A stretch of 64,000 bases of DNA from Flavobacteriales bacterium (lineage in GTDB: Bacteria; Bacteroidota; Bacteroidia; Flavobacteriales; Flavobacteriaceae), in contig JALVST010000123.1 in the NCBI GenBank assembly GCA_027024205.1, positions 1 to 64,000 of the forward strand. The letters are read 5' to 3'. Numbering within the stretch: position 1 is the stretch's first letter; each line of letters starts with the position of its first letter. Positions 1-64,000 of this stretch are shown in pieces. A model generated the notes under the pieces. The model was not told the origin of the DNA, searched no databases, and worked only from the letters and a program-made list of their open reading frames with translations. A program made the position numbers and the translations under genes.

Positions 1-1753
1 CAGCGCTACCCTCTTTGGCTAAAACAATGACTTGGTCTCCGTCGCCACGGGTCCAAGATAAATCGATTTGATTTTGTCCATTGGCAGTGGCTTGGAAGTT
101 GGAAGCTTGGTTGTCGGGATATACACAGATGTCGGGGAAAACAAAACTGGCAATTTTAGTACCGTGGGTATTATTTTTATTATATTCGCTGGTAAACCAA
201 AAGGTTCTGTTATCTGTCGGGTCAACGGATATGTTGCAATAATCACCCCATCTTGGTCCGGCTTGACCACCTATGGTCTGAGAATGTTGTCCGTTGATAA
301 TTACCGTTTCGTCTATATCCATAACACCGTTTGCATTATTATTTTCAAGTGTTGATTGTCCTTGAAACCGGATGCCTGGATATACATTATTTCCGTCGGA
401 GACCGAATAAGCAATGCCGATTTCTTTTTGGGCATTGATAGCAATAGAAGCGTTCCAACGAGAAATATGATCCGGGTTGATATTGTTCCATTGTCTTATG
501 GCCCAATTATTATTTCCGTTTTTTTGTAATTCATACCAACGGATAGCCGCTTCGTCGGCTTGTTCGGCAATGGTATGAGTGATAACCAAACGTTGGTCGC
601 CGTTAAAATTTCTGTAATTGGCTCTAAACATCAATATGGTTGATATAGCGTCCAATTTTTGATTGGTGCCGGGCTGTGGAATATTCTCCCAACTACTGTT
701 AAAGTTGCCGGAAAAAGCATCAACCGGTATGGTTTGTGTGCGTTGAAACGTAGAGTTAGCCGGAGTATTCCAATCGACATCAAGTTCAAATAACCATAAT
801 GCATCCGCCGGATTATTTTGACCGTCATCGGCTATGGTTATAAACTGACCGGGTGTACCGGCAGGTGCCCAATCGCCGTCATTGTCAAAGGGCATAATAC
901 AGTGGAAACCGTCAAATGTTCTGGGTCTGTTAGGGTTGTCAAAACCTATCATGGTAGGATTGGGATCTCCGGTAATCATCTTGTCTCTTTCAAAAACATA
1001 GACATCATTGCCGTCACCGGTATTGGTTGCCATATAGTAACCATCACGCCAAATACCGAATTTCATATAATCAGGTGTGTCGTCAACATCGAAACTCCAT
1101 GACCACCAAGCCCCGGTTGGATCGTCTGTTTGAGAAACCGCTATGAGCATATAGTCATTATTGCCACAAATAGAAAATTCTGAATAAAACCATTTATTGG
1201 CGTGTTCGTCCCATAGGACAATGGGGTCACCGTCATTACAATTAGTTCCGGCCAGATTATTATCAAAAACGGTATTTAAATTGGAAGGTCCGGCAAGGAT
1301 ATTGCCGTTTTTATCATAAATGGTATAAGTAGTATTTACCACTTGAAAATAATAATTTTCATTAACGGCTCCATTGGTGTCGGGTGGATAAGATCCTGAA
1401 TCTTGGCCATTAAAATTATGAGTAACTTGCGGGGCGACGCCCGGTAATCCGGATCTGGTTTGGTTAAACTGTCCTTGATAAATTTCATCAAAGTTTGTAG
1501 GCGGATGAATGTTAGGATCTATTTGTCGATCTTCATATTCGTTAAATTCCATTTCCTCATCTTTGAAACTAAAATCCGTAACAATGGGTTGGTTACGTAA
1601 ACTGTTTATAACAGTAAATGATGTTGGATGTTTGATTACAGTGGGATGAACTACTTTGTTTTCCTGTCCGTTGTTTCGAACGGAAACCGTAGGGGATTGT
1701 TGAGCAAAGGCTGCAAATCCCATCATAAGAAATAAAAGGGCGTATCGTTTCAT
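1..1753 (-). CDS. Secreted/extracellular protein, partial (C-terminus beyond window); signal peptide, large extracellular region, fibronectin type III-like start near the window edge
   Basis: Own translation of the minus strand from ATG at 1751-1753: MKRYALLFLMMGFAAFAQQSPTVSV...; open to position 1. Missing from the ORF track because no stop lies in the window. Near the edge: DNQASNFQATANGQNQIDLSWTRGDGDQVIVLAKEGSA (FN3-like). Confidence 0.85.
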   Translation of the reverse strand, partial: MKRYALLFLMMGFAAFAQQSPTVSVRNNGQENKVVHPTVIKHPTSFTVINSLRNQPIVTDFSFKDEEMEFNEYEDRQIDPNIHPPTNFDEIYQGQFNQTRSGLPGVAPQVTHNFNGQDSGSYPPDTNGAVNENYYFQVVNTTYTIYDKNGNILAGPSNLNTVFDNNLAGTNCNDGDPIVLWDEHANKWFYSEFSICGNNDYMLIAVSQTDDPTGAWWSWSFDVDDTPDYMKFGIWRDGYYMATNTGDGNDVYVFERDKMITGDPNPTMIGFDNPNRPRTFDGFHCIMPFDNDGDWAPAGTPGQFITIADDGQNNPADALWLFELDVDWNTPANSTFQRTQTIPVDAFSGNFNSSWENIPQPGTNQKLDAISTILMFRANYRNFNGDQRLVITHTIAEQADEAAIRWYELQKNGNNNWAIRQWNNINPDHISRWNASIAINAQKEIGIAYSVSDGNNVYPGIRFQGQSTLENNNANGVMDIDETVIINGQHSQTIGGQAGPRWGDYCNISVDPTDNRTFWFTSEYNKNNTHGTKIASFVFPDICVYPDNQASNFQATANGQNQIDLSWTRGDGDQVIVLAKEGSA

Positions 1754-1933
1754 AAGTATGGTTGTTTATTTTAACAAAACTAATAAAAATTTTTTTACAA
1801 CGAATTAAAAAAAACTTTTTTTAACATACTCTGTTTGAATAATGTGTAAAAATTTGTGGTTTATTAAATAATTCTCATAACAACATGTAACAATTGTTGC
1901 TTATTTTTTTAGTTGTATGATTTTTTTATAGAT

Positions 1934-2956
1934 TTATGTGTTTATTTCTTTAATATAACAATGGACGATTGTATTTCTGAATGTTTGTTTATTATGAAAA
2001 ATATAGCCGGCGTTTTGAAAAGCCTTGATAGAAGCGATGTTTTTTTGTTTTATATAAGCGTGAACCGGTAACGGATGTTTTTTTTGAAATAATCCGGTAG
2101 CTTTTTTTAATACCGGTACCGATAAAGATTTCCCTCGCCATTTTTTGTCGATTAGTATGCCTATTACGGCGTGATCTTTTTCCATATCAAAACGAATCAA
2201 AGCAACAGGATTACGGTCGATTTCAGCTATATACATCTGTGATTTTTTACTTTTTAACTTGTTTTGAAACCATATTTTATGCGTTTCAAAATCTATTTTG
2301 CCGGTTGAAAAGGATTGTTTTCTGACTTCCTCGTCATTTGCCCAATCAAATAGCAGGTTTAAATCCGATGCAGTTACTTTGCGGAGTGTGATTTGATCGG
2401 CAGGATTGATTTTTTCATGTATAACAATGTCAATTTTTTGATTGTCAATTTTATACTGTTTTTTTAATCGTTTTGCCAAAACAAAACCGGCATTGTCTAA
2501 AACGGGATATAAACGTGGACGTAAATCGTAAGCGTAGGTAAAAATTTTATGAAATTTTAAATCGTTAAAGGCCACTTTTTCTATTAATTTTAGAAAAACA
2601 GCCCAATTTTTTTCAAAATATTCTTTTTCTAAACCGGTTTCCATCAGAAATGAAATTTCGGCGGATTTTTCTTGCCAATCGATATGAACCAATCCCCCAT
2701 ATCCAATACATTTATCTTTGTGTAAAAATGAAAATAAAATTTGTCCGGGTTGTTCTTGGATGAATAAATCTTTGATAACAGTATTGAAATACCGGTCTTG
2801 TTCTTGTTTGGTTAACGGATTTTTTTGTCTCAAATGATATAATTGTTCGTTACGCCATTGCATAATTTTGTATTTGTCTTGATGACGCAACGGAACAATT
2901 TTGTAGTCGTTTGATTGGTATTCCCGGTGTTTTAAGACTTTATATTTCCGTTTCAT
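1934..2956 (-). CDS. Tandem GNAT acetyltransferase (PseH-like N-terminal domain plus second GNAT domain)
   Basis: Two GNAT-like halves; second half 'ITLRKVTASDLNLLFDWANDEEVRKQSFSTGKIDFETHKIWFQNKL' resembles the GNAT domain found with PseG. Overlaps pseF by 17 bp. Confidence 0.75.
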   Translation of the reverse strand: MKRKYKVLKHREYQSNDYKIVPLRHQDKYKIMQWRNEQLYHLRQKNPLTKQEQDRYFNTVIKDLFIQEQPGQILFSFLHKDKCIGYGGLVHIDWQEKSAEISFLMETGLEKEYFEKNWAVFLKLIEKVAFNDLKFHKIFTYAYDLRPRLYPVLDNAGFVLAKRLKKQYKIDNQKIDIVIHEKINPADQITLRKVTASDLNLLFDWANDEEVRKQSFSTGKIDFETHKIWFQNKLKSKKSQMYIAEIDRNPVALIRFDMEKDHAVIGILIDKKWRGKSLSVPVLKKATGLFQKKHPLPVHAYIKQKNIASIKAFQNAGYIFHNKQTFRNTIVHCYIKEINT

Positions 2957-3647
2957 CTATAAATAATTTGTATTTCAATTCCGCTAATTTCCAGTCCTCC
3001 GGCGTGTCTATATCTTGGGCAGTATATCGGCTGATTTCCATTCCGGCAGTATGTTGCGGCCACATTGTTTTTTGTTCCATAAAAACATTATTTTTTATCC
3101 AATAAAACAATCCGGCGTCATGATAGGCGGGGTCTAAATCTTGTGAACGTTTGTTTTTATTTTCCGGCCAAATCATTTTTACTTTTTGATTTTCAAGTTT
3201 TAAGGCGCGTTGGATAGGGTAATCGTATTTTACAATGGGAAACACAGCATCTGTGTCCGGCTGTAATAGTTTTAGATAGGCTGTTTTTAAATCAACCGGA
3301 TTGACAAAGGGGGCAGTAGCCAGCAGACAACAAATATTATCAAATTGTAAATTAAGTTTTTCATTGTAATTTTTTATAACTTCTGAGATAACATCAGAGA
3401 GTGTTGCAAAATCTCCGGCAGTATCGCGACTTCTTAAAAAAGGAATATTAGCACCGTATTTCCGGGCTAGTTCTGCAATTTGTTCGTCATCGGTTGAGAC
3501 CATAATCTCGTCAAACAATCCGGATTTAATAGCTGTTTCAATGCTGTAGGCCAAAATCGGTTTTCCCAAGAAATTTTTGATATTTTTATGAGGTATCCGT
3601 TTACTACCACTGCGCGCGGGGATGATGGCTATGTTTTTTTTTGTCAT
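2940..3647 (-). CDS. pseF: Pseudaminic acid cytidylyltransferase
   Basis: IAIIPARSGSKRIPHKNIKNFLGKPILAYSI CMP-sugar synthetase motif; operonic with pseB/pseC. Confidence 0.85.
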   Translation of the reverse strand: MTKKNIAIIPARSGSKRIPHKNIKNFLGKPILAYSIETAIKSGLFDEIMVSTDDEQIAELARKYGANIPFLRSRDTAGDFATLSDVISEVIKNYNEKLNLQFDNICCLLATAPFVNPVDLKTAYLKLLQPDTDAVFPIVKYDYPIQRALKLENQKVKMIWPENKNKRSQDLDPAYHDAGLFYWIKNNVFMEQKTMWPQHTAGMEISRYTAQDIDTPEDWKLAELKYKLFIDETEI

Positions 3648-3677
3648 TTTTTTTTGTCAGTATAAAATACAAAGATA

Positions 3678-4853
3678 TTAAATGTCAGAAAAAAAAATTT
3701 TTACTTTTTCAATGATATAATTTTGTTCATCTTCCGTTAAGCTTGGAAACATCGGTAAGCTTATGGTTTTATTGTAATAAGTTTCTGCCATGGGAAAATC
3801 GCCTTTTTTCCAACCGAACCGGCTGTAATAATCCAAAAGATGAACCGGAATATAATGTATTTGGGCTAAAATACCGTTTTGATGTAAAAAATCGTAAAAT
3901 GATTTTCTATTTTCAACTTCGATGATAAATAAATGATAGGCATGAAATGTATTATTGGGAATTTTTTGAAATTTTACAGGTAAATTTTTAAATGCTTCTC
4001 TATATTTCCGGGCTATTTCCTGACGTTTTTTTAAGCCTTTGCCGGCTCTTTTCAATTGGCTGTTTCCAAGGGCGGCTTGTATATCGGTTATACGGTAATT
4101 AAATCCCAAATCATGCATTTCGTAATACCAACCTCCTTGTTCATCACGGTTAAAGATACGAAATTTCATATCGTTTTTGGATATACCATGGGTGCGTAAT
4201 TTTAATAATTTTTGATAAATTTTTCTATCATTTGTTGTAATCATACCACCTTCACCGGCGGCAATATGCTTAACGGGGTGGAAAGAAAAAGCCGTAGTAT
4301 GGGCAAACTTACCATTACCGGATTTTTGCTTATTGTTTTGACTATCAATAAAATAAGCGCCGGGAGCATGACAAGCGTCTTCAATGATTTTCAGTTGATA
4401 CCGGTCTGCAATGTTTTTAAGTTTTTCAGTATTTACGGGTAAGCCTGCAAAGTCAACCGGTAAAATTGCCTTAAAAAAACCTTTGGGATGTTGTTTAATA
4501 AGAGTTTCTACTTTATCAAGGTCGATTAAATATGTGTCGGGATCTATATCGGCAAAATAAACGTTGGCACCGGTATATAAAGCGGCATTTGCCGTGGCGG
4601 CAAAAGTAATGGGTGTTGTTATAACATTATCGCCCGGACCGATACCTTGGGCTATCAATGATAAATGTAAGGCGGCGGTCCCGTTTGATATGGCAACCGC
4701 GTAATACGCATCGACGTATTGTGCAAAATTTTGTTCAAATTCTCCAATTTTAGGGCCTTGGGTTAAAAAATCGGATTGGAGAACTTCAACAACGGCTTTT
4801 ATATCGTCATCGGTAATCTGTTGTCGTCCGTAAGGAATTTTAAAAGTTGGCAT
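3678..4853 (-). CDS. pseC: UDP-4-amino-4,6-dideoxy-N-acetyl-beta-L-altrosamine transaminase
   Basis: DegT/DnrJ/EryC1 aminotransferase sequence (EDACHAPGA, FSFHPVKHIAAGEGGMITTN); directly after pseB. Confidence 0.87.
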   Translation of the reverse strand: MPTFKIPYGRQQITDDDIKAVVEVLQSDFLTQGPKIGEFEQNFAQYVDAYYAVAISNGTAALHLSLIAQGIGPGDNVITTPITFAATANAALYTGANVYFADIDPDTYLIDLDKVETLIKQHPKGFFKAILPVDFAGLPVNTEKLKNIADRYQLKIIEDACHAPGAYFIDSQNNKQKSGNGKFAHTTAFSFHPVKHIAAGEGGMITTNDRKIYQKLLKLRTHGISKNDMKFRIFNRDEQGGWYYEMHDLGFNYRITDIQAALGNSQLKRAGKGLKKRQEIARKYREAFKNLPVKFQKIPNNTFHAYHLFIIEVENRKSFYDFLHQNGILAQIHYIPVHLLDYYSRFGWKKGDFPMAETYYNKTISLPMFPSLTEDEQNYIIEKVKIFFSDI

Positions 4854-5855
4854 TTACAGGTCGAATTTTAGATGTTTTTTCATTAATTCTCTTAATTGTG
4901 AAACACTTAAAAACCGGTCATTGTCTTTGGAATTGTAAGAAAATCCGGCAGGGACTTTTATAGCTTGAAGTTCAGTTATAAATTTATCCAAATCAAAATT
5001 TGGTTGAGAAGGTAAGATGACATAATATTGTCCCAAATCGTAAGTATAAAAGGCATCTGAGGCGGTGATCATTTCTTCGTGCAATTTTTCACCGGGACGG
5101 ATACCTATTTCCTTTAATTGACAATTTGGACAAATGGCTTTGGCGACATCAATAATTCTGTAAGATGGGATTTTAGGTACAAAAATTTCACCTCCCCAGG
5201 CATTTTTTATAGCATGAAAAATCATGTCAACGCCTTCATCCAAAGAAATATTAAAACGTGTCATTTGTTTGTCGGTGATAGGTAAAATGCCTTCTTTTCG
5301 TTTTTTATAAAAAAACGGCATAACAGAGCCGTTAGAACCCATAACATTACCGTAACGGACTACTGAAAATTTAATGTCGCGTTTACCACGAATATTGTTA
5401 GCGGCAATAAAAAGTTTATCGGAAGTGAGCTTGGTAGCACCGTAAAGGTTTATGGGCGCAGCGGCTTTGTCAGTAGAAAGGGCTACTACCCGTTTGACAT
5501 TGGTTGCCAGACAGGCATCAATGACATTTTGAGCGCCTAAAATGTTTGTCTTGACGGCTTCCATCGGGTTATATTCGGCCAAATGAACGTGTTTCATGGC
5601 AGCGGTATGAATCACGGTATCTATCCCTTCCATAGCCCGCATCAAGCGTTCTTTATCTCTGACATCTCCTATAAAAAAACGGATACTCTTATATTTTTCA
5701 TGTGGAAATTCCTGTGCCATTTGGAATTGTTTTTGCTCGTCGCGAGAAAAAATAACCAACCGTTTGACATCAGGATAAGACGCAAAGATACGTCTGACAA
5801 GTTGTCTGCCGAGCGAACCTGTCCCTCCGGTAATCAATATGGATTTTTGATTCAT
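4854..5855 (-). CDS. pseB: UDP-N-acetylglucosamine 4,6-dehydratase (inverting)
   Basis: ILITGGTGSLGRQLVRRIF Rossmann motif; AMKHVHLAEYNPMEAVKTNILGAQNV; NLYGATKLTSDKLF. Confidence 0.9.
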   Translation of the reverse strand: MNQKSILITGGTGSLGRQLVRRIFASYPDVKRLVIFSRDEQKQFQMAQEFPHEKYKSIRFFIGDVRDKERLMRAMEGIDTVIHTAAMKHVHLAEYNPMEAVKTNILGAQNVIDACLATNVKRVVALSTDKAAAPINLYGATKLTSDKLFIAANNIRGKRDIKFSVVRYGNVMGSNGSVMPFFYKKRKEGILPITDKQMTRFNISLDEGVDMIFHAIKNAWGGEIFVPKIPSYRIIDVAKAICPNCQLKEIGIRPGEKLHEEMITASDAFYTYDLGQYYVILPSQPNFDLDKFITELQAIKVPAGFSYNSKDNDRFLSVSQLRELMKKHLKFDL

Positions 5856-5924
5856 ACAAATTTATTATGATGAATAACAAAAATAGAAACAATTATTTAA
5901 AATACGGTATTTGTTCCGGTAAAA

Positions 5925-6335
5925 TTATTCCTTATACAAATAAGACTGCAAAATCAAAGCGGCACTCACTTGATCAATCAAAGCCTTATCGCGGCGTTTT
6001 TTCTTTTTAACACCGCCTTTAATCATCGTATCCAAAGCTATTTTTGAGGTGTAACGTTCGTCTTCCCGTATAACTTCAATTCCCGGATATTTTTTTTGAA
6101 ATTTTGTGATGAATTTCCTAATATCTTCTTCAATAGGATTGAGCTTTCCAGACAAATCCAAACTTTCGCCAATGATGATTTTTTCTACCTTGTTTTGTTT
6201 CAGGTAGTTTTCTAAAAATTGCCAGATTTCCGGAGTTTTAACAGTCGTCAATCCTGATGCGATGATTTGAATGTCATCAGTTTCGGCTATACCGGTTCGT
6301 TGTTTACCGTAATCTATACCTAGTAATTTTGCCAT
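5925..6335 (-). CDS. ruvX: Putative Holliday junction resolvase RuvX/YqgF
   Basis: LGIDYGKQRTGIAETD, EDERYTSKIA, KKKKRRDKALIDQVSAALILQSYL. Confidence 0.88.
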   Translation of the reverse strand: MAKLLGIDYGKQRTGIAETDDIQIIASGLTTVKTPEIWQFLENYLKQNKVEKIIIGESLDLSGKLNPIEEDIRKFITKFQKKYPGIEVIREDERYTSKIALDTMIKGGVKKKKRRDKALIDQVSAALILQSYLYKE

Positions 6336-6372
6336 AGTGCAAAGGTAAGTTTTTTAGTTAAAAGTTAAAAGT

Positions 6373-6416
6373 GGAACGAAGTGACATCCCGTATCTGTAA
6401 AGAGCGGGATTGAAAA
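6373..6416. repeat. Intergenic repeat with hairpin (GGAACGAAGTGACATCCCGT...AGCGGGATTGAAA)
   Basis: Related in reverse orientation to 10151-10205; TCCCG/CGGGA arms. Confidence 0.5.
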
Positions 6417-6555
6417 TTAGAAGTGTCAAGCAAAATAAATGAAAAACAACATATTTAACGTAGCACAACTAATCGCAAATCTGAAATTGTAAATCTGAAA
6501 TCATGAAAAATCCTTATTTCCTCAAAATAAACTATTTTTGTAACAAATTTCCGGT

Positions 6556-7650
6556 ATGAAAATAAAGGACGTTATACATATAATTGAAGGGATTATACCG
6601 CCGGCATACTCTGAAAGTTTTGATAATACTGGCTTGTTGGTAGGTCATGCGGAAGCAAATTTAAAAGGGGTGTTGGTATCGCACGACACGCTTGAAAGTG
6701 TGATAGATGAAGCACTTGAAAAAGGTTTGAATCTGATAGTTAGCTTTCATCCTATAATATTTAAAGGATTGAAATCGTTAACCGGACGCAATTATGTAGA
6801 GCGTACCGTGATGAAAGCTATCAAGCACGATATTGCTATTTATGCTGTTCATACGGCATTGGACAATCAATCTTTCGGGGTTAGCGGTATTTTGGCAAAC
6901 AAATTGGGATTGCAAAATCAAAAGGTATTACAATCGCAGCCGGATACCTTACGCCAATTGGTTACATATGCTCCCGTTGGCGAGGCCGGACGTGTTAGAG
7001 ATGCATTGTTTGAAGCCGGCGCCGGAACCATCGGTAATTATGCCGAATGTAGTTTTAATGTAAAAGGCACCGGCACTTTCAAACCGCTTGAACATGCCAA
7101 TCCTTACGTAGGTGAACAGGGTAAAAGGCATTATGAGAAAGAAGAACGTATCAGTGTTATTTATCCCAAACATTTGGAAGCCGGTATTTTAAAAAATTTG
7201 TTTGAAAAACATCCTTATGAAGAAGTGGCTTACGAAATTTTGGCTTTACAAAACAGACACAAGGATATCGGCTTGGGTATCATAGGGGACCTGTCGGAAC
7301 CTTTTGCCGAACTTCAATTTTTAAAACATTTGAAACAACGATTGAATTTATCGTGTATACGGTATTCCGGTTTACGGGGCAGGCCGGTAAAAAAGGTTGC
7401 TGTTCTCGGCGGTTCCGGAAGTTTTGCCATAGTGCCGGCAAAAGCTGCCGGTGCGGATTTACTCATTACCGCAGATTTGAAATATCATGACTTTTTTCAA
7501 GGCGAAAATCAGATTGTTTTAGCCGATATCGGACATTTTGAAAGTGAACAATATACAAAATTGTTTTTATTTGAGTTACTTACAAAAAAAATTCGTAATT
7601 TTGCAGTTGCTTTATCGGAAATAAATACTAACCCTATCAATTATTTGTAA
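6556..7650 (+). CDS. Nif3-like dinuclear metal center hexameric protein
   Basis: Nif3/YbgI motifs: FDNTGLLVG, VSFHPIIFKGLKSLTGRNYVERTVMKAI, VAVLGGSGSF. Confidence 0.9.
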   Translation: MKIKDVIHIIEGIIPPAYSESFDNTGLLVGHAEANLKGVLVSHDTLESVIDEALEKGLNLIVSFHPIIFKGLKSLTGRNYVERTVMKAIKHDIAIYAVHTALDNQSFGVSGILANKLGLQNQKVLQSQPDTLRQLVTYAPVGEAGRVRDALFEAGAGTIGNYAECSFNVKGTGTFKPLEHANPYVGEQGKRHYEKEERISVIYPKHLEAGILKNLFEKHPYEEVAYEILALQNRHKDIGLGIIGDLSEPFAELQFLKHLKQRLNLSCIRYSGLRGRPVKKVAVLGGSGSFAIVPAKAAGADLLITADLKYHDFFQGENQIVLADIGHFESEQYTKLFLFELLTKKIRNFAVALSEINTNPINYL

Positions 7651-7653
7651 AAA

Positions 7654-8475
7654 ATGGGCAAAACAAAAGAAATGACAGTAGAAGACAAGCTAAGACTTCT
7701 CTATGATTTACAGCTTATAGATTCAAAGATCGATGAGATAAAAAACACCCGGGGCGAATTACCTCTCGAAATTCAAGATATGGAAGACGAGATACAAGGA
7801 CTGCGTATCAGAAAAGAGAAAATTCAGAATGCTATTGATATTCAAAAAAATGAAATTGCCAAACGAAAAATAGCCATTGACGAAGCTAAAATATTGATAG
7901 ACAGATATAACGAACAACAAAAAAACGTTCGAAACAGTCGTGAATACGAAGCTTTGTCAAAAGAAATTGAGTATCAGGAATTGGAAATTCAATTTGCTGA
8001 TAAAAAAATTCGGGAAGCCAATAACGAAATAGAAAGATTAAACCAAAAAATTACCGGTTATTCTTATGAAAAAGACGGTAATGAGGTGGTTGTAAAAGGG
8101 ATAGACGAATTGATAAAACAAAGGGAAGAAGATTTGGCACATAAGCGGGAAGAATTATCCGCTTTGATGAAAGAGACCGAAAAACAAGAGAAATTTTTAA
8201 TTAAAAAAGCTAGCGCTTTACGAAAAAAAATAGAACCGCGATTATTACGGGCTTATGACCGTCTGCGAAAAAATTTTAAAAACGGTTTGGCAGTTGTTTC
8301 TATTGAACACGGGTCGGCCGGGGGATCTTATTTTACCATTCCCGTACAGCAGCAATTGGAAATTCGTACTCGTCAAAAAATTATCGTTGACGAACATAGT
8401 GGTAGAATTTTGGTTGATGGTGATTTAGCCAGTGAAGAAAAAGAAAAAATGAATGAAATGTTTGATAATATTTAA
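7654..8475 (+). CDS. C4-type zinc-ribbon family coiled-coil protein with all four expected ribbon cysteines substituted
   Basis: Long coiled coil then IPVQQQLEIRTRQKIIVDEHSGRILVD; conserved position after Nif3. Cysteines absent from the ribbon motif. Confidence 0.85.
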   Translation: MGKTKEMTVEDKLRLLYDLQLIDSKIDEIKNTRGELPLEIQDMEDEIQGLRIRKEKIQNAIDIQKNEIAKRKIAIDEAKILIDRYNEQQKNVRNSREYEALSKEIEYQELEIQFADKKIREANNEIERLNQKITGYSYEKDGNEVVVKGIDELIKQREEDLAHKREELSALMKETEKQEKFLIKKASALRKKIEPRLLRAYDRLRKNFKNGLAVVSIEHGSAGGSYFTIPVQQQLEIRTRQKIIVDEHSGRILVDGDLASEEKEKMNEMFDNI

Positions 8476-8627
8476 ATTTCATTTATTCTTATGTTAAAAT
8501 AATGTTGACTTATTAAAAAACAAATATATATGGCATTTGTTTCATTTTTCTTTTTATATTTACATTAAAATTTCTAAATTATTATTTAGGCATGTTTTTT
8601 GAGCATTAATAATCTAAAAAAACAATT

Positions 8628-8822
8628 ATGCAATCTCATCGCCCTATTTTTTCTCGAAAAAAAAAGCATAATATAATTAAAGTTACTAACAATGGTAGCT
8701 TATTTATTGAAAAAAAAGATTTTTTTAAACAAGAAAAATTTAAAAAGACACTTCATGATTTATTAGATTCTGACTTAATAAAAAATCTCAATAACAGGAA
8801 GTTGCATAATTCTTTGAAATAA
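8628..8822 (+). CDS. Small hypothetical protein (64 aa, lysine-rich)
   Basis: ORF whose stop overlaps the next start (TAATG); otherwise no homology recognised. Confidence 0.5.
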   Translation: MQSHRPIFSRKKKHNIIKVTNNGSLFIEKKDFFKQEKFKKTLHDLLDSDLIKNLNNRKLHNSLK

Positions 8823-9508
8823 TGCCTTGGAATTTATTTTTATTTCCTCTTGCTGCGGGTTATCTTTTTTTAACCAGATCATATTTTTTCAAATTCATCC
8901 AACAAAGATTAGACAAGCAACGTCTAATATTTGAAACAATTTTAAAAGGCTCATATATCGGAGCATTAGCTTTGATTATACGTTTTATAATTGAGTTCAA
9001 ATGGCCGGAACTTATTGCAAATGTTTACAATCGATTCCCTTTTAAAGAACATTACACATTAACTTCCATAGCATCTATTCCAATAGCTTTGCTAATGATT
9101 TCTTTGAATCTTTTTCTAGATAAACAAAAATATGTAATTCAAGCCATAACAAAAGTTGGCAACGAATTTGAACTAAAACTTAAAGATGCCTTTATCAATG
9201 AAAATCTAATCTTAATTTCTTTAAAGAATAACAAATTTTATATTGGTTGGGTTATTAAACTGCCCATCCCAGGTATTTCTGAATATATACGAATTATTCC
9301 GGCCATTAGTGGCTTTCGTGATGAAACATTGCAACTTAATTTTACAACACATTACCTTTCAATTTATGCTGATTATGTAGAAAACGGTAATATATTGAAT
9401 ATAAATCAATTAAATACCGATTTAATTATTAAAATGGATGAAATTCTATCTGTGTCATTTTTTGATTTGGAAATGTATGAAAAATTCAAATTAAATGAAG
9501 ATAGATAA
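8822..9508 (+). CDS. Membrane protein of unknown function with C-terminal soluble domain
   Basis: Hydrophobic N-terminal half, then LISLKNNKFYIGWVIKLP...YIRIIPAISGFRD; coupled to both neighbours by overlaps. Confidence 0.7.
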   Translation: MPWNLFLFPLAAGYLFLTRSYFFKFIQQRLDKQRLIFETILKGSYIGALALIIRFIIEFKWPELIANVYNRFPFKEHYTLTSIASIPIALLMISLNLFLDKQKYVIQAITKVGNEFELKLKDAFINENLILISLKNNKFYIGWVIKLPIPGISEYIRIIPAISGFRDETLQLNFTTHYLSIYADYVENGNILNINQLNTDLIIKMDEILSVSFFDLEMYEKFKLNEDR

Positions 9509-10145
9509 TAATTTTATTAATGAAAAACTTTTAGAATACATTGAGCATTTAACTACGCCGCAATCGGAATTGTTGGCGGCATTGGAACGTGAAACTTATC
9601 AAAAAACCGTGATACCACAAATGATAAGCGGACATTATCAAGGCCGTTTGTTGAGTTTGCTGTCACGTCTTAAACAACCTGAAAAAATTTTGGAAATAGG
9701 GACGTTTACCGGTTATGCAACTTTGTGTCTGGCAGAAGGCTTGTCATCTGGTGGAAAGATAGTTACCATTGATAAAAACGATGAATTTCTAACGATACAA
9801 AATAAATATTTTGAACAATCGCCTTATCGAGGGCAAATCAAACAAATTACCGGCAATGCCCGTGAAGTGATTCCCGGTCTGGACGAAAAATTCGATATGG
9901 TTTTTCTTGATGCCGATAAACGTTATTATCCGCAATATTTGGAAATGATTCTGCCCAAAATGAAAAAAGGCGGTTTGTTGCTTGCAGACAATACTTTGTG
10001 GTATGGCAAAGTTATAGATGAACAAGCCAAAGATGCCGAAACCGCGGCGATAAAACAATTCAACGAAATGTTAGCAGTTGATGATGGCGTGGAAGCAATC
10101 ATTTTACCGGTACGGGATGGCTTGACTATGGTAATGATTAAATAA
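9495..10145 (+). CDS. O-methyltransferase (class I SAM, caffeoyl-CoA OMT-like)
   Basis: ILEIGTFTGYATLCLAEGL, FDMVFLDADKRYYPQYLEMILPKMKKGGLLLADNTLWYGKV. Confidence 0.88.
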   Translation: MKIDNNFINEKLLEYIEHLTTPQSELLAALERETYQKTVIPQMISGHYQGRLLSLLSRLKQPEKILEIGTFTGYATLCLAEGLSSGGKIVTIDKNDEFLTIQNKYFEQSPYRGQIKQITGNAREVIPGLDEKFDMVFLDADKRYYPQYLEMILPKMKKGGLLLADNTLWYGKVIDEQAKDAETAAIKQFNEMLAVDDGVEAIILPVRDGLTMVMIK

Positions 10146-10150
10146 ATCTT

Positions 10151-10205
10151 TCAATCCCGCTCCATCAACGTGCGTCAATGTCACGGGACGTCGCTTTCGC
10201 TTCGC
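10151..10205 (-). repeat. Intergenic repeat related to 6373-6416; overlaps the 3' end of the downstream methyltransferase gene
   Basis: Reverse complement AAGCGAAGCGAAAGCGACGTCCCGTGACATTGACGCACGTTGATGGAGCGGGATTGAAA matches the 6373 copy in its outer parts. Confidence 0.45.
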
Positions 10206-10909
10206 TTGTTACTTGATACTCGAATTAAAAAATCCCCTTCATTACTTTCGTGTAGTTTTTTGCTTTCAAAGCCGTTTTGCCGGGCAAAGATTCGTAAAGT
10301 ATTTTCATCGACATAAGTCCAATCAAAGCTTTCTGTTTCGCCTTTGTATTTTATAAAAAAATGTACATCGCCGTAATAATTATTTTCCGGCATCTCGTAC
10401 CCCTTACCGGTATCATACAAATATTTTAAATCGGAAGAATGAATGAGTGCTTGCCCGCCGGGTGCCAGTAATTCACTGATTTTAATAAAAAGTTTATCCA
10501 AATACCGGGCTTTTTGTACAATCCCGACGCCATTCATTAAAAACAAAATCGTGTCATATTGTTCATTGGGATTGTATTCAAAAAAGTTTTGATTGACCAC
10601 TTTTTTGACGCCTCTTTCCCGAATCACATGACTACTGACCGGCGACCACTCCAAAGCCGTGATATCTTGACCTTGTTGTTGCAAATATAAACTGTGCAAC
10701 CCGCTGCCGGCACCAACATCCAAGATTTTACCGAAAGATTTTTGTAAAGCTATCTGTTCGGAAGCCGGCATGTTGTCATAATTTCTAAATAAATATGAAA
10801 CAGGCAGGATTTCTGGCTCGGTCAAATGTGTCCAAGTAACCAAATCTTGCGGGTTATTATTTGTCCAATAATCCCAAAGTGCTTTGCCGAACAAATCTTT
10901 TTCAATCAT
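10181..10909 (-). CDS. Class I SAM-dependent methyltransferase
   Basis: ILDVGAGSGLHSLYLQQQGQDITALEWSP. Track start at 10930 is a TTG codon; ATG at 10909 preferred. Confidence 0.8.
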   Translation of the reverse strand: MIEKDLFGKALWDYWTNNNPQDLVTWTHLTEPEILPVSYLFRNYDNMPASEQIALQKSFGKILDVGAGSGLHSLYLQQQGQDITALEWSPVSSHVIRERGVKKVVNQNFFEYNPNEQYDTILFLMNGVGIVQKARYLDKLFIKISELLAPGGQALIHSSDLKYLYDTGKGYEMPENNYYGDVHFFIKYKGETESFDWTYVDENTLRIFARQNGFESKKLHESNEGDFLIRVSSNKRSESDVP

Positions 10910-11016
10910 AAATAACCGGTTCTTCGGCAAATGTAACGATTATTGATGAAATGTTAACAACTTATCTGACATATCGACTTCATATCTATCAACATGACCT
11001 TTCATTTCCTGTTATC

Positions 11017-12372
11017 TCAGGATTGTGTTTTCGATTTGGAAACCGTTTGACCGGAATTCATATTTTTCATTTCATCACCGGACATCGGTTTGTCACCGTG
11101 GTTGTGTCCTGTACTAACCGGTCCGCCTTCGTGATTCATCATGCTGGTTTTACCCAAGAGTTGTGCCGCAGCATCTACTTTGAATACACCGTTACGAACC
11201 ACTTCATCGCCGGCTTTCAAACCACTAACTACAATATAGTAATCGCCGGCTTCAGGCCCTAAAATAATTTCACGATATGAAAAATCATTACCTTGTTTAA
11301 CATAGACTACGGAACGTCTGCCGGTCCATAATACGGCGGTTTTTGGGATGAGCAAGACCGGTTTGCTACCGATCCGGATTTGAACTATGGCATTGACAAA
11401 CATGCCGGGCTTGAGTTTTAAATCACTATTTGCAATTTCTACTCTGACTTTTGCTACGCGGGTTTGAGGATTGACAAACGGATCGACGTAATTAATTTTA
11501 CCTGTAAAGGTCTTGCCCGGAATGGCATCTACGGTAAAATTGACCAGGTCGCCTTTGCGGACACGATGTAAGTCACTTTCGTAAGCATTGAGCATAATCC
11601 ATACACGGTTGAGCGGTGTTATATCAAACAGGCTTTGCCCTTGTTTGACATAATTACCTTCGGCAACAGCCCGTTTTTGTACAAAACCACCGACGGGAGA
11701 TAAAACCGGAAAACGGGATGCCGTTCCGGGCATTTTTTCCAACGCATCTATTTGGGCCGGGGTCAGATCCCATAATTCCAGTTTGTGACGTGCCGCTTGA
11801 TATAATGCCGGCTGGCTGTCTTTGTATTGAGCGGCATCTTGTAATTCACGTTGAGCCGTGATTAATTCGGGCGAATAGATATTGGCTATTTTTTGTCCGC
11901 GAAAAACTTTTTGTCCTGTAAAATTGATATACAGTTTTTCGATACGACCGCTAAAACGGGCGGTTAGTTTTTCACTCCGGCGTTCGTCCGGCTCTACGAT
12001 ACCTGATAAACTGATGCTTTGCCGGGGAATGGCTTCCTGAACTTTGAATGTTTGAATTTGTGCCAGTTTTATAGCTTCGTCTGACAAACTTATTGCATTA
12101 GGGTTGAGTTGAATACTATTTTCGTCTTGTTTTAGCGGAATCAAATCCATCCCGCAAATAGGACATTGCCCGGGGGTATCTTGCCGGATCTGCGGATGCA
12201 TGGAACAAGTCCAAATTTGATGGTTTTTCATTTTGTCCGCTTGTGTCTTTTCAGTAGTAGATGTGCTTTTTTCAGAATTGTTTCCAAAGAGCCAAGCCCC
12301 TAAAAAAAGCCCGGTTATCAAAGTAACAACAGACAAAAAATATTTGTTGCGGGTAATTTTAAGGTTATTCAT
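11017..12372 (-). CDS. cusB: Efflux RND transporter periplasmic adaptor subunit, CusB-like, with heavy-metal-binding domain
   Basis: IWTCSMHPQIRQDTPGQCPICGMDLIPL metal-binding motif; HlyD/MFP body; Met/His-rich C-terminus. Confidence 0.88.
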   Translation of the reverse strand: MNNLKITRNKYFLSVVTLITGLFLGAWLFGNNSEKSTSTTEKTQADKMKNHQIWTCSMHPQIRQDTPGQCPICGMDLIPLKQDENSIQLNPNAISLSDEAIKLAQIQTFKVQEAIPRQSISLSGIVEPDERRSEKLTARFSGRIEKLYINFTGQKVFRGQKIANIYSPELITAQRELQDAAQYKDSQPALYQAARHKLELWDLTPAQIDALEKMPGTASRFPVLSPVGGFVQKRAVAEGNYVKQGQSLFDITPLNRVWIMLNAYESDLHRVRKGDLVNFTVDAIPGKTFTGKINYVDPFVNPQTRVAKVRVEIANSDLKLKPGMFVNAIVQIRIGSKPVLLIPKTAVLWTGRRSVVYVKQGNDFSYREIILGPEAGDYYIVVSGLKAGDEVVRNGVFKVDAAAQLLGKTSMMNHEGGPVSTGHNHGDKPMSGDEMKNMNSGQTVSKSKTQS

Positions 12373-12385
12373 AATTATTTGTTTT

Positions 12386-13618
12386 TTAGCGTTTTTTTAA
12401 GATATTTTTTCCAATCAAAAATTCAATATCGGCAACACTTTTGTACAAATCGCTCAAGGCTTTTTCGTATTGTATGGCATAATTGATATACCGACGTTGC
12501 ATACGTAAGATTTCTTCAAAATTTTTATTTCCTCCCATGTATTCTCTTTGCAATATGGTTGTGGAACGTTGCGCCAGTTCTTTTTGACGGGTATATAAAT
12601 CCAAACGACGCAAAGCATCTTCGTAGCGGGCGTAAGCGCCGGTAAGCTGACTGTCAAGTTTATCATTTAATGCTTCTTTTGCCGATTGTCCGGCCTCTGC
12701 CAGTAAGCGGTTTTCCTTGACCATTGCTTTGTATTTTTTACGAAAAACAGGAATGGAAATACCGGCACGTAATATTATGGCATCGTTAAAGCTGGTAGTA
12801 TTCATACCTTGACCGGTATTGATATAATCTAAGCCGGCAGACAATTTCGGTAAACCAGCTTTACGGGCCAAAACTTGTTTGGTTTTATATGTTTCTATAA
12901 GATAATTTTTCTGTTTTATCAAGTGATTATCAGATAGTTGTGTCTTTAAAATTGATAAATTAGGAAGTAATTTTTTTTCCAGATTTGCAGGCAATTCTAC
13001 AAGGAAATTGTTATCAACGTGAAGCAAATTTCTAAAAGTGTTCAATTGAACTTGCCGCCGGTCTTGAAGATTTTCCAAATCCGTTTTAGCTTGGTTGACA
13101 GCCATACGGGCACGCAATTCATCGGTAGCTCCGGCTGTTCCGGTAGCAATCTTGTTTTGTGCCAAAGTTTGAAAACGTTGGAGTAAAGCCAGATTTTCTT
13201 TGGTTAGAGCCATCTGTTTATCGATAAAAAATAAATCGAAATAGACTTGTTGCACATCTTTAAACAACTTGGCTTTAGTTTGTTCAAAACCTTCATATAA
13301 TGCTTTTGCTTTAAAAATTTGACTTTCGCCGGCAACTTTCAAGGTACCAAACCATGGAAACATTTGACTGAGGGAAATTTTAAATTCCTGGGGTCCCGTT
13401 TTGGTTTCTACCGGACGTATAAAATAGCCGAATAGCAATTGCGGGTCGGGAAGACTCCGCATTTGCGGTATTTTTTCAAGAGCCGCAAGGTAGCGGTCAA
13501 AAGCCGCTTTTACCTCGGGATTGTTCCGGGCTGCTGTTTCCAAATAACCGGATAGTTTATCTTGTGCCGGGCTTATTTGAAAGATTAATAGGATGACGAT
13601 GATGATTATATTTTTCAT
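12386..13618 (-). CDS. cusC: TolC-family outer membrane protein, CusC-like
   Basis: Signal peptide and TolC-type repeats; lies between cusA and cusB. Confidence 0.82.
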   Translation of the reverse strand: MKNIIIIVILLIFQISPAQDKLSGYLETAARNNPEVKAAFDRYLAALEKIPQMRSLPDPQLLFGYFIRPVETKTGPQEFKISLSQMFPWFGTLKVAGESQIFKAKALYEGFEQTKAKLFKDVQQVYFDLFFIDKQMALTKENLALLQRFQTLAQNKIATGTAGATDELRARMAVNQAKTDLENLQDRRQVQLNTFRNLLHVDNNFLVELPANLEKKLLPNLSILKTQLSDNHLIKQKNYLIETYKTKQVLARKAGLPKLSAGLDYINTGQGMNTTSFNDAIILRAGISIPVFRKKYKAMVKENRLLAEAGQSAKEALNDKLDSQLTGAYARYEDALRRLDLYTRQKELAQRSTTILQREYMGGNKNFEEILRMQRRYINYAIQYEKALSDLYKSVADIEFLIGKNILKKR

Positions 13619-13626
13619 TTTTTTTA

Positions 13627-13658
13627 TTGGTTATCTGGTTATTTGATTAATTGGTTAT
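13627..13658 (-). repeat. Four in-phase octamers (ATAACCAA TTAATCAA ATAACCAG ATAACCAA) upstream of cusC start
   Basis: Read directly on the minus strand; ends 8 nt before the ATG. Confidence 0.85.
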
Positions 13659-13730
13659 TTGAGACGGTGGCTTCGATACATCCGTCACCTAAAGTCGGCG
13701 GACACTCAACCACCTTTGCTTTCGTTTCAT

Positions 13731-13783
13731 AGGTCACTGAGTGATTTTTGCGACGCAGGAGCAAAAATTGTATCGAAGTGACT
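13731..13783 (-). repeat. ~53-bp intergenic element with AGTCACTT/AGTGACCT ends (copy 1)
   Basis: Reverse complement AGTCACTTCGATACAATTTTTGCTCCTGCGTCGCAAAAATCACTCAGTGACCT nearly matches 20838-20889. Confidence 0.8.
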
Positions 13784-13792
13784 GGTCGCACT

Positions 13793-16700
13793 TTACCGCT
13801 TTCCACTATAAACTAATAATTTTTCCTGCCACAAACTATACAACACAGGTACCATAAAAATCGTCAGTGTGGCGATCACCATACCTCCGAAAATGGGAAC
13901 TGCCATAGGAATCATGATGTCAGAACCTTTACCGGTTGAGGTTAAAACGGGCATCAAAGCAATCAGTGTGGTAGCCGTAGTCATAATAGTCGGCCGAACC
14001 CGTTTTTTGCCGGCCAACATGATTTTTTGCCGTACTTCCGCTTTGGTCTCCGGTTTTTTCTTGTCAAACAATTGTTTGATATAGGTGCTAATCAATACGC
14101 CGTCATCCGTAGCGATACCGAATAAAGCTATAAATCCGACCCAAACGGCAACACTCAAATTGAATGGACGTATCTGAAATAAATCTCTTAAATTCAAATC
14201 ACCCAAATGTATATTCATAAACCAATCCTGACCATAGAGCCACAACATAATAAAGCCACCCGAAAAAGCCACAAAAATGCCTGAAAAAATCAACAAAGCG
14301 CCGGTTATTGAACGGAATTGAAAATACAAAATCAAAAAGATAACCAACAATGCCAATGGAATGACCAACATTAGTCTATTGGCGGCTCTGATTTGATTTT
14401 CATAATTACCGGTAAATTCATAATGCACGCCGGCAGGCAGTTTGAGTTGACCACTTTGTTTCATTTTATTGAGATAATTTTGGGCATTTTCTACCACATC
14501 CACTTCGGCGTATCCGGATTGTTTGTCAAAAATAACATAACCCAAAGGAAAACTGTTTTCACTTTTGATCATTTGTGGTCCACGGACGTATTGGATATCT
14601 GCCAGTTCTTTGAGGCGCACATATTGTTTGGCAGGTGTGCTGATTAAAAGATTGGCAATATCTTCTGGACTGTCACGAAAATCACGGGCATAACGCATTC
14701 GTATAGGGTAGCGTTCACGTCCTTCCACGGAGAATGAAAGCGGCATCCCGCCAATCACCGAAGCGATATATTTTTGCAAACGGTTTATTTGCATACCATA
14801 GCGGGCAAGCGTTTCTCGTTTGAGCCGGATTTCCAGATAAGGTTTACCTACAACCCGGTCGGCAAAAACACTGGCCGCATTGATACCTTTGACCTGTTTC
14901 AAATATTTTTCAATCTGCATACCGGCTTGTTGGATGCTTTTTATATCCGGTCCGAAAATTTTTATCCCCATAGGCGCCCGCATACCGGTAGCCAACATAA
15001 TCAAACGGGTTTGAATAGGTTGTAATTTCGGTGCCGATGTCAAGCCGGGTATTTGCGTACGGGCAACAATTTCATTCCAAATATCGTCCGGCGATTTGAT
15101 ATGATCCCGCCATTGCCGTAGGTACTGTCCGTTAGGATCACGTATCAGTTGTGCCGTATCGATAACGCGGAAACCTGCTTCCGGGTTATATTTACTACCG
15201 TCTTTTAAGATAAAATATCCGTTTTTGTCCGTTTTAAAACGCAATTTTCGACCCTTGGCATCAATGGCATATTCCGGTTTGTAATTGATGACGTTTTCAA
15301 ACATGGAAACCGGTGCCGGGTCCAATGCCGAATTGACCCGTCCCCATTTTCCGACCACTTGTGTCACTTCGGGTATATTTTGGACGTTTTTATCCAATAA
15401 GGCGATGACTTCACGGTTTTCTTCCACGCCTGAATGTGGCATCGAAGTGGGCATTAGCAAAAAAGAGCCTTCGTTGAGTGCAGGCATAAACTCTTTGCCC
15501 ATCCCAGGAAACGTTTTTTTTAAAGACTGCCAAAAAGCGGTTTTTTGAATAGATCCCGGCATAAATCCGAAAATTTTACCGGCACCTTGCCATGCCAATA
15601 ATCCCCAAAGAATAATGATAGCCGGCAACAATAAAAATTTAATTTTGTTTGTCAAGGCCCAAGACAGAATTCGAGGATAGAAATAAATAACGGCAGATAA
15701 AAAGATTAAAATCATTCCTATAACTAGTGCCGTAAATAAAGTATTGGTCAGTAAACTATGATTAACACCTAGTGGCAACCATTGACGGGTTAAAGCAAAT
15801 AATACCACTATAATAATCAGAGCAACATTGATATAATCAACATATTTTGGTTTGCCTTTTTGTCTCCAATAACTGGTAAAGTAATTGTTGGTAGCGAGCA
15901 AAATGACGATAAGTCCGGTAAAATAATGACCTAAAAAAAACAAAACTATGCCGGTAATGCCGAGTAAAATATTCACGATTTTTCGGATTTTCTGCCGGTC
16001 AATACGGATGGAAAATACCAAATATGACAGCATGGGTAAAAATATTGCCCCGATAACTAATGCCGCTAACATGACAAAAGTTTTGGTAAATGCTAACGGA
16101 CGGAACAATTTTCCTTCGGCTTCCTGCAAAGCAAAGACTGGAAGAAAACTGACAACGGTTGTAGCAATGGCAGTTAAGATGGCAGGTATAACTTCGTTTG
16201 TCGCTTCGAAAATGATTTGTAATAATTTTTTGCCGGTTGCCCCTTGATTTTGCGGAAGGGCTTTGTGCCGGATGATATTTTCTGTTACAACGATGCCGAC
16301 ATCTACCATAACCCCGATAGCAATGGCAATACCCGATAAAGCGACAATATTGGCGTCAACACCCATATAGCGCATAGCGATAAATGTTATCAAGACGCCC
16401 AAAGGTAACAATGTGGAAATTAGAAAGGAGGCACGCAGGTTGAATACCAGTAACAGCACTACAATGATACTTATCAAGATTTCAAGTGATAAAGCTTCTT
16501 CGAGAGTTCCAAGTGTTTCCATAATCAGACCGGAACGGTCATAAAACGGGACAATACTCACTTTGGAAACAGTGCCGTCAGCCAATTTTCGTTCCGGTAA
16601 GGCTTCCGATATTTCTTTAATTTTTTCTTTAACGCGTTGAATAACTTGCATGGGATTGGCACCGTAACGTGCGACGACAACCCCGCCAACTGCTTCGGTT

Positions 16701-17590
16701 CCGGCTTTATCCAGACCACCACGCCTGGGTGCCGGTCCTACTTGAATATGAGCGATATCTTTGAGCCGTACCGGTACATTATTACGTTGTACAATTACGG
16801 TTTCTTCCAAATCTTTTACCGATTTGATATATCCCAAAGAACGGATGAGATATTCGGCACGGTTAAATTCCAGGGTTTGTGCGCCGGTATCGAGATTGGA
16901 ATTTTTGACGGCATTAATCACTTGTCCGATATCAATCCCATAGGTTTTCATTGCTTCCGGATCTATATCTATCTGATATTCTTTGACAAAACCACCAATA
17001 GAGGCCACTTCCGATACGCCTTTTACTGACGTTAAGGCGTATTTGACATAAAAATCCTGTAAGGTGCGTAATTCTTGCGGGTCCCAGCCACCGGCGGGAT
17101 GTCCCAAACTGTCACGACCTTCGAGAGTGTACCAATATACCTGTCCCAAAGCAGTGGCATCCGGCCCCAAAGCCGGTGTGACGTCATCGGGTAATAAACC
17201 GGCAGGCAAAGAATTAAGCTTTTCGAGTATCCGGCTGCGTGACCAGTAAAAATCTACGTCTTCGTCAAAAATGATGTAAATACTCGATAAACCGAATATG
17301 GAACTGCTTCTAATGGTCTTTACTCCGGGGATACCCACTAAAGAGCTTGTCAGCGGATAGGTAATCTGATCGTCAATATCGCGAGGGGAACGACCGTTCC
17401 ATTCCGTATAAACAATTTGCTGGTTTTCGCCCAAATCCGGTATGGCATCTACCGGAACAGGATCATCCGGGATAAATCCTGTTTGCCAACCGAATGGCGC
17501 CGTAGCGATGCCCCATACTATCAAAACGATTAATAATAGAATGGAAACCAACTTATTTTCAAGGAAAAATTTTATAATTTTAGAGAGCAT
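13793..17590 (-). CDS. cusA: Heavy-metal efflux RND transporter permease, CusA-like (1265 aa)
   Basis: VDAIPDLGENQQIVYTEWNGRSPRDIDDQITYPLTSSLVGIPGVKTIRS; GIAIAIGVMVDVGIVVTENIIRH; typical RND layout. Confidence 0.92.
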   Translation of the reverse strand: MLSKIIKFFLENKLVSILLLIVLIVWGIATAPFGWQTGFIPDDPVPVDAIPDLGENQQIVYTEWNGRSPRDIDDQITYPLTSSLVGIPGVKTIRSSSIFGLSSIYIIFDEDVDFYWSRSRILEKLNSLPAGLLPDDVTPALGPDATALGQVYWYTLEGRDSLGHPAGGWDPQELRTLQDFYVKYALTSVKGVSEVASIGGFVKEYQIDIDPEAMKTYGIDIGQVINAVKNSNLDTGAQTLEFNRAEYLIRSLGYIKSVKDLEETVIVQRNNVPVRLKDIAHIQVGPAPRRGGLDKAGTEAVGGVVVARYGANPMQVIQRVKEKIKEISEALPERKLADGTVSKVSIVPFYDRSGLIMETLGTLEEALSLEILISIIVVLLLVFNLRASFLISTLLPLGVLITFIAMRYMGVDANIVALSGIAIAIGVMVDVGIVVTENIIRHKALPQNQGATGKKLLQIIFEATNEVIPAILTAIATTVVSFLPVFALQEAEGKLFRPLAFTKTFVMLAALVIGAIFLPMLSYLVFSIRIDRQKIRKIVNILLGITGIVLFFLGHYFTGLIVILLATNNYFTSYWRQKGKPKYVDYINVALIIIVVLFALTRQWLPLGVNHSLLTNTLFTALVIGMILIFLSAVIYFYPRILSWALTNKIKFLLLPAIIILWGLLAWQGAGKIFGFMPGSIQKTAFWQSLKKTFPGMGKEFMPALNEGSFLLMPTSMPHSGVEENREVIALLDKNVQNIPEVTQVVGKWGRVNSALDPAPVSMFENVINYKPEYAIDAKGRKLRFKTDKNGYFILKDGSKYNPEAGFRVIDTAQLIRDPNGQYLRQWRDHIKSPDDIWNEIVARTQIPGLTSAPKLQPIQTRLIMLATGMRAPMGIKIFGPDIKSIQQAGMQIEKYLKQVKGINAASVFADRVVGKPYLEIRLKRETLARYGMQINRLQKYIASVIGGMPLSFSVEGRERYPIRMRYARDFRDSPEDIANLLISTPAKQYVRLKELADIQYVRGPQMIKSENSFPLGYVIFDKQSGYAEVDVVENAQNYLNKMKQSGQLKLPAGVHYEFTGNYENQIRAANRLMLVIPLALLVIFLILYFQFRSITGALLIFSGIFVAFSGGFIMLWLYGQDWFMNIHLGDLNLRDLFQIRPFNLSVAVWVGFIALFGIATDDGVLISTYIKQLFDKKKPETKAEVRQKIMLAGKKRVRPTIMTTATTLIALMPVLTSTGKGSDIMIPMAVPIFGGMVIATLTIFMVPVLYSLWQEKLLVYSGKR

Positions 17591-17688
17591 ACTTTCTTTT
17601 TTTTTGAGACTTTTAATTGTTATTACGATGGAGCGAAGTGACAGTTTGTCCAGACGGATGCCGGAAAAGAATCTTTTTTTAATTATTT

Positions 17689-17773
17689 AGATTTCCCGTC
17701 AGTTATCATGCCTACTCCTTCTGTTGAAATGACAATCGTTTGTCATTTTGAAGTAGGAATGACTGAGAAATCT
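17689..17773. repeat. Long imperfect palindrome AGATTTC..GAAATGACA / TGTCATTTTGAAGTAGG..GAAATCT
   Basis: Arms AGATTTCCCGTCAGTTATCATGCCTACTCCTTCTGTTGAAATGACAA and, on the reverse strand, AGATTTCTCAGTCATTCCTACTTCAAAATGACAA. Confidence 0.8.
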
Positions 17774-17861
17774 ATTTGTTAAGATTTCTTGTCACTTTCA
17801 TTTCTTACTTCGAAAAAGTTCAGCCGAAATGGAAAGTTTTTTTCATACCTTAAACTTTGCC

Positions 17862-19550
17862 TTACTTTACAATTAGTTTTTTTATAATTTTAGTATCTCC
17901 GGCATATATTTCCATCAGGTAGATACCTGTTTTGGAAAAATTGATATCCATTTTCTTTTTAAAATCAAAGTTTTGTTCAAAGACTTTTTGTCCGGTCATA
18001 TTCATTAATCGAATTTTAGTAACCGGTTTTTCCGATTGGATACTGACGATGTTTGAAGCGGGATTGGGAAAAATGTTCAAATCGAAAGATTGATTCTCTT
18101 TAACAGTATTAGAAGATTGCACTACAAATTGTCCCATCATACCGCCGTCTTCATGGGTTAGCATGTGACAATGGTACATATAGGGGACGGTATCATCGGC
18201 AAAATCCTCAAATTTGGTAATAAAACGCACGGTTTCCATTGGTTTGACCAATACCACGTCCTTACGACCTTGTTCCGTAGCAGGTGGTGGATTACCGTTG
18301 CGGTCCAGAATGTAAAATTGTACATCGTGAATATGAAAAGGATGAGCAATGGCTGATTGGTTCTGTAGTTGCCATATTTCGACGTTGTTCAAAGGAATAC
18401 TATAATTAATAACGTTCATGTCAAAACTGCTGTTGTTGATAAAAAAGTTGCCGTTGAGTTGGTTCATACCCATGTTTTGCGGTGAAAAAGTCAAAGTTCT
18501 GGTAATATTGGCAGTGCTTTCGTCAAGAGGTATGTCATTGGCCAATGTAGCCGGAATGTTTGTAACCGGATTGCTGTTTTGTGCTGTGATATTTATTTGT
18601 AAAATATTAAAATCATTACCATTTAAACTATTCGGGTTGTAACCGTTCATTGTCATGTTAGGATTCATGCCGGGTGATGTGGCGCCGTAAATTCCGTTTT
18701 GAAGTTCGGAAGCAAAACTTTTAAGAAACAGGATTTGGTTTTCACGTCCGTTTAAATCGATTAAAATTTCGGCTCTTTCACCGGGAGCCATTTGCAGTCT
18801 GGTTGTTTGTAATGTGGTGTTGAGTAATCCGCCATCAGTTGTAATTAAATAAAAATTTTCATTATTAGATAATCCTAAATTGAAAACCCTTTGTGATGAG
18901 CCGTTTAAAATTCTAAACCGTACCACTTGTGCTGGAACTTCGACAAAAGGGGCTATGGTAGCATTGACCATCACAACTGTGTCGGAATTGGCATGATTGA
19001 CAATCTGATTGTTGTTGTCAAAAGCTTTTGTTTGTATAACCAGCGGAATATCATCAACGCTGTAAGTACGGGGCAAATCGAGTGCCGCTTCTTCCGCATC
19101 TTTAACAATAATCAGTCCGGCAATACCCTTTGATACGTGTAAATCCGTTTTGGTATGCAAATGCGGGTGATACCAATAGGTGGCGGCTTTATCCATTATG
19201 GTAAAAGATGGTGTCCAGGTAGCTCCGGCTGCAATAACCGTATGCGGTCCGCCGTCGTTGGCCGCTGAAACGTGCATCCCATGCCAGTGAATAGTAGTAT
19301 CGTCACTTAATTGGTTATGGACATTGAAATTGACATAGTCGCCTTGATTTAGGATCAATGTCGGTCCTAAAATATCGCCGTTTACCCCCATAGTTTGCGT
19401 TATTTGACCGGGAAAAAATTGATATGTCCCGTTTTGTAAATTTAAATTTATATTGGTTCCTGTTAATACCGGCGGAATAAACAATTGGTTTTGTTGTGCT
19501 ATAAGTGTTAAATTTAACAAGAATAGAATGGTTGGAATTATTTTTTTCAT
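17862..19550 (-). CDS. Multicopper oxidase with C-terminal type IX secretion sorting domain
   Basis: Cu motifs TIHWHGMHV, YWYHPHLHTKTD, HPFHIHDVQF, YHCHMLTHEDGGMMGQF; C-term FDLNIFPNPASNIVSIQSEKPVTKIRLMNMTGQKVFEQNF...KKLIVK. Confidence 0.92.
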   Translation of the reverse strand: MKKIIPTILFLLNLTLIAQQNQLFIPPVLTGTNINLNLQNGTYQFFPGQITQTMGVNGDILGPTLILNQGDYVNFNVHNQLSDDTTIHWHGMHVSAANDGGPHTVIAAGATWTPSFTIMDKAATYWYHPHLHTKTDLHVSKGIAGLIIVKDAEEAALDLPRTYSVDDIPLVIQTKAFDNNNQIVNHANSDTVVMVNATIAPFVEVPAQVVRFRILNGSSQRVFNLGLSNNENFYLITTDGGLLNTTLQTTRLQMAPGERAEILIDLNGRENQILFLKSFASELQNGIYGATSPGMNPNMTMNGYNPNSLNGNDFNILQINITAQNSNPVTNIPATLANDIPLDESTANITRTLTFSPQNMGMNQLNGNFFINNSSFDMNVINYSIPLNNVEIWQLQNQSAIAHPFHIHDVQFYILDRNGNPPPATEQGRKDVVLVKPMETVRFITKFEDFADDTVPYMYHCHMLTHEDGGMMGQFVVQSSNTVKENQSFDLNIFPNPASNIVSIQSEKPVTKIRLMNMTGQKVFEQNFDFKKKMDINFSKTGIYLMEIYAGDTKIIKKLIVK

Positions 19551-19872
19551 GGTTTGTAATTTTTTATATCACAAAAATAGTTTGTTGAACAGCTGTGCGT
19601 GTTATACAATTTTGGAAAAGATTTGTAGAATTATGAGTTAATAGTACCTTGTAGTAAGTACCAGGTAGCAAGTGGAACATTGTGACAAACTATTGATGAA
19701 AAAAGCGGGCTAACAATGTTCATTATTCCCCTCGCTTTAATTCCTTAAATTTATTCCGGAATTTTAGTTTTGAAGTTAGTCATTCATTCATTCATTAGTG
19801 AGCATAATAGACAATGAATCGGGATAATTTCTCAATTCATCAAAGAAAAAATTTGGATATTAAAAATATTAA

Positions 19873-19888
19873 TTAGATATTTGTCTAA
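19873..19888. promoter_or_regulatory. Candidate ArsR/SdpR operator palindrome TTAGA-N6-TCTAA
   Basis: TTAGATATTTGTCTAA centred ~20 nt before the ArsR-family start codon. Confidence 0.5.
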
Positions 19889-19900
19889 ATATTTAATTAA

Positions 19901-20164
19901 ATGAATGCTCTTTTCAAAGCTCTTAACGATCAAACCCGGCGAAAAATATTGGAATTATTAAAAGAGCGGGATATGACTGCCGGTGAAATCGCCGGAAAAT
20001 TCGAAATGACCAAACCGAGTATTTCACATCATTTGGATTTACTCAAGCGTGCGGGATTAATTACAGGTGAGAAAAAAGGACAGTTTGTTGTTTATACTTT
20101 GAATACCAGTATTTTGGAAGATTTATTAACTTGGATTTTAACTTTAAAAAATAACAAAAAATGA
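19901..20164 (+). CDS. sdpR: ArsR-family autorepressor, SdpR-like
   Basis: FKALNDQTRRKILELLKERDMTAGEIAGKFEMTKPSISHHLDLLKRAGLI winged HTH; ATGA overlap with sdpI-like gene. Confidence 0.88.
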   Translation: MNALFKALNDQTRRKILELLKERDMTAGEIAGKFEMTKPSISHHLDLLKRAGLITGEKKGQFVVYTLNTSILEDLLTWILTLKNNKK

Positions 20165-20808
20165 ATTTAAAAAAGGAGTTCCCTTATCTATTATTAATTG
20201 TCATGCCGTTTGTTTATTTGGCATATATTTGGAAAGATTTACCCGGAAAAGTCCCGATGCATTGGAACATAAACGGAAAAATTGACAGATATGGCAGTAA
20301 AACCGAATTATTAGCGGTTATATTTATGATGCCGGTTTTGACATATTTAATCTTGTTATTTGTACCGAAAATCGATCCGAAAGGTCAAATTGAGAAAATG
20401 GGCAACAAATACGGACAAATTAAGTTTTTCCTGGTAACTTTTATGTCCGTTTTGTCTTTATTCATTATTTATTCGGTTAAAACCCGGACACTTGCTAATC
20501 CTAATTATGTTTTTCTATTGATAGGCGTATTATATATCATTTTGGGTAATTATTTTAAAACTATTAAGCCGAATTATTTTATTGGTATCAGAACACCGTG
20601 GACGTTGGAAAACGAAACGGTTTGGAAAACAACACACGAATTAGCCGGAAAATTGTGGTTTGCCGGTGGCATTTTTGTAGTTTTATTGAGCATGGTTTTG
20701 GATAAATTGGCAAATCTTTATGTATTTTTCACAATAACCATGCTCATCATTTTGATACCTGTAATTTATTCCTATAAAAAATTTCAACATCTGAAAACTC
20801 TTGAATAA
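20161..20808 (+). CDS. sdpI: SdpI-family membrane protein (DUF1648 plus SdpI)
   Basis: KVPMHWNINGKIDRYGSK; NYFKTIKPNYFIGIRTPWTLENETVWKTTHELAGKLWFAGG. Confidence 0.9.
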   Translation: MNLKKEFPYLLLIVMPFVYLAYIWKDLPGKVPMHWNINGKIDRYGSKTELLAVIFMMPVLTYLILLFVPKIDPKGQIEKMGNKYGQIKFFLVTFMSVLSLFIIYSVKTRTLANPNYVFLLIGVLYIILGNYFKTIKPNYFIGIRTPWTLENETVWKTTHELAGKLWFAGGIFVVLLSMVLDKLANLYVFFTITMLIILIPVIYSYKKFQHLKTLE

Positions 20809-20837
20809 TAAAATTTATTCATATTAATTTTTAACCC

Positions 20838-20889
20838 GGTCACTTTGATATAATTTTGCTCCTCACGTCGCAAAATCACTCAGTGACCT
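20838..20889 (+). repeat. 52-bp intergenic element (copy 2)
   Basis: GGTCACTTTGATATAATTTTGCTCCTCACGTCGCAAAATCACTCAGTGACCT. Confidence 0.8.
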
Positions 20890-21002
20890 GCTACGTATGT
20901 GTCTGAGTGCTGTGAGCGGAGCGAACAGTGTAACGAAGCAACAAGCACTTCAAGACAATCCCCTCCGGCGAATGCCGGATCGGAACCATCCAGTAACCAC
21001 TC

Positions 21003-21105
21003 ATCAATTCATCAACTTGCAAGACAAACTTATGGTATAAAAAAATAATCATTCTTTAAACAACCGAACATATAGTGAAACACAACCAATTATCAATTCA
21101 TCAAA
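21003..21105 (+). repeat. ~89-bp direct-repeat unit locus (ATCAATTCATCAA at 21003 and 21092)
   Basis: ATCAATTCATCAA repeated at 89 bp spacing; internal TTATGGTATAAAAAAATAATCATTC and GTGAAACACAACCAATT match other loci. Confidence 0.65.
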
Positions 21106-21108
21106 AAA

Positions 21109-22659
21109 TCACTGATGTTCAGGTTTGAGTAAATCCATTACGGTTTTGACCGGACTGAAAGTTGCCAAAGGTACTTCTATAAAAACGGTATTCCAGCCGT
21201 CCATAGCGCCATTCCAAAGTCCCGGACGTTCATAAACTTTAACCGGTTTGCCATTGTAGGATTTTTCGGTAACAAACCCGGCAGCTTCATTGACAAATTC
21301 TTTCAAATTAAATTTTTTGCCTTCAAAATCCTTGATACTGATGACCAAATCCACAGGATTAAAATGTGTTGATTGTTTTAAAATACTTTGTTGTTGCGGG
21401 TCATCAGGATTAATTTGTGCTTTTTCGACAATTTGCAGTGATTTGATACCGTTTTTATCTTTGGCCCAAAAAGGACCGCCTCCGGGTTCACCGGTATTTT
21501 TTACCATTCCTGCCACTCGTAACGGTCTATTGAGTTTGTAAGCCAAATAACGTCTTTTACCACTGTTGTTTAGGGTGTCATAGCCTTCAATGAAACGGAT
21601 ATTTAATTTTTGTAAGGCAAAATTTTCAATTTCCGAAAGTGTTTCGCCTATAGGCTTCTCTTTTTGAAGTATTTTCAAATAATGTCTTGTTTTGCCCAAT
21701 AATTCCATTAAATAACCGGCAAGGATTTTTTTATAATGCACTGTCGTTAGTTGTGCTTCTCCTTTTTGAACGTTATCGATATTTTTGATAAAAATAATAT
21801 CTGCCTCCAAATCTTGAATATTGTCTATCAAACTACCGTGACCACCCGGTCTGAATACCAATTTTCCAGCATCATCTCTTACTAATTCACCGGTAGCCAT
21901 ATCCAGCATAACCGTATCAGTTTCCGGTTTTTGGTATGAATTGGAAATATCTATAGAATGGTCAAGATTAACTTGTTGCACCAGTTGGTCAAACATTTGT
22001 TGATGTTGGGGAGAAATACTAAAAGAAACAATAGGTTTTTGCCGGCCGGTCGCTGTATAGGCACGGACTTCCGTTAAATGTTCTTCAAGGGCTGTTTTAG
22101 TAATGTTTTTACCGTAACGGTGAAATTTGATAAAAGCTTTCGGTTTACGGGCATAAGCCAAACCTTCATCCGAAATGGTAAAATGGATTAATTGCCAAAC
22201 TTGTTCGTTTTCGTCCAGTTGAAAGTAGCCGGGGAAATTTTCTTTGATAACGTCCATCACATCTTGATAGAAAGCATAACCAGGAAAATTATTGAGAAAA
22301 TCATCCAAATCCGGTTCCATATTTTTTAGCTGATGTTGACGAACAAACCGTTCGTAATAATGTCGCCCGGGTTGGAAATTTTGATGAAAAAATACCCAAT
22401 CTTTAAACATACGGGTAGCCGCTCCCGATGCCGGTACAAATTTTTGCAGGGTATATTGTTCTTTATTTTGTTCAAACAAATTGAGATATGTCTGTTGTGC
22501 CGTTTCATCCGGTTTTACAATACCGTTTGATACGGTTGCCGGTTCAATGACTTTTGTAAACGGTAAGCCGTTATTCAAAATATCAATTTGGCGTTGCACT
22601 TCTTCAAGGCTTAGACCGTGTTCTTTTATTTGAGCAATATCTTCCGGAGAGAATTTCAT
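21109..22659 (-). CDS. DUF4301 family protein
   Basis: LQKFVPASGAATRMFKDWVFF, FRPGGHGSLIDNIQDLEADIIFIKNIDN, RPLRVAGMVKNTGEPGGGPFWAKD. Confidence 0.88.
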   Translation of the reverse strand: MKFSPEDIAQIKEHGLSLEEVQRQIDILNNGLPFTKVIEPATVSNGIVKPDETAQQTYLNLFEQNKEQYTLQKFVPASGAATRMFKDWVFFHQNFQPGRHYYERFVRQHQLKNMEPDLDDFLNNFPGYAFYQDVMDVIKENFPGYFQLDENEQVWQLIHFTISDEGLAYARKPKAFIKFHRYGKNITKTALEEHLTEVRAYTATGRQKPIVSFSISPQHQQMFDQLVQQVNLDHSIDISNSYQKPETDTVMLDMATGELVRDDAGKLVFRPGGHGSLIDNIQDLEADIIFIKNIDNVQKGEAQLTTVHYKKILAGYLMELLGKTRHYLKILQKEKPIGETLSEIENFALQKLNIRFIEGYDTLNNSGKRRYLAYKLNRPLRVAGMVKNTGEPGGGPFWAKDKNGIKSLQIVEKAQINPDDPQQQSILKQSTHFNPVDLVISIKDFEGKKFNLKEFVNEAAGFVTEKSYNGKPVKVYERPGLWNGAMDGWNTVFIEVPLATFSPVKTVMDLLKPEHQ

Positions 22660-22740
22660 AATTGTTTTTTACAAAGATAAAATTTAGTTGAACGATAAAG
22701 GTTAAAAGTTTAAAATTTTTTTTCCCGATTTAATAGCGAT

Positions 22741-23229
22741 TTATTTGATAACCAAAATACCGCCATTTCCAAATTTATGGTAAGACGCATCCATATATTT
22801 AAAGCCGTTATGACGTAATATTTTTTCTATTTCTTTTCTCAAAACGCCTTTTCCTTCCCCGTGTATCAATATGAATTCTTTATGATGTTTTCTTTTCATC
22901 TCTTGTAAAATCCTTTTGACTTCATTGAGTTGCATCTCAAGTTTTTGAGCGGGAGAAAGATGATGATGTTTTGCTTGAAGTTTCTCAATATGTAGATCAA
23001 AAACAGGTATTTTGTTATAATCTTGCTTTATTGTTTTTTTAACAAGTTTTTCTTTTGGTTTATGGAGATTAATCGTGTCTAAAATATTTCCTATTGCAAC
23101 CACTTTTTCAATCGGTAATTGTAATGTAAAACCATCATCAGTTTTAAAGAAAACCATTTGATTTTCAATTTTTTCCACAGTGCCTTCCAAGTTGTCGTCA
23201 ATAGCGGAAATTCTATCACCGCGTTTCAT
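22741..23229 (-). CDS. Smr-domain protein
   Basis: VFDLHIEKL...EFILIHGEGKGVLRKEIEKILRHNGFKYMDASYHKFGNGGILVIK. Confidence 0.82.
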   Translation of the reverse strand: MKRGDRISAIDDNLEGTVEKIENQMVFFKTDDGFTLQLPIEKVVAIGNILDTINLHKPKEKLVKKTIKQDYNKIPVFDLHIEKLQAKHHHLSPAQKLEMQLNEVKRILQEMKRKHHKEFILIHGEGKGVLRKEIEKILRHNGFKYMDASYHKFGNGGILVIK

Positions 23230-23530
23230 TGTTTTCTTTTTTGTTCGTGTTTTTAATCATCTCTTCCAAAGAGGGGATATCCGGATTTTTGTATTTAGAT
23301 ATTTCTTTTTTATCTGTGTCTTCTTTTGGCTTCGGATTGTCATAAGCCCAGTTTTTGGTCGATTTGAATAAACTGTATATTAATATGATGAGTAGAAAAA
23401 TCATCAACCAGAAGTTTTGTTGATCGTCCGGTTTTGTTTTAATAAAAAAGAGCATACCTCCCGATAGGAATATCAGGAGGAAATAGATAAATTGCGCTCT
23501 TTTGGGTTTGTTATGAATTTTCTTGTTCAT
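23216..23530 (-). CDS. Small membrane protein of unknown function
   Basis: [25 protein letters not shown]...; two hydrophobic segments; start corrected to the internal ATG; overlaps both neighbours. Confidence 0.65.
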
Positions 23531-24770
23531 ATTCCGCAATGGATTTTTTGATAATGTCAATAGCTTCACGCAATTGCATTTCGTTGATGACAAGTGGTGG
23601 TGCAAAACGAATAATATTACCGTGTGTCGGTTTGGCCAACAGACCGTTTTCGGCTAATTTCAAACAGATATTCCAAGCGGTTTCGCTTTCTTCGGTATCG
23701 TCAATTATGATAGCATTGAGTAAGCCTTTGCCGCGTACTTGTTTTACCAGTTTGGATCTATCCACTATTTTTTGCATTTGTTTGCGGAAAATTTTTCCCA
23801 TTTTATCGGCATTTTCGGCTAATTTTTCTTCTTTAACCACGGTCAAAGCGGCAATGGCCACATTGGCGGCAACCGGATTACCTCCAAAAGTAGAACCGTG
23901 TTGTCCGGGTTTGATAGCCAGCATAATATCGTCATTGGCTAAGACTGCTGACACAGGATAAACACCGCCGGATAAAGCTTTCCCCAAAATCAAAATATCA
24001 GGTTTAACATTTTCATGGTCAACGGCTAATAATTTGCCGGTTCGGGCAATGCCTGTTTGCACTTCGTCTGCTATAAACAAACAACCGTATTTTTCACAAA
24101 TTGCTTTGGCGCTTTTGAGGTAGCCGTCCCTCGGGACATATACACCGGCTTCCCCTTGAATCGGCTCTACCAAAAATCCAATTGTATTCGGATTAGCTTT
24201 AACGGCTTCTTCAAGTGCGTTCAAATTGTCATAAGGGATTTTGGTAAATCCGGGTGTATAGGGACCAAAATGGTCTCTGGCTTCCGGATCGTTGGAAAAC
24301 GAAATAATCGTTGTAGTACGTCCGTGAAAATTGCCTTCGGCGACGATGATATTCGCTGCATTTTCCGGGATACCTTTTTTCTCATAAGCCCATTTTCTAG
24401 CCAGTTTAATAGCAGTTTCAACGGCTTCGGCACCGGTGTTCATCGGTAAGAGTTTGTCATAGCCGAAATATTCCGTGGCAAATTTTTCGTATAAACCCAA
24501 TTTATCATTGTAAAAAGCTCTTGAAGTCAGAGCCAAACGTTCGGCTTGTTCTTTAAGGGCATTGACTATTTTCGGGTGTCCGTGCCCTTGATTGACCGCT
24601 GAATAAGCGGATAAAAAGTCAAAATATTGTTTTCCGTCTACATCCCACAGATAAACGCCTTTACCTCTTGTCAAAACAACGGGAAGCGGATGGTAATTAT
24701 GAGCGCCATACTTATCCTCATAAGCAATAGCTTGCTCTTTGGTTAATGCCGGATTTATTGTTGTATTCAT
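23511..24770 (-). CDS. rocD: Ornithine--oxo-acid transaminase
   Basis: [47 protein letters not shown]; start corrected to MNTTINPAL. Confidence 0.92.
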
Positions 24771-24873
24771 TTTTCGATATTTTTTTATGGTCAAAAATAA
24801 GAATTTACGGGGATAATAGATTGTTTTTTACGAAAAAATATTTTTTTTACAAATCTTTATTTTAAGGGCGTTT

Positions 24874-25013
24874 ACAGGCTATCCGCTTGTAGTCGTCTTG
24901 TTCCGCTCTGTTGTTTTAACGGCGGTGCGGGGGCTTCCTCCGGTCGCCGCCACCCGCCGTAAAACAATCAGGCGCAACTGCGACGAGCTACCGCTTCTAT
25001 CCTTAACGCAGGG
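24874..25013. repeat. Large imperfect intergenic palindrome, GC-rich core
   Basis: Core arms TGTTGTTTTAACGGCGGTG (24909) and CACCCGCCGTAAAACAATCA (24951-24970); outer arms GCTTGTAGTCGTCTTGTTCCG / GCAACTGCGACGAGCTACCGC. Confidence 0.7.
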
Positions 25014-25250
25014 CAAACGATTGGTGAGATAATTTTGTCGCAAGTGTCAAACACTCTCAGGAAATAGCGGGAAAATGAAAAAAAACAATTTGTAACAAAA
25101 ATTTTCTATAATAATATCACCCTTTCGGGGTTTCACCGGTTATATTTATCGGTTAGTATATACGCCGTAGCGGGCTTATATTCTCTTGTTTTTTTGATTT
25201 ACTCATCAAAGATAGCAAAATTTCTGCGAATTTTATAAATTATCTACCGA

Positions 25251-25271
25251 CAAAAATTCTCAGAATTTTTG
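25251..25271. repeat. Perfect 10-bp-arm palindrome CAAAAATTCT C AGAATTTTTG
   Basis: Read directly. Confidence 0.85.
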
Positions 25272-25491
25272 CGGTGTAAGGAAGCCCAAACCAACCAATT
25301 AAGCACCAAATCCCGTTATGGGGTATATACATTGTTGGCGGTAGTATTTATTTTTCCATTTTTCCTTTTCGGTTAACGGTTCTTGATTTCCAATAATATC
25401 AACGTCTAATTCTATCTTTTTTTTCTGATTTCATTATATCAAATTTTAATAATTCAAACGCCTTATTGTTGTTGTTTTTTTGAGTTTTATT

Positions 25492-25794
25492 TTATAAATC
25501 AAAGGATAAATTTAGATTACCACCTAATCCGTCTCGTATTATTCTAATCAATGTTGATAATCTGATATCGCTTGCATTATTTTCAATCCTTGAAATATAA
25601 CTTTTTGTTGTTCCAACCTTTTCGGCAAGTTCTTTTTGCGTTAAATGTTGTTTTTTTCTTGCTTCTTGAATTAGGACACCAATTTTGAAAGCTTCAAAAC
25701 CTTCATCAAATTCATTTCTGGTTTTGGTTCCTTTTTTACCATATTTTTTATCAATGTGGTCGTCCCACGATGTAATGTTCTTATTTGTTTTCAT
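25492..25794 (-). CDS. higA: XRE-family antitoxin, HigA-like
   Basis: [48 protein letters not shown]_3; 14-bp overlap with the toxin. Confidence 0.85.
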
Positions 25795-26152
25795 AATATT
25801 CCTTTTTTAATTTCTCAGCTCGTTTAATTTCATTTTTAGGTGTTTTCTTTGTTTTCTTTTGAAATCCGCTTAATAAGATTATTAAATCTCCGTTATCAAA
25901 GAAACAAAATATTCGATAAATTCCTTTGTTAGCATCCACTCTTATTTCCCATAAATCATCAGTGTTTGTCAATTTCTTAAAGAATTTCTTTGGCACAATC
26001 GGTGTTGTTTTAATCAACTCCATTGTATAATCAATCTTTAATTGAACTTTTGCGTTTTGATTATTATAAAAATCCCAAAAGTGATTTTTATAAATGCCAA
26101 TATTTCTATTTTTCCGTTCTTTTTTACTAAATTGCTTGTATTTTACTTGCAA
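25781..26152 (-). CDS. higB: RelE/HigB-like toxin (phage Gp49-like)
   Basis: [61 protein letters not shown]. Confidence 0.88.
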
Positions 26153-26344
26153 AGTTATCTAATTAGATAACATTATGCAAATTTTATTCCTTTTTTTTAC
26201 AAAAAATTTATTTGGGAATTATTTGATTTATAACAAATGAAAAGAAATTTTAAAAAAATCTGTTTTAATTATTTTTTGTTAGTTTGTATTCGTTTTTATT
26301 ACCGCCAACGGTTATCTCTTAATAAAAGCTGTAATTTGCACATT

Positions 26345-26396
26345 GGTACGATTTTGTTCTTACGCCCTAATGTAAGTCAGGGTCACTCAGCGACCT
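26345..26396 (+). repeat. 52-bp intergenic element (copy 3, degenerate)
   Basis: GGTACGATTTTGTTCTTACGCCCTAATGTAAGTCAGGGTCACTCAGCGACCT; same length and similar ends as copies 1, 2 and 4. Confidence 0.6.
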
Positions 26397-26400
26397 TTCG

Positions 26401-26672
26401 TCAATTTAAAAGACGTAAATACAGTATGAAACGAAAAATATTCATAAAAACACTTAAATATGCAATGAATCACAACAAGTCATTAATTCATCAATATACA
26501 AATCGAACTTATGTTTTGAAACGAAAAGAATTCATAAAATACATTAGTTATCATTGAAGTACGATAAATCATCAATTTCAAAGACGAATATAAGGTATGA
26601 AATAATGAGCAAACATCAAGGAATGCAATACACTATGAACCGGAACAAGTCCTCATTTCCTCAATTCATCAA
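26401..26672 (+). repeat. Tandem array of three ~81-90 bp degenerate units plus partial fourth
   Basis: TCAATTT/TCAATAT/TCAATTT/TCAATTC starts at 26401, 26491, 26572, 26661; internal TATGAAACGAAAAATATTCATAAAA and TTTGAAACGAAAAGAATTCATAAAA. Confidence 0.7.
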
Positions 26673-29308
26673 AACAAAGTCGGTTGGTCGTTATCATCCG
26701 GTTTCTTTTGTTCTGACTCATCGATCTTTTCTTCGGGTTTTGGAATTTTAATTTCAAACGGAATATCATCCGGATTTTGCTCAACCGGGTCATTTCCTGC
26801 ATCCGGTTCCACACTTTCTACGGTAGGCGGTTCATAAGTCAAAGAAGGCAGGATTTCTATTTTCTTAATTTTTTTCTTACTTAAAAGATTACCTTGCGCT
26901 TTGATACCTTTGATACCGATAAATTCGCCAACATTTATCTCTTGTGGCGGCTTTTGATCTTTGCCACGCTCTTTGGTAAAATGCAGGTTCCAAACCGGTA
27001 ACCAATCATAAGCAATTTGTAAGAGTTGCGCATTTTCAGGGATAAAAGCTTCTTCGCGTTTAAGATCGTCTATCAGAAAACGTTTAATAAAATACCGGTC
27101 TTTATCTTTATCGTAATAGGCGGCGGTAACGGGTTTTCCGGGTTCGTATTTTTCTAGCAAGATCATATTATCCGGAAAATGTTTTTCGAGGTCGGGAATA
27201 AATTTGGAGACACGACCGTCTTTCAAAATCATTACCAGTTGGTCATTGCCGCTGAATTCTCCCAAAAATTTGCCGCGTTCTTCGGTATTGAGGCGTTGTA
27301 CCACTTCGTCAAACCAGATTTTACGAGGTTTTAAGGTCGAAACGCCTGCTTCTTTGAGTTTAATGGTTTTGACAGGCAATTTGGTTACAAGATTGCCCCG
27401 TACACCACGGCCTTTGATAGTCAAATCTTTAAAATCAATATCGAATTTTGTTTTCCGCAAGCTACCGGTTTGTCGCAGGTAAACGGTTACTACTTCGGCT
27501 TCGCCGTTTGGGTTGACAGATAGATATAAAATTTCCGATCCGGGATTGCCGGAAGTTAAGTCATATTCTTTGTCACGGGTTACGCCGCTGACAAAAAAGC
27601 GTTTCATATATGAAGGACCGCGTTTCCCGTCCCGGTATATCATGTTGTAAATTGTGCGTTTATCTTTTTTCTTAAAAACGTTGATGTAAATAATGTCTTT
27701 ACCGAAAAACTTTTTATCGGTCACTTTGGAGACCATCATTTTACCGTCTTTACGTATCACAATAATATCGTCTATATCCGATACATCGGCAACATATTCG
27801 TCTTTACGTAAGGATGTGCCTGCAAAACCTTCTTTACGATTGACATACAATTTGACATTACGCATGACCACTTTGGTCGCTTCGATATCTTCAAAAGCTT
27901 TTATTTCGGTTTTACGTTCCCGTCCTTTGCCGTATTTTTTCTTGATATTTTTAAAGAAGTCAATCGTATAATCGATAATGTGTTCCAGATGATGTTGTTT
28001 CTCGGCAATTTTTTCTTCGATTGCTTCGATATTTTTACGGGCTTTGTCTATATCGTATTTAGAGATTCTCTTGATTTTTATTTCGGTCAGCCGCACGATA
28101 TCTTCTTCGGTAACAGGCCGTTTCAGATGTTTAATGTGCGGTTTTAAACCTTTATCAATAGCTTTGAGAACGCCTTCCCAAGTAGTTTCCTGTTCAATAT
28201 CACGATAGATACGGTTTTCGATAAAGATACGTTCCAACGAAGCGGCATGCCATTGGTCTTGAAGTTCTTGCAATTCGATTTCCAATTCTTGTCGCAACAA
28301 TTCCACGGTGCGCCGGGTCGAGCGTTCCAAAATTTCGCTGACGCCTAAAAACAACGGTTTATTATTTTCTATCACTACGGCCAAAGGAGAAATGGACATT
28401 TCGCAGTTGGTAAATGCATAGAGTGCATCAATGGTTTTATCCGGCGATACGCCCGGTGGTAAGTGCAAACGTATTTCGACATTTTCGCTCGTGTTATCTT
28501 CTATTTTTTTGACTTTTATTTTTCCTTTGTTGTTAGCCTTGATGATACTGTCAATCAGGCTGCCGGTAGTTGTTTTGTAGGGAATTTCGGTAATAACGAG
28601 TGTCTTGTTATTTTCTATTTTGATTTTTGCCCGTATCCGAATTTTACCGCCACGTTTACCGTCGTTGTAATTGCTGACGTCTATCATACCGCCGGTAGGA
28701 AAATCGGGGTACAAGGAAAATTTTTTGCCTTGTAAAACTTTAATAGATGCGTCTATCAGTTCGTTAAAATTGTGGGGCAGAATAGTTGTAGATAGTCCGA
28801 CGGCAATCCCTTCGGCCCCTTGCGCCAAGACGATGGGAAATTTTGCCGGCAGATTGACCGGTTCTTTTTTACGCCCATCGTAAGAAGCCGCCCAAGTAGT
28901 AATTTTCGGATTGAACAACACATCCAAGGCAAATTTTGATAAGCGGGCTTCAATATACCGTGAAGCAGCGGCACTGTCGCCTGTCAAGATATTACCCCAG
29001 TTTCCTTGTGTATCTATCAGCAGGTCTTTTTGTCCCATATTGACCATGGCATCGGCAATGGAGGCGTCGCCGTGCGGGTGGTATTGCATCGTATGTCCGA
29101 CCAGATTGGCAACTTTGTTGTAACGGCCGTCGTGTAATTCACGCATGGCGTGCATAATACGGCGTTGCACAGGCTTAAAACCGTCTTCAATGGCCGGCAC
29201 AGCCCGTTCCAAAATCACATAAGAAGCATAATCCAGAAACCATTCTCTGAATTTGCCTTTGACTTTTTTGATACTTTCTTGTTCGTTATGTTGCTGTTCT
29301 TCGTTCAT
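26669..29308 (-). CDS. parC: DNA topoisomerase IV subunit A
   Basis: FLDYASYVILERAVPAIEDGFKPVQRRIMHAM; DSAAASRYIEARLSKFA; KFPIVLAQGAEGIAVGLSTTILPHNFNELI. Confidence 0.92.
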   Translation of the reverse strand: MNEEQQHNEQESIKKVKGKFREWFLDYASYVILERAVPAIEDGFKPVQRRIMHAMRELHDGRYNKVANLVGHTMQYHPHGDASIADAMVNMGQKDLLIDTQGNWGNILTGDSAAASRYIEARLSKFALDVLFNPKITTWAASYDGRKKEPVNLPAKFPIVLAQGAEGIAVGLSTTILPHNFNELIDASIKVLQGKKFSLYPDFPTGGMIDVSNYNDGKRGGKIRIRAKIKIENNKTLVITEIPYKTTTGSLIDSIIKANNKGKIKVKKIEDNTSENVEIRLHLPPGVSPDKTIDALYAFTNCEMSISPLAVVIENNKPLFLGVSEILERSTRRTVELLRQELEIELQELQDQWHAASLERIFIENRIYRDIEQETTWEGVLKAIDKGLKPHIKHLKRPVTEEDIVRLTEIKIKRISKYDIDKARKNIEAIEEKIAEKQHHLEHIIDYTIDFFKNIKKKYGKGRERKTEIKAFEDIEATKVVMRNVKLYVNRKEGFAGTSLRKDEYVADVSDIDDIIVIRKDGKMMVSKVTDKKFFGKDIIYINVFKKKDKRTIYNMIYRDGKRGPSYMKRFFVSGVTRDKEYDLTSGNPGSEILYLSVNPNGEAEVVTVYLRQTGSLRKTKFDIDFKDLTIKGRGVRGNLVTKLPVKTIKLKEAGVSTLKPRKIWFDEVVQRLNTEERGKFLGEFSGNDQLVMILKDGRVSKFIPDLEKHFPDNMILLEKYEPGKPVTAAYYDKDKDRYFIKRFLIDDLKREEAFIPENAQLLQIAYDWLPVWNLHFTKERGKDQKPPQEINVGEFIGIKGIKAQGNLLSKKKIKKIEILPSLTYEPPTVESVEPDAGNDPVEQNPDDIPFEIKIPKPEEKIDESEQKKPDDNDQPTLF

Positions 29309-29332
29309 TCGTATGGAATAAAATATTTTTTT

Positions 29333-29656
29333 TTAATCTACCAAGGTTTCTTTAATGACCGATTTTAATGCTTTTATTTCTGATTTTGAGAGTTCTCCCA
29401 AAGTTTTGATAATACGCTGTTTGTCAATCGTCCGTATTTGATCTACTACAATCCAACTTGTTTTATCATTATATGAAATTTTAACACGGGTTGGATAATT
29501 ATTTGAAGTAGAAGTAAGCGGTACAATTATAATCGTACGAATATGTTTATTCATTTCGTTAGGTGAAACAATGACACAAGGTCTTGTTTTTTTTATTTCA
29601 CTACCAATAGCAGGATCAAGATTTACTAAAATTATTTGGTATTGCTCAAACTTCAT
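29333..29656 (-). CDS. mazF: MazF/PemK-family toxin
   Basis: GSEIKKTRPCVIVSPNEMNKHIRTIIIVPLTSTSNNYPTRV...WIVVDQIRTIDKQRI. Confidence 0.9.
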   Translation of the reverse strand: MKFEQYQIILVNLDPAIGSEIKKTRPCVIVSPNEMNKHIRTIIIVPLTSTSNNYPTRVKISYNDKTSWIVVDQIRTIDKQRIIKTLGELSKSEIKALKSVIKETLVD

Positions 29657-29892
29657 TCTTCAAAAATTTCATCCTCAAAAATATCATCAATTAACAATTT
29701 ATCATCTTCTTTACGACGCATCTCTTCAAAAGCTTTTTCCCAACCCTGACGAGGGGTTTTTACCGGTTTGATGATGAGATAACCGTTTTTTAAAATCAAT
29801 TCTACTTTATCTTTAATATGGTATTTGTCAAGAATGGTTTTAGGAAGTCTTAAACCTTTTGAATTACCTATTTTGATGATTGACGCTTCCAT
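29653..29892 (-). CDS. mazE: AbrB/MazE-family antitoxin
   Basis: IIKIGNSKGLRLPKTILDKYHIKDKVELILKNGYLIIKP; 4-bp ATGA overlap with mazF. Confidence 0.9.
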   Translation of the reverse strand: MEASIIKIGNSKGLRLPKTILDKYHIKDKVELILKNGYLIIKPVKTPRQGWEKAFEEMRRKEDDKLLIDDIFEDEIFEE

Positions 29893-29961
29893 AATATTTG
29901 CTTTTATGTAATTACAAAGTTAATACATTTTTCAATAAGTTTTACAAAAAAATTTAATCAA

Positions 29962-31827
29962 TTATTCTCTCTCAATCACATCCAATTCAACTTTCAGATT
30001 ATCGATGATAAAGCGTTGACGGTCAGGTGTGTTTTTACCCATATAAAAACTCAATAATTCTTCAATAGACAAATCCGGATCCATCATTACCGGTTCCAAC
30101 CGGATATCTTTACCGATGAAATGCTTAAATTCGTTTGGCGATATTTCCCCCAAACCTTTAAACCGGGTGATTTCCGGTTTACCACGTTTGCTCAATTTTT
30201 TGATAGCCGCTTGCTTTTCTTCTTCACTGTAACAATAAATGGTTTCTTGTTTGTTACGCACGCGGAACAAAGGCGTTTCCAAAATATACAGATGACCTTC
30301 TTTAATCAGTTCGGGAAAGAATTTTAAGAAAAACGTCAAGAGTAACAACCGGATATGCATTCCGTCCACATCGGCGTCGGTGGCAATCACGATATTGTTG
30401 TAACGCAGGTTTTCCAAACCGTCTTCAATATTGAGTGCCGCTTGCAAGAGGTTAAATTCTTCGTTTTCGTAAACGACTTTTTTGGTTAGTCCGTAAGAGT
30501 TGACTGGTTTGCCACGTAAACTGAATACGGCTTGTGTATTGACATCCCGTGATTTGGTTATGGAACCACTCGCCGAATCACCTTCGGTAATAAACAAAGT
30601 GCTTTCGAGTCGGTTTTCTTTTTTTAAGTCGTTGTAATGGACCCGGCAGTCGCGAAGTTTTTTATTATGTAAACTAACTTTTTTGGCGCGTTCACGGGCT
30701 AATTTTCTGATGCCGGACAATTCCTTACGTTCGCGTTCGGCTTGAATGATTTTTTGCAAAATAGCTTCGGCTGTTTCGGGATGTTTGTGCAGGTAATTAT
30801 CCAATTCACGTTTGATAAAATCATTGACATATGTGCGAACGGTAGGCAGGCCGTCTCCCATCTCCGTTGAGCCGAGTTTAGTTTTGGTCTGTGATTCAAA
30901 TACCGGTTCAATCACTTTGATACTGATAGCCGCCACTATGGATTTTCGAATATCCGAAGCATCGTAATTTTTGCCGAAAAAATCACGAATGGTTTTAACG
31001 ACGGCTTCTCTAAATGCCGCTTGATGGGTCCCGCCTTGGGTGGTATGTTGTCCGTTGACAAATGAATAATACACTTCACTGTATTGGGTTTTGCTATGGG
31101 TCATCGCTACTTCGATATCTTGCCCTTTGAGGTGGATAATCGGATAGCGGCGGTCTGATTCGGGAATATTTTCACTCAACAAATCTTTAAGCCCGTTTTC
31201 GCTATAAAATTTTTCGCCGTTAAACCGGATGGTCAGTCCGGTATTGAGATAAATATAGTTTTTGAACATTCGCACGAGGTATTCGGTGCGAAATCTGTAT
31301 TTTGGAAAAATTTCAGGATCGGGAGTAAATTCAACATAAGTACCGTTTTTTTGGGTAGTAGCTTCTAAATCCGACTCTTCAATCAGTTCGCCACGGCTAA
31401 ATACCGCCCATTTGGTTTGTCCGTCTCGAAAAGCTTGTACTTTAAAATATGATGATAAAGCATTCACTGCTTTGGTGCCGACGCCGTTTAACCCGACGGT
31501 TTTTTTAAAAGCACGGGAGTCGTATTTACCACCGGTATTCATTTTAGAAACTACATCAACAAGTTTGCCCAAAGGGATACCCCGTCCGTAATCGCGAACG
31601 GAAACCATAGTGTCATTGAGTTGTACCGTTATGGTTTTGCCGGCTCCCATAACAAATTCGTCAATGGAGTTATCCATTACTTCTTTGACCAAAATGTAGA
31701 TGCCGTCATCAGGAGACGAACCGTCTCCTACCTTCCCGATATACATGCCGGGACGCATACGGATATGCTGTTTCCAGTCAAGCGATTGAATGTGTTCTTC
31801 TGTATATGCCGTTTGTTTTTTTGCCAT
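29962..31827 (-). CDS. parE: DNA topoisomerase IV subunit B
   Basis: GHKL ATPase motifs [60 protein letters not shown]. Confidence 0.93.
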
Positions 31828-31918
31828 AAAAAAGTCCGGAATTTATCAGCTCGCAAGATAATAAAGAATAAAATGTATTTGACGTAACAATTGTGAAATT
31901 TATTAACAATCCATTGTT

Positions 31919-31943
31919 AGTTGAAAGTTTAATGTTAAAAGTT
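31919..31943 (+). repeat. 25-bp repeat AGTTGAAAGTTTAATGTTAAAAGTT (inverted mate at 34510-34534)
   Basis: 24/25 match to the reverse complement of 34510-34534. Confidence 0.75.
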
Positions 31944-32026
31944 GAAAGTTCGATTTCGAGTTGAGTAAAAAGAACTCATAAAAATTGTTTATTTGGATGG
32001 CTTTGAAATTAAAAAAACACATAAAA

Positions 32027-32080
32027 ACTATAAAAATAGTCAAATAACTACAAAAATAGTTGTGTAACTAAAATAATAGT
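32027..32080. promoter_or_regulatory. Three candidate BlaI operators ACTA-N6-TAGT at 20-bp spacing
   Basis: ACTATAAAAATAGT 32027-32040; ACTACAAAAATAGT 32047-32060; ACTAAAATAATAGT 32067-32080. Confidence 0.8.
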
Positions 32081-32090
32081 TGTATGTTTG
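32060..32090 (+). promoter_or_regulatory. Bacteroidetes-type promoter for blaI-M56 operon
   Basis: TTG (32060-32062) - N20 - TATGTTTG (32083-32090), matching the TTG-N19~21-TAnnTTTG pattern. Confidence 0.65.
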
Positions 32091-32194
32091 CAGTGAAAAT
32101 ACAATTGAAGGTTATTATTTCTGATAATTAAAAAAAAAATAGAAGTGTTATAAAAAATAATCTAGAAAGTCATAAACTATTATCAGATAACGAT

Positions 32195-32234
32195 ATAACC
32201 AAATAACCAAATAACCAAATAACCAGATAACCAT
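32195..32234 (+). repeat. Five tandem octamers (ATAACCAA x3, ATAACCAG, ATAACCAT) upstream of blaI start
   Basis: Read directly; ends 6 nt before the ATG at 32241. Confidence 0.95.
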
Positions 32235-32240
32235 ATAGTT

Positions 32241-32612
32241 ATGAAACAAAGATTAACCCTGAAAGAAGAAGAATTGATGCAAGTGCTTTGGCGTTTGCAA
32301 AAGGCATTTGTAAAGGAAATTGTAGCAGCATTACCCGAACCGCGTCCGCATTACAATACGGTTTCGACCATTATCAGAAAAATGGTAGATAAGGGATTTG
32401 TCGGTTATGAGAGTTTTGGTAATACGCACCGGTATTATCCGTTGGTGTCAAAAAAAGCTTATACTGAAAATTTTATGCAAAAAGCATTGCGGAATTATTT
32501 TGACAATTCTTATAAAAATATGGTCTCGTTTTTTGCCAAAGAGCAAAAAATCAGTGCTGACGAATTGCGTGAAATTATTGAATTGATTGAAAATCAAAAT
32601 AAGGAGAAATGA
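32241..32612 (+). CDS. blaI: BlaI/MecI/CopY-family transcriptional repressor
   Basis: LTLKEEELMQVLWRLQKAFVKEIVAALPEPRPHYNTVSTIIRKMVDKGFVGYESFGNTHRYYPLVSKKAY. Confidence 0.92.
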   Translation: MKQRLTLKEEELMQVLWRLQKAFVKEIVAALPEPRPHYNTVSTIIRKMVDKGFVGYESFGNTHRYYPLVSKKAYTENFMQKALRNYFDNSYKNMVSFFAKEQKISADELREIIELIENQNKEK

Positions 32613-34243
32613 ATTTAATTTATATTGTAAAAGTTAGTGCTTTAACTGCTGTTTTGTGGCTGATATACAAATTGTTACTTCGTAAAGACACTTTTTTCAA
32701 TGCGAAGCGGTTTTATTTTATAACCGGTATGTTTATTTCGTTTTTATTGCCTTTGTGGCGCATTAAAAAAGTTATTCCGGTTGACACAACTTCATTACCT
32801 ATTCCTATTAATAATTTGCTTACCGACAAAACTGTGGCTAATAATTTGCAGCAAGGTTTTGATTGGAACAATTTATTGTATGTTTTGTTTGCGGGAACGG
32901 TAGTTTTATTGCTTAAAATGTTGATAGACTTAACCGGTATTTACAGGTTGATTGCGAGAGGTGTCAAAGAGCAAAAAAACGGATTTGTATTAGTTAAAGT
33001 TGACAAAGTCATTTCCCCATTTTCATTTGGAAAATATGTAGTCATTAACCCGAAACAATTTACAGCGGAGGAACAGCAAATGGTAATAGCGCACGAACAG
33101 GTGCACATAAGTCAAAAACACAGTATTGATGTATTGCTTTCTAGTGTTTTTACGGCTCTGCAATGGTACAATCCTTTTGCATGGCTATGGCGCAATGATT
33201 TGATTGAAAATCTTGAATTTATAGCTGATAATCAGGTAGCAAAACAAGTGGCATCAGTCAAAAGTTATCAATATTTGTTATTAAAAACCGGTGTAGAAAA
33301 TCCGTTACCGGCTCTTGTTAATAGTTTTTATAAACCCAATTTAAAAAATAGAATTATGATGTTACAACAACAAAAATCTCAAAGTATTAAATTATTGAAG
33401 TTCGGTATTTTATTGCCGTTAATTGCTCTGTTTCTTTACGGTTTTAATACCGAAAAAGTTTATGCGCAAAATAAATCAAAGCATTACCTTATTGATAAAC
33501 ATACGACTGCAAAACAATTGAAAGAGATAGAAAAAAATATCAATAAAGAAGCTGAAAAATTTAAGGTTCATTTTGGCAACTTAATGTATATAGAGGATAA
33601 TTTGGTAAATGTTGATGTGTCAACCCATTATTTCACTACCGGAAAAGACACTAAATTACGAATCCAAAATGAAAAAGGCATTTTAGAAACTACCTTTTAC
33701 ATTAAAGATGGCATTTTTATTCTTTCTCAAAAAGAAGAAAAGACATTTTCAATATATGATGAAGGTGTAGAGGTGACTACTTCTGATAACAACAGCAAGT
33801 CATTTACTACAAGTTCTCTTCAAGTGAAACATTATACAAAAGATGGCAAAGAAGCCAAAACAAAATCGAATACCGGTGTCATTCATTACCATGAGAAAGA
33901 TTATTTTTACACTAAATCCGGTAATGATTATCGTTTTTTTGATATTTCCGGTTCTGAAACAGACCCGGAAACTTCCAAAGTTTTACTTGATGAATTAACA
34001 AGCAGGCAGATATTCTTGATTGACAGTAGTGTAGTAGATTCAAAAAATCCGCCGCTTTATATATTGGATGGAAAAATTATTTCCAAAAAAGCCGTGGAAA
34101 AACTTCCGGCTGATAATATACTTAAAATCACGGTGTTGAAAGGTGATGCGGCCAAAAAGAAATACGGAGAAAAAGGGAAAAACGGTGTAGTAGAGATTAC
34201 ATCAAAAAAAAAGCTAAACAACCCGTTACATAAAACAAAATAG
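32609..34243 (+). CDS. M56 (BlaR1-like) membrane metallopeptidase with C-terminal TonB-plug-like segment
   Basis: HEXXH motif MVIAHEQVHISQKHSIDVLLSSVFTALQWYNPFAWLW; C-term PPLYILDGKIISKKAVEKLPADNILKITVLKGDAAKKKYGEKGKNGVVEITSKK. Confidence 0.9.
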   Translation: MNLIYIVKVSALTAVLWLIYKLLLRKDTFFNAKRFYFITGMFISFLLPLWRIKKVIPVDTTSLPIPINNLLTDKTVANNLQQGFDWNNLLYVLFAGTVVLLLKMLIDLTGIYRLIARGVKEQKNGFVLVKVDKVISPFSFGKYVVINPKQFTAEEQQMVIAHEQVHISQKHSIDVLLSSVFTALQWYNPFAWLWRNDLIENLEFIADNQVAKQVASVKSYQYLLLKTGVENPLPALVNSFYKPNLKNRIMMLQQQKSQSIKLLKFGILLPLIALFLYGFNTEKVYAQNKSKHYLIDKHTTAKQLKEIEKNINKEAEKFKVHFGNLMYIEDNLVNVDVSTHYFTTGKDTKLRIQNEKGILETTFYIKDGIFILSQKEEKTFSIYDEGVEVTTSDNNSKSFTTSSLQVKHYTKDGKEAKTKSNTGVIHYHEKDYFYTKSGNDYRFFDISGSETDPETSKVLLDELTSRQIFLIDSSVVDSKNPPLYILDGKIISKKAVEKLPADNILKITVLKGDAAKKKYGEKGKNGVVEITSKKKLNNPLHKTK

Positions 34244-34308
34244 TCCAATAAGTTTGGTGTTTCCGGCTATGCCGAGAGTCAATAATACTTATCTTTATTG
34301 GACTATTT
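34238..34308 (+). terminator. 14-bp perfect-stem structure overlapping the M56 stop codon, followed by a short T-rich tail
   Basis: AAATAGTCCAATAA (34238-34251) and TTATTGGACTATTT (34295-34308); 43-nt loop. Confidence 0.6.
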
Positions 34309-34353
34309 TTTATCAGACCTACCGGGTTTTGTAAACCTGGCAGGACTATTATC

Positions 34354-34500
34354 CTCAATTCCTCAAATTAATAGCAGAATTATGGTATAAAGCGTTATAC
34401 AAACATAAAAAGCCAAATTTTCTATGAAGCACAAAAAGTCCTCAATTCCTCAAAATTATAGTTTAAAGCAGTAAACAATCCTCTAAACTCAAAGTATTCT
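34354..34500 (+). repeat. ~87-bp direct-repeat unit locus (CTCAATTCCTCAAA at 34354 and 34441)
   Basis: CTCAATTCCTCAAA at 87 bp spacing; TTATGGTATAAAG and CTATGAAGCACAAAAAGTCCTCAATTC resemble the 21 kb and 26 kb loci. Confidence 0.65.
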
Positions 34501-34509
34501 GTGAAGAAT

Positions 34510-34534
34510 AACTTTTAACATTCAACTTTCAACT
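34510..34534 (-). repeat. Inverted mate of the 31919-31943 repeat
   Basis: AACTTTTAACATTCAACTTTCAACT; reverse complement differs from 31919-31943 at one position. Confidence 0.75.
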
Positions 34535-34537
34535 CAT

Positions 34538-34852
34538 TTATTTCCCCTGCCTGTCAATCACATCGAGTTCCGTGGCAAAATAGACCATTTTAGGGCTGAA
34601 TTTGAGGTGTAATTCGTTTAAAATAGGATATAATTCCTTATCGATAAATTGTTTTAAATCTGCCTGATTGTCAGCGGCAAACTGAATTGAGTAGGAGTTA
34701 CCTTGTGCTTCATCGACCATGATTTTGCTGGTTAAAGAAGATTTAAGCAAACCGCTGTTCAGCATTTTGGGGATAAATTGCTTTTTAATATAATCCAGCC
34801 ATTCTTTCTCTATGGATTTTTCGACGTTGAATGTGATGTTGTAAATGTACAT
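34538..34852 (-). CDS. DUF4286 family protein
   Basis: YIYNITFNVEKSIEKEWLDYIKKQFIPKMLNSGLLKSSLTSKIMVDEAQGNSYSIQF. Confidence 0.85.
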   Translation of the reverse strand: MYIYNITFNVEKSIEKEWLDYIKKQFIPKMLNSGLLKSSLTSKIMVDEAQGNSYSIQFAADNQADLKQFIDKELYPILNELHLKFSPKMVYFATELDVIDRQGK

Positions 34853-34873
34853 AGTATTGATTTCAATTGTTAT

Positions 34874-35575
34874 TCATTCGTTTATGCCAAAATAATCTAA
34901 CTGTTTTTCCTTTTTTAATAGCGTAATTATAAAATGAAATGTCCCGTCTTCTTTTGGGGTTTTTGTATAATATTCTCTTTTCAAATATTTGTCGGTTTCA
35001 AAATTAATTGTGTCATGTGTTTTATATCCTGCTTCTGGATAGTCTTTTTGAATGTCAGAAAAAATTCTTTTAAAAGATTTTGATTGTCTTATTTGATTGG
35101 AAATCGAATTAAAATCGGAATCGGATATTTTCAATGTAAAAGTATGGGAATAATCAGAAAATCCACCGCTTTCATTTTTCAGTATTTTAAAGTCTTTTTT
35201 TAATTCAATATGATGCCAAGAGAGTATTTTCCGGGCATCTTTTTTACTGAAAGTCCAATCCGATAGCCACGGTTGTATAGCAATCAGGATAAATCCAATC
35301 GTTAGAATTGAAGAAAATATTATTCCTAATTTTTTTCTTCTCACTAATCTAAATCCCCAGCATGTAATGAATATTATTTGAAAAGCAAAAATAACCGGCC
35401 AAATAAAAATTACAAGAAAATCTAATTCGCCAATTAATGACCAAGTAATGATTATACCGAGAATTACACTTACCAAAAGACCTGTGTTTTTTTTATTGCT
35501 CTTGTAAGGTAAATAATAACACAAAAATGTTAAGATTATTAATATTGAAGCGGAAATTATATAAAATGGCCTCAT
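34874..35575 (-). CDS. Hypothetical membrane protein
   Basis: Multiple N-terminal hydrophobic segments, soluble C-terminus; family not recognised. Confidence 0.7.
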   Translation of the reverse strand: MRPFYIISASILIILTFLCYYLPYKSNKKNTGLLVSVILGIIITWSLIGELDFLVIFIWPVIFAFQIIFITCWGFRLVRRKKLGIIFSSILTIGFILIAIQPWLSDWTFSKKDARKILSWHHIELKKDFKILKNESGGFSDYSHTFTLKISDSDFNSISNQIRQSKSFKRIFSDIQKDYPEAGYKTHDTINFETDKYLKREYYTKTPKEDGTFHFIITLLKKEKQLDYFGINE

Positions 35576-35626
35576 ACGAAAACAACAATATGTTTTGGAT
35601 AATAATTTACTTATTATTTTTTATTA

Positions 35627-37129
35627 CTATTTGATAATCAAATCATTTTTATGCAAATAATCCGCAATTTTACGGTTGTCGGACAGGTGCGGCAGTTTGT
35701 TTTGTCCGCCCAGTTTTCCTATGGATTTCATATACCGGTCAAAAGCACCTTTTTTAACAGGTGTAATAACGGCGGAGCGTAAGATTTTTCCGGTTATCAG
35801 GTCCTTGTAATACACATTTTGCGCTTGCATACTTTGGTCGATAATCCGGGCAAATTCATTGATATTTTCAGGAGCTTTTACAAATTCAATAAGCCATTCG
35901 TGGTAGGGTAATCCACTAGCGGGATTGATTTGTGGTGCCACTGTAAACTCGCTGATGCTAATGCCGGTTTTCGTCATGGCCTTTTGAATGGCGGTTTCCA
36001 CTTCTTTGGCAATCACGTGCTCGCCGAAAGCCGATATAAAATGTTTAATACGTCCGGTAACTTTCAGGCGGTAAGGCGTGGTAGAAGTAAACATCACCGT
36101 ATCGCCGATATTGTAAGCCCATAAGCCGGCATTGGTGCTGATGATAAGAGCATAATTGACACCGGTTTGTACATCTTTAAGTGACAAACGGGTGGGGTTT
36201 TCGTCAAAAATTTCGTTTGCGGGGACAAACTCGTAAAATATACCGTGATGGGTTAATAGTAATAAATCGTCACGTTCCGGTTTGTCTTGATAAGCAAAAA
36301 ATCCTTCCGATGCCGGATACAATTCGATATTGTCAACATCTCTCCCTATTAATTGTCTGAACTTTTGGCGGTAAGGTTCAAAGTTCAAGCCGCCATAAAC
36401 AAACAAATTAAAATTTGGAAAAATTTCACCTACCGGTTTACCGGCTTTTTGAATGAGTTTTTCAAAATAGATTTGCACCCAAGACGGAATACCGCTGATA
36501 AGTCGCATATCTTCTTTGAGAGTTTCATCCACAATAGCGTTTACTTTGGTTTCCCAATCTTTGATAGTATTGGTTTTCCAGCTTGGCATCCGGTTTTTTT
36601 GCAAGTATTTGGGGACATAATGGGCTACAATACCTGACAACCTTCCGGTTTTGATACCGCCTACTTCATCTAAAACGGGGTCGCCTTGCAAGAAAATCAT
36701 TTTACCGTCCACAAAATCGGCTTTGCCGGTTTCATAGATATAATGGAGTAAAGCGTGTTTGGCTGCCATCACGTGAAAAGGCATTGATTCTTTACTTATA
36801 GGAATGTATTTGGTCCCCGAAGTTGTTCCCGAAGTTTTTGCAAAATAAATGGGACGGCCTTTCCATAAAACATTATATTCACCGTTGATAATTCTGTCAA
36901 TGTAAGGTTTGATGTCTTCGTAAGTTCTGATGGGAACGGCTTTTTTATAATTGTCATAAGTTGTAATTTGTTCAAACTGGTGGTCTTTTCCAAACGCTGT
37001 ATGGCCGGATTGCGAAATTAAATACCGGAACATTTTTTGTTGTGCTGTGACTGGTTGTTTTATCCATTTTTGATTTTTTTTGACAATATAAGACGCATAA
37101 ACTTTGGATAATTTGGCTTTAAGACTCAT
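35627..37129 (-). CDS. GH3 auxin-responsive promoter family (acyl-adenylating) protein
   Basis: YFAKTSGTTSGTKYIPISKESM; YPASEGFFAYQD; LWAYNIGDTVMFTSTTPYRLKVTGRIKHFISAFGEHVI. Confidence 0.9.
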   Translation of the reverse strand: MSLKAKLSKVYASYIVKKNQKWIKQPVTAQQKMFRYLISQSGHTAFGKDHQFEQITTYDNYKKAVPIRTYEDIKPYIDRIINGEYNVLWKGRPIYFAKTSGTTSGTKYIPISKESMPFHVMAAKHALLHYIYETGKADFVDGKMIFLQGDPVLDEVGGIKTGRLSGIVAHYVPKYLQKNRMPSWKTNTIKDWETKVNAIVDETLKEDMRLISGIPSWVQIYFEKLIQKAGKPVGEIFPNFNLFVYGGLNFEPYRQKFRQLIGRDVDNIELYPASEGFFAYQDKPERDDLLLLTHHGIFYEFVPANEIFDENPTRLSLKDVQTGVNYALIISTNAGLWAYNIGDTVMFTSTTPYRLKVTGRIKHFISAFGEHVIAKEVETAIQKAMTKTGISISEFTVAPQINPASGLPYHEWLIEFVKAPENINEFARIIDQSMQAQNVYYKDLITGKILRSAVITPVKKGAFDRYMKSIGKLGGQNKLPHLSDNRKIADYLHKNDLIIK

Positions 37130-37132
37130 AAA

Positions 37133-38005
37133 TCATGGTTTAAAATTGATAAAATCAACCGGATTAACAGGTATATCATTAATCCAAAGTTCAAAATGCA
37201 AATGTGGTCCGGTCGTTTTTTTACCGGTATTTCCTGACAAGGCAATGACTTCACCTTGGTTGACGAAATCACCGGTTTTTCGCAACAATTTTTGATTATG
37301 TTTGTATATGGAGATAACATTATTAGGATGTTTGATGATAATTGTGTTGCCGGTGTCAGGTGACCAATCGGCAAAAATAACCCGTCCCTTGGCTATACTT
37401 TTGACAGGTGTCCCTTTTTTTAAGGCTATATCAATAGCATAATGTTGCCTGCCGGTATCAAATTTATTGACAATGATCCCTTTTACCGGCGGTATAAAAT
37501 TATATGTCAAACTGTTTTTTTGATGATTTACTTTAAAGCGTTCCCTTTGGGCAACTTCTTTGCGTAGCACGGAGTCCATTTTACCGGCAGATAATTTTAA
37601 TGTGTCGGGGTCAAAGTTTTGGGTTTGGTAAGTTTTGTTAAATTCTTCTATTGTAATTTCGTTGTTCAAAACTTTTTTTAATTGCTCGAGATAATAGGTG
37701 TTTACCAATAAAGCTTTTTTTAGTGAATCGGTTTTTAATTGTAAATGAATGGCTTTCTTTCGCAAGCCCGGTGCATTGTTATATCCGGGAATATAGGTTT
37801 TAAGAGGTGTAAAGGCAATTAAAACCGTGGTTATAATTATCAAAAAAAATGCAAATAATCCGGTAAATACAAAAACATTGAACCGGTTTAATTTGAAACT
37901 GAATTTTTCTTCATACGTATCATCATTAATTATCAAAATACGATAATGATAAGTAAGTTTCTTAAAAAAACCGTTCGATTTTTTTTTCTTCTTCTTAGTT
38001 GGCAT
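37133..38005 (-). CDS. M23-family peptidoglycan metalloendopeptidase
   Basis: RQHYAIDIALKKGTPVKSIAKGRVIFADW...GNTIIIKHPNNVISIYKHN...GPHLHFELWINDIPVNPVDFI. Confidence 0.9.
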   Translation of the reverse strand: MPTKKKKKKSNGFFKKLTYHYRILIINDDTYEEKFSFKLNRFNVFVFTGLFAFFLIIITTVLIAFTPLKTYIPGYNNAPGLRKKAIHLQLKTDSLKKALLVNTYYLEQLKKVLNNEITIEEFNKTYQTQNFDPDTLKLSAGKMDSVLRKEVAQRERFKVNHQKNSLTYNFIPPVKGIIVNKFDTGRQHYAIDIALKKGTPVKSIAKGRVIFADWSPDTGNTIIIKHPNNVISIYKHNQKLLRKTGDFVNQGEVIALSGNTGKKTTGPHLHFELWINDIPVNPVDFINFKP

Positions 38006-38065
38006 TGTTAAATATTTTTGTAAAAATACAAAATTTGTTTTTGTAAAACCGGTTTGAAATAAAAA

Positions 38066-38091
38066 AAGCCGCCCGGTAAGGGACGGCTTTA
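38066..38091 (-). terminator. Rho-independent terminator downstream of rplY
   Basis: On minus strand AAAGCCGTCCC TTAC CGGGCGGCTTTTTTT. Confidence 0.85.
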
Positions 38092-38117
38092 AGTAATTAT
38101 AAATAAATCGAAAAAAT

Positions 38118-38711
38118 TTACTTTTCTTTGGCCGCGGCTTTGGCTTCTTGAACAGCTTTCATGGCGGCTCTTGACATTTTCACTTGAACGGCAACGACGT
38201 TGTCCGGGTGCATTAATTTGTATTTGTCATTGCGTAATTCGGAAACGTAAACTTTGTCTCCAATATCCAAATGGCTGATATCAACTACCACGGCATCGGG
38301 TAGATTTTCAGGTATAGCTTTGATTTTGAGTTTTTTCATGGTTAAAGTCAATGTTCCCCCTTTGATAACTCCCGGAGCAACCCCGGTTGTTTTTACCGGA
38401 ACGGTTAAAGTTACTTCTTTGTCAGGGAATAACCGGAAAAAGTCAACGTGTAAGATTTTGTCTGTTACAGGGTGAAATTGAATATCCTGCATTATGGCTT
38501 CATGTTTAGAGCCGTCTTCCAATTCAATCACTACGGTGTGCGTTTCCGGAGTGTAAACCAATTTTTTGAACTCACGTTCATCTGCAGAAAAGTGCATGGG
38601 TTCGCCACCGCCGTATAAAACGCACGGGACTCTTCCAGCATTACGTAAGGCTTTGGTTGCCGATTTGCCCACGCTTTCTCTTTTGGAGCCTTTGATTGTT
38701 AATGATTTCAT
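38118..38711 (-). CDS. rplY: 50S ribosomal protein L25/general stress protein Ctc
   Basis: [40 protein letters not shown]...[13 protein letters not shown]. Confidence 0.93.
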
Positions 38712-38774
38712 TTCGTTTTGTTTTTATGATTAAACATTTTACTTTTTCTTTTTGCTGTTGCTAAGTCTTTAACG

Positions 38775-39719
38775 TTACATAATAAACTTGGAACTGATAG
38801 ATTTATGAACGTGCACGTTAAACATAACATCGGCAAAAAGAGGGGCGCAAGATAGCACTTTTATTTTCTTTGACAAAATTTTTCTCGGAATTGAATCGGT
38901 GACGATCAACTCTTTCAATTGTGATTCGGCAATACGTTCTTGTGCGTTGTCCGAAAGTAGTGCATGTGTGCAAACTGCCCGGACACTTTTGGCACCTCTA
39001 TCTTTCATCAATTGAGCTGCTTTGACCAATGTTCCACCCGTATCTATTATGTCATCGACTAATACGACGTTTTTACCTTTAACTTCTCCAATCAATTCCA
39101 TTTTACCGATAACATTGGCACGTTTGCGTTGTTTGTAACAGATGACAACATCACTGTTTAAAAATTTGGAATAGGCATAAGCACGCTTGGAACCACCCAT
39201 ATCAGGGGAGGCAATTACCAAATTATCCAAGTCGAGATTTTGAATGTAAGGTATAAAAATAGTACTTGCATATAGATGGTCAACGGGAATTTCAAAAAAG
39301 CCTTGTATGGGGTCGGCGTGTAAATCCATTGTAATGATTCTTGAAGCGCCGGCAGCCTGCAACATATTGGCAACCAATTTGGCAGCTATCGGGACACGAG
39401 GTTCGTCTTTCCGTTCTTGACGCGCCCATCCGAAATAAGGAATAACCACATCGACAAATTCGGCTGATGCCCGTTTGGCGGCATCTATCATCAATAAAAC
39501 TTCCATTAAATTGTCTGCCGGAGCAAAGGTTGAACCGATGATAAAAACCCGTTTTCCACGAATTGATTCTTTGAAGGAAGGTTTAAATTCGCCATCTTTA
39601 AAACGTTGCAATTCCATTTTGCCGAGATGAAGTTCCAAGGCTTTGGCAATTTTATTGGCCAAATCTTTACTTTGACTGGCAGCAAAAACTTTAGCTTCTT
39701 TTATTTTTTTTGAAGACAT
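38775..39719 (-). CDS. prs: Ribose-phosphate pyrophosphokinase
   Basis: RKDEPRVPIAAKLVANMLQAAGASRIITMDLHADPIQGFF; VVLVDDIIDTGGTLVKAAQLMKDRGAKSV. Confidence 0.95.
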   Translation of the reverse strand: MSSKKIKEAKVFAASQSKDLANKIAKALELHLGKMELQRFKDGEFKPSFKESIRGKRVFIIGSTFAPADNLMEVLLMIDAAKRASAEFVDVVIPYFGWARQERKDEPRVPIAAKLVANMLQAAGASRIITMDLHADPIQGFFEIPVDHLYASTIFIPYIQNLDLDNLVIASPDMGGSKRAYAYSKFLNSDVVICYKQRKRANVIGKMELIGEVKGKNVVLVDDIIDTGGTLVKAAQLMKDRGAKSVRAVCTHALLSDNAQERIAESQLKELIVTDSIPRKILSKKIKVLSCAPLFADVMFNVHVHKSISSKFIM

Positions 39720-39788
39720 CTTTGTAAATTATGACGTTACAAAGATAAATTATTTAGTTGAAAGTGAAAAGTCCGGGTTTAGGCAAAT

Positions 39789-40484
39789 TTAGCTTTGATT
39801 GATTCTATTTTTTGCCAAATCCAAAACCATATCCAATTGTGCTTCGCGTGTGAGATAACTGTTGTCAATTTCAATAGCATCTTTTGTTTTGATTAAAGGT
39901 GAAGCGCTGCGTTCAGAATCAATTTTATCTCTTTTTAAAACATTGGTCAATACATCGATGTAACTGACATCTTCACCCTTGTCCAATAATTCGAGATAGC
40001 GTCTTTTAGCTCTGACTTCGGGCGATGCGGTCATGAAAATTTTGAGTTCTGCATCGGGGAAAACGACCGAACCAATATCCCTACCGTCCATGACAACCCT
40101 TTTGTCTTGTCCGATTTTTCGTTGTTGAGCAACTAATTTTTTACGTATTTCAGGAATAGCGGCTATTTGACTGACAAAATTTGATACGCGCATTTGCCGG
40201 ATTTCATTTTCAATATTTTGTCCGTTGAGATAGACTTCTGCAAAACCTTTACCGGGATTATATTTAAAATCGATTTGAATATTATTCAAATCCTTGATTA
40301 ATTGTTCTTTATCTATGTGGTTGTCCGAAATTAAATTATTTTGTAAGGCATAATAAGTTACAGCTCTGTACATGGCTCCCGTATCGATATAGATATAGTT
40401 AAGTGCTTTGGCCAAATCTTTGGCAAGGGTGCTTTTTCCGGTTGATGAATGTCCGTCAATGGCTATGATGATGTCTTTTTTCAT
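39789..40484 (-). CDS. cmk: (d)CMP kinase
   Basis: IAIDGHSSTGKSTLAKDLAKALNYIYIDTGAMYRAVTYYAL; DGRDIGSVVFPDAELKIFMTAS. Confidence 0.95.
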   Translation of the reverse strand: MKKDIIIAIDGHSSTGKSTLAKDLAKALNYIYIDTGAMYRAVTYYALQNNLISDNHIDKEQLIKDLNNIQIDFKYNPGKGFAEVYLNGQNIENEIRQMRVSNFVSQIAAIPEIRKKLVAQQRKIGQDKRVVMDGRDIGSVVFPDAELKIFMTASPEVRAKRRYLELLDKGEDVSYIDVLTNVLKRDKIDSERSASPLIKTKDAIEIDNSYLTREAQLDMVLDLAKNRINQS

Positions 40485-40487
40485 GGG

Positions 40488-41507
40488 TTAAAAAGCATTC
40501 AAGTTGACTGTGATACTGATAAAATTGGTGCCGGCAGCATAGTTGTAATTGCTGTAAGCATAGTTAATTTCAAATTTGTTAAAACGTAACCCGAATCCGA
40601 AATTAAAACCACTGCCGAAACGTTCGTCTTTTTGTGATAGTTCTGCGCCGCGGCGAAAATTGTATCCGGCTCTGACATTAAATCTTTTTCTGGGAAATAA
40701 TTCTACGCCTAAGATTAAATGTCTGAAAATGTGGTCGGTAAAAGTGATATCTTCTTCTATGACATTGCCGTTCGGATCTTGGGTATTATGGGCTGTATTG
40801 ACAAAGGCAATTTTAGGTTTTTGAAGGTTTTCCAGGGTGACAAACCACTTAAAAGGTGCATGTAAAAATGTTTTGGCAAAAGTCAAATCCACTTCAAAAG
40901 GTAAGGGTTCTTTTGTCCCTTGGTAAGTTGAAAGTTGCAACCCGAAATTACGTGCCGTTAAACCGGTTGCAATACCTTTTCTGTCATTCAGGTATAAAAG
41001 TCCGACATCAAATGCCAAACCGGTAGCTGAATAATTTTCCAAGGCAGATAAAATGAATTTGGTATTGGCTCCGATGTGCCATTTGGAGTGTGGTATGTGG
41101 TATGCGTAACCGAGAATTAAAGCGCCTTCCGAAGCACTGAATGTGCCGTGTCTGTCGCCGTTAACATCGGCGTAATCAAAACGGCCGTAATTAATGTAAG
41201 AAATAGCCGCATATATGAGACCTATTTTTTTTAAATGCCGGGCATAAGCAAAATTGCCGTAATTGATATCGCTTATATAATCGGCGTAATTAACTCCTAT
41301 TTGATTGTGCAATGTGGAGTCCAGTGTAGCGGGATTGAAAGTCGGCTGAAAAATATCATTTTTCAAGTTTGTATAAACCTTCCCTCCCAAAGCTGCCTGT
41401 TTGGCCGAGATAGACAAATTTAAAAATTTGAATGTCGTATTACCACCGGTTTGTCCTTGTAGTAAAAGTGACGGCAACAATAAAAAGGTAAAGAAAAAAT
41501 ATCTCAT
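40488..41507 (-). CDS. porQ: Type IX secretion system protein PorQ
   Basis: GGNTTFKFLNLSISAKQAALGGKVY...FNPATLDSTLHNQIGVNYADYISDINYGNFAYA; adjacent to cmk. Alternative start at 41516. Confidence 0.88.
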   Translation of the reverse strand: MRYFFFTFLLLPSLLLQGQTGGNTTFKFLNLSISAKQAALGGKVYTNLKNDIFQPTFNPATLDSTLHNQIGVNYADYISDINYGNFAYARHLKKIGLIYAAISYINYGRFDYADVNGDRHGTFSASEGALILGYAYHIPHSKWHIGANTKFILSALENYSATGLAFDVGLLYLNDRKGIATGLTARNFGLQLSTYQGTKEPLPFEVDLTFAKTFLHAPFKWFVTLENLQKPKIAFVNTAHNTQDPNGNVIEEDITFTDHIFRHLILGVELFPRKRFNVRAGYNFRRGAELSQKDERFGSGFNFGFGLRFNKFEINYAYSNYNYAAGTNFISITVNLNAF

Positions 41508-41550
41508 AAATACCATTTAGTTTATAAAACGATAAAGATAGCTTTTTATT

Positions 41551-43770
41551 TTAAGGCTTTTCAGTACGGATGACATTTTCAACCCCCTCTATACTTTTGA
41601 GGTCTTTGATGACTTGGTTAAGAAGACCGGTATTTTTGATATATAATGAAATAACCCCTTCAAAAATGCCGCCTTGTGAGTTGAGATTGATATTTTTCAT
41701 ATCGAGCTGTTCATCATCCGTAATCATCCGGGTAATATCTTTGGCCATTCCTTTACGGTTAAAACCGGTAATTTTGAGATAGACGATAAAATCGTGTTTT
41801 GAAGAATCAATCCAGCGTGCGGTAATGATACGGTATGCATAATTGGAATACAAACTCAATGCATTGGGACAACTTTTTTTATGCACCTTAATACCCTCAT
41901 TAATGGTTGTAAACCCGAAAATATCATCGCCAGGAATGGGATTACAACAATTGGCCAATGTATAATCCAATCGTTGTTCGTCAGGCCCGAAAACTATCGT
42001 GTCATAATTATAAGTAATTTCATCTTTGGCTGATTGAAAATCATTGGGTTTACGGCGTAATTTCTTTTTAAAGAAATCAAATAAAACGTTGGAACGAGCG
42101 GTAGCAAAATTTTTCAACATTTTATTATCAATTATCCCCGCTCCTATATTATAAAACAAATCTTGACTGGTTTTCAGGTTGAAAAAACTTACCAAATTAT
42201 TGATTGTCTTATCGTTATATTTTATTTTTAGTTGTTTGAGTTTTCGTTGCAAGATTTCTTTACCTTCTTCTATGATTTCTTTTTGTTCGAGCTTGAGTGA
42301 TGCTTTGATTTTAGATTTAGCCCTACCGGTAACTACGTAGTTCAGCCAATTGGGTTTGGGTTTTTGGTTGGGTGATGTAATGATTTTGACAACGTCGCCA
42401 CTTCTCAATTTATAATTGAGTTGCACGAGTTTACCGTTGACTACGGCACCGCGGCAATGTGAACCGACTTCGGTATGAATGGCATATGCAAAGTCTAATG
42501 GTGTGGCATTTTTGGGCAATGAAATGATATCTCCATCCGGGGTCAATACAAAAATTTCTTTGGCATATAAGTTGAGTTTGAAATCTTCAATAAAATCGAC
42601 AGCATTTTCGTTTTGATTTTCGAGTAAATCTTTTAGTTTGTTAAGCCAACCTTCTATTCCGACTTCTTCGTTACTGCCGTGTTTGTATTTGTAGTGGGCG
42701 GCATAGCCTTTTTCGGCTATTTCGTTCATGCGTTCGGAGCGAATCTGAACTTCAACCCATTTTTTTTCCGGTCCTACAACGGTAATATGCAAAGCTTCGT
42801 AACCGGTTGATTTGGGGTATGAAATCCAGTCCCGTAGCCGGCTCGGATTGGGTTTGAAATGATCGGTTACAGTGGTATAAATTTTCCACGCCAAAAATTT
42901 TTCGTTTTTCCGGTCGGCTTTGTAAATGATACGTATGGCAAATTTGTCATAGACTTCTTCAAAACTGACTTTTTTATCCCGCATTTTGCGGTAAATGGAG
43001 TAAACCGATTTAAATCGACCGATGATTTTAAAATTCAGTCGTTCTTTTTTTAACGAATCTTCAATGATGCTTGTAAAGGTTTTGATATAACGTTCTTGTT
43101 CTTCTTTTGATTCTTCGATTTTGTTCTCGATTTCTTTGTAAATTTCCGGTTCGGTATATTTTAGGCCTAAATCTTCCAGTTCGCTTTTGATGTTGTATAG
43201 ACCGAGTTTGTGTGCCAAAGGGGCATAGATATATAATGTTTCGGAAGCGATTTTTTCCTGTTTGTGCCTTGGCATACTTGCCATGGTTTGCATATTGTGT
43301 AAACGGTCGGCGATTTTGATGAGGATGACACGCACATCTTCGTTGAGTGTTAAAATCATCTTCCGGAAATTTTCGGCTTGAAGTGAAATGTCTTTTTCGT
43401 GTTTGAGTCGTTTGATTTTGGTAAGTCCGCGAACAATCCGGCTTATTTTATCACCGAACATTTCATAAATATTATCATGTGTCAGTTTTGTATCTTCAAC
43501 TGTGTCGTGCAGTAGAGCGGCAGCAATGGATATGGCCCCCAGGCCGATATCTTGTGCCACGATTTTGGCGACCGCCAGCGGATGAAAAATGTAAGGTTCT
43601 CCCGATTTGCGGCGTTGTCCGTCATGGGCATCACGGGCCACTTTAAAAGCTTTTTTGACCAATGCTTGTCCGTCCTTATCGATTTTTTGATAAGTGGATT
43701 TCATCAAGTCGTCAAAAGCGGCTTGAATCTGCACTTGTTCTTCGGGAGAATAATCTGTCGGCTTTTTCAT
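41551..43770 (-). CDS. Bifunctional (p)ppGpp synthetase/hydrolase, RelA/SpoT family
   Basis: AALLHDTVEDT HD motif; YDKFAIRIIY, STGYEALHITVVGPEKKWVEVQIRSERMNEIAEKGYAAHYKYK; TGS and ACT regions. Confidence 0.94.
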   Translation of the reverse strand: MKKPTDYSPEEQVQIQAAFDDLMKSTYQKIDKDGQALVKKAFKVARDAHDGQRRKSGEPYIFHPLAVAKIVAQDIGLGAISIAAALLHDTVEDTKLTHDNIYEMFGDKISRIVRGLTKIKRLKHEKDISLQAENFRKMILTLNEDVRVILIKIADRLHNMQTMASMPRHKQEKIASETLYIYAPLAHKLGLYNIKSELEDLGLKYTEPEIYKEIENKIEESKEEQERYIKTFTSIIEDSLKKERLNFKIIGRFKSVYSIYRKMRDKKVSFEEVYDKFAIRIIYKADRKNEKFLAWKIYTTVTDHFKPNPSRLRDWISYPKSTGYEALHITVVGPEKKWVEVQIRSERMNEIAEKGYAAHYKYKHGSNEEVGIEGWLNKLKDLLENQNENAVDFIEDFKLNLYAKEIFVLTPDGDIISLPKNATPLDFAYAIHTEVGSHCRGAVVNGKLVQLNYKLRSGDVVKIITSPNQKPKPNWLNYVVTGRAKSKIKASLKLEQKEIIEEGKEILQRKLKQLKIKYNDKTINNLVSFFNLKTSQDLFYNIGAGIIDNKMLKNFATARSNVLFDFFKKKLRRKPNDFQSAKDEITYNYDTIVFGPDEQRLDYTLANCCNPIPGDDIFGFTTINEGIKVHKKSCPNALSLYSNYAYRIITARWIDSSKHDFIVYLKITGFNRKGMAKDITRMITDDEQLDMKNINLNSQGGIFEGVISLYIKNTGLLNQVIKDLKSIEGVENVIRTEKP

Positions 43771-43900
43771 AACGGCGGCGGATTTAAGCTAACAAAAATA
43801 TAAAAATATCGTTATAAATCAGGTTGTAATTTAAATTTTTTATCACTATTTCATCAATTATTCATTTCCTTATTTCTTTATTTCCTTAAAAAAATATCCG

Positions 43901-43908
43901 TATTTTTG
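43901..43908 (+). promoter_or_regulatory. -7 box TATTTTTG upstream of uvrA (43930)
   Basis: Matches TAnnTTTG; overlaps the track's TTG start. Confidence 0.55.
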
Positions 43909-43929
43909 CAGTTTACTAAAAAACTTTTG

Positions 43930-46737
43930 ATGTCTCAAACCGGTTTATCTAAAAAATTTAATTCCGAAAAACACATTTTTATAGAGGAAGCGGCGGAAAA
44001 CAATCTTAAAAATGTGAGTGTGTTAATTCCGCGAGACCGTTTGGTGGTGATAACCGGCGTCTCCGGAAGCGGTAAATCCAGTTTGGCGTATGATACATTA
44101 TATGCCGAAGGACAACGCCGTTATATAGAAAGTCTCTCTTCGTATGCCCGGCAATTTTTGGGTAAAATTCAAAAACCGAAAGTTAAAAATATTAAAGGGA
44201 TTGCACCGGCTATTGCTATCAAACAAAAAGTCAATACTTCCAATCCGCGTTCAACGGTGGGAACGGCCACCGAGATTTACGATTATTTAAAGTTACTCTA
44301 TGCCCGGATAGGTAAAACCATATCGCCCGTGTCCGGACAAGAAGTCAAAAAGCATAGTGTCAGTGATGTTATTGATTTTTTAAAAAAACAAGAACACGGG
44401 AGTCGTTGGGTTTTATCGGTCGGCTTGGAGGCACATCATGGTAAAGATATTAAAACTATTATACGTATTTTGGAGCAACAGGGTTATGCCCGTCTAAAAA
44501 CCGGTAATGATATCATAAGTATTTCCGAAATATTAAAACAACCGGAATTACCACAGGAATTGGAATTGGTGATAGACCGTATCCGGCTTAAAAATGATAC
44601 CGATTATTGGAACCGGTTATCCGATTCGGTACAAAAAGCTTTTTTTGAGGGACACGGCAATTTGAAATTAACCGATTGGCAAAGTAAAAAAGTTTATACG
44701 TTTTCTCAAAAATTTGCATTGGACGGGATGGAATTTCCCGAACCGAGCATTCATTTGTTCAGTTTTAATACACCTTACGGCGCATGCAAAACTTGTGACG
44801 GGTTTGGGAGTGTGTTGGGTATTGATCCACAAAAAGTTATCCCTGACACAACTTTGTCCGTTTATGAAGGTGCCATTGCCTGTTGGAAAGGCAGTAGTTT
44901 GAACTACTACAAGAATCTTTTGGTAGAAAATGCGCATAAATTTGATTTTCCGGTATTTACACCTTGGTATGAACTGAGTGACGAACAAAAAGAATTGGTC
45001 TGGCAAGGCAATGAATATTTTGTCGGAATCAATGATTTCTTTAAAGAATTGGAACAAAAAAGTTATAAAATTCAAAACCGGGTGATGTTAGCCCGTTATC
45101 GAGGTAAGACTTTGTGTCCTTCGTGTAAAGGCAGGCGTTTGCGGCAAGAAGCTTTTTATGTTCAGGTCGAAAAAAAAAACATCGGTGAGTTGGTAGAAAT
45201 GCCGATTGACGAATTGCAAGTATTTTTCAAAAAATTAAAATTGTCCGCTTATGAAAAATCGATAGCAAAACGGATTTTATACGAAATAAACAGCCGTATC
45301 GGATTTTTGTTGGATGTTGGTCTGGGATATCTGACATTAAATCGGGCTTCCAATACGCTTTCGGGTGGTGAAACGCAACGGATTAATTTGGCAACTTCAT
45401 TGGGCAGTAGTTTGGTCGGCTCCATATATGTTTTGGATGAACCCAGTATCGGTTTACATCCGAGAGATACCGGCCGTTTGATAAAAGTGTTAAAAAATTT
45501 GCGTGATTTAGGTAATACGGTTGTAGTGGTTGAACATGATGAGGATATAATGAAAGCAGCTGATTATCTGTTAGATATGGGTCCGGAAGCCGGTATTTTC
45601 GGAGGTGAATTAGTGGCAGAAGGCAAATACAAGGATTTAATAAAAACGGATACTTTGACGGCACAATACCTTAGTGGTACAATGCAAATTCCCATACCTG
45701 CCATCAGGCGTTCTTCCAATGACTTTATCCGTATAAAAGGCGCTCGTCAGCACAATTTGAAAAACATCGATATCAAATTTCCCTTACATACTTTGTCGGT
45801 GATAACCGGCGTGTCTGGGAGTGGTAAGAGCACCTTGGCATCAGAGATTATCTATCCGGCCATCCATAAAAAATTATTTGGTCACGGGCCTAAAACCGGT
45901 GATTTTACGGCTTTGGAAGGTAGTGTCTCGCAGTTGGAACATATTGAATATCTCGATCAAAATCCAATAGGTCGCAGCAGCCGTTCCAATCCGGTTACGT
46001 ATATCAAAGCTTATGATGATATCCGCCATTTGTTTGCATCGCAACGTTTGGCTATGATTAAGCGTTTGCAACCCAAACATTTTAGTTTTAATGTAGAAGG
46101 GGGGCGTTGCGAACATTGTAAGGGTGAAGGAGTAGTCACTATCGAAATGCAATTTATGGCCGATGTACATCTGACTTGTGAAGTTTGCGGTGGTAAAAGG
46201 TTTAAAGAAGAGGTCTTGCAAGTGACTTACGAAGGTAAAAATATTCATGATATTTTGGAGATGAAAGTTGATGAAGCTATCGCTTTTTTTGCAAAGTATA
46301 AACAAGACAAAATTGTCGGTAAGTTACAGCCATTGCAAGATGTCGGTTTGGGATATGTCAGTTTGGGACAGTCTTCATCAACTTTGTCGGGAGGGGAAGC
46401 GCAGCGGATTAAATTGGCGTCGTTTTTGGCAAAGGGCAATCGCCAGCCTAAAACTTTATTTATCTTTGACGAACCTACAACCGGTTTACATTTTCACGAT
46501 ATTCAAAAACTGCTTAATTCTTTTGACGCTTTGATTGAAAACGGCCACAGTATTTTGGTGATTGAACATAATATGGAAATCATAAAATCTGCCGATTGGA
46601 TAATTGATTTAGGACCTGAGGGGGGTAAAAAAGGAGGTTATCTGGTTTTTGAAGGTACGCCGGAGGATTTGATTAAAAACGGAAAGTCTTTGCTGACGCC
46701 TTATCTATTGGAAAAATTGAAGAAACAACCGGAATAA
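43930..46737 (+). CDS. uvrA: Excinuclease ABC subunit UvrA paralog 1 (diverged UvrB-binding region)
   Basis: VVITGVSGSGKSSLAYDTLYAEGQRRYIESLSSYARQFLG; LSGGETQRI; Zn-module Cys pairs. Start corrected from TTG 43906 to ATG 43930. Confidence 0.92.
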   Translation: MSQTGLSKKFNSEKHIFIEEAAENNLKNVSVLIPRDRLVVITGVSGSGKSSLAYDTLYAEGQRRYIESLSSYARQFLGKIQKPKVKNIKGIAPAIAIKQKVNTSNPRSTVGTATEIYDYLKLLYARIGKTISPVSGQEVKKHSVSDVIDFLKKQEHGSRWVLSVGLEAHHGKDIKTIIRILEQQGYARLKTGNDIISISEILKQPELPQELELVIDRIRLKNDTDYWNRLSDSVQKAFFEGHGNLKLTDWQSKKVYTFSQKFALDGMEFPEPSIHLFSFNTPYGACKTCDGFGSVLGIDPQKVIPDTTLSVYEGAIACWKGSSLNYYKNLLVENAHKFDFPVFTPWYELSDEQKELVWQGNEYFVGINDFFKELEQKSYKIQNRVMLARYRGKTLCPSCKGRRLRQEAFYVQVEKKNIGELVEMPIDELQVFFKKLKLSAYEKSIAKRILYEINSRIGFLLDVGLGYLTLNRASNTLSGGETQRINLATSLGSSLVGSIYVLDEPSIGLHPRDTGRLIKVLKNLRDLGNTVVVVEHDEDIMKAADYLLDMGPEAGIFGGELVAEGKYKDLIKTDTLTAQYLSGTMQIPIPAIRRSSNDFIRIKGARQHNLKNIDIKFPLHTLSVITGVSGSGKSTLASEIIYPAIHKKLFGHGPKTGDFTALEGSVSQLEHIEYLDQNPIGRSSRSNPVTYIKAYDDIRHLFASQRLAMIKRLQPKHFSFNVEGGRCEHCKGEGVVTIEMQFMADVHLTCEVCGGKRFKEEVLQVTYEGKNIHDILEMKVDEAIAFFAKYKQDKIVGKLQPLQDVGLGYVSLGQSSSTLSGGEAQRIKLASFLAKGNRQPKTLFIFDEPTTGLHFHDIQKLLNSFDALIENGHSILVIEHNMEIIKSADWIIDLGPEGGKKGGYLVFEGTPEDLIKNGKSLLTPYLLEKLKKQPE

Positions 46738-46824
46738 TGGATGATTGTAATTTGAATAGAAGCTTGTTTGATAGGGAAGAGTATATCAAAAAAAATATAT
46801 CTTTGTCAATAAAAACATTATAAA

Positions 46825-47394
46825 ATGAAAAAAGCACTGGCCAAATTCGTCAATTTTATTACCGGATGGCGTGTTAATGTCCCGGAGGAATTCCGTATAA
46901 AAAAAGCCGTTATGATTGCGGCGCCACATACGTCCAATTGGGATTTGCTTTATGCTATGGCGGGTTTGTGGTATGTTGGATACCGGCCACGTTTTTTTAT
47001 TAAAGATGATTTTAAAAAAGTGCCGGTTCTTAATTGGATTTTAAAATGGTTGGGCGCTATTTGGGTAAATAGGAAAAAACATAATAATTTAATCAAACAT
47101 TCGGTCAATATGCTCAACAAAGAAAAGGAATTGATTTTATTGGTGCCGGCAGAAGGTACTCGTAGTGCCGTAGATCAATGGCATTTAGGTTTTTATCATA
47201 TTGCCAAGCAATCGGGTTTACCTGTTTTACTAGCCTACTTGGATTATGCCAAAAAAGAAGCTGGCGTGGGAAAGATGTTGTATCCTGGTGATGATTTTGA
47301 AAAAGATATGCTGGAAATTGAAAATTTTTATAAAAATATTACGGCCAAATATCCTGAAAAATATAACAAAAGGATTTTTAAACGTAAAAATTGA
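46825..47394 (+). CDS. 1-acyl-sn-glycerol-3-phosphate acyltransferase-like (PlsC superfamily)
   Basis: HX4D motif HTSNWD; PAEGTRS motif; ~190 aa. Confidence 0.85.
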   Translation: MKKALAKFVNFITGWRVNVPEEFRIKKAVMIAAPHTSNWDLLYAMAGLWYVGYRPRFFIKDDFKKVPVLNWILKWLGAIWVNRKKHNNLIKHSVNMLNKEKELILLVPAEGTRSAVDQWHLGFYHIAKQSGLPVLLAYLDYAKKEAGVGKMLYPGDDFEKDMLEIENFYKNITAKYPEKYNKRIFKRKN

Positions 47395-47416
47395 ATCAAT
47401 TTTCATACCTCATTCC

Positions 47417-50227
47417 TCAAAGATACCGCCCCGTATAAGACAACTTACATTTTACGATTTCTTCGGGAGTGCCTTCAAAAATTATTTTACCGCCTTTTTG
47501 TCCGCCTTCCGGCCCTAAATCAATGATATGATCAGCGAGCTTAATGACATCCGTATTGTGTTCGATAATGAGAACCGTATTGCCTTTATCGACTAATTTG
47601 TTTAAAACTTCCATCAAAATACGGATATCTTCAAAATGTAGTCCGGTTGTAGGTTCGTCGAGGATGTAAAAAGTCTTTCCGGTATCTTTTTTGGATAATT
47701 CCGTTGCCAGTTTGACCCGTTGTGCTTCACCGCCCGAAAGGGTGGGAGCAGGTTGTCCCAAAGTTAAATATCCCAATCCTACATCTTGTAAAGTTTTGAG
47801 TTTTCTATGAATTTTGGGAATGGCTTCAAAAAATGTAACAGCTTCGTTTATAGTCATTTCCAAAACATCTGCTATGGATTTTCCTTTGTAACGGACTTCC
47901 AGGGTTTCACGGTTAAATCGTTTGCCTTGACAAGTTTCGCAAGTAACCTGGACATCAGGAAGCAAATTCATTTCTATGGTGCGAATCCCGGCACCTTCGC
48001 ATACCGGACAACGACCGTCTTTGACATTGAATGAAAAGCGTCCCGGTTTATAACCGCGAATTTGAGCTTCGGGCGTTTGGGCAAACAGATTTCTGATTTC
48101 CTGAAAAACCCCTGTATAGGTAGCCGGGTTGCTACGGCTACTACGTCCTATGGGGCTTTGGTCAATATCAATAACTTTGTCTATATTTTCAATGCCTGAA
48201 ATACTTTTATAAGGTAGGGGTTCTTTAACACCTTTATAAATTCTGTTATTTAAAATCGGATAAAGCGTTTCATTGATTAATGTGGACTTACCGCTTCCCG
48301 AAACACCGGTTACACCGATAAGTTTACCCAATGGCAGTTTTACCGTGACATTTTTAAGATTATTACCGGTAGCCCCTTTCAAAATGATATATTTACCGGT
48401 TCCTTTCCGGCGGTTTACAGGTATTTCAATCCGTTTTTCTCCGGTTAAATATGCTGCTGTGAGAGAACCGGATTGTTTGATGGTTTCCAAATGGCCTTCG
48501 GCTACAATTTCACCGCCATGTTTGCCGGCACGTGGGCCCATATCGATAATATGGTCAGCTTGTTCCATCATTTCCTGGTCGTGTTCCACAACTATAACGG
48601 TATTGCCCAGATTACGCAATTGTTTTAAGGATGCTATTAACCGGCGGTTGTCTCTTTGGTGTAATCCGATGCTGGGTTCATCCAGGATATATAAAACATT
48701 GACCAGTTGTGCACCGATTTGCGATGCTAAACGAATCCGCTGTGATTCCCCTCCTGATAATGACTTAGCAGGGCGGAATAAATTCAAATAATTTAGTCCT
48801 ACGGCCGTAATAAATTCGATACGGTTCCTAATTTCCTTGATGATTTCATCTCCTATAATGCGTTGTTTGTCAGTAAGATGTTCTTCTATATCTCGGAACC
48901 ATTCTGCCAATTCATCGATATCCATGAGGGCCAAATCAACAATGGACTTTCCATTTATTTTAAAATATTGAGATGTTTTCTTTAATCGATGACCATGACA
49001 AACCGGACAAACTTTTTCGGTCAAAAAGTTTTTAGCCCATCGTCTGATTTTTTGACTGTCATTAGCATCGTATTGATGCCGGATAAAATTGATGATACCT
49101 TCAAATTTTAAATGATAAGATTGGGTTATACCCAATGTTTTAGAAAAGATTTCGAAATGCTCGTCTGCCCCATGTAAAATAACCTGCATGGCTTTTTCGG
49201 GGATATTTTTTATGGGGGTATCCAAACTAAATTCGTAGCGTTTTGAAATAATCTCCAATTGACTGAATATCCATGAGTTTTTGTAAGGTCCCAAGGGGGC
49301 TAATCCGCCTTTTTTGATAGAAATACTATGGTCCGGTATAATTTTTTTTAAATCTACTTCAAATACATTTCCCAAACCTTTACAATAATCACATGCGCCT
49401 TTTGGAGAATTAAACGAAAAAGTATTCGGCTCGGGTTCAGGATAAGATATGCCGGTAGTAGGACACATTAAATTCTTGCTGAAATATTGAATTTTGTTTT
49501 CTGTTTTATCCCATACTATTAAGGTGCCTTTTCCGTGATACAAAGCGGTTTCTATACTTTGTTTAAGTCGCTTGCGGTTATGCTCAGAGGGTATAAGTCT
49601 GTCTATAACAATGTCTATGTCATGTATTTGATAACGTTCCACTTGCATGTCGCGTTCTATTTCTTTGATATCTCCGTCTATGCGAACGCGTAAAAAACCC
49701 ATACGGGCAATTTTTTTAAACAATTCTTTATAATGACCTTTACGTGACTTGATAACCGGTGATAATATATAAATCTCTTTGTTATTATATAATGTATAAA
49801 TTAGCTCCAAAATTTCTTTTTCAGAATAATTAACCATTTTTTCTCCTGTTTCATATGAATAGGCTTCTCCTATTTTAGCATAAAGTAGTCGCAAAAAATC
49901 ATAAATTTCCGTTACTGTCCCGACTGTGCTGCGCGGATTTTTATTGGTCGTTTTTTGTTCAATGGCAATAACGGGAGACAATCCGTCAATTTTATCTACA
50001 TCAGGTCGATTCAGTCCTCCTAGAAATTGCCGGGCGTAGGCCGAAAAAGTTTCTATAAAACGCCGTTGTCCTTCGGCATAAATAGTATCAAATGCCAATG
50101 ACGATTTACCGCTACCACTTAGTCCCGTGATAACGGTTAGTTGTTTATGGGGAATTTGGAGCGTCAGGTTTTTCAGGTTATGTTCCCGGGCGCCGTATAT
50201 TTTAATATGTGTTTGTTTTTTTGACAT
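47417..50227 (-). CDS. uvrA: Excinuclease ABC subunit UvrA paralog 2 (canonical-looking)
   Basis: VITGLSGSGKSSLAFDTIYAEGQRRFIETFSAYARQFLG; SPVIKSRKGHYKELFKKIARMGFLRVRIDG; LSGGESQRI. Start corrected from TTG 50242 to ATG 50227. Confidence 0.93.
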   Translation of the reverse strand: MSKKQTHIKIYGAREHNLKNLTLQIPHKQLTVITGLSGSGKSSLAFDTIYAEGQRRFIETFSAYARQFLGGLNRPDVDKIDGLSPVIAIEQKTTNKNPRSTVGTVTEIYDFLRLLYAKIGEAYSYETGEKMVNYSEKEILELIYTLYNNKEIYILSPVIKSRKGHYKELFKKIARMGFLRVRIDGDIKEIERDMQVERYQIHDIDIVIDRLIPSEHNRKRLKQSIETALYHGKGTLIVWDKTENKIQYFSKNLMCPTTGISYPEPEPNTFSFNSPKGACDYCKGLGNVFEVDLKKIIPDHSISIKKGGLAPLGPYKNSWIFSQLEIISKRYEFSLDTPIKNIPEKAMQVILHGADEHFEIFSKTLGITQSYHLKFEGIINFIRHQYDANDSQKIRRWAKNFLTEKVCPVCHGHRLKKTSQYFKINGKSIVDLALMDIDELAEWFRDIEEHLTDKQRIIGDEIIKEIRNRIEFITAVGLNYLNLFRPAKSLSGGESQRIRLASQIGAQLVNVLYILDEPSIGLHQRDNRRLIASLKQLRNLGNTVIVVEHDQEMMEQADHIIDMGPRAGKHGGEIVAEGHLETIKQSGSLTAAYLTGEKRIEIPVNRRKGTGKYIILKGATGNNLKNVTVKLPLGKLIGVTGVSGSGKSTLINETLYPILNNRIYKGVKEPLPYKSISGIENIDKVIDIDQSPIGRSSRSNPATYTGVFQEIRNLFAQTPEAQIRGYKPGRFSFNVKDGRCPVCEGAGIRTIEMNLLPDVQVTCETCQGKRFNRETLEVRYKGKSIADVLEMTINEAVTFFEAIPKIHRKLKTLQDVGLGYLTLGQPAPTLSGGEAQRVKLATELSKKDTGKTFYILDEPTTGLHFEDIRILMEVLNKLVDKGNTVLIIEHNTDVIKLADHIIDLGPEGGQKGGKIIFEGTPEEIVKCKLSYTGRYL

Positions 50228-50340
50228 AAAAATAGAATGCAAAAGTAGAATATTTTTATATATTTTTTTATATTGAATTCATGATTATTATGAAACGGTT
50301 TGGTTTTGACATTAACGTTATAATTGTAATTTTCAAAATT

Positions 50341-50390
50341 ATTTATAAAAACAAACACCCCAGATTTCCGGGGTGTTTGTTTTTATAAAT
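50341..50390 (-). terminator. Perfect 21-bp stem, 8-nt loop terminator downstream of susD
   Basis: ATTTATAAAAACAAACACCCC - AGATTTCC - GGGGTGTTTGTTTTTATAAAT. Confidence 0.9.
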
Positions 50391-50399
50391 TTCCAAATA

Positions 50400-51863
50400 T
50401 TATTGATCCCACCACATGCGGGTATTCATTTCATTTCCTCCCATATCATTTATTGCTTGAGAGAGATTATCCATATTTATAGCTGCTTCACTTTCAGGAT
50501 ATCTGAATCTTCTGGGAATTTCGGTGGCATTGGCACTGGCAGCCGGTGGAAATTGTAATACGGGGTAATCAAGACGTTTCCATTCATTCCAGGCATTAGC
50601 TCCTTGGAGATAAAGAGCGATATGTTTTTGTTCTCCTATTAATTTTCTCCAATTGGCTGTATTATATTGCACTTCGGGATATGCCAAATAAGTTGTAATA
50701 TCGGCTTGTGAAACGCCCCATTGATCCATACTGGCTGCAATAGCATCGTAATACGTGTTGGAGGCATCGGCTGTGTTGCCGAACCAACCTCTTTGTTCGG
50801 CTTCGGCTTTGATAAACAACAATTCGGCATAGGTCATAAGAAAACTTGGGAAATTCATGGCTCTGACTTCAGCACTTGGCAATGAATAATCTTCGATTGC
50901 ATAGTTAAATGTATCAGAGGTAGGTAAGCCGTAAGGGAATCCTACATATTCTCCGTTTTGGTTGGGGTCGGCGTAATGCGGAATTCTGGGGTCGGAAGGA
51001 CTGGCAGCTGTTCCACTACCGTAAGAATTCATTAAGTTAATTAACGGTTCACTTACAAATGTCCATTGTTGTGTTAAAAATTCCAAATATAACGGATTGG
51101 CATGAGATTCTTCGTTTTGGAAGTAAATCATTGCGTTGTCATCATTACTTGTAAAAACATTGCTTGATAAAGCATCGGCAACTTCGGTTTGAGCTAATGA
51201 AGGATTAACCTCTGACATTCTCAATGCCAATCTGGCTCTTAAAGAATTAGCGAATCTTTTCCATTTGGTCATATCTCCGTTATACATCATATCACCGCTG
51301 GTAAATCCTGAGGCATTTACATCAATCATATTGGCAGCATCTTTCAATTCGTTGATTAAAGCGGGATAGATACTTTCTTGTTTGTCATATGCCGGAAAAG
51401 TTATATCTTCTTTTAAAGCTTCGGTATAAGGTACATTTCCCCAAGTATCGGTAATATTGGAGAAAGCCCATACTTTAAGAATTTTAGCTACGGCTATTTG
51501 ATTTTCATTTTTTCCGTAAACACTGTAATCGTCTTTATTATCACCACTGTTAAGTTCGATGATATTTACCAATTCGGGCAATCCGTTCAGATACCAGGCT
51601 GACCAGTCTCCCGATGAATCGTCCATAACATATAAGCTCCGGGTAGTTGTTTCGCGTTGTGACCATTGCTGACTGTAAAGCATCAAGGTTTTATTATAAC
51701 CTAAACCCGAATTTATATTGATTAGACTTTGCATGGCTCCGGTGAGAATGGCCGGTGTGGGTGCTTTATTTGTAGCCAAAGGATTTTTATTAAGTTCAAC
51801 AAAATCCTTTGTACACGAAGATGTTAATCCGATAATTATTAAAAATATGATTATTTTTTTCAT
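50400..51863 (-). CDS. SusD/RagB family lipoprotein (SusD-like_2 type)
   Basis: Lipobox GLTSSCTKDF; WGNVPYTEAL; KWKRFANSLRARLALRMSEV; downstream of SusC. Confidence 0.9.
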   Translation of the reverse strand: MKKIIIFLIIIGLTSSCTKDFVELNKNPLATNKAPTPAILTGAMQSLININSGLGYNKTLMLYSQQWSQRETTTRSLYVMDDSSGDWSAWYLNGLPELVNIIELNSGDNKDDYSVYGKNENQIAVAKILKVWAFSNITDTWGNVPYTEALKEDITFPAYDKQESIYPALINELKDAANMIDVNASGFTSGDMMYNGDMTKWKRFANSLRARLALRMSEVNPSLAQTEVADALSSNVFTSNDDNAMIYFQNEESHANPLYLEFLTQQWTFVSEPLINLMNSYGSGTAASPSDPRIPHYADPNQNGEYVGFPYGLPTSDTFNYAIEDYSLPSAEVRAMNFPSFLMTYAELLFIKAEAEQRGWFGNTADASNTYYDAIAASMDQWGVSQADITTYLAYPEVQYNTANWRKLIGEQKHIALYLQGANAWNEWKRLDYPVLQFPPAASANATEIPRRFRYPESEAAINMDNLSQAINDMGGNEMNTRMWWDQ

Positions 51864-51875
51864 GGTTTTAAAAAT

Positions 51876-54800
51876 TTAGAATGAAATATTTAAATTAAGT
51901 GCAATAGAGCGTGCAGCCGGTAATTGACCGTATTCACGTCCTTGAATATTCCCTGAAGAATTTCCGGCAGATTCCGGATTATAACCTTCTGGAGTATTTC
52001 TAAACAGAATAGCTAAATTTCTACCGATAATTCCAACACTGGCACTCTTCATTTGAAGTTTGGAAACAAAATCACCGGGGATTCTGTATTGTAAAGATAT
52101 TTCTCTTAATTTGATAAAACTGGCATCAAAGACTGTAAAATCTCCGGGTGTTTTACGCATCAATCTAAAATATTGCTTATAGTTTTGAGCCGGCGTGGTA
52201 TTTTCGCTGTATATAGGGTTTCCGCTGCTATCAGTACCGGTTTGCATAACTCCTTCGGCAATAAGAGGTTTTTCTCTAACATCATTTTCAGCTGTTATTT
52301 TCATGGTACCGGCATAAATGGCCGTTTGATATCCTCTTAGAAATATAACGCCACCTTTTTGAAAATCAATCAATCCGGAAAGCGTGAAGTTTTTATATTT
52401 AAAAGTATTCATAACGCCTCCTGTGAAATCGGGAAGAATACTGCCCATAAAGGTTAAATCGTCGTCTCTTTCGTAGTATCCGGTAGTAGCATTAACAATT
52501 TTTTGTCCGTCGTGCGTTCTTTTAATTTTACGGGCATAAATGGAACTGAATGGTTCGCCTACTCTTGATTCAAGTGTTACACCGGGATAGAAAGTAGCCA
52601 TAAGGTAAGACTCCATACCTTTGGCCAGTTCAACTACTTCGTTGTTATTTTTAGCCCAGTTAATATTCATATCCCATTTTAAATCTTTATTTAAGATTCT
52701 ACCGTTTAAATTAAGTTCAATTCCGGAATTTTTAATTTTACCGGCGTTAACCCATTTTTTATCATAACCGGTTGCTTGTGAAACATCGATGGGGATAATT
52801 TGATTTTTGGTATTACCGTTATAATAGGTAAAGTCAAAGCCCAATCTGTTATTAAGCATTGAAACATTTAAACCGGTCTCAATGGAGGTTGTAATTTCCG
52901 GTTTTAGGAATGGATTGTTTGAGGTAGTAGGCAGATAAAAGGCGGGAGCACCTCCGATAGGACTTCCTTGAATGTATGTGCTATACAATCTGTAAGGTGA
53001 TGTATCATTACCAACTTGTGCCCAGCCCAATCTGATTTTACCGTAATTAATAATATCATTTTTTAAAACTTCGGAGAAAACGAAACTTCCGGTTACAGAA
53101 GGATAAAAGTAAGACCAATTGTCAGGCGGTAGGGTTGAAGACCAGTCATTTCTTCCCGTTAGATCTAAAAATAGGTAATTTTTATATCCGAAAGTAGCAC
53201 TTCCGAATAAACTGTTTATTTTTTTTCTATAAAGTCCGCGTGCTACATAAGGTCTGTCAATGGAGTTTGACAAAGAGTAGATATCGGGAAGATTTAAACC
53301 GCCTTGTGTAGCGCCTTTATTTACTTCCAATTTGCGATACATCAGGTTAAAACCTAAACGGGCATTTAAAGAAATATCTTTGGTCAGATTATTATTTTTA
53401 TAATTGAAACCGCCATCGATATTTGTTTCGTTGAAATTATACATTTGTGATATAAAATACGGGGTATATCGACTACCTACGGCCCTTCTATCTCTTCTTT
53501 GGTCGGCATAAGTATCCAAAGAATATCGCAGATACACACTGTAATTATCAGTTAAATCATATTGTGCCTTAATATTTCCAAAGAAACGGTTTCTTTCATC
53601 ATCTTGATAGTCTTTGTAGGCCAGCCAAAACGGATTGTTGGCTCTTACCGTTCTATCATTAAGTCCGTAGGTTCTCCAAGTTATTTGTTTTCCGTCCTGT
53701 GCTTCATATGTTCTCAATCTGTCTATATCAATTTGTCTTTGTGTCCAAATAACCAGATTATAAACAGGGTTATCACTACTTCCACCGGTTTTAGGTCTTC
53801 CTTTTCCTTGATTGTTTATATAATTCAAGTTAGTTGATACGGAAAATCTTTTGACTTTTCCGGAAATTTTAGCACTGATGGTATTTCTTTTTATTTGACT
53901 ATTGGGGACTATACCTGTTTGGGTTAAATTGGTATATGAAAGTCTGTAACTACCGATATCTCCTGCTTGTGAAAAAGCAACATTGGTTTTATTCATGATA
54001 CCGGTTTCGAAATAATTTTTATAATTGTCAGGATGAGGGGACCAAGGACGCACTTCACCACCTTGTCCCAAGCCGTCCCATTGTCTGACGAGTCGTCCGT
54101 CCAGTTTAGGGCCCCAACTTTCGTCGGTTTGTACATTTTGAATGGGATAGCCATTGGGGTCAAAATTTGTAAAAGTCAATGATTGACCACCGCCATAAAT
54201 GTTTTGTAACGGCGGAAAATCATAAGCTTTCTCCATGGCTGTTGTTTGGCTGATAGACAAACCTATACCTTTTCTTTTTTTGGCACTTTTGGTTGTAATC
54301 AATATGACACCGTTACTAGCTCTTGAGCCGTATAAAGCTGCGGCATTCGGACCTTTCAGAATACTGATGGATTCTATATCTTCGGGGTTGATGTCTTGTG
54401 CGGCATTACCGTAGTCAATATTACCATTGATATCGTCTCTTGCCCCGTAAGCTTGTCTGAAACTACCGAAATTGGAGTTGTCTATCGGAACACCGTCAAC
54501 AACAAACAGTGGTTGATTGTTGCCTGTTAATGACGTTGCACCACGAAGTAATATTCTGGTTGATCCTCCCAAATTTCCGGTTGATTGTATTTGAACGCCT
54601 GCAATTTTTCCGGCAAAGGCATCAACGAGATTTGTACTGTTATTTTTTGAAATTTCACTTCCTTTTACTTCTTGTATGGCATATCCGAGGGATTTTTTTT
54701 CACGTTTGATTCCCATGGCTGTTACAACGACTTTGTCAAGTTTTGAAGCGCTTTCTTTTAAAGTAACATTTAATATACCGCCTTTATCTATGGTTTTTTC

Positions 54801-55043
54801 AACTGTCTGATACCCAATAGATGAGAAGACCAATACATCACCCGGATTTACCCGGATACTGTAATTTCCGTCGAAATCGGTTGCAGTTCCTTTGTTTTTT
54901 TCTTTGATCACGACATTGGCTCCCGGAATGGGTTCTCCCGAGACATCCGTGACTTTACCTGAAACGCTTAGTTCTTGTGCAGAAACAAACTGCGAAAAAA
55001 CAAAGCTTAAGATTAAGAATAATACTAGCTTTACTCTTTTCAT
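51876..55043 (-). CDS. SusC/RagA family TonB-linked outer membrane protein
   Basis: Carboxypeptidase-regulatory-like N-term VSGKVTDVSGEPIPGANVVIKEKNKGTATDFDGNYSI; plug PLFVVDGVPIDN...INPEDIESISILKGPNAAALYGSRASNGVILITTK. Confidence 0.95.
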   Translation of the reverse strand: MKRVKLVLFLILSFVFSQFVSAQELSVSGKVTDVSGEPIPGANVVIKEKNKGTATDFDGNYSIRVNPGDVLVFSSIGYQTVEKTIDKGGILNVTLKESASKLDKVVVTAMGIKREKKSLGYAIQEVKGSEISKNNSTNLVDAFAGKIAGVQIQSTGNLGGSTRILLRGATSLTGNNQPLFVVDGVPIDNSNFGSFRQAYGARDDINGNIDYGNAAQDINPEDIESISILKGPNAAALYGSRASNGVILITTKSAKKRKGIGLSISQTTAMEKAYDFPPLQNIYGGGQSLTFTNFDPNGYPIQNVQTDESWGPKLDGRLVRQWDGLGQGGEVRPWSPHPDNYKNYFETGIMNKTNVAFSQAGDIGSYRLSYTNLTQTGIVPNSQIKRNTISAKISGKVKRFSVSTNLNYINNQGKGRPKTGGSSDNPVYNLVIWTQRQIDIDRLRTYEAQDGKQITWRTYGLNDRTVRANNPFWLAYKDYQDDERNRFFGNIKAQYDLTDNYSVYLRYSLDTYADQRRDRRAVGSRYTPYFISQMYNFNETNIDGGFNYKNNNLTKDISLNARLGFNLMYRKLEVNKGATQGGLNLPDIYSLSNSIDRPYVARGLYRKKINSLFGSATFGYKNYLFLDLTGRNDWSSTLPPDNWSYFYPSVTGSFVFSEVLKNDIINYGKIRLGWAQVGNDTSPYRLYSTYIQGSPIGGAPAFYLPTTSNNPFLKPEITTSIETGLNVSMLNNRLGFDFTYYNGNTKNQIIPIDVSQATGYDKKWVNAGKIKNSGIELNLNGRILNKDLKWDMNINWAKNNNEVVELAKGMESYLMATFYPGVTLESRVGEPFSSIYARKIKRTHDGQKIVNATTGYYERDDDLTFMGSILPDFTGGVMNTFKYKNFTLSGLIDFQKGGVIFLRGYQTAIYAGTMKITAENDVREKPLIAEGVMQTGTDSSGNPIYSENTTPAQNYKQYFRLMRKTPGDFTVFDASFIKLREISLQYRIPGDFVSKLQMKSASVGIIGRNLAILFRNTPEGYNPESAGNSSGNIQGREYGQLPAARSIALNLNISF

Positions 55044-55179
55044 AATTTTGATTTTGATTAATTTTGGTTAAAAATTCTTAATAAAACCAAATATAACATT
55101 TTTTTTTCTATTATTTAATGATTTTTTTAATATTCGGTGAGTTTATTGTGAATAAGATGTGTAGAGAAATTATCTAAAT

Positions 55180-57591
55180 TTATGATAAATAATTCATCAC
55201 TAGTCTTAATTCTCCCCAATCATAGTCATTACCTGCAATGTTTTTTAATTCCGATAAAGATTCAAAATCGTTATTTTCTATAATTTTTTTTATTTGATTA
55301 AATCTTTCTTGCGAAATTAAATTCGTAATTTTTATGTCTCCGGCCGGGATGTAATGTGCCAAATGACCGATAATGGTATTGACAGTCAGGTTTCTGATTT
55401 CTGCTATTTCCTTTATATTTTTTCCCGATTTGAATAATTCCAAAGAAATTTTCTTCGTATCCGTTTTTGTTTTTTGAGGCTGGTCTTCCCTAAGCGGAAT
55501 ATCGTTGGCAATACAGTAGGCTTTTATGATTTCAAGGATTTGGTTGCCATATTTTCTAAGGCGTATTTTACCGATACCATGCACTTTTTTTAGCTGTTTG
55601 GTCGTAACTGGTAATTCTTCACACAACGCATATAAAGTTTCTTGTGTAAACACTTGATAGAGCGGTATGTTTTCTTCATACGCCAGCTCACTACGTAAAT
55701 TTTTAAGGGCATCAAATAAATCGGGATGTATAAAGATATCGGGCAAAGATGTTTTAATTTTTTTCGGTTTTGCCGATTTTTCCAAAATAGCTTTGGCTCT
55801 GATATCCAAATAATTTTTGATATTGAAATCTTTATCGAGATGTTTTAAGATGAATAATTTTTGATGTAAATGTTTGTCGAGCTCATCATAAAATTTGGCA
55901 AAATCTTTCCGGACTTGTTTGTTTTCTATATCAAAAACAATGTCATCGAGTATTTTTTGAATATTACCTTCGGTTTGTTGTAAAAAATAGTCACGGGCTT
56001 TGGCTACCCGTTCCAGTATAAGACTGTCTTTTTCAGGATTGTCTATACCCGATGATAATTTGGTAATTTGCTTGATAAATTTATTTCGTATATCAATTAA
56101 CCCCTTTAATTGTTCTTTAAGTTTTTGCAAAGGATTGATGACATTTCCTTGGATACTTCCGGTGTTTTTTTGATAAATATCAATCAATCTGTTTACGGGA
56201 TAGAGGAGGGGTAAATAATCGAATAATTCGCCAATTACTTCTGTAAAGTATTGTTTTTTAGAGTTTTGTAAAATATTTTCGTCAAGTTGCCGTTTGGCGA
56301 TGTCGTTTGTAAAGCCGGTTACCCGTCTGTCATTGATAATACTACTGTTTTTAATGGGCGATTTGAGTACCAGTCCTTCCAAACTTTTACAACGGCTCAA
56401 TGCCACATAGGTTTGGCCGTGTGCAAAAGACAGTTCGGTATCTATAATGGCTTTGTCAAAGGTTAGGCCTTGACTTTTATGAATGGTGATTGCCCAGGAA
56501 AGTTTTAAAGGGATTTGTGAAAAACTACCTTGGCTTTTTTCCTCTATTTGCTTGGTTTCGGGATTAATCGTATATGTGATATTTTCCCAGACTTCACGTT
56601 TGACTTCTATGTCGCTTTCATCTCCGGGGCATCTGACAAAAATGTTTTTATCATCAATAAAGGTTATTTTTCCTATTTTACCGTTGTAATAACGTTTTTC
56701 AAAACTACTGTCATTTTTGATAAACATGACTTGTGCGCCTTTTTTAAGGACTAATTTTTCAGCATTCGGATAGGCATTTTCAGGAAAATATCCATCGATG
56801 TAAGCGTGAAAATAATAGTTTTTTCCTGGTAAATCATCGAGTTTTTCCCGGTTTATTTTCTTGGCTTTATAATTATGAGTGGTTAATAAAATGTATTCTT
56901 CATTTTCAGGCGGTTCAAAGTCCGGAATATAACGGCTGTTGAGCAAGCGGGCACTTTGCTCTGACAATTTGTTATTTCTGATTTCGTTTAAAATTTTGAT
57001 AAAGGTTTCATCTTCTTGCCGGTAAATGTTTTTGAGTTCAATATTTACGGTATTAGCCTGCTGAAAGGCTTGGCTACTAAAAAAATAAGGAGTTTTGTAA
57101 TGATTTTTGAGTAATTCCCATTCGTTGGGTTTAACAACCGGGGAAAGTTGTTGCAAATCGCCTATCATCAATACTTGGGTACCGCCGAACACTTTGTTAC
57201 GGTCTTTGTATTTACGAAGTGTAAAATCTATGGCATCCAGCAGGTCCGCCCGCACCATGCTGATTTCGTCGATTATCAGTAAATCCAGCGATTTGATAAT
57301 ATCGATTTTTTTCTTACTGAATTTGTGTTTAAAGTCGCGTTTGATATTTTGTTGGGTTTTGCCGGGTATAACCGGCCCGAATGGTATTTGAAAAAAAGAA
57401 TGAATGGTAACACCGCGTGCATTGATAGCTGCTACGCCCGTAGGTGCGACAACGGCCAAACGTTTGTTGCTTTCTTTTTTGAGCCGGTGTAAAAAAGTTG
57501 TTTTACCTGTACCGGCTTTACCGGTTAAAAAAATATTTCGCTTAGTATAATTGACAAAATCCCAAGCCAATTGCAATTCTTTATTTTGCAT
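55180..57591 (-). CDS. PIF1-like helicase with C-terminal HRDC and helix-turn-helix (RecQ-type) domains
   Basis: NIFLTGKAGTGKTTFLHRL Walker A; LLIDEISMV; WAITIHKSQGLTFDKAIID; C-term HRDC-like FDALKNLRSELAYEENIPLYQVFTQETLYALCEELP then HTH. Confidence 0.88.
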   Translation of the reverse strand: MQNKELQLAWDFVNYTKRNIFLTGKAGTGKTTFLHRLKKESNKRLAVVAPTGVAAINARGVTIHSFFQIPFGPVIPGKTQQNIKRDFKHKFSKKKIDIIKSLDLLIIDEISMVRADLLDAIDFTLRKYKDRNKVFGGTQVLMIGDLQQLSPVVKPNEWELLKNHYKTPYFFSSQAFQQANTVNIELKNIYRQEDETFIKILNEIRNNKLSEQSARLLNSRYIPDFEPPENEEYILLTTHNYKAKKINREKLDDLPGKNYYFHAYIDGYFPENAYPNAEKLVLKKGAQVMFIKNDSSFEKRYYNGKIGKITFIDDKNIFVRCPGDESDIEVKREVWENITYTINPETKQIEEKSQGSFSQIPLKLSWAITIHKSQGLTFDKAIIDTELSFAHGQTYVALSRCKSLEGLVLKSPIKNSSIINDRRVTGFTNDIAKRQLDENILQNSKKQYFTEVIGELFDYLPLLYPVNRLIDIYQKNTGSIQGNVINPLQKLKEQLKGLIDIRNKFIKQITKLSSGIDNPEKDSLILERVAKARDYFLQQTEGNIQKILDDIVFDIENKQVRKDFAKFYDELDKHLHQKLFILKHLDKDFNIKNYLDIRAKAILEKSAKPKKIKTSLPDIFIHPDLFDALKNLRSELAYEENIPLYQVFTQETLYALCEELPVTTKQLKKVHGIGKIRLRKYGNQILEIIKAYCIANDIPLREDQPQKTKTDTKKISLELFKSGKNIKEIAEIRNLTVNTIIGHLAHYIPAGDIKITNLISQERFNQIKKIIENNDFESLSELKNIAGNDYDWGELRLVMNYLS

Positions 57592-57619
57592 TAAATATTA
57601 CTATATGTATAACTTTCAA

Positions 57620-58468
57620 CTAATTAATATGTTTATGAGCATGATAAGACGAACGAACCAAAGGGCCGCTTTCCACATTGCGGAATCCCAATGACAATCC
57701 TATTTCTTCGTATTTTTTAAATTCGTCGGGATGTGGATAACGGACGACCGGCAAATGTTTGGATGATGGTTGTAAATATTGTCCGATAGTCATGATATCA
57801 ACCCCGGCTTCACGTAAATCATGCATGGTTTCGATAACTTCATCTTCTGTTTCGCCCAATCCGAGCATTATACCTGATTTAGTCCGGTTGATACCTTGAT
57901 TTTTTAAGTATTTCAGAACTTTCAGACTGCGTTCGTATTTAGCCTGTTTACGGACTTGTTTGGTAAGCCGGCGAACGGTTTCGAGATTGTGTGAAACCAC
58001 TTCGGGGGCTTCTTTGATAATGATGTCCAAAAGTTCTTCTTTCCCTTGAAAATCAGGGATTAAGGTTTCCATGGTGATACTGGGATTATAATCACGAATT
58101 TTTTTGATGGTTGCCGCCCATATTCCGGCGCCGCCATCGGGTAAATCGTCACGGTCAACGGATGTAATTACGGCATGCTTAACACCCATTAAGCGGATAG
58201 ATTCGGCTACTTTTTCCGGCTCTGACCAATCAACCGGTAACGGTCTGCCGGTTGCTACATTGCAAAAACCACACGAACGCGTACATATATTTCCCAAAAT
58301 CATAAAAGTAGCCGTACGGTCGCCCCAACATTCTCCCATATTGGGACAACGACCACTACTGCAAATTGTATGAAGTTTGTGAGTCTCTACAATATTTCTC
58401 AGTTCTTTGAAGTTATCCCCGGAAGGCAATTTAACTTTTAGCCAATGTGGTTTCCGCGTAATTTGCAT
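57620..58468 (-). CDS. lipA: Lipoyl synthase
   Basis: [34 protein letters not shown] double Cys motifs. Confidence 0.95.
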
Positions 58469-58644
58469 AAATGTGAATTTTTAATGTCAAATTGATTTTA
58501 TATTTTTGAATTTTCAATTTCAATTCATTGCAAATTTACAATAAAATCGGAGAGAAAAAAGTTTATAAAGTTTATAATGTTTGTAAGGTAATAAGTAACA
58601 AGTTAATTGACTAATTGAGGAACGAGAAACAAGGAATTGAGGAA

Positions 58645-58697
58645 AGGTCACTTTATTGCGGTTTTGCTCGTTACCTTATAAAATCACTCAATGACCT
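58645..58697 (+). repeat. 53-bp intergenic element (copy 4)
   Basis: AGGTCACTTTATTGCGGTTTTGCTCGTTACCTTATAAAATCACTCAATGACCT. Confidence 0.75.
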
Positions 58698-58712
58698 AAT
58701 GTCCTTTATTTG

Positions 58713-58810
58713 TCAATTTAATAGACAAAAATATAAATATGAAACGATTCACATTTATCAAACAAAGAAATATTCTATAAAACGAATCAAATTATCAATT
58801 TTACAAACAA
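58713..58810 (+). repeat. ~82-bp direct-repeat unit locus upstream of rhomboid gene
   Basis: TCAATTTAATAGACAAA at 58713 and TCAATTTTACAAACAA at 58795; internal TATGAAACGATTCACATTTATC resembles the 26.4 kb array. Confidence 0.6.
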
Positions 58811-59515
58811 ATGACTTCACAAGAACAAAATATAAATTCAACAGCCAAAAAGACCGATAAAAAGGCATTGGCTTATTATATTTTTTATCCTTTATTATTT
58901 GTTTTTTTTATGTGGTTGATTTTTTGGATTGAAGACACATTTCATTTCAATTTTAACCGTTACGGCATTTATCCGCGTAGAGTATCGGGATTGCAAGGAA
59001 TAATTTTTTCGCCGTTTATTCATTCGGGGTTCAGTCATATTTTAAATAATTCACTTCCATTGTTTATATTGACTTCATTTTTGTTTTATCATTATAAACG
59101 TATAGCTTGGAAAATTTTATTTTGGGGTTTGCTTTTGACCGGTTTTTTAACGTGGTTAATTGGCCGTCCGTCATATCATATCGGTATGAGTGGTATCATA
59201 TATATGTTGATTTCATTTTTGTTTTTTTCCGGGGTTTTTATCGGATATTATCGTTTGATAGCCGTTTCATTGATTGTGGTTTTTTTGTATGGTAGTTTGA
59301 TTTGGTTTATGTTTCCGTTGGTAAAACAGATGTCTTGGGAAGGGCATCTTTCCGGTTTTATCACCGGTTTGTTTTTGTCAATTATATTTAGTAAAAATTT
59401 GAAAAAACAATATCGTATTAAAAAAATGGTAAAAATATATCCCGAAGATGTCGAATTTTTGAAACATTTTGATGAGAAAGGTAATTTTATCGAAAAACCT
59501 GAACAAAACATATAA
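58811..59515 (+). CDS. Rhomboid family intramembrane serine protease
   Basis: HSGFSHILNNSLPLFIL; GMSGIIYML (GxSG); WEGHLSGFITGLFLS. Confidence 0.9.
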   Translation: MTSQEQNINSTAKKTDKKALAYYIFYPLLFVFFMWLIFWIEDTFHFNFNRYGIYPRRVSGLQGIIFSPFIHSGFSHILNNSLPLFILTSFLFYHYKRIAWKILFWGLLLTGFLTWLIGRPSYHIGMSGIIYMLISFLFFSGVFIGYYRLIAVSLIVVFLYGSLIWFMFPLVKQMSWEGHLSGFITGLFLSIIFSKNLKKQYRIKKMVKIYPEDVEFLKHFDEKGNFIEKPEQNI

Positions 59516-59572
59516 AAAAATAAAACATTGAAGTATTAACACAATAATCTTGCAAAAAAAAAGTTTGTATAG

Positions 59573-59602
59573 TTGTGACAATTAAAATTAATTTTATCTT
59601 TG
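59573..59602 (+). promoter_or_regulatory. Promoter upstream of gldJ: TTG-N19-TATCTTTG
   Basis: TTG 59573-59575, TATCTTTG 59595-59602. Confidence 0.7.
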
Positions 59603-59704
59603 CAAAGTGAATATTTGAGCAAGTGAGGGGATAGAGTGTAAGGAATAATTGCTTAAAATATTGAAATATAGACAATTAAATAAAATGCATAATAAATTAA
59701 TGAT

Positions 59705-61351
59705 ATGAAAAAAAGGTTTTTAATCGGTATCTTTTCTTTTGCTTTAATCGGTTTTTTGTTGACCGGATGTTCCGGGGAGAATGATTTCAAACGTTCTCGA
59801 GGAACAGGTCGTTCTATGAACGGTAAAGAAGGTGGTTATAAATTCAATCCGCGTTTCCGGAATCAAATTACCGGTCCGGGATTGGTGTTTGTTGAAGGAG
59901 GAACGTTTACTTTCGGGGAGGTCCAAGACGATGTTATGCACGATTGGAATAATGTTCCCACCCAACAACATGTCCGTTCTTTTTATATGGACGAAACCGA
60001 GGTTACCAATTTAATGTATTTGGAATATCTGGATTGGCTTAAAAAAGTCTTCCCGATGGACGATGAGAAGTATAAAAATATTTATAAAGGTGCTTTGCCC
60101 GATACAATGGTATGGCGTACCCCATTGGGATATGACGAGGATTTGGTTAACAATTATTTGAGACATCCGGCTTATGCATTATATCCGGTTGTAGGCGTTA
60201 ACTGGATTCAAGCGGTTCAATATTGTAACTGGCGAACCGATAGGGTTAACGAAACCTTATTATATAAATCCGGAAAATTAAATAAAGAAGCTCTTGAAAA
60301 TCCTAACGCCGAAGAATTGTTTAGTACGGAGACGTATTTAACAGCACCCGAGTTGGCATTCGGAGGCAATACGGATATGTTTAATAGACGTAAGAAAAAA
60401 AATGATACAACCCTAAATGTTGTGAATCGTAGTTCCGGTATTATTTTGCCTGCTTACCGTTTACCGACGGAAGTAGAGTGGGAATATGCAGCCAAAGCCG
60501 ATGTCGGTTTGCGTGAATACAATACTTTAAAAGGTCGAAAAATTTATCCTTGGAAAGGAACTTCCACCCGTAATCTGAAAAAAGGTAAAGATAGAGGTAA
60601 AGAATTGGCCAACTTTAAAATCGACGATGGTAATTACGACGGTTTGGCCGGTTGGGCTGATGATGCAGCCGATATTACAGCACCTGTAAAAACTTATCCG
60701 CCCAATGATTTCGGTTTGTATGATATGGCCGGAAATGTTAATGAATGGGTAGCTGACGTATATCGTCAAATTATAGATGACGAAGCCAGTGATTTTAATT
60801 ATTACAGAGGTAATATCTATACCAAACAAGCTTTTGACGAGAATGGCGAGCTGATTGTTATTACCCCTGATTCCATTCCGATGGATACTTTGCCTAACGG
60901 AAAAATTATTGTTAAACAATATCCCGGTTCACCCGGTAAAAAACCCGTTGATGACAATGAATTGTATTTGAGACAAAATTTTGACAGATCCGATAATCGT
61001 GATTATCGTGACGGGGATATCGCTTCGTCCAGAAGTTATATTAAAGAGCAAGAAGATGTTGATGCAGACCCTTCATTGAGAATGTATAATGCCCCGGTAC
61101 ACGAAGTATATGCAGATTCAACCCGAATGGTTAAAATCTATGATAAGTCTAATAACCGTTCTACATTGATAGATAATAACGTAAGAGTTATCAAAGGCGG
61201 TTCTTGGCGCGATAGAGCTTATTGGTTAGACCCGGCTCAACGAAGATTTTATCCGCAATATTTGTCCCGAAATGATATCGGCTTCAGATGTGCCATGTCA
61301 CGGGTTGGAAACAAATCTATTTACAAGTCATTCAGAAGACCGGTAAATTAA
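59705..61351 (+). CDS. gldJ: Gliding motility lipoprotein GldJ
   Basis: Lipobox LLTGCSG; SUMF1-like GPGLVFVEGGTFTFGEVQDDVMHDWNNVPTQQHVRSFYMDETEVTNLMYLEYLDWLKKVFP. Confidence 0.87.
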   Translation: MKKRFLIGIFSFALIGFLLTGCSGENDFKRSRGTGRSMNGKEGGYKFNPRFRNQITGPGLVFVEGGTFTFGEVQDDVMHDWNNVPTQQHVRSFYMDETEVTNLMYLEYLDWLKKVFPMDDEKYKNIYKGALPDTMVWRTPLGYDEDLVNNYLRHPAYALYPVVGVNWIQAVQYCNWRTDRVNETLLYKSGKLNKEALENPNAEELFSTETYLTAPELAFGGNTDMFNRRKKKNDTTLNVVNRSSGIILPAYRLPTEVEWEYAAKADVGLREYNTLKGRKIYPWKGTSTRNLKKGKDRGKELANFKIDDGNYDGLAGWADDAADITAPVKTYPPNDFGLYDMAGNVNEWVADVYRQIIDDEASDFNYYRGNIYTKQAFDENGELIVITPDSIPMDTLPNGKIIVKQYPGSPGKKPVDDNELYLRQNFDRSDNRDYRDGDIASSRSYIKEQEDVDADPSLRMYNAPVHEVYADSTRMVKIYDKSNNRSTLIDNNVRVIKGGSWRDRAYWLDPAQRRFYPQYLSRNDIGFRCAMSRVGNKSIYKSFRRPVN

Positions 61352-61374
61352 GTTTTCGAATAAAATATTTTTTT

Positions 61375-61413
61375 AAGTCGGGGTATTTTTACTCCGGCTT
61401 TTATTTTATTTTT
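61375..61413 (+). terminator. Rho-independent terminator downstream of gldJ
   Basis: AAGTCGGGGTA TTTT TACTCCGGCTT then TTATTTTATTTTT. Confidence 0.8.
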
Positions 61414-61456
61414 AAACTGTAATTCTTTTTATCTTACATTTGCAAAAAAATATCTT

Positions 61457-63892
61457 ATGAGTAAGAAATTAGTTATCGTCGAATCTCCAGCCAAAGCCAA
61501 AACCATTAAAAAGTTTTTAGGAAAAGATTATGAAGTGGCTTCCAGTTACGGTCATATTGCCGACTTGCCCTCCAAAGAAATCGGAATAGATTTGGAAACG
61601 TTTGAGCCGGAATATATCGTTCCCAAAGATAAAAAAGAGACATTGGAAAAGTTAAAAAAATTATCCGGTAAAGCAGATGAAGTCTTGCTGGCAAGTGATG
61701 AAGATAGGGAAGGAGAAGCGATAGCTTGGCATTTGAAAAACAAACTAAATTTGAAAGATGAAAATGTCAAAAGAATTGTTTTTCATGAGATAACCGAGTC
61801 GGCTATAAAGAATGCGTTGAAAAATCCTCGTGATATCAATTATTTTTTGGTTGATGCTCAACAAGCCCGTCGTTTGTTAGACCGTTTGGTCGGGTATAGA
61901 TTATCACCGGTTTTGTGGCGAAAAGTCAAACGGGGATTGTCAGCCGGCCGGGTTCAATCCGTTGCCGTCAGGTTAATTGTCGATAGAGAAAAAGAAATTA
62001 GAGCCCATAAACCTCAAATTTCATTTAAGGTTACAGGTAATTTTTCCAATCATCAAAATCACGATTTTGAGGCGGTTTTGGACAAGGAATTTAAAAAAGA
62101 AGATGAAGTTGAAAACTTTCTTGAGCTTATAAACGGAGCCCATTATAAAGTTGCCGGTATTGTTACCAAAGCTGCAAAAAAAACACCGGCTCCGCCGTTT
62201 ACAACTTCAACTTTACAGCAGGAAGCGGTTCGAAAGCTCGGTTTCAGTGTATCTAAAACAATGATGATAGCTCAAAAATTGTATGAAAATGGTTACATTA
62301 CTTATATGCGAACCGACAGTGTAAACTTGTCCGATGATGCCAAAAAACAAGCAGCCGGAATCATTATCGAAGAATTTGGAAAAGAGTATAGTAAAAAACG
62401 TAATTATAAAACCAACTCCAAAGGTGCACAAGAAGCCCACGAAGCCGTACGACCGACTTTAATTTCACGAAAATCGTTAAATCTCGATTATGATTCCAAT
62501 AGATTGTATGATTTGATATGGAAAAGAACCTTGGCTTCGCAGATGGCTGATGCTTTGATTGACCGTACTACGGTAAAAATTGAAAATGATAAAACATCCG
62601 ATTTGTTTACGGCAAAAGGCGAAGTCATTGTTTTTGACGGCTTTTTAAGATTGTATCAAGAAGCAAAAGATACACAGGATGAGCCGGAATTTAAAGGAAA
62701 ATTACCCAAACTTAAAAAAGGCGAAAGTTTGAAAAACAATTATATTGAAGCAGTCCAAAAATTTTCCCGCCCACCCGCCCGTTACAACGAAGCTTCTTTG
62801 GTAAAAAAAATGGAAGAACTTGGAATCGGTCGTCCTTCTACATATGCCCCTACCATTTCAACCATTCAAAAACGGGGTTATGTTGAGAAAAAAAATATTA
62901 ATGCCAAAGAAAGAAAAGTTTCTAAATGGATTTTGGAAAACGGAGTAATTTCAAAAAAATCAACTATTGAAAAATACGGGTTTGAAAAAAACAAATTGGT
63001 CCCAACCGATATCGGTATAGTTGTCAACGATTTTTTAATCCAAAATTTTGATAAAATTCTCGATTATAATTTTACTGCAAAAATAGAAGAAGAGTTGGAT
63101 AAAATAGCTGATGGAAAGAAAGCATGGAAAGAAACATTAAAAGAATTTTATAACGAATTTGACCCGGTAGTTGAGAATGTTTCAAAATATGCCGTGCGTG
63201 CCAGAGGAGAAAGATATTTGGGAAAAGATCCGAAAACCGGTAAAAATGTATATGTTAAAATAGGGCAATACGGTCCCTTAGTTCAGATAGGCGAGTCTAA
63301 TGAAGATGAGAAACCTTTATTTGCCGGAGCGCCGCAAGGGGTCAGTTTGAACGACATCACGCTGGAACAAGCTTTAAGTATGTTTAATTTTCCTAAGAAT
63401 ATCGGAAAATACGAAGGAAATGATATAGTGATTGCAACCGGTAAATATGGTCCATACATTATATACAATAATAAATTTATTTCCATTCCCAAAAATATTG
63501 ACCCGGTAACTATCACTTTGGATCAGGCCATTGATTTGATACAAAAAAAGTTGAAATCCGAGCAGCCTGTTGCCACGTATGAAGGTAAGCCGGTATTTAA
63601 AGGAAAGGGGCGTTTCGGACCATTTATCAAATGGAATGATTTGTTTATCAATGTCCCTAAAAAATATGATTTTGAAAATTTGACCGGACAGGAAATTGAA
63701 GAATTGATTAAGAATAAACTCAAAAAAGAAAAAGAAAAAATTGTTAAGGTTTGGGATGAAGAAGGGATTACTTTACAAAAAGGAAAATGGGGTAGGTTAG
63801 TAGTTGTTAAAGATAAAAAGAAGGTGATGTTACCCAAAGGTACCAAACCGGAAGATGTTACATTGGAAATAGCCAAAATGAATTTGAAATAA
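61457..63892 (+). CDS. topA: DNA topoisomerase I
   Basis: KLVIVESPAKAKTIKKFLGKDYEVASSYGHIADLP; LLASDEDREGEAIAWHL; ENGYITYMRTDSVNLS; RPPARYNEASLVKKMEELGIGRPSTYAPTI. Confidence 0.96.
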   Translation: MSKKLVIVESPAKAKTIKKFLGKDYEVASSYGHIADLPSKEIGIDLETFEPEYIVPKDKKETLEKLKKLSGKADEVLLASDEDREGEAIAWHLKNKLNLKDENVKRIVFHEITESAIKNALKNPRDINYFLVDAQQARRLLDRLVGYRLSPVLWRKVKRGLSAGRVQSVAVRLIVDREKEIRAHKPQISFKVTGNFSNHQNHDFEAVLDKEFKKEDEVENFLELINGAHYKVAGIVTKAAKKTPAPPFTTSTLQQEAVRKLGFSVSKTMMIAQKLYENGYITYMRTDSVNLSDDAKKQAAGIIIEEFGKEYSKKRNYKTNSKGAQEAHEAVRPTLISRKSLNLDYDSNRLYDLIWKRTLASQMADALIDRTTVKIENDKTSDLFTAKGEVIVFDGFLRLYQEAKDTQDEPEFKGKLPKLKKGESLKNNYIEAVQKFSRPPARYNEASLVKKMEELGIGRPSTYAPTISTIQKRGYVEKKNINAKERKVSKWILENGVISKKSTIEKYGFEKNKLVPTDIGIVVNDFLIQNFDKILDYNFTAKIEEELDKIADGKKAWKETLKEFYNEFDPVVENVSKYAVRARGERYLGKDPKTGKNVYVKIGQYGPLVQIGESNEDEKPLFAGAPQGVSLNDITLEQALSMFNFPKNIGKYEGNDIVIATGKYGPYIIYNNKFISIPKNIDPVTITLDQAIDLIQKKLKSEQPVATYEGKPVFKGKGRFGPFIKWNDLFINVPKKYDFENLTGQEIEELIKNKLKKEKEKIVKVWDEEGITLQKGKWGRLVVVKDKKKVMLPKGTKPEDVTLEIAKMNLK

Positions 63893-63893
63893 A

Positions 63894-64000
63894 ATGCTTC
63901 GCGAATACCTGACTCCCTTATCCGGCCACTTCGATTTTAAAGATGCCCGTGAATTCGGTAATATTGGCGGAATGATTCAAGCACATACCATTGATTCTTT
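63894..64000 (+). CDS. Partial CDS, probable arginase/formimidoylglutamase-family protein (N-terminus only)
   Basis: Own translation MLREYLTPLSGHFDFKDAREFGNIGGMIQAHTIDS, open to window end; family inferred from the topA-adjacent context I recall in flavobacteria. Confidence 0.45.
   Translation, partial: MLREYLTPLSGHFDFKDAREFGNIGGMIQAHTIDS

Follow-up and report, generated by a model that had tools for sequence, protein, structure and literature searches.

Dispersed two-stem palindromic repeats of a Flavobacteriales genome are associated with small GIY-YIG nuclease genes

A short intergenic palindrome that recurs in the DNA of a Flavobacteriales bacterium raises two questions: what kind of element is it, and which enzyme, if any, made and spread it? 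The window (the whole stretch of DNA that was analysed, 64,000 nucleotides in length) had been described in an initial annotation as carrying four copies of a 52-54 bp element. Following a scan with a covariance model built from copies of the source genome (filters off, E-values calculated over the window), copies 1, 2 and 4 were recovered (E-value ≤ 3e-10), but copy 3 (26345-26396) was rejected at 12.2 bits (E-value: 0.33), its likeness to the element being confined to its TCACTCAGCGACC end. Two further members had been missed, and each lies head-to-head with one of the recovered copies. The members identified in the window are as follows:

13664..13716, minus strand: degenerate head-to-head partner of copy 1, separated from it by 13 bp (model R2 48.6 bits, E-value: 4e-12)
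13730..13785, plus strand: element copy 1 (R2 72.5 bits, E-value: 2.6e-19; R1 69.2 bits)
20836..20890, minus strand: element copy 2, the reference copy of the initial annotation (R2 72.4 bits, E-value: 2.9e-19)
20896..20945, plus strand: degenerate head-to-head partner of copy 2, separated from it by 5 bp (R2 38.5 bits, E-value: 4.3e-9)
58644..58698, minus strand: element copy 4, solitary and diverged, with a partly broken inner stem (R2 42.5 bits, E-value: 2.7e-10)

Read on its own strand, the element has the form TA GGTCACT GAG TG (ATTTTGC, loop, GCAAAAT) N GTAT CGA AGTGACC GG. The ends are inverted as previously claimed (GGTCACT...AGTGACC), and the nearly constant length that had also been claimed holds for the consensus of approximately 54 bp, although individual copies vary. 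Each element contains two nested stems, an outer stem (GGTCACT/AGTGACC) and an inner hairpin. Copy 1 pairs GGTCACT with AGTGACT in its outer stem and ATTTTTGC with GCAAAAAT in its inner stem, while the stems of its degenerate partner have been swapped with pairing retained (GGTGGTT/AGCCACC and TCCG/CGGA). The DNA fold of copy 2 has a z-score of -4.1 relative to shuffled sequences.

The two-stem structure is shown by covariation across copies. Both stems covary, with 114 double-change cells (versus 24.1 in shuffles) distributed over 13 of 15 pairs, and 92.7% of cells are paired (versus 80.3% when shuffled and 26-54% when the partners are slid); as the alignment had been fitted to the model, these figures lean in the model's favour. 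Inner hairpins are exchanged whole with retention of pairing (TTTTTCC/GGAAAAA, TCCCGTCAC/GTGACGGGA and TCCG/CGGA), and the outer arms vary with compensatory changes (GGTCACT, GGTGGCT and GGTTACT). The internal loop is invariant, giving a core of CTGAGTG on one side of the hairpin and TGTATCGAAG on the other. The position of TGAG opposite CGAA, where the outer-stem motif CTGAG faces CGAAG, suggests a likely tandem G-A mismatch. Simple CTGAG-N-CGAAG hairpins were considered as an abundant form in the source genome and rejected, as just three were present in the DNA of this genome that was searched.

Rather than being limited to four sites, the repeat is dispersed throughout the genome and its sites differ among relatives. 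Approximately 74 copies were detected with the covariance model in the source genome (G000; 2.38 Mb in 151 contigs). When as many as three mismatches are allowed, the 20-mer GGTCACTGAGTGATTTTTGC has 19 matches in the same 2.38 Mb and the reversed control pattern has 0, so the repeat cannot be attributed to chance. Nearly all copies are intergenic based on a simple ORF call, both orientations and all gene arrangements are seen, and copies between co-directional genes are more often antisense (34) than sense (15; p = 0.009). Eight of 11 close neighbouring pairs are arranged head-to-head. With these copies being short, palindromic, intergenic, dispersed and often paired, at about 74 per genome, the earlier description of a very small REP-type element is apt.

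Twelve of the 13 genomes of the genus carry the element (11-106 copies each). Few copies were found in other genera of the family, and none in other families of the order at the threshold used. An exact search for the core, using one genome per species, found it in at least 110 stretches; among the matches listed, titles include Flavobacteriales, Bacteroidales, Psychroflexus, Dependentiae/Babeliales, Neomarinimicrobiota, Patescibacteria/Peregrinibacteria and Leptospiraceae, most of these being metagenome-assembled genomes (MAGs) for which binning errors are possible. Several Dependentiae MAGs have matches on two or more contigs, with outer stems of their own.

At window site 1, relative G002 (locus L131) carries a different repeat, GTCATTTCGAACG...CGGAATGACAG, at the same place. 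Window site 2 is empty in several relatives, holds a half copy in G008 and holds a copy with a different inner hairpin in G007. This last copy may be a separate insertion; it shares the core, but its flanks align too poorly for it to be called orthologous. Because these species are about 80% identical, breakpoints at empty sites are not base-precise. A 54-bp copy was in no case seen to move.

A comparison of ORFs from the cross-phylum loci showed that small GIY-YIG genes recur beside elements in three unrelated MAGs; all other recurrent neighbours were scattered ordinary genes. A GIY-YIG gene is also present on contig C49 of the source genome, where it sits between two head-to-head element pairs; it is decayed, with a frameshift and two stops in the domain match. 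Three relatives of this gene sit amid many repeats in genome G001, and one of the three is broken; in G018, which belongs to another genus, core variants of the form TCGAGTG...TGTATCGAG flank a gene of this kind. Small GIY-YIG genes were not found in G008 and G010, two draft MAGs that are rich in elements. The protein is a GIY-YIG domain (PF01541, E-value: 1.3e-17) that matches 1zg2 in sequence (E-value: 3.1e-14), and the catalytic residues Y7, Y17, R27 and E64 are invariant in 37 of 37 sequences.

Hairpins of the CTGAG/CGAAG type lie within 350 bp of 26 of the 30 type-I GIY genes of the phylum, and on both sides of 14, as compared to 15.7% of random windows from the same loci. The motif occurs 122 times in 92.7 kb of GIY loci, versus 6 times after shuffling and 3 times in 63 kb around uvrC, while model R2 has 50 matches in the 30 GIY loci and 0 in 20 uvrC loci. 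In a model-free comparison, an exact repeat of at least 14 nt is common to both flanks of 44 of 76 small GIY genes (the other 32 have none), versus 13 of 1248 control ORFs drawn from element-bearing loci; for window ORFs the count is 0 of 66. Among 396 genomes of the phylum, with relatedness ignored, a strong type-I GIY match was found in 25 of the 37 with an R2 element and in 39 of the 359 without (p = 8e-14). Such repeats lie on either side of small GIY-YIG genes in Bacteroidota and, as described below, in Alphaproteobacteria, and MAGs from other phyla provide single examples.

Different GIY-YIG subtypes occur with different repeats, although there are few cases per subtype. Type-I genes accompany the window's repeat in this clade. 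Type-II genes (L353 and L336) are flanked by GTCATTTCGAACG...GAGAAATCTC repeats, the kind found at window site 1 in G002, and type-III genes (L334, L340 and L358; also L355) adjoin tRNA genes with duplicated tRNA 3' ends. The tRNA-adjacent subtype is also seen in other genera (L326, L333 and L374), and at L334 the duplicated tRNA ends form a tandem array.

A related arrangement was identified among repeats that look like CGTC REPs. A 2013 survey (PMC3733652) reports CGTC REPs as mostly head-to-head dimers that have no transposase of their own, and treats their enzyme as an open question. In plasmids of Shinella (L430) and Rhizobium (L433), each small GIY-YIG gene lies between CGTCATCCTCGGGCTTGACCCGAGGATCCA and CGTCATCCCAGGGCTTGACCCTGGGATCCA repeats, which look like CGTC REPs (CGTC head, 9-bp stem, 5-nt loop and CCA tail). 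In Sinorhizobium (L427 and L429), CCTC-headed versions likewise lie on both sides of small GIY-YIG genes. The absence of a dedicated enzyme therefore does not describe L430 and L433, or the CCTC variant at L427 and L429, a handful of cases rather than a survey. The Shinella layout (repeat pair, GIY-YIG gene, repeat pair) is like that of the source genome with its decayed gene. Three other Shinella plasmids have the same neighbours and match over much of the intergenic sequence, but the GIY-repeat block is absent; in these few cases the difference is one of presence or absence with no direction given, and it could reflect loss instead of gain.

Based on these results, we propose that a small UPF0213-type GIY-YIG nuclease (approximately 95 aa), and not a Y1 transposase, is the enzyme of a mobile family to which these REP-like repeats belong as non-autonomous members (probability roughly 0.7). 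The nuclease would recognise the folded or cruciform repeat and cut at or near it, and repair of the break would then place a copy of the pair at another intergenic position, sometimes together with the gene. Pairs that stand alone, as in the window, would be the gene-less products of this process. As the element-flanked GIY-YIG gene of the source genome is broken, the copies present here are probably now immobile relics. The data themselves show the structure, the dispersal, the association and the presence or absence of the block; cutting and copying are inferred. Several observations count against the proposal: the element-rich drafts G008 and G010 yielded no small GIY-YIG gene, 32 of the 76 GIY genes have no 14-nt repeat common to their flanks, one subtype adjoins duplicated tRNA ends instead, yhbQ and yazA have no repeats around them, no copy was seen to move, and the nuclease may have been carried along in DNA rich in repeats.

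A Y1 HuH partner had been proposed for the repeat, and the hairpin could accordingly be an ordinary REP/RAYT element that was moved as single-stranded DNA by a Y1 transposase since lost from the genome. The short palindromes, the head-to-head pairs, the lack of target-site duplication and the orientation bias described above are all consistent with this, as is a gTAG-like 5' edge (in 74 copies, G in 39, T in 45 and A in 71, followed by G in 69), an edge that many copies from other phyla do not have. However, when the genome and the genus were searched with PF01797 and NF047646, and ORFs were compared across 80 element-bearing loci from other organisms, no fitting Y1 gene was identified and none flanked by the same repeats; no Y1 ORF at all was present in the 80 loci. 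The Y1 genes of the source genome are IS200-type TnpA genes and one RAYT-like gene, the latter amid another repeat. RAYT genes of the genus (L198, L199, L200 and L203) carry GTAGAGACGC...GCGTCTCTAC palindromes inside their coding regions, and one element adjoins a RAYT (L198, at 30 bp), a proximity judged coincidental because there is no copy beyond the gene and the gene carries the GTAGAGACGC palindrome. We consider a lost Y1 transposase improbable. It is more improbable still that the repeat is a MITE of a DDE-type insertion sequence with the GGTCACT arms as terminal inverted repeats. Inverted ends and near-constant length would suit a MITE, but target-site duplications were not above the level in shuffled flanks, and arms that vary with compensation around an invariant internal loop are the opposite of a MITE with conserved ends. 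Insertion sequence ends that might match the element had also been suggested; those of the IS200 copies are unlike it.

Strong covariation, mostly intergenic placement and an antisense-biased orientation could also describe a transcribed RNA element under selection (for example, an mRNA-stabilising 3' hairpin or an attenuator), in which case the GIY-YIG genes would be passengers that happen to lie in intergenic DNA rich in repeats. Against this, every gene arrangement and both orientations occur, and the repeat has no match to an RNA family in Rfam. Passenger genes, moreover, do not readily account for flank-shared repeats at 58% of GIY genes versus 1% of other ORFs in element-bearing loci, or for the occurrence of different repeats with different GIY subtypes, and we regard this explanation as unlikely.

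The element resembles several known systems in part. Like GTAG REPs with their RAYT genes (REPtrons; PMC2817692, PMC3733652), it is a short, intergenic, multicopy palindrome that is often paired head-to-head, and the gene of its proposed enzyme has repeats of the family on either side. It differs in that the enzyme there is a Y1 HuH transposase and the one proposed here a GIY-YIG nuclease; in addition, its CTGAG/CGAAG internal loop is conserved and a second hairpin is nested inside. Head-to-head dimers are shared with CGTC REPs (PMC3733652), but the window copies are longer, have two stems and read TAGGTCACT...AGTGACCGG with a nested hairpin, without the CGTC (TGTC, CCTC) head, 8-9-bp stem, 4-5-nt loop and CCA tail. 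With REP-like behaviour, no RAYT partner and no CGTC head, the window copies represent a variant distinct from both groups. The partner protein belongs to the same fold family as UPF0213-type proteins (PDB 1zg2 and 1ywl; E. coli YhbQ and B. subtilis YazA). Unlike the partner genes, those for YhbQ and YazA look like single-copy host genes, and flanking repeats were absent at E. coli yhbQ, B. subtilis yazA and three beta-proteobacterial plasmid genes. GIY-YIG homing endonucleases of the I-TevI type (PMC1564403) share the catalytic domain, and spread by break repair is proposed by analogy with them; here, no intron, intein or extra DNA-binding domain was seen, and the genes lie between intergenic palindromic repeats.

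Bacterial genomes abound in palindromic repeats, a large share of which, notably CGTC REPs, had no known enzyme (PMC3733652). We see an even chance that orphan CGTC REPs and CTGAG/CGAAG hairpins belong to one widespread class of mobile repeats that is made and spread by small structure-recognising GIY-YIG nucleases, as a second, RAYT-independent route to REP-like repeats. No description of a link between GIY-YIG proteins and palindromic repeats was found in the full text of open-access papers, and a literature search by motif letters returned nothing relevant. If small GIY-YIG nucleases are the partners, a function would be found for a common protein family whose role is unclear, and a long-standing gap would become open to tests that use a short hairpin DNA and a protein of some 95 residues. 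The short intergenic repeats of many environmental genomes could then be interpreted as the output of a single kind of mobile system.

Other features of the source genome were observed during this analysis. The RAYT-like gene (L023, contig C133:18417-18923) encodes 196 aa and scores below the family cut-off; its neighbours look like type III CRISPR components, and tandem GGGCTCAAAATATTGAGCCC-type palindromes are present inside and after the gene. Two IS200-type transposase copies (L020, C112:12235 and L021, C89:101) have nearly identical ends. Degenerate short-period repeats (TTGATGAATTGAGGAA and GGTTATTTGGTTAATCGG) crowd the intergenic DNA flanking many copies of the element (e.g. L084, L089 and L091), and positions 4695-4727 of L089 (contig C6) correspond to a DUF805b RNA (RF02914) that scores above the gathering threshold.
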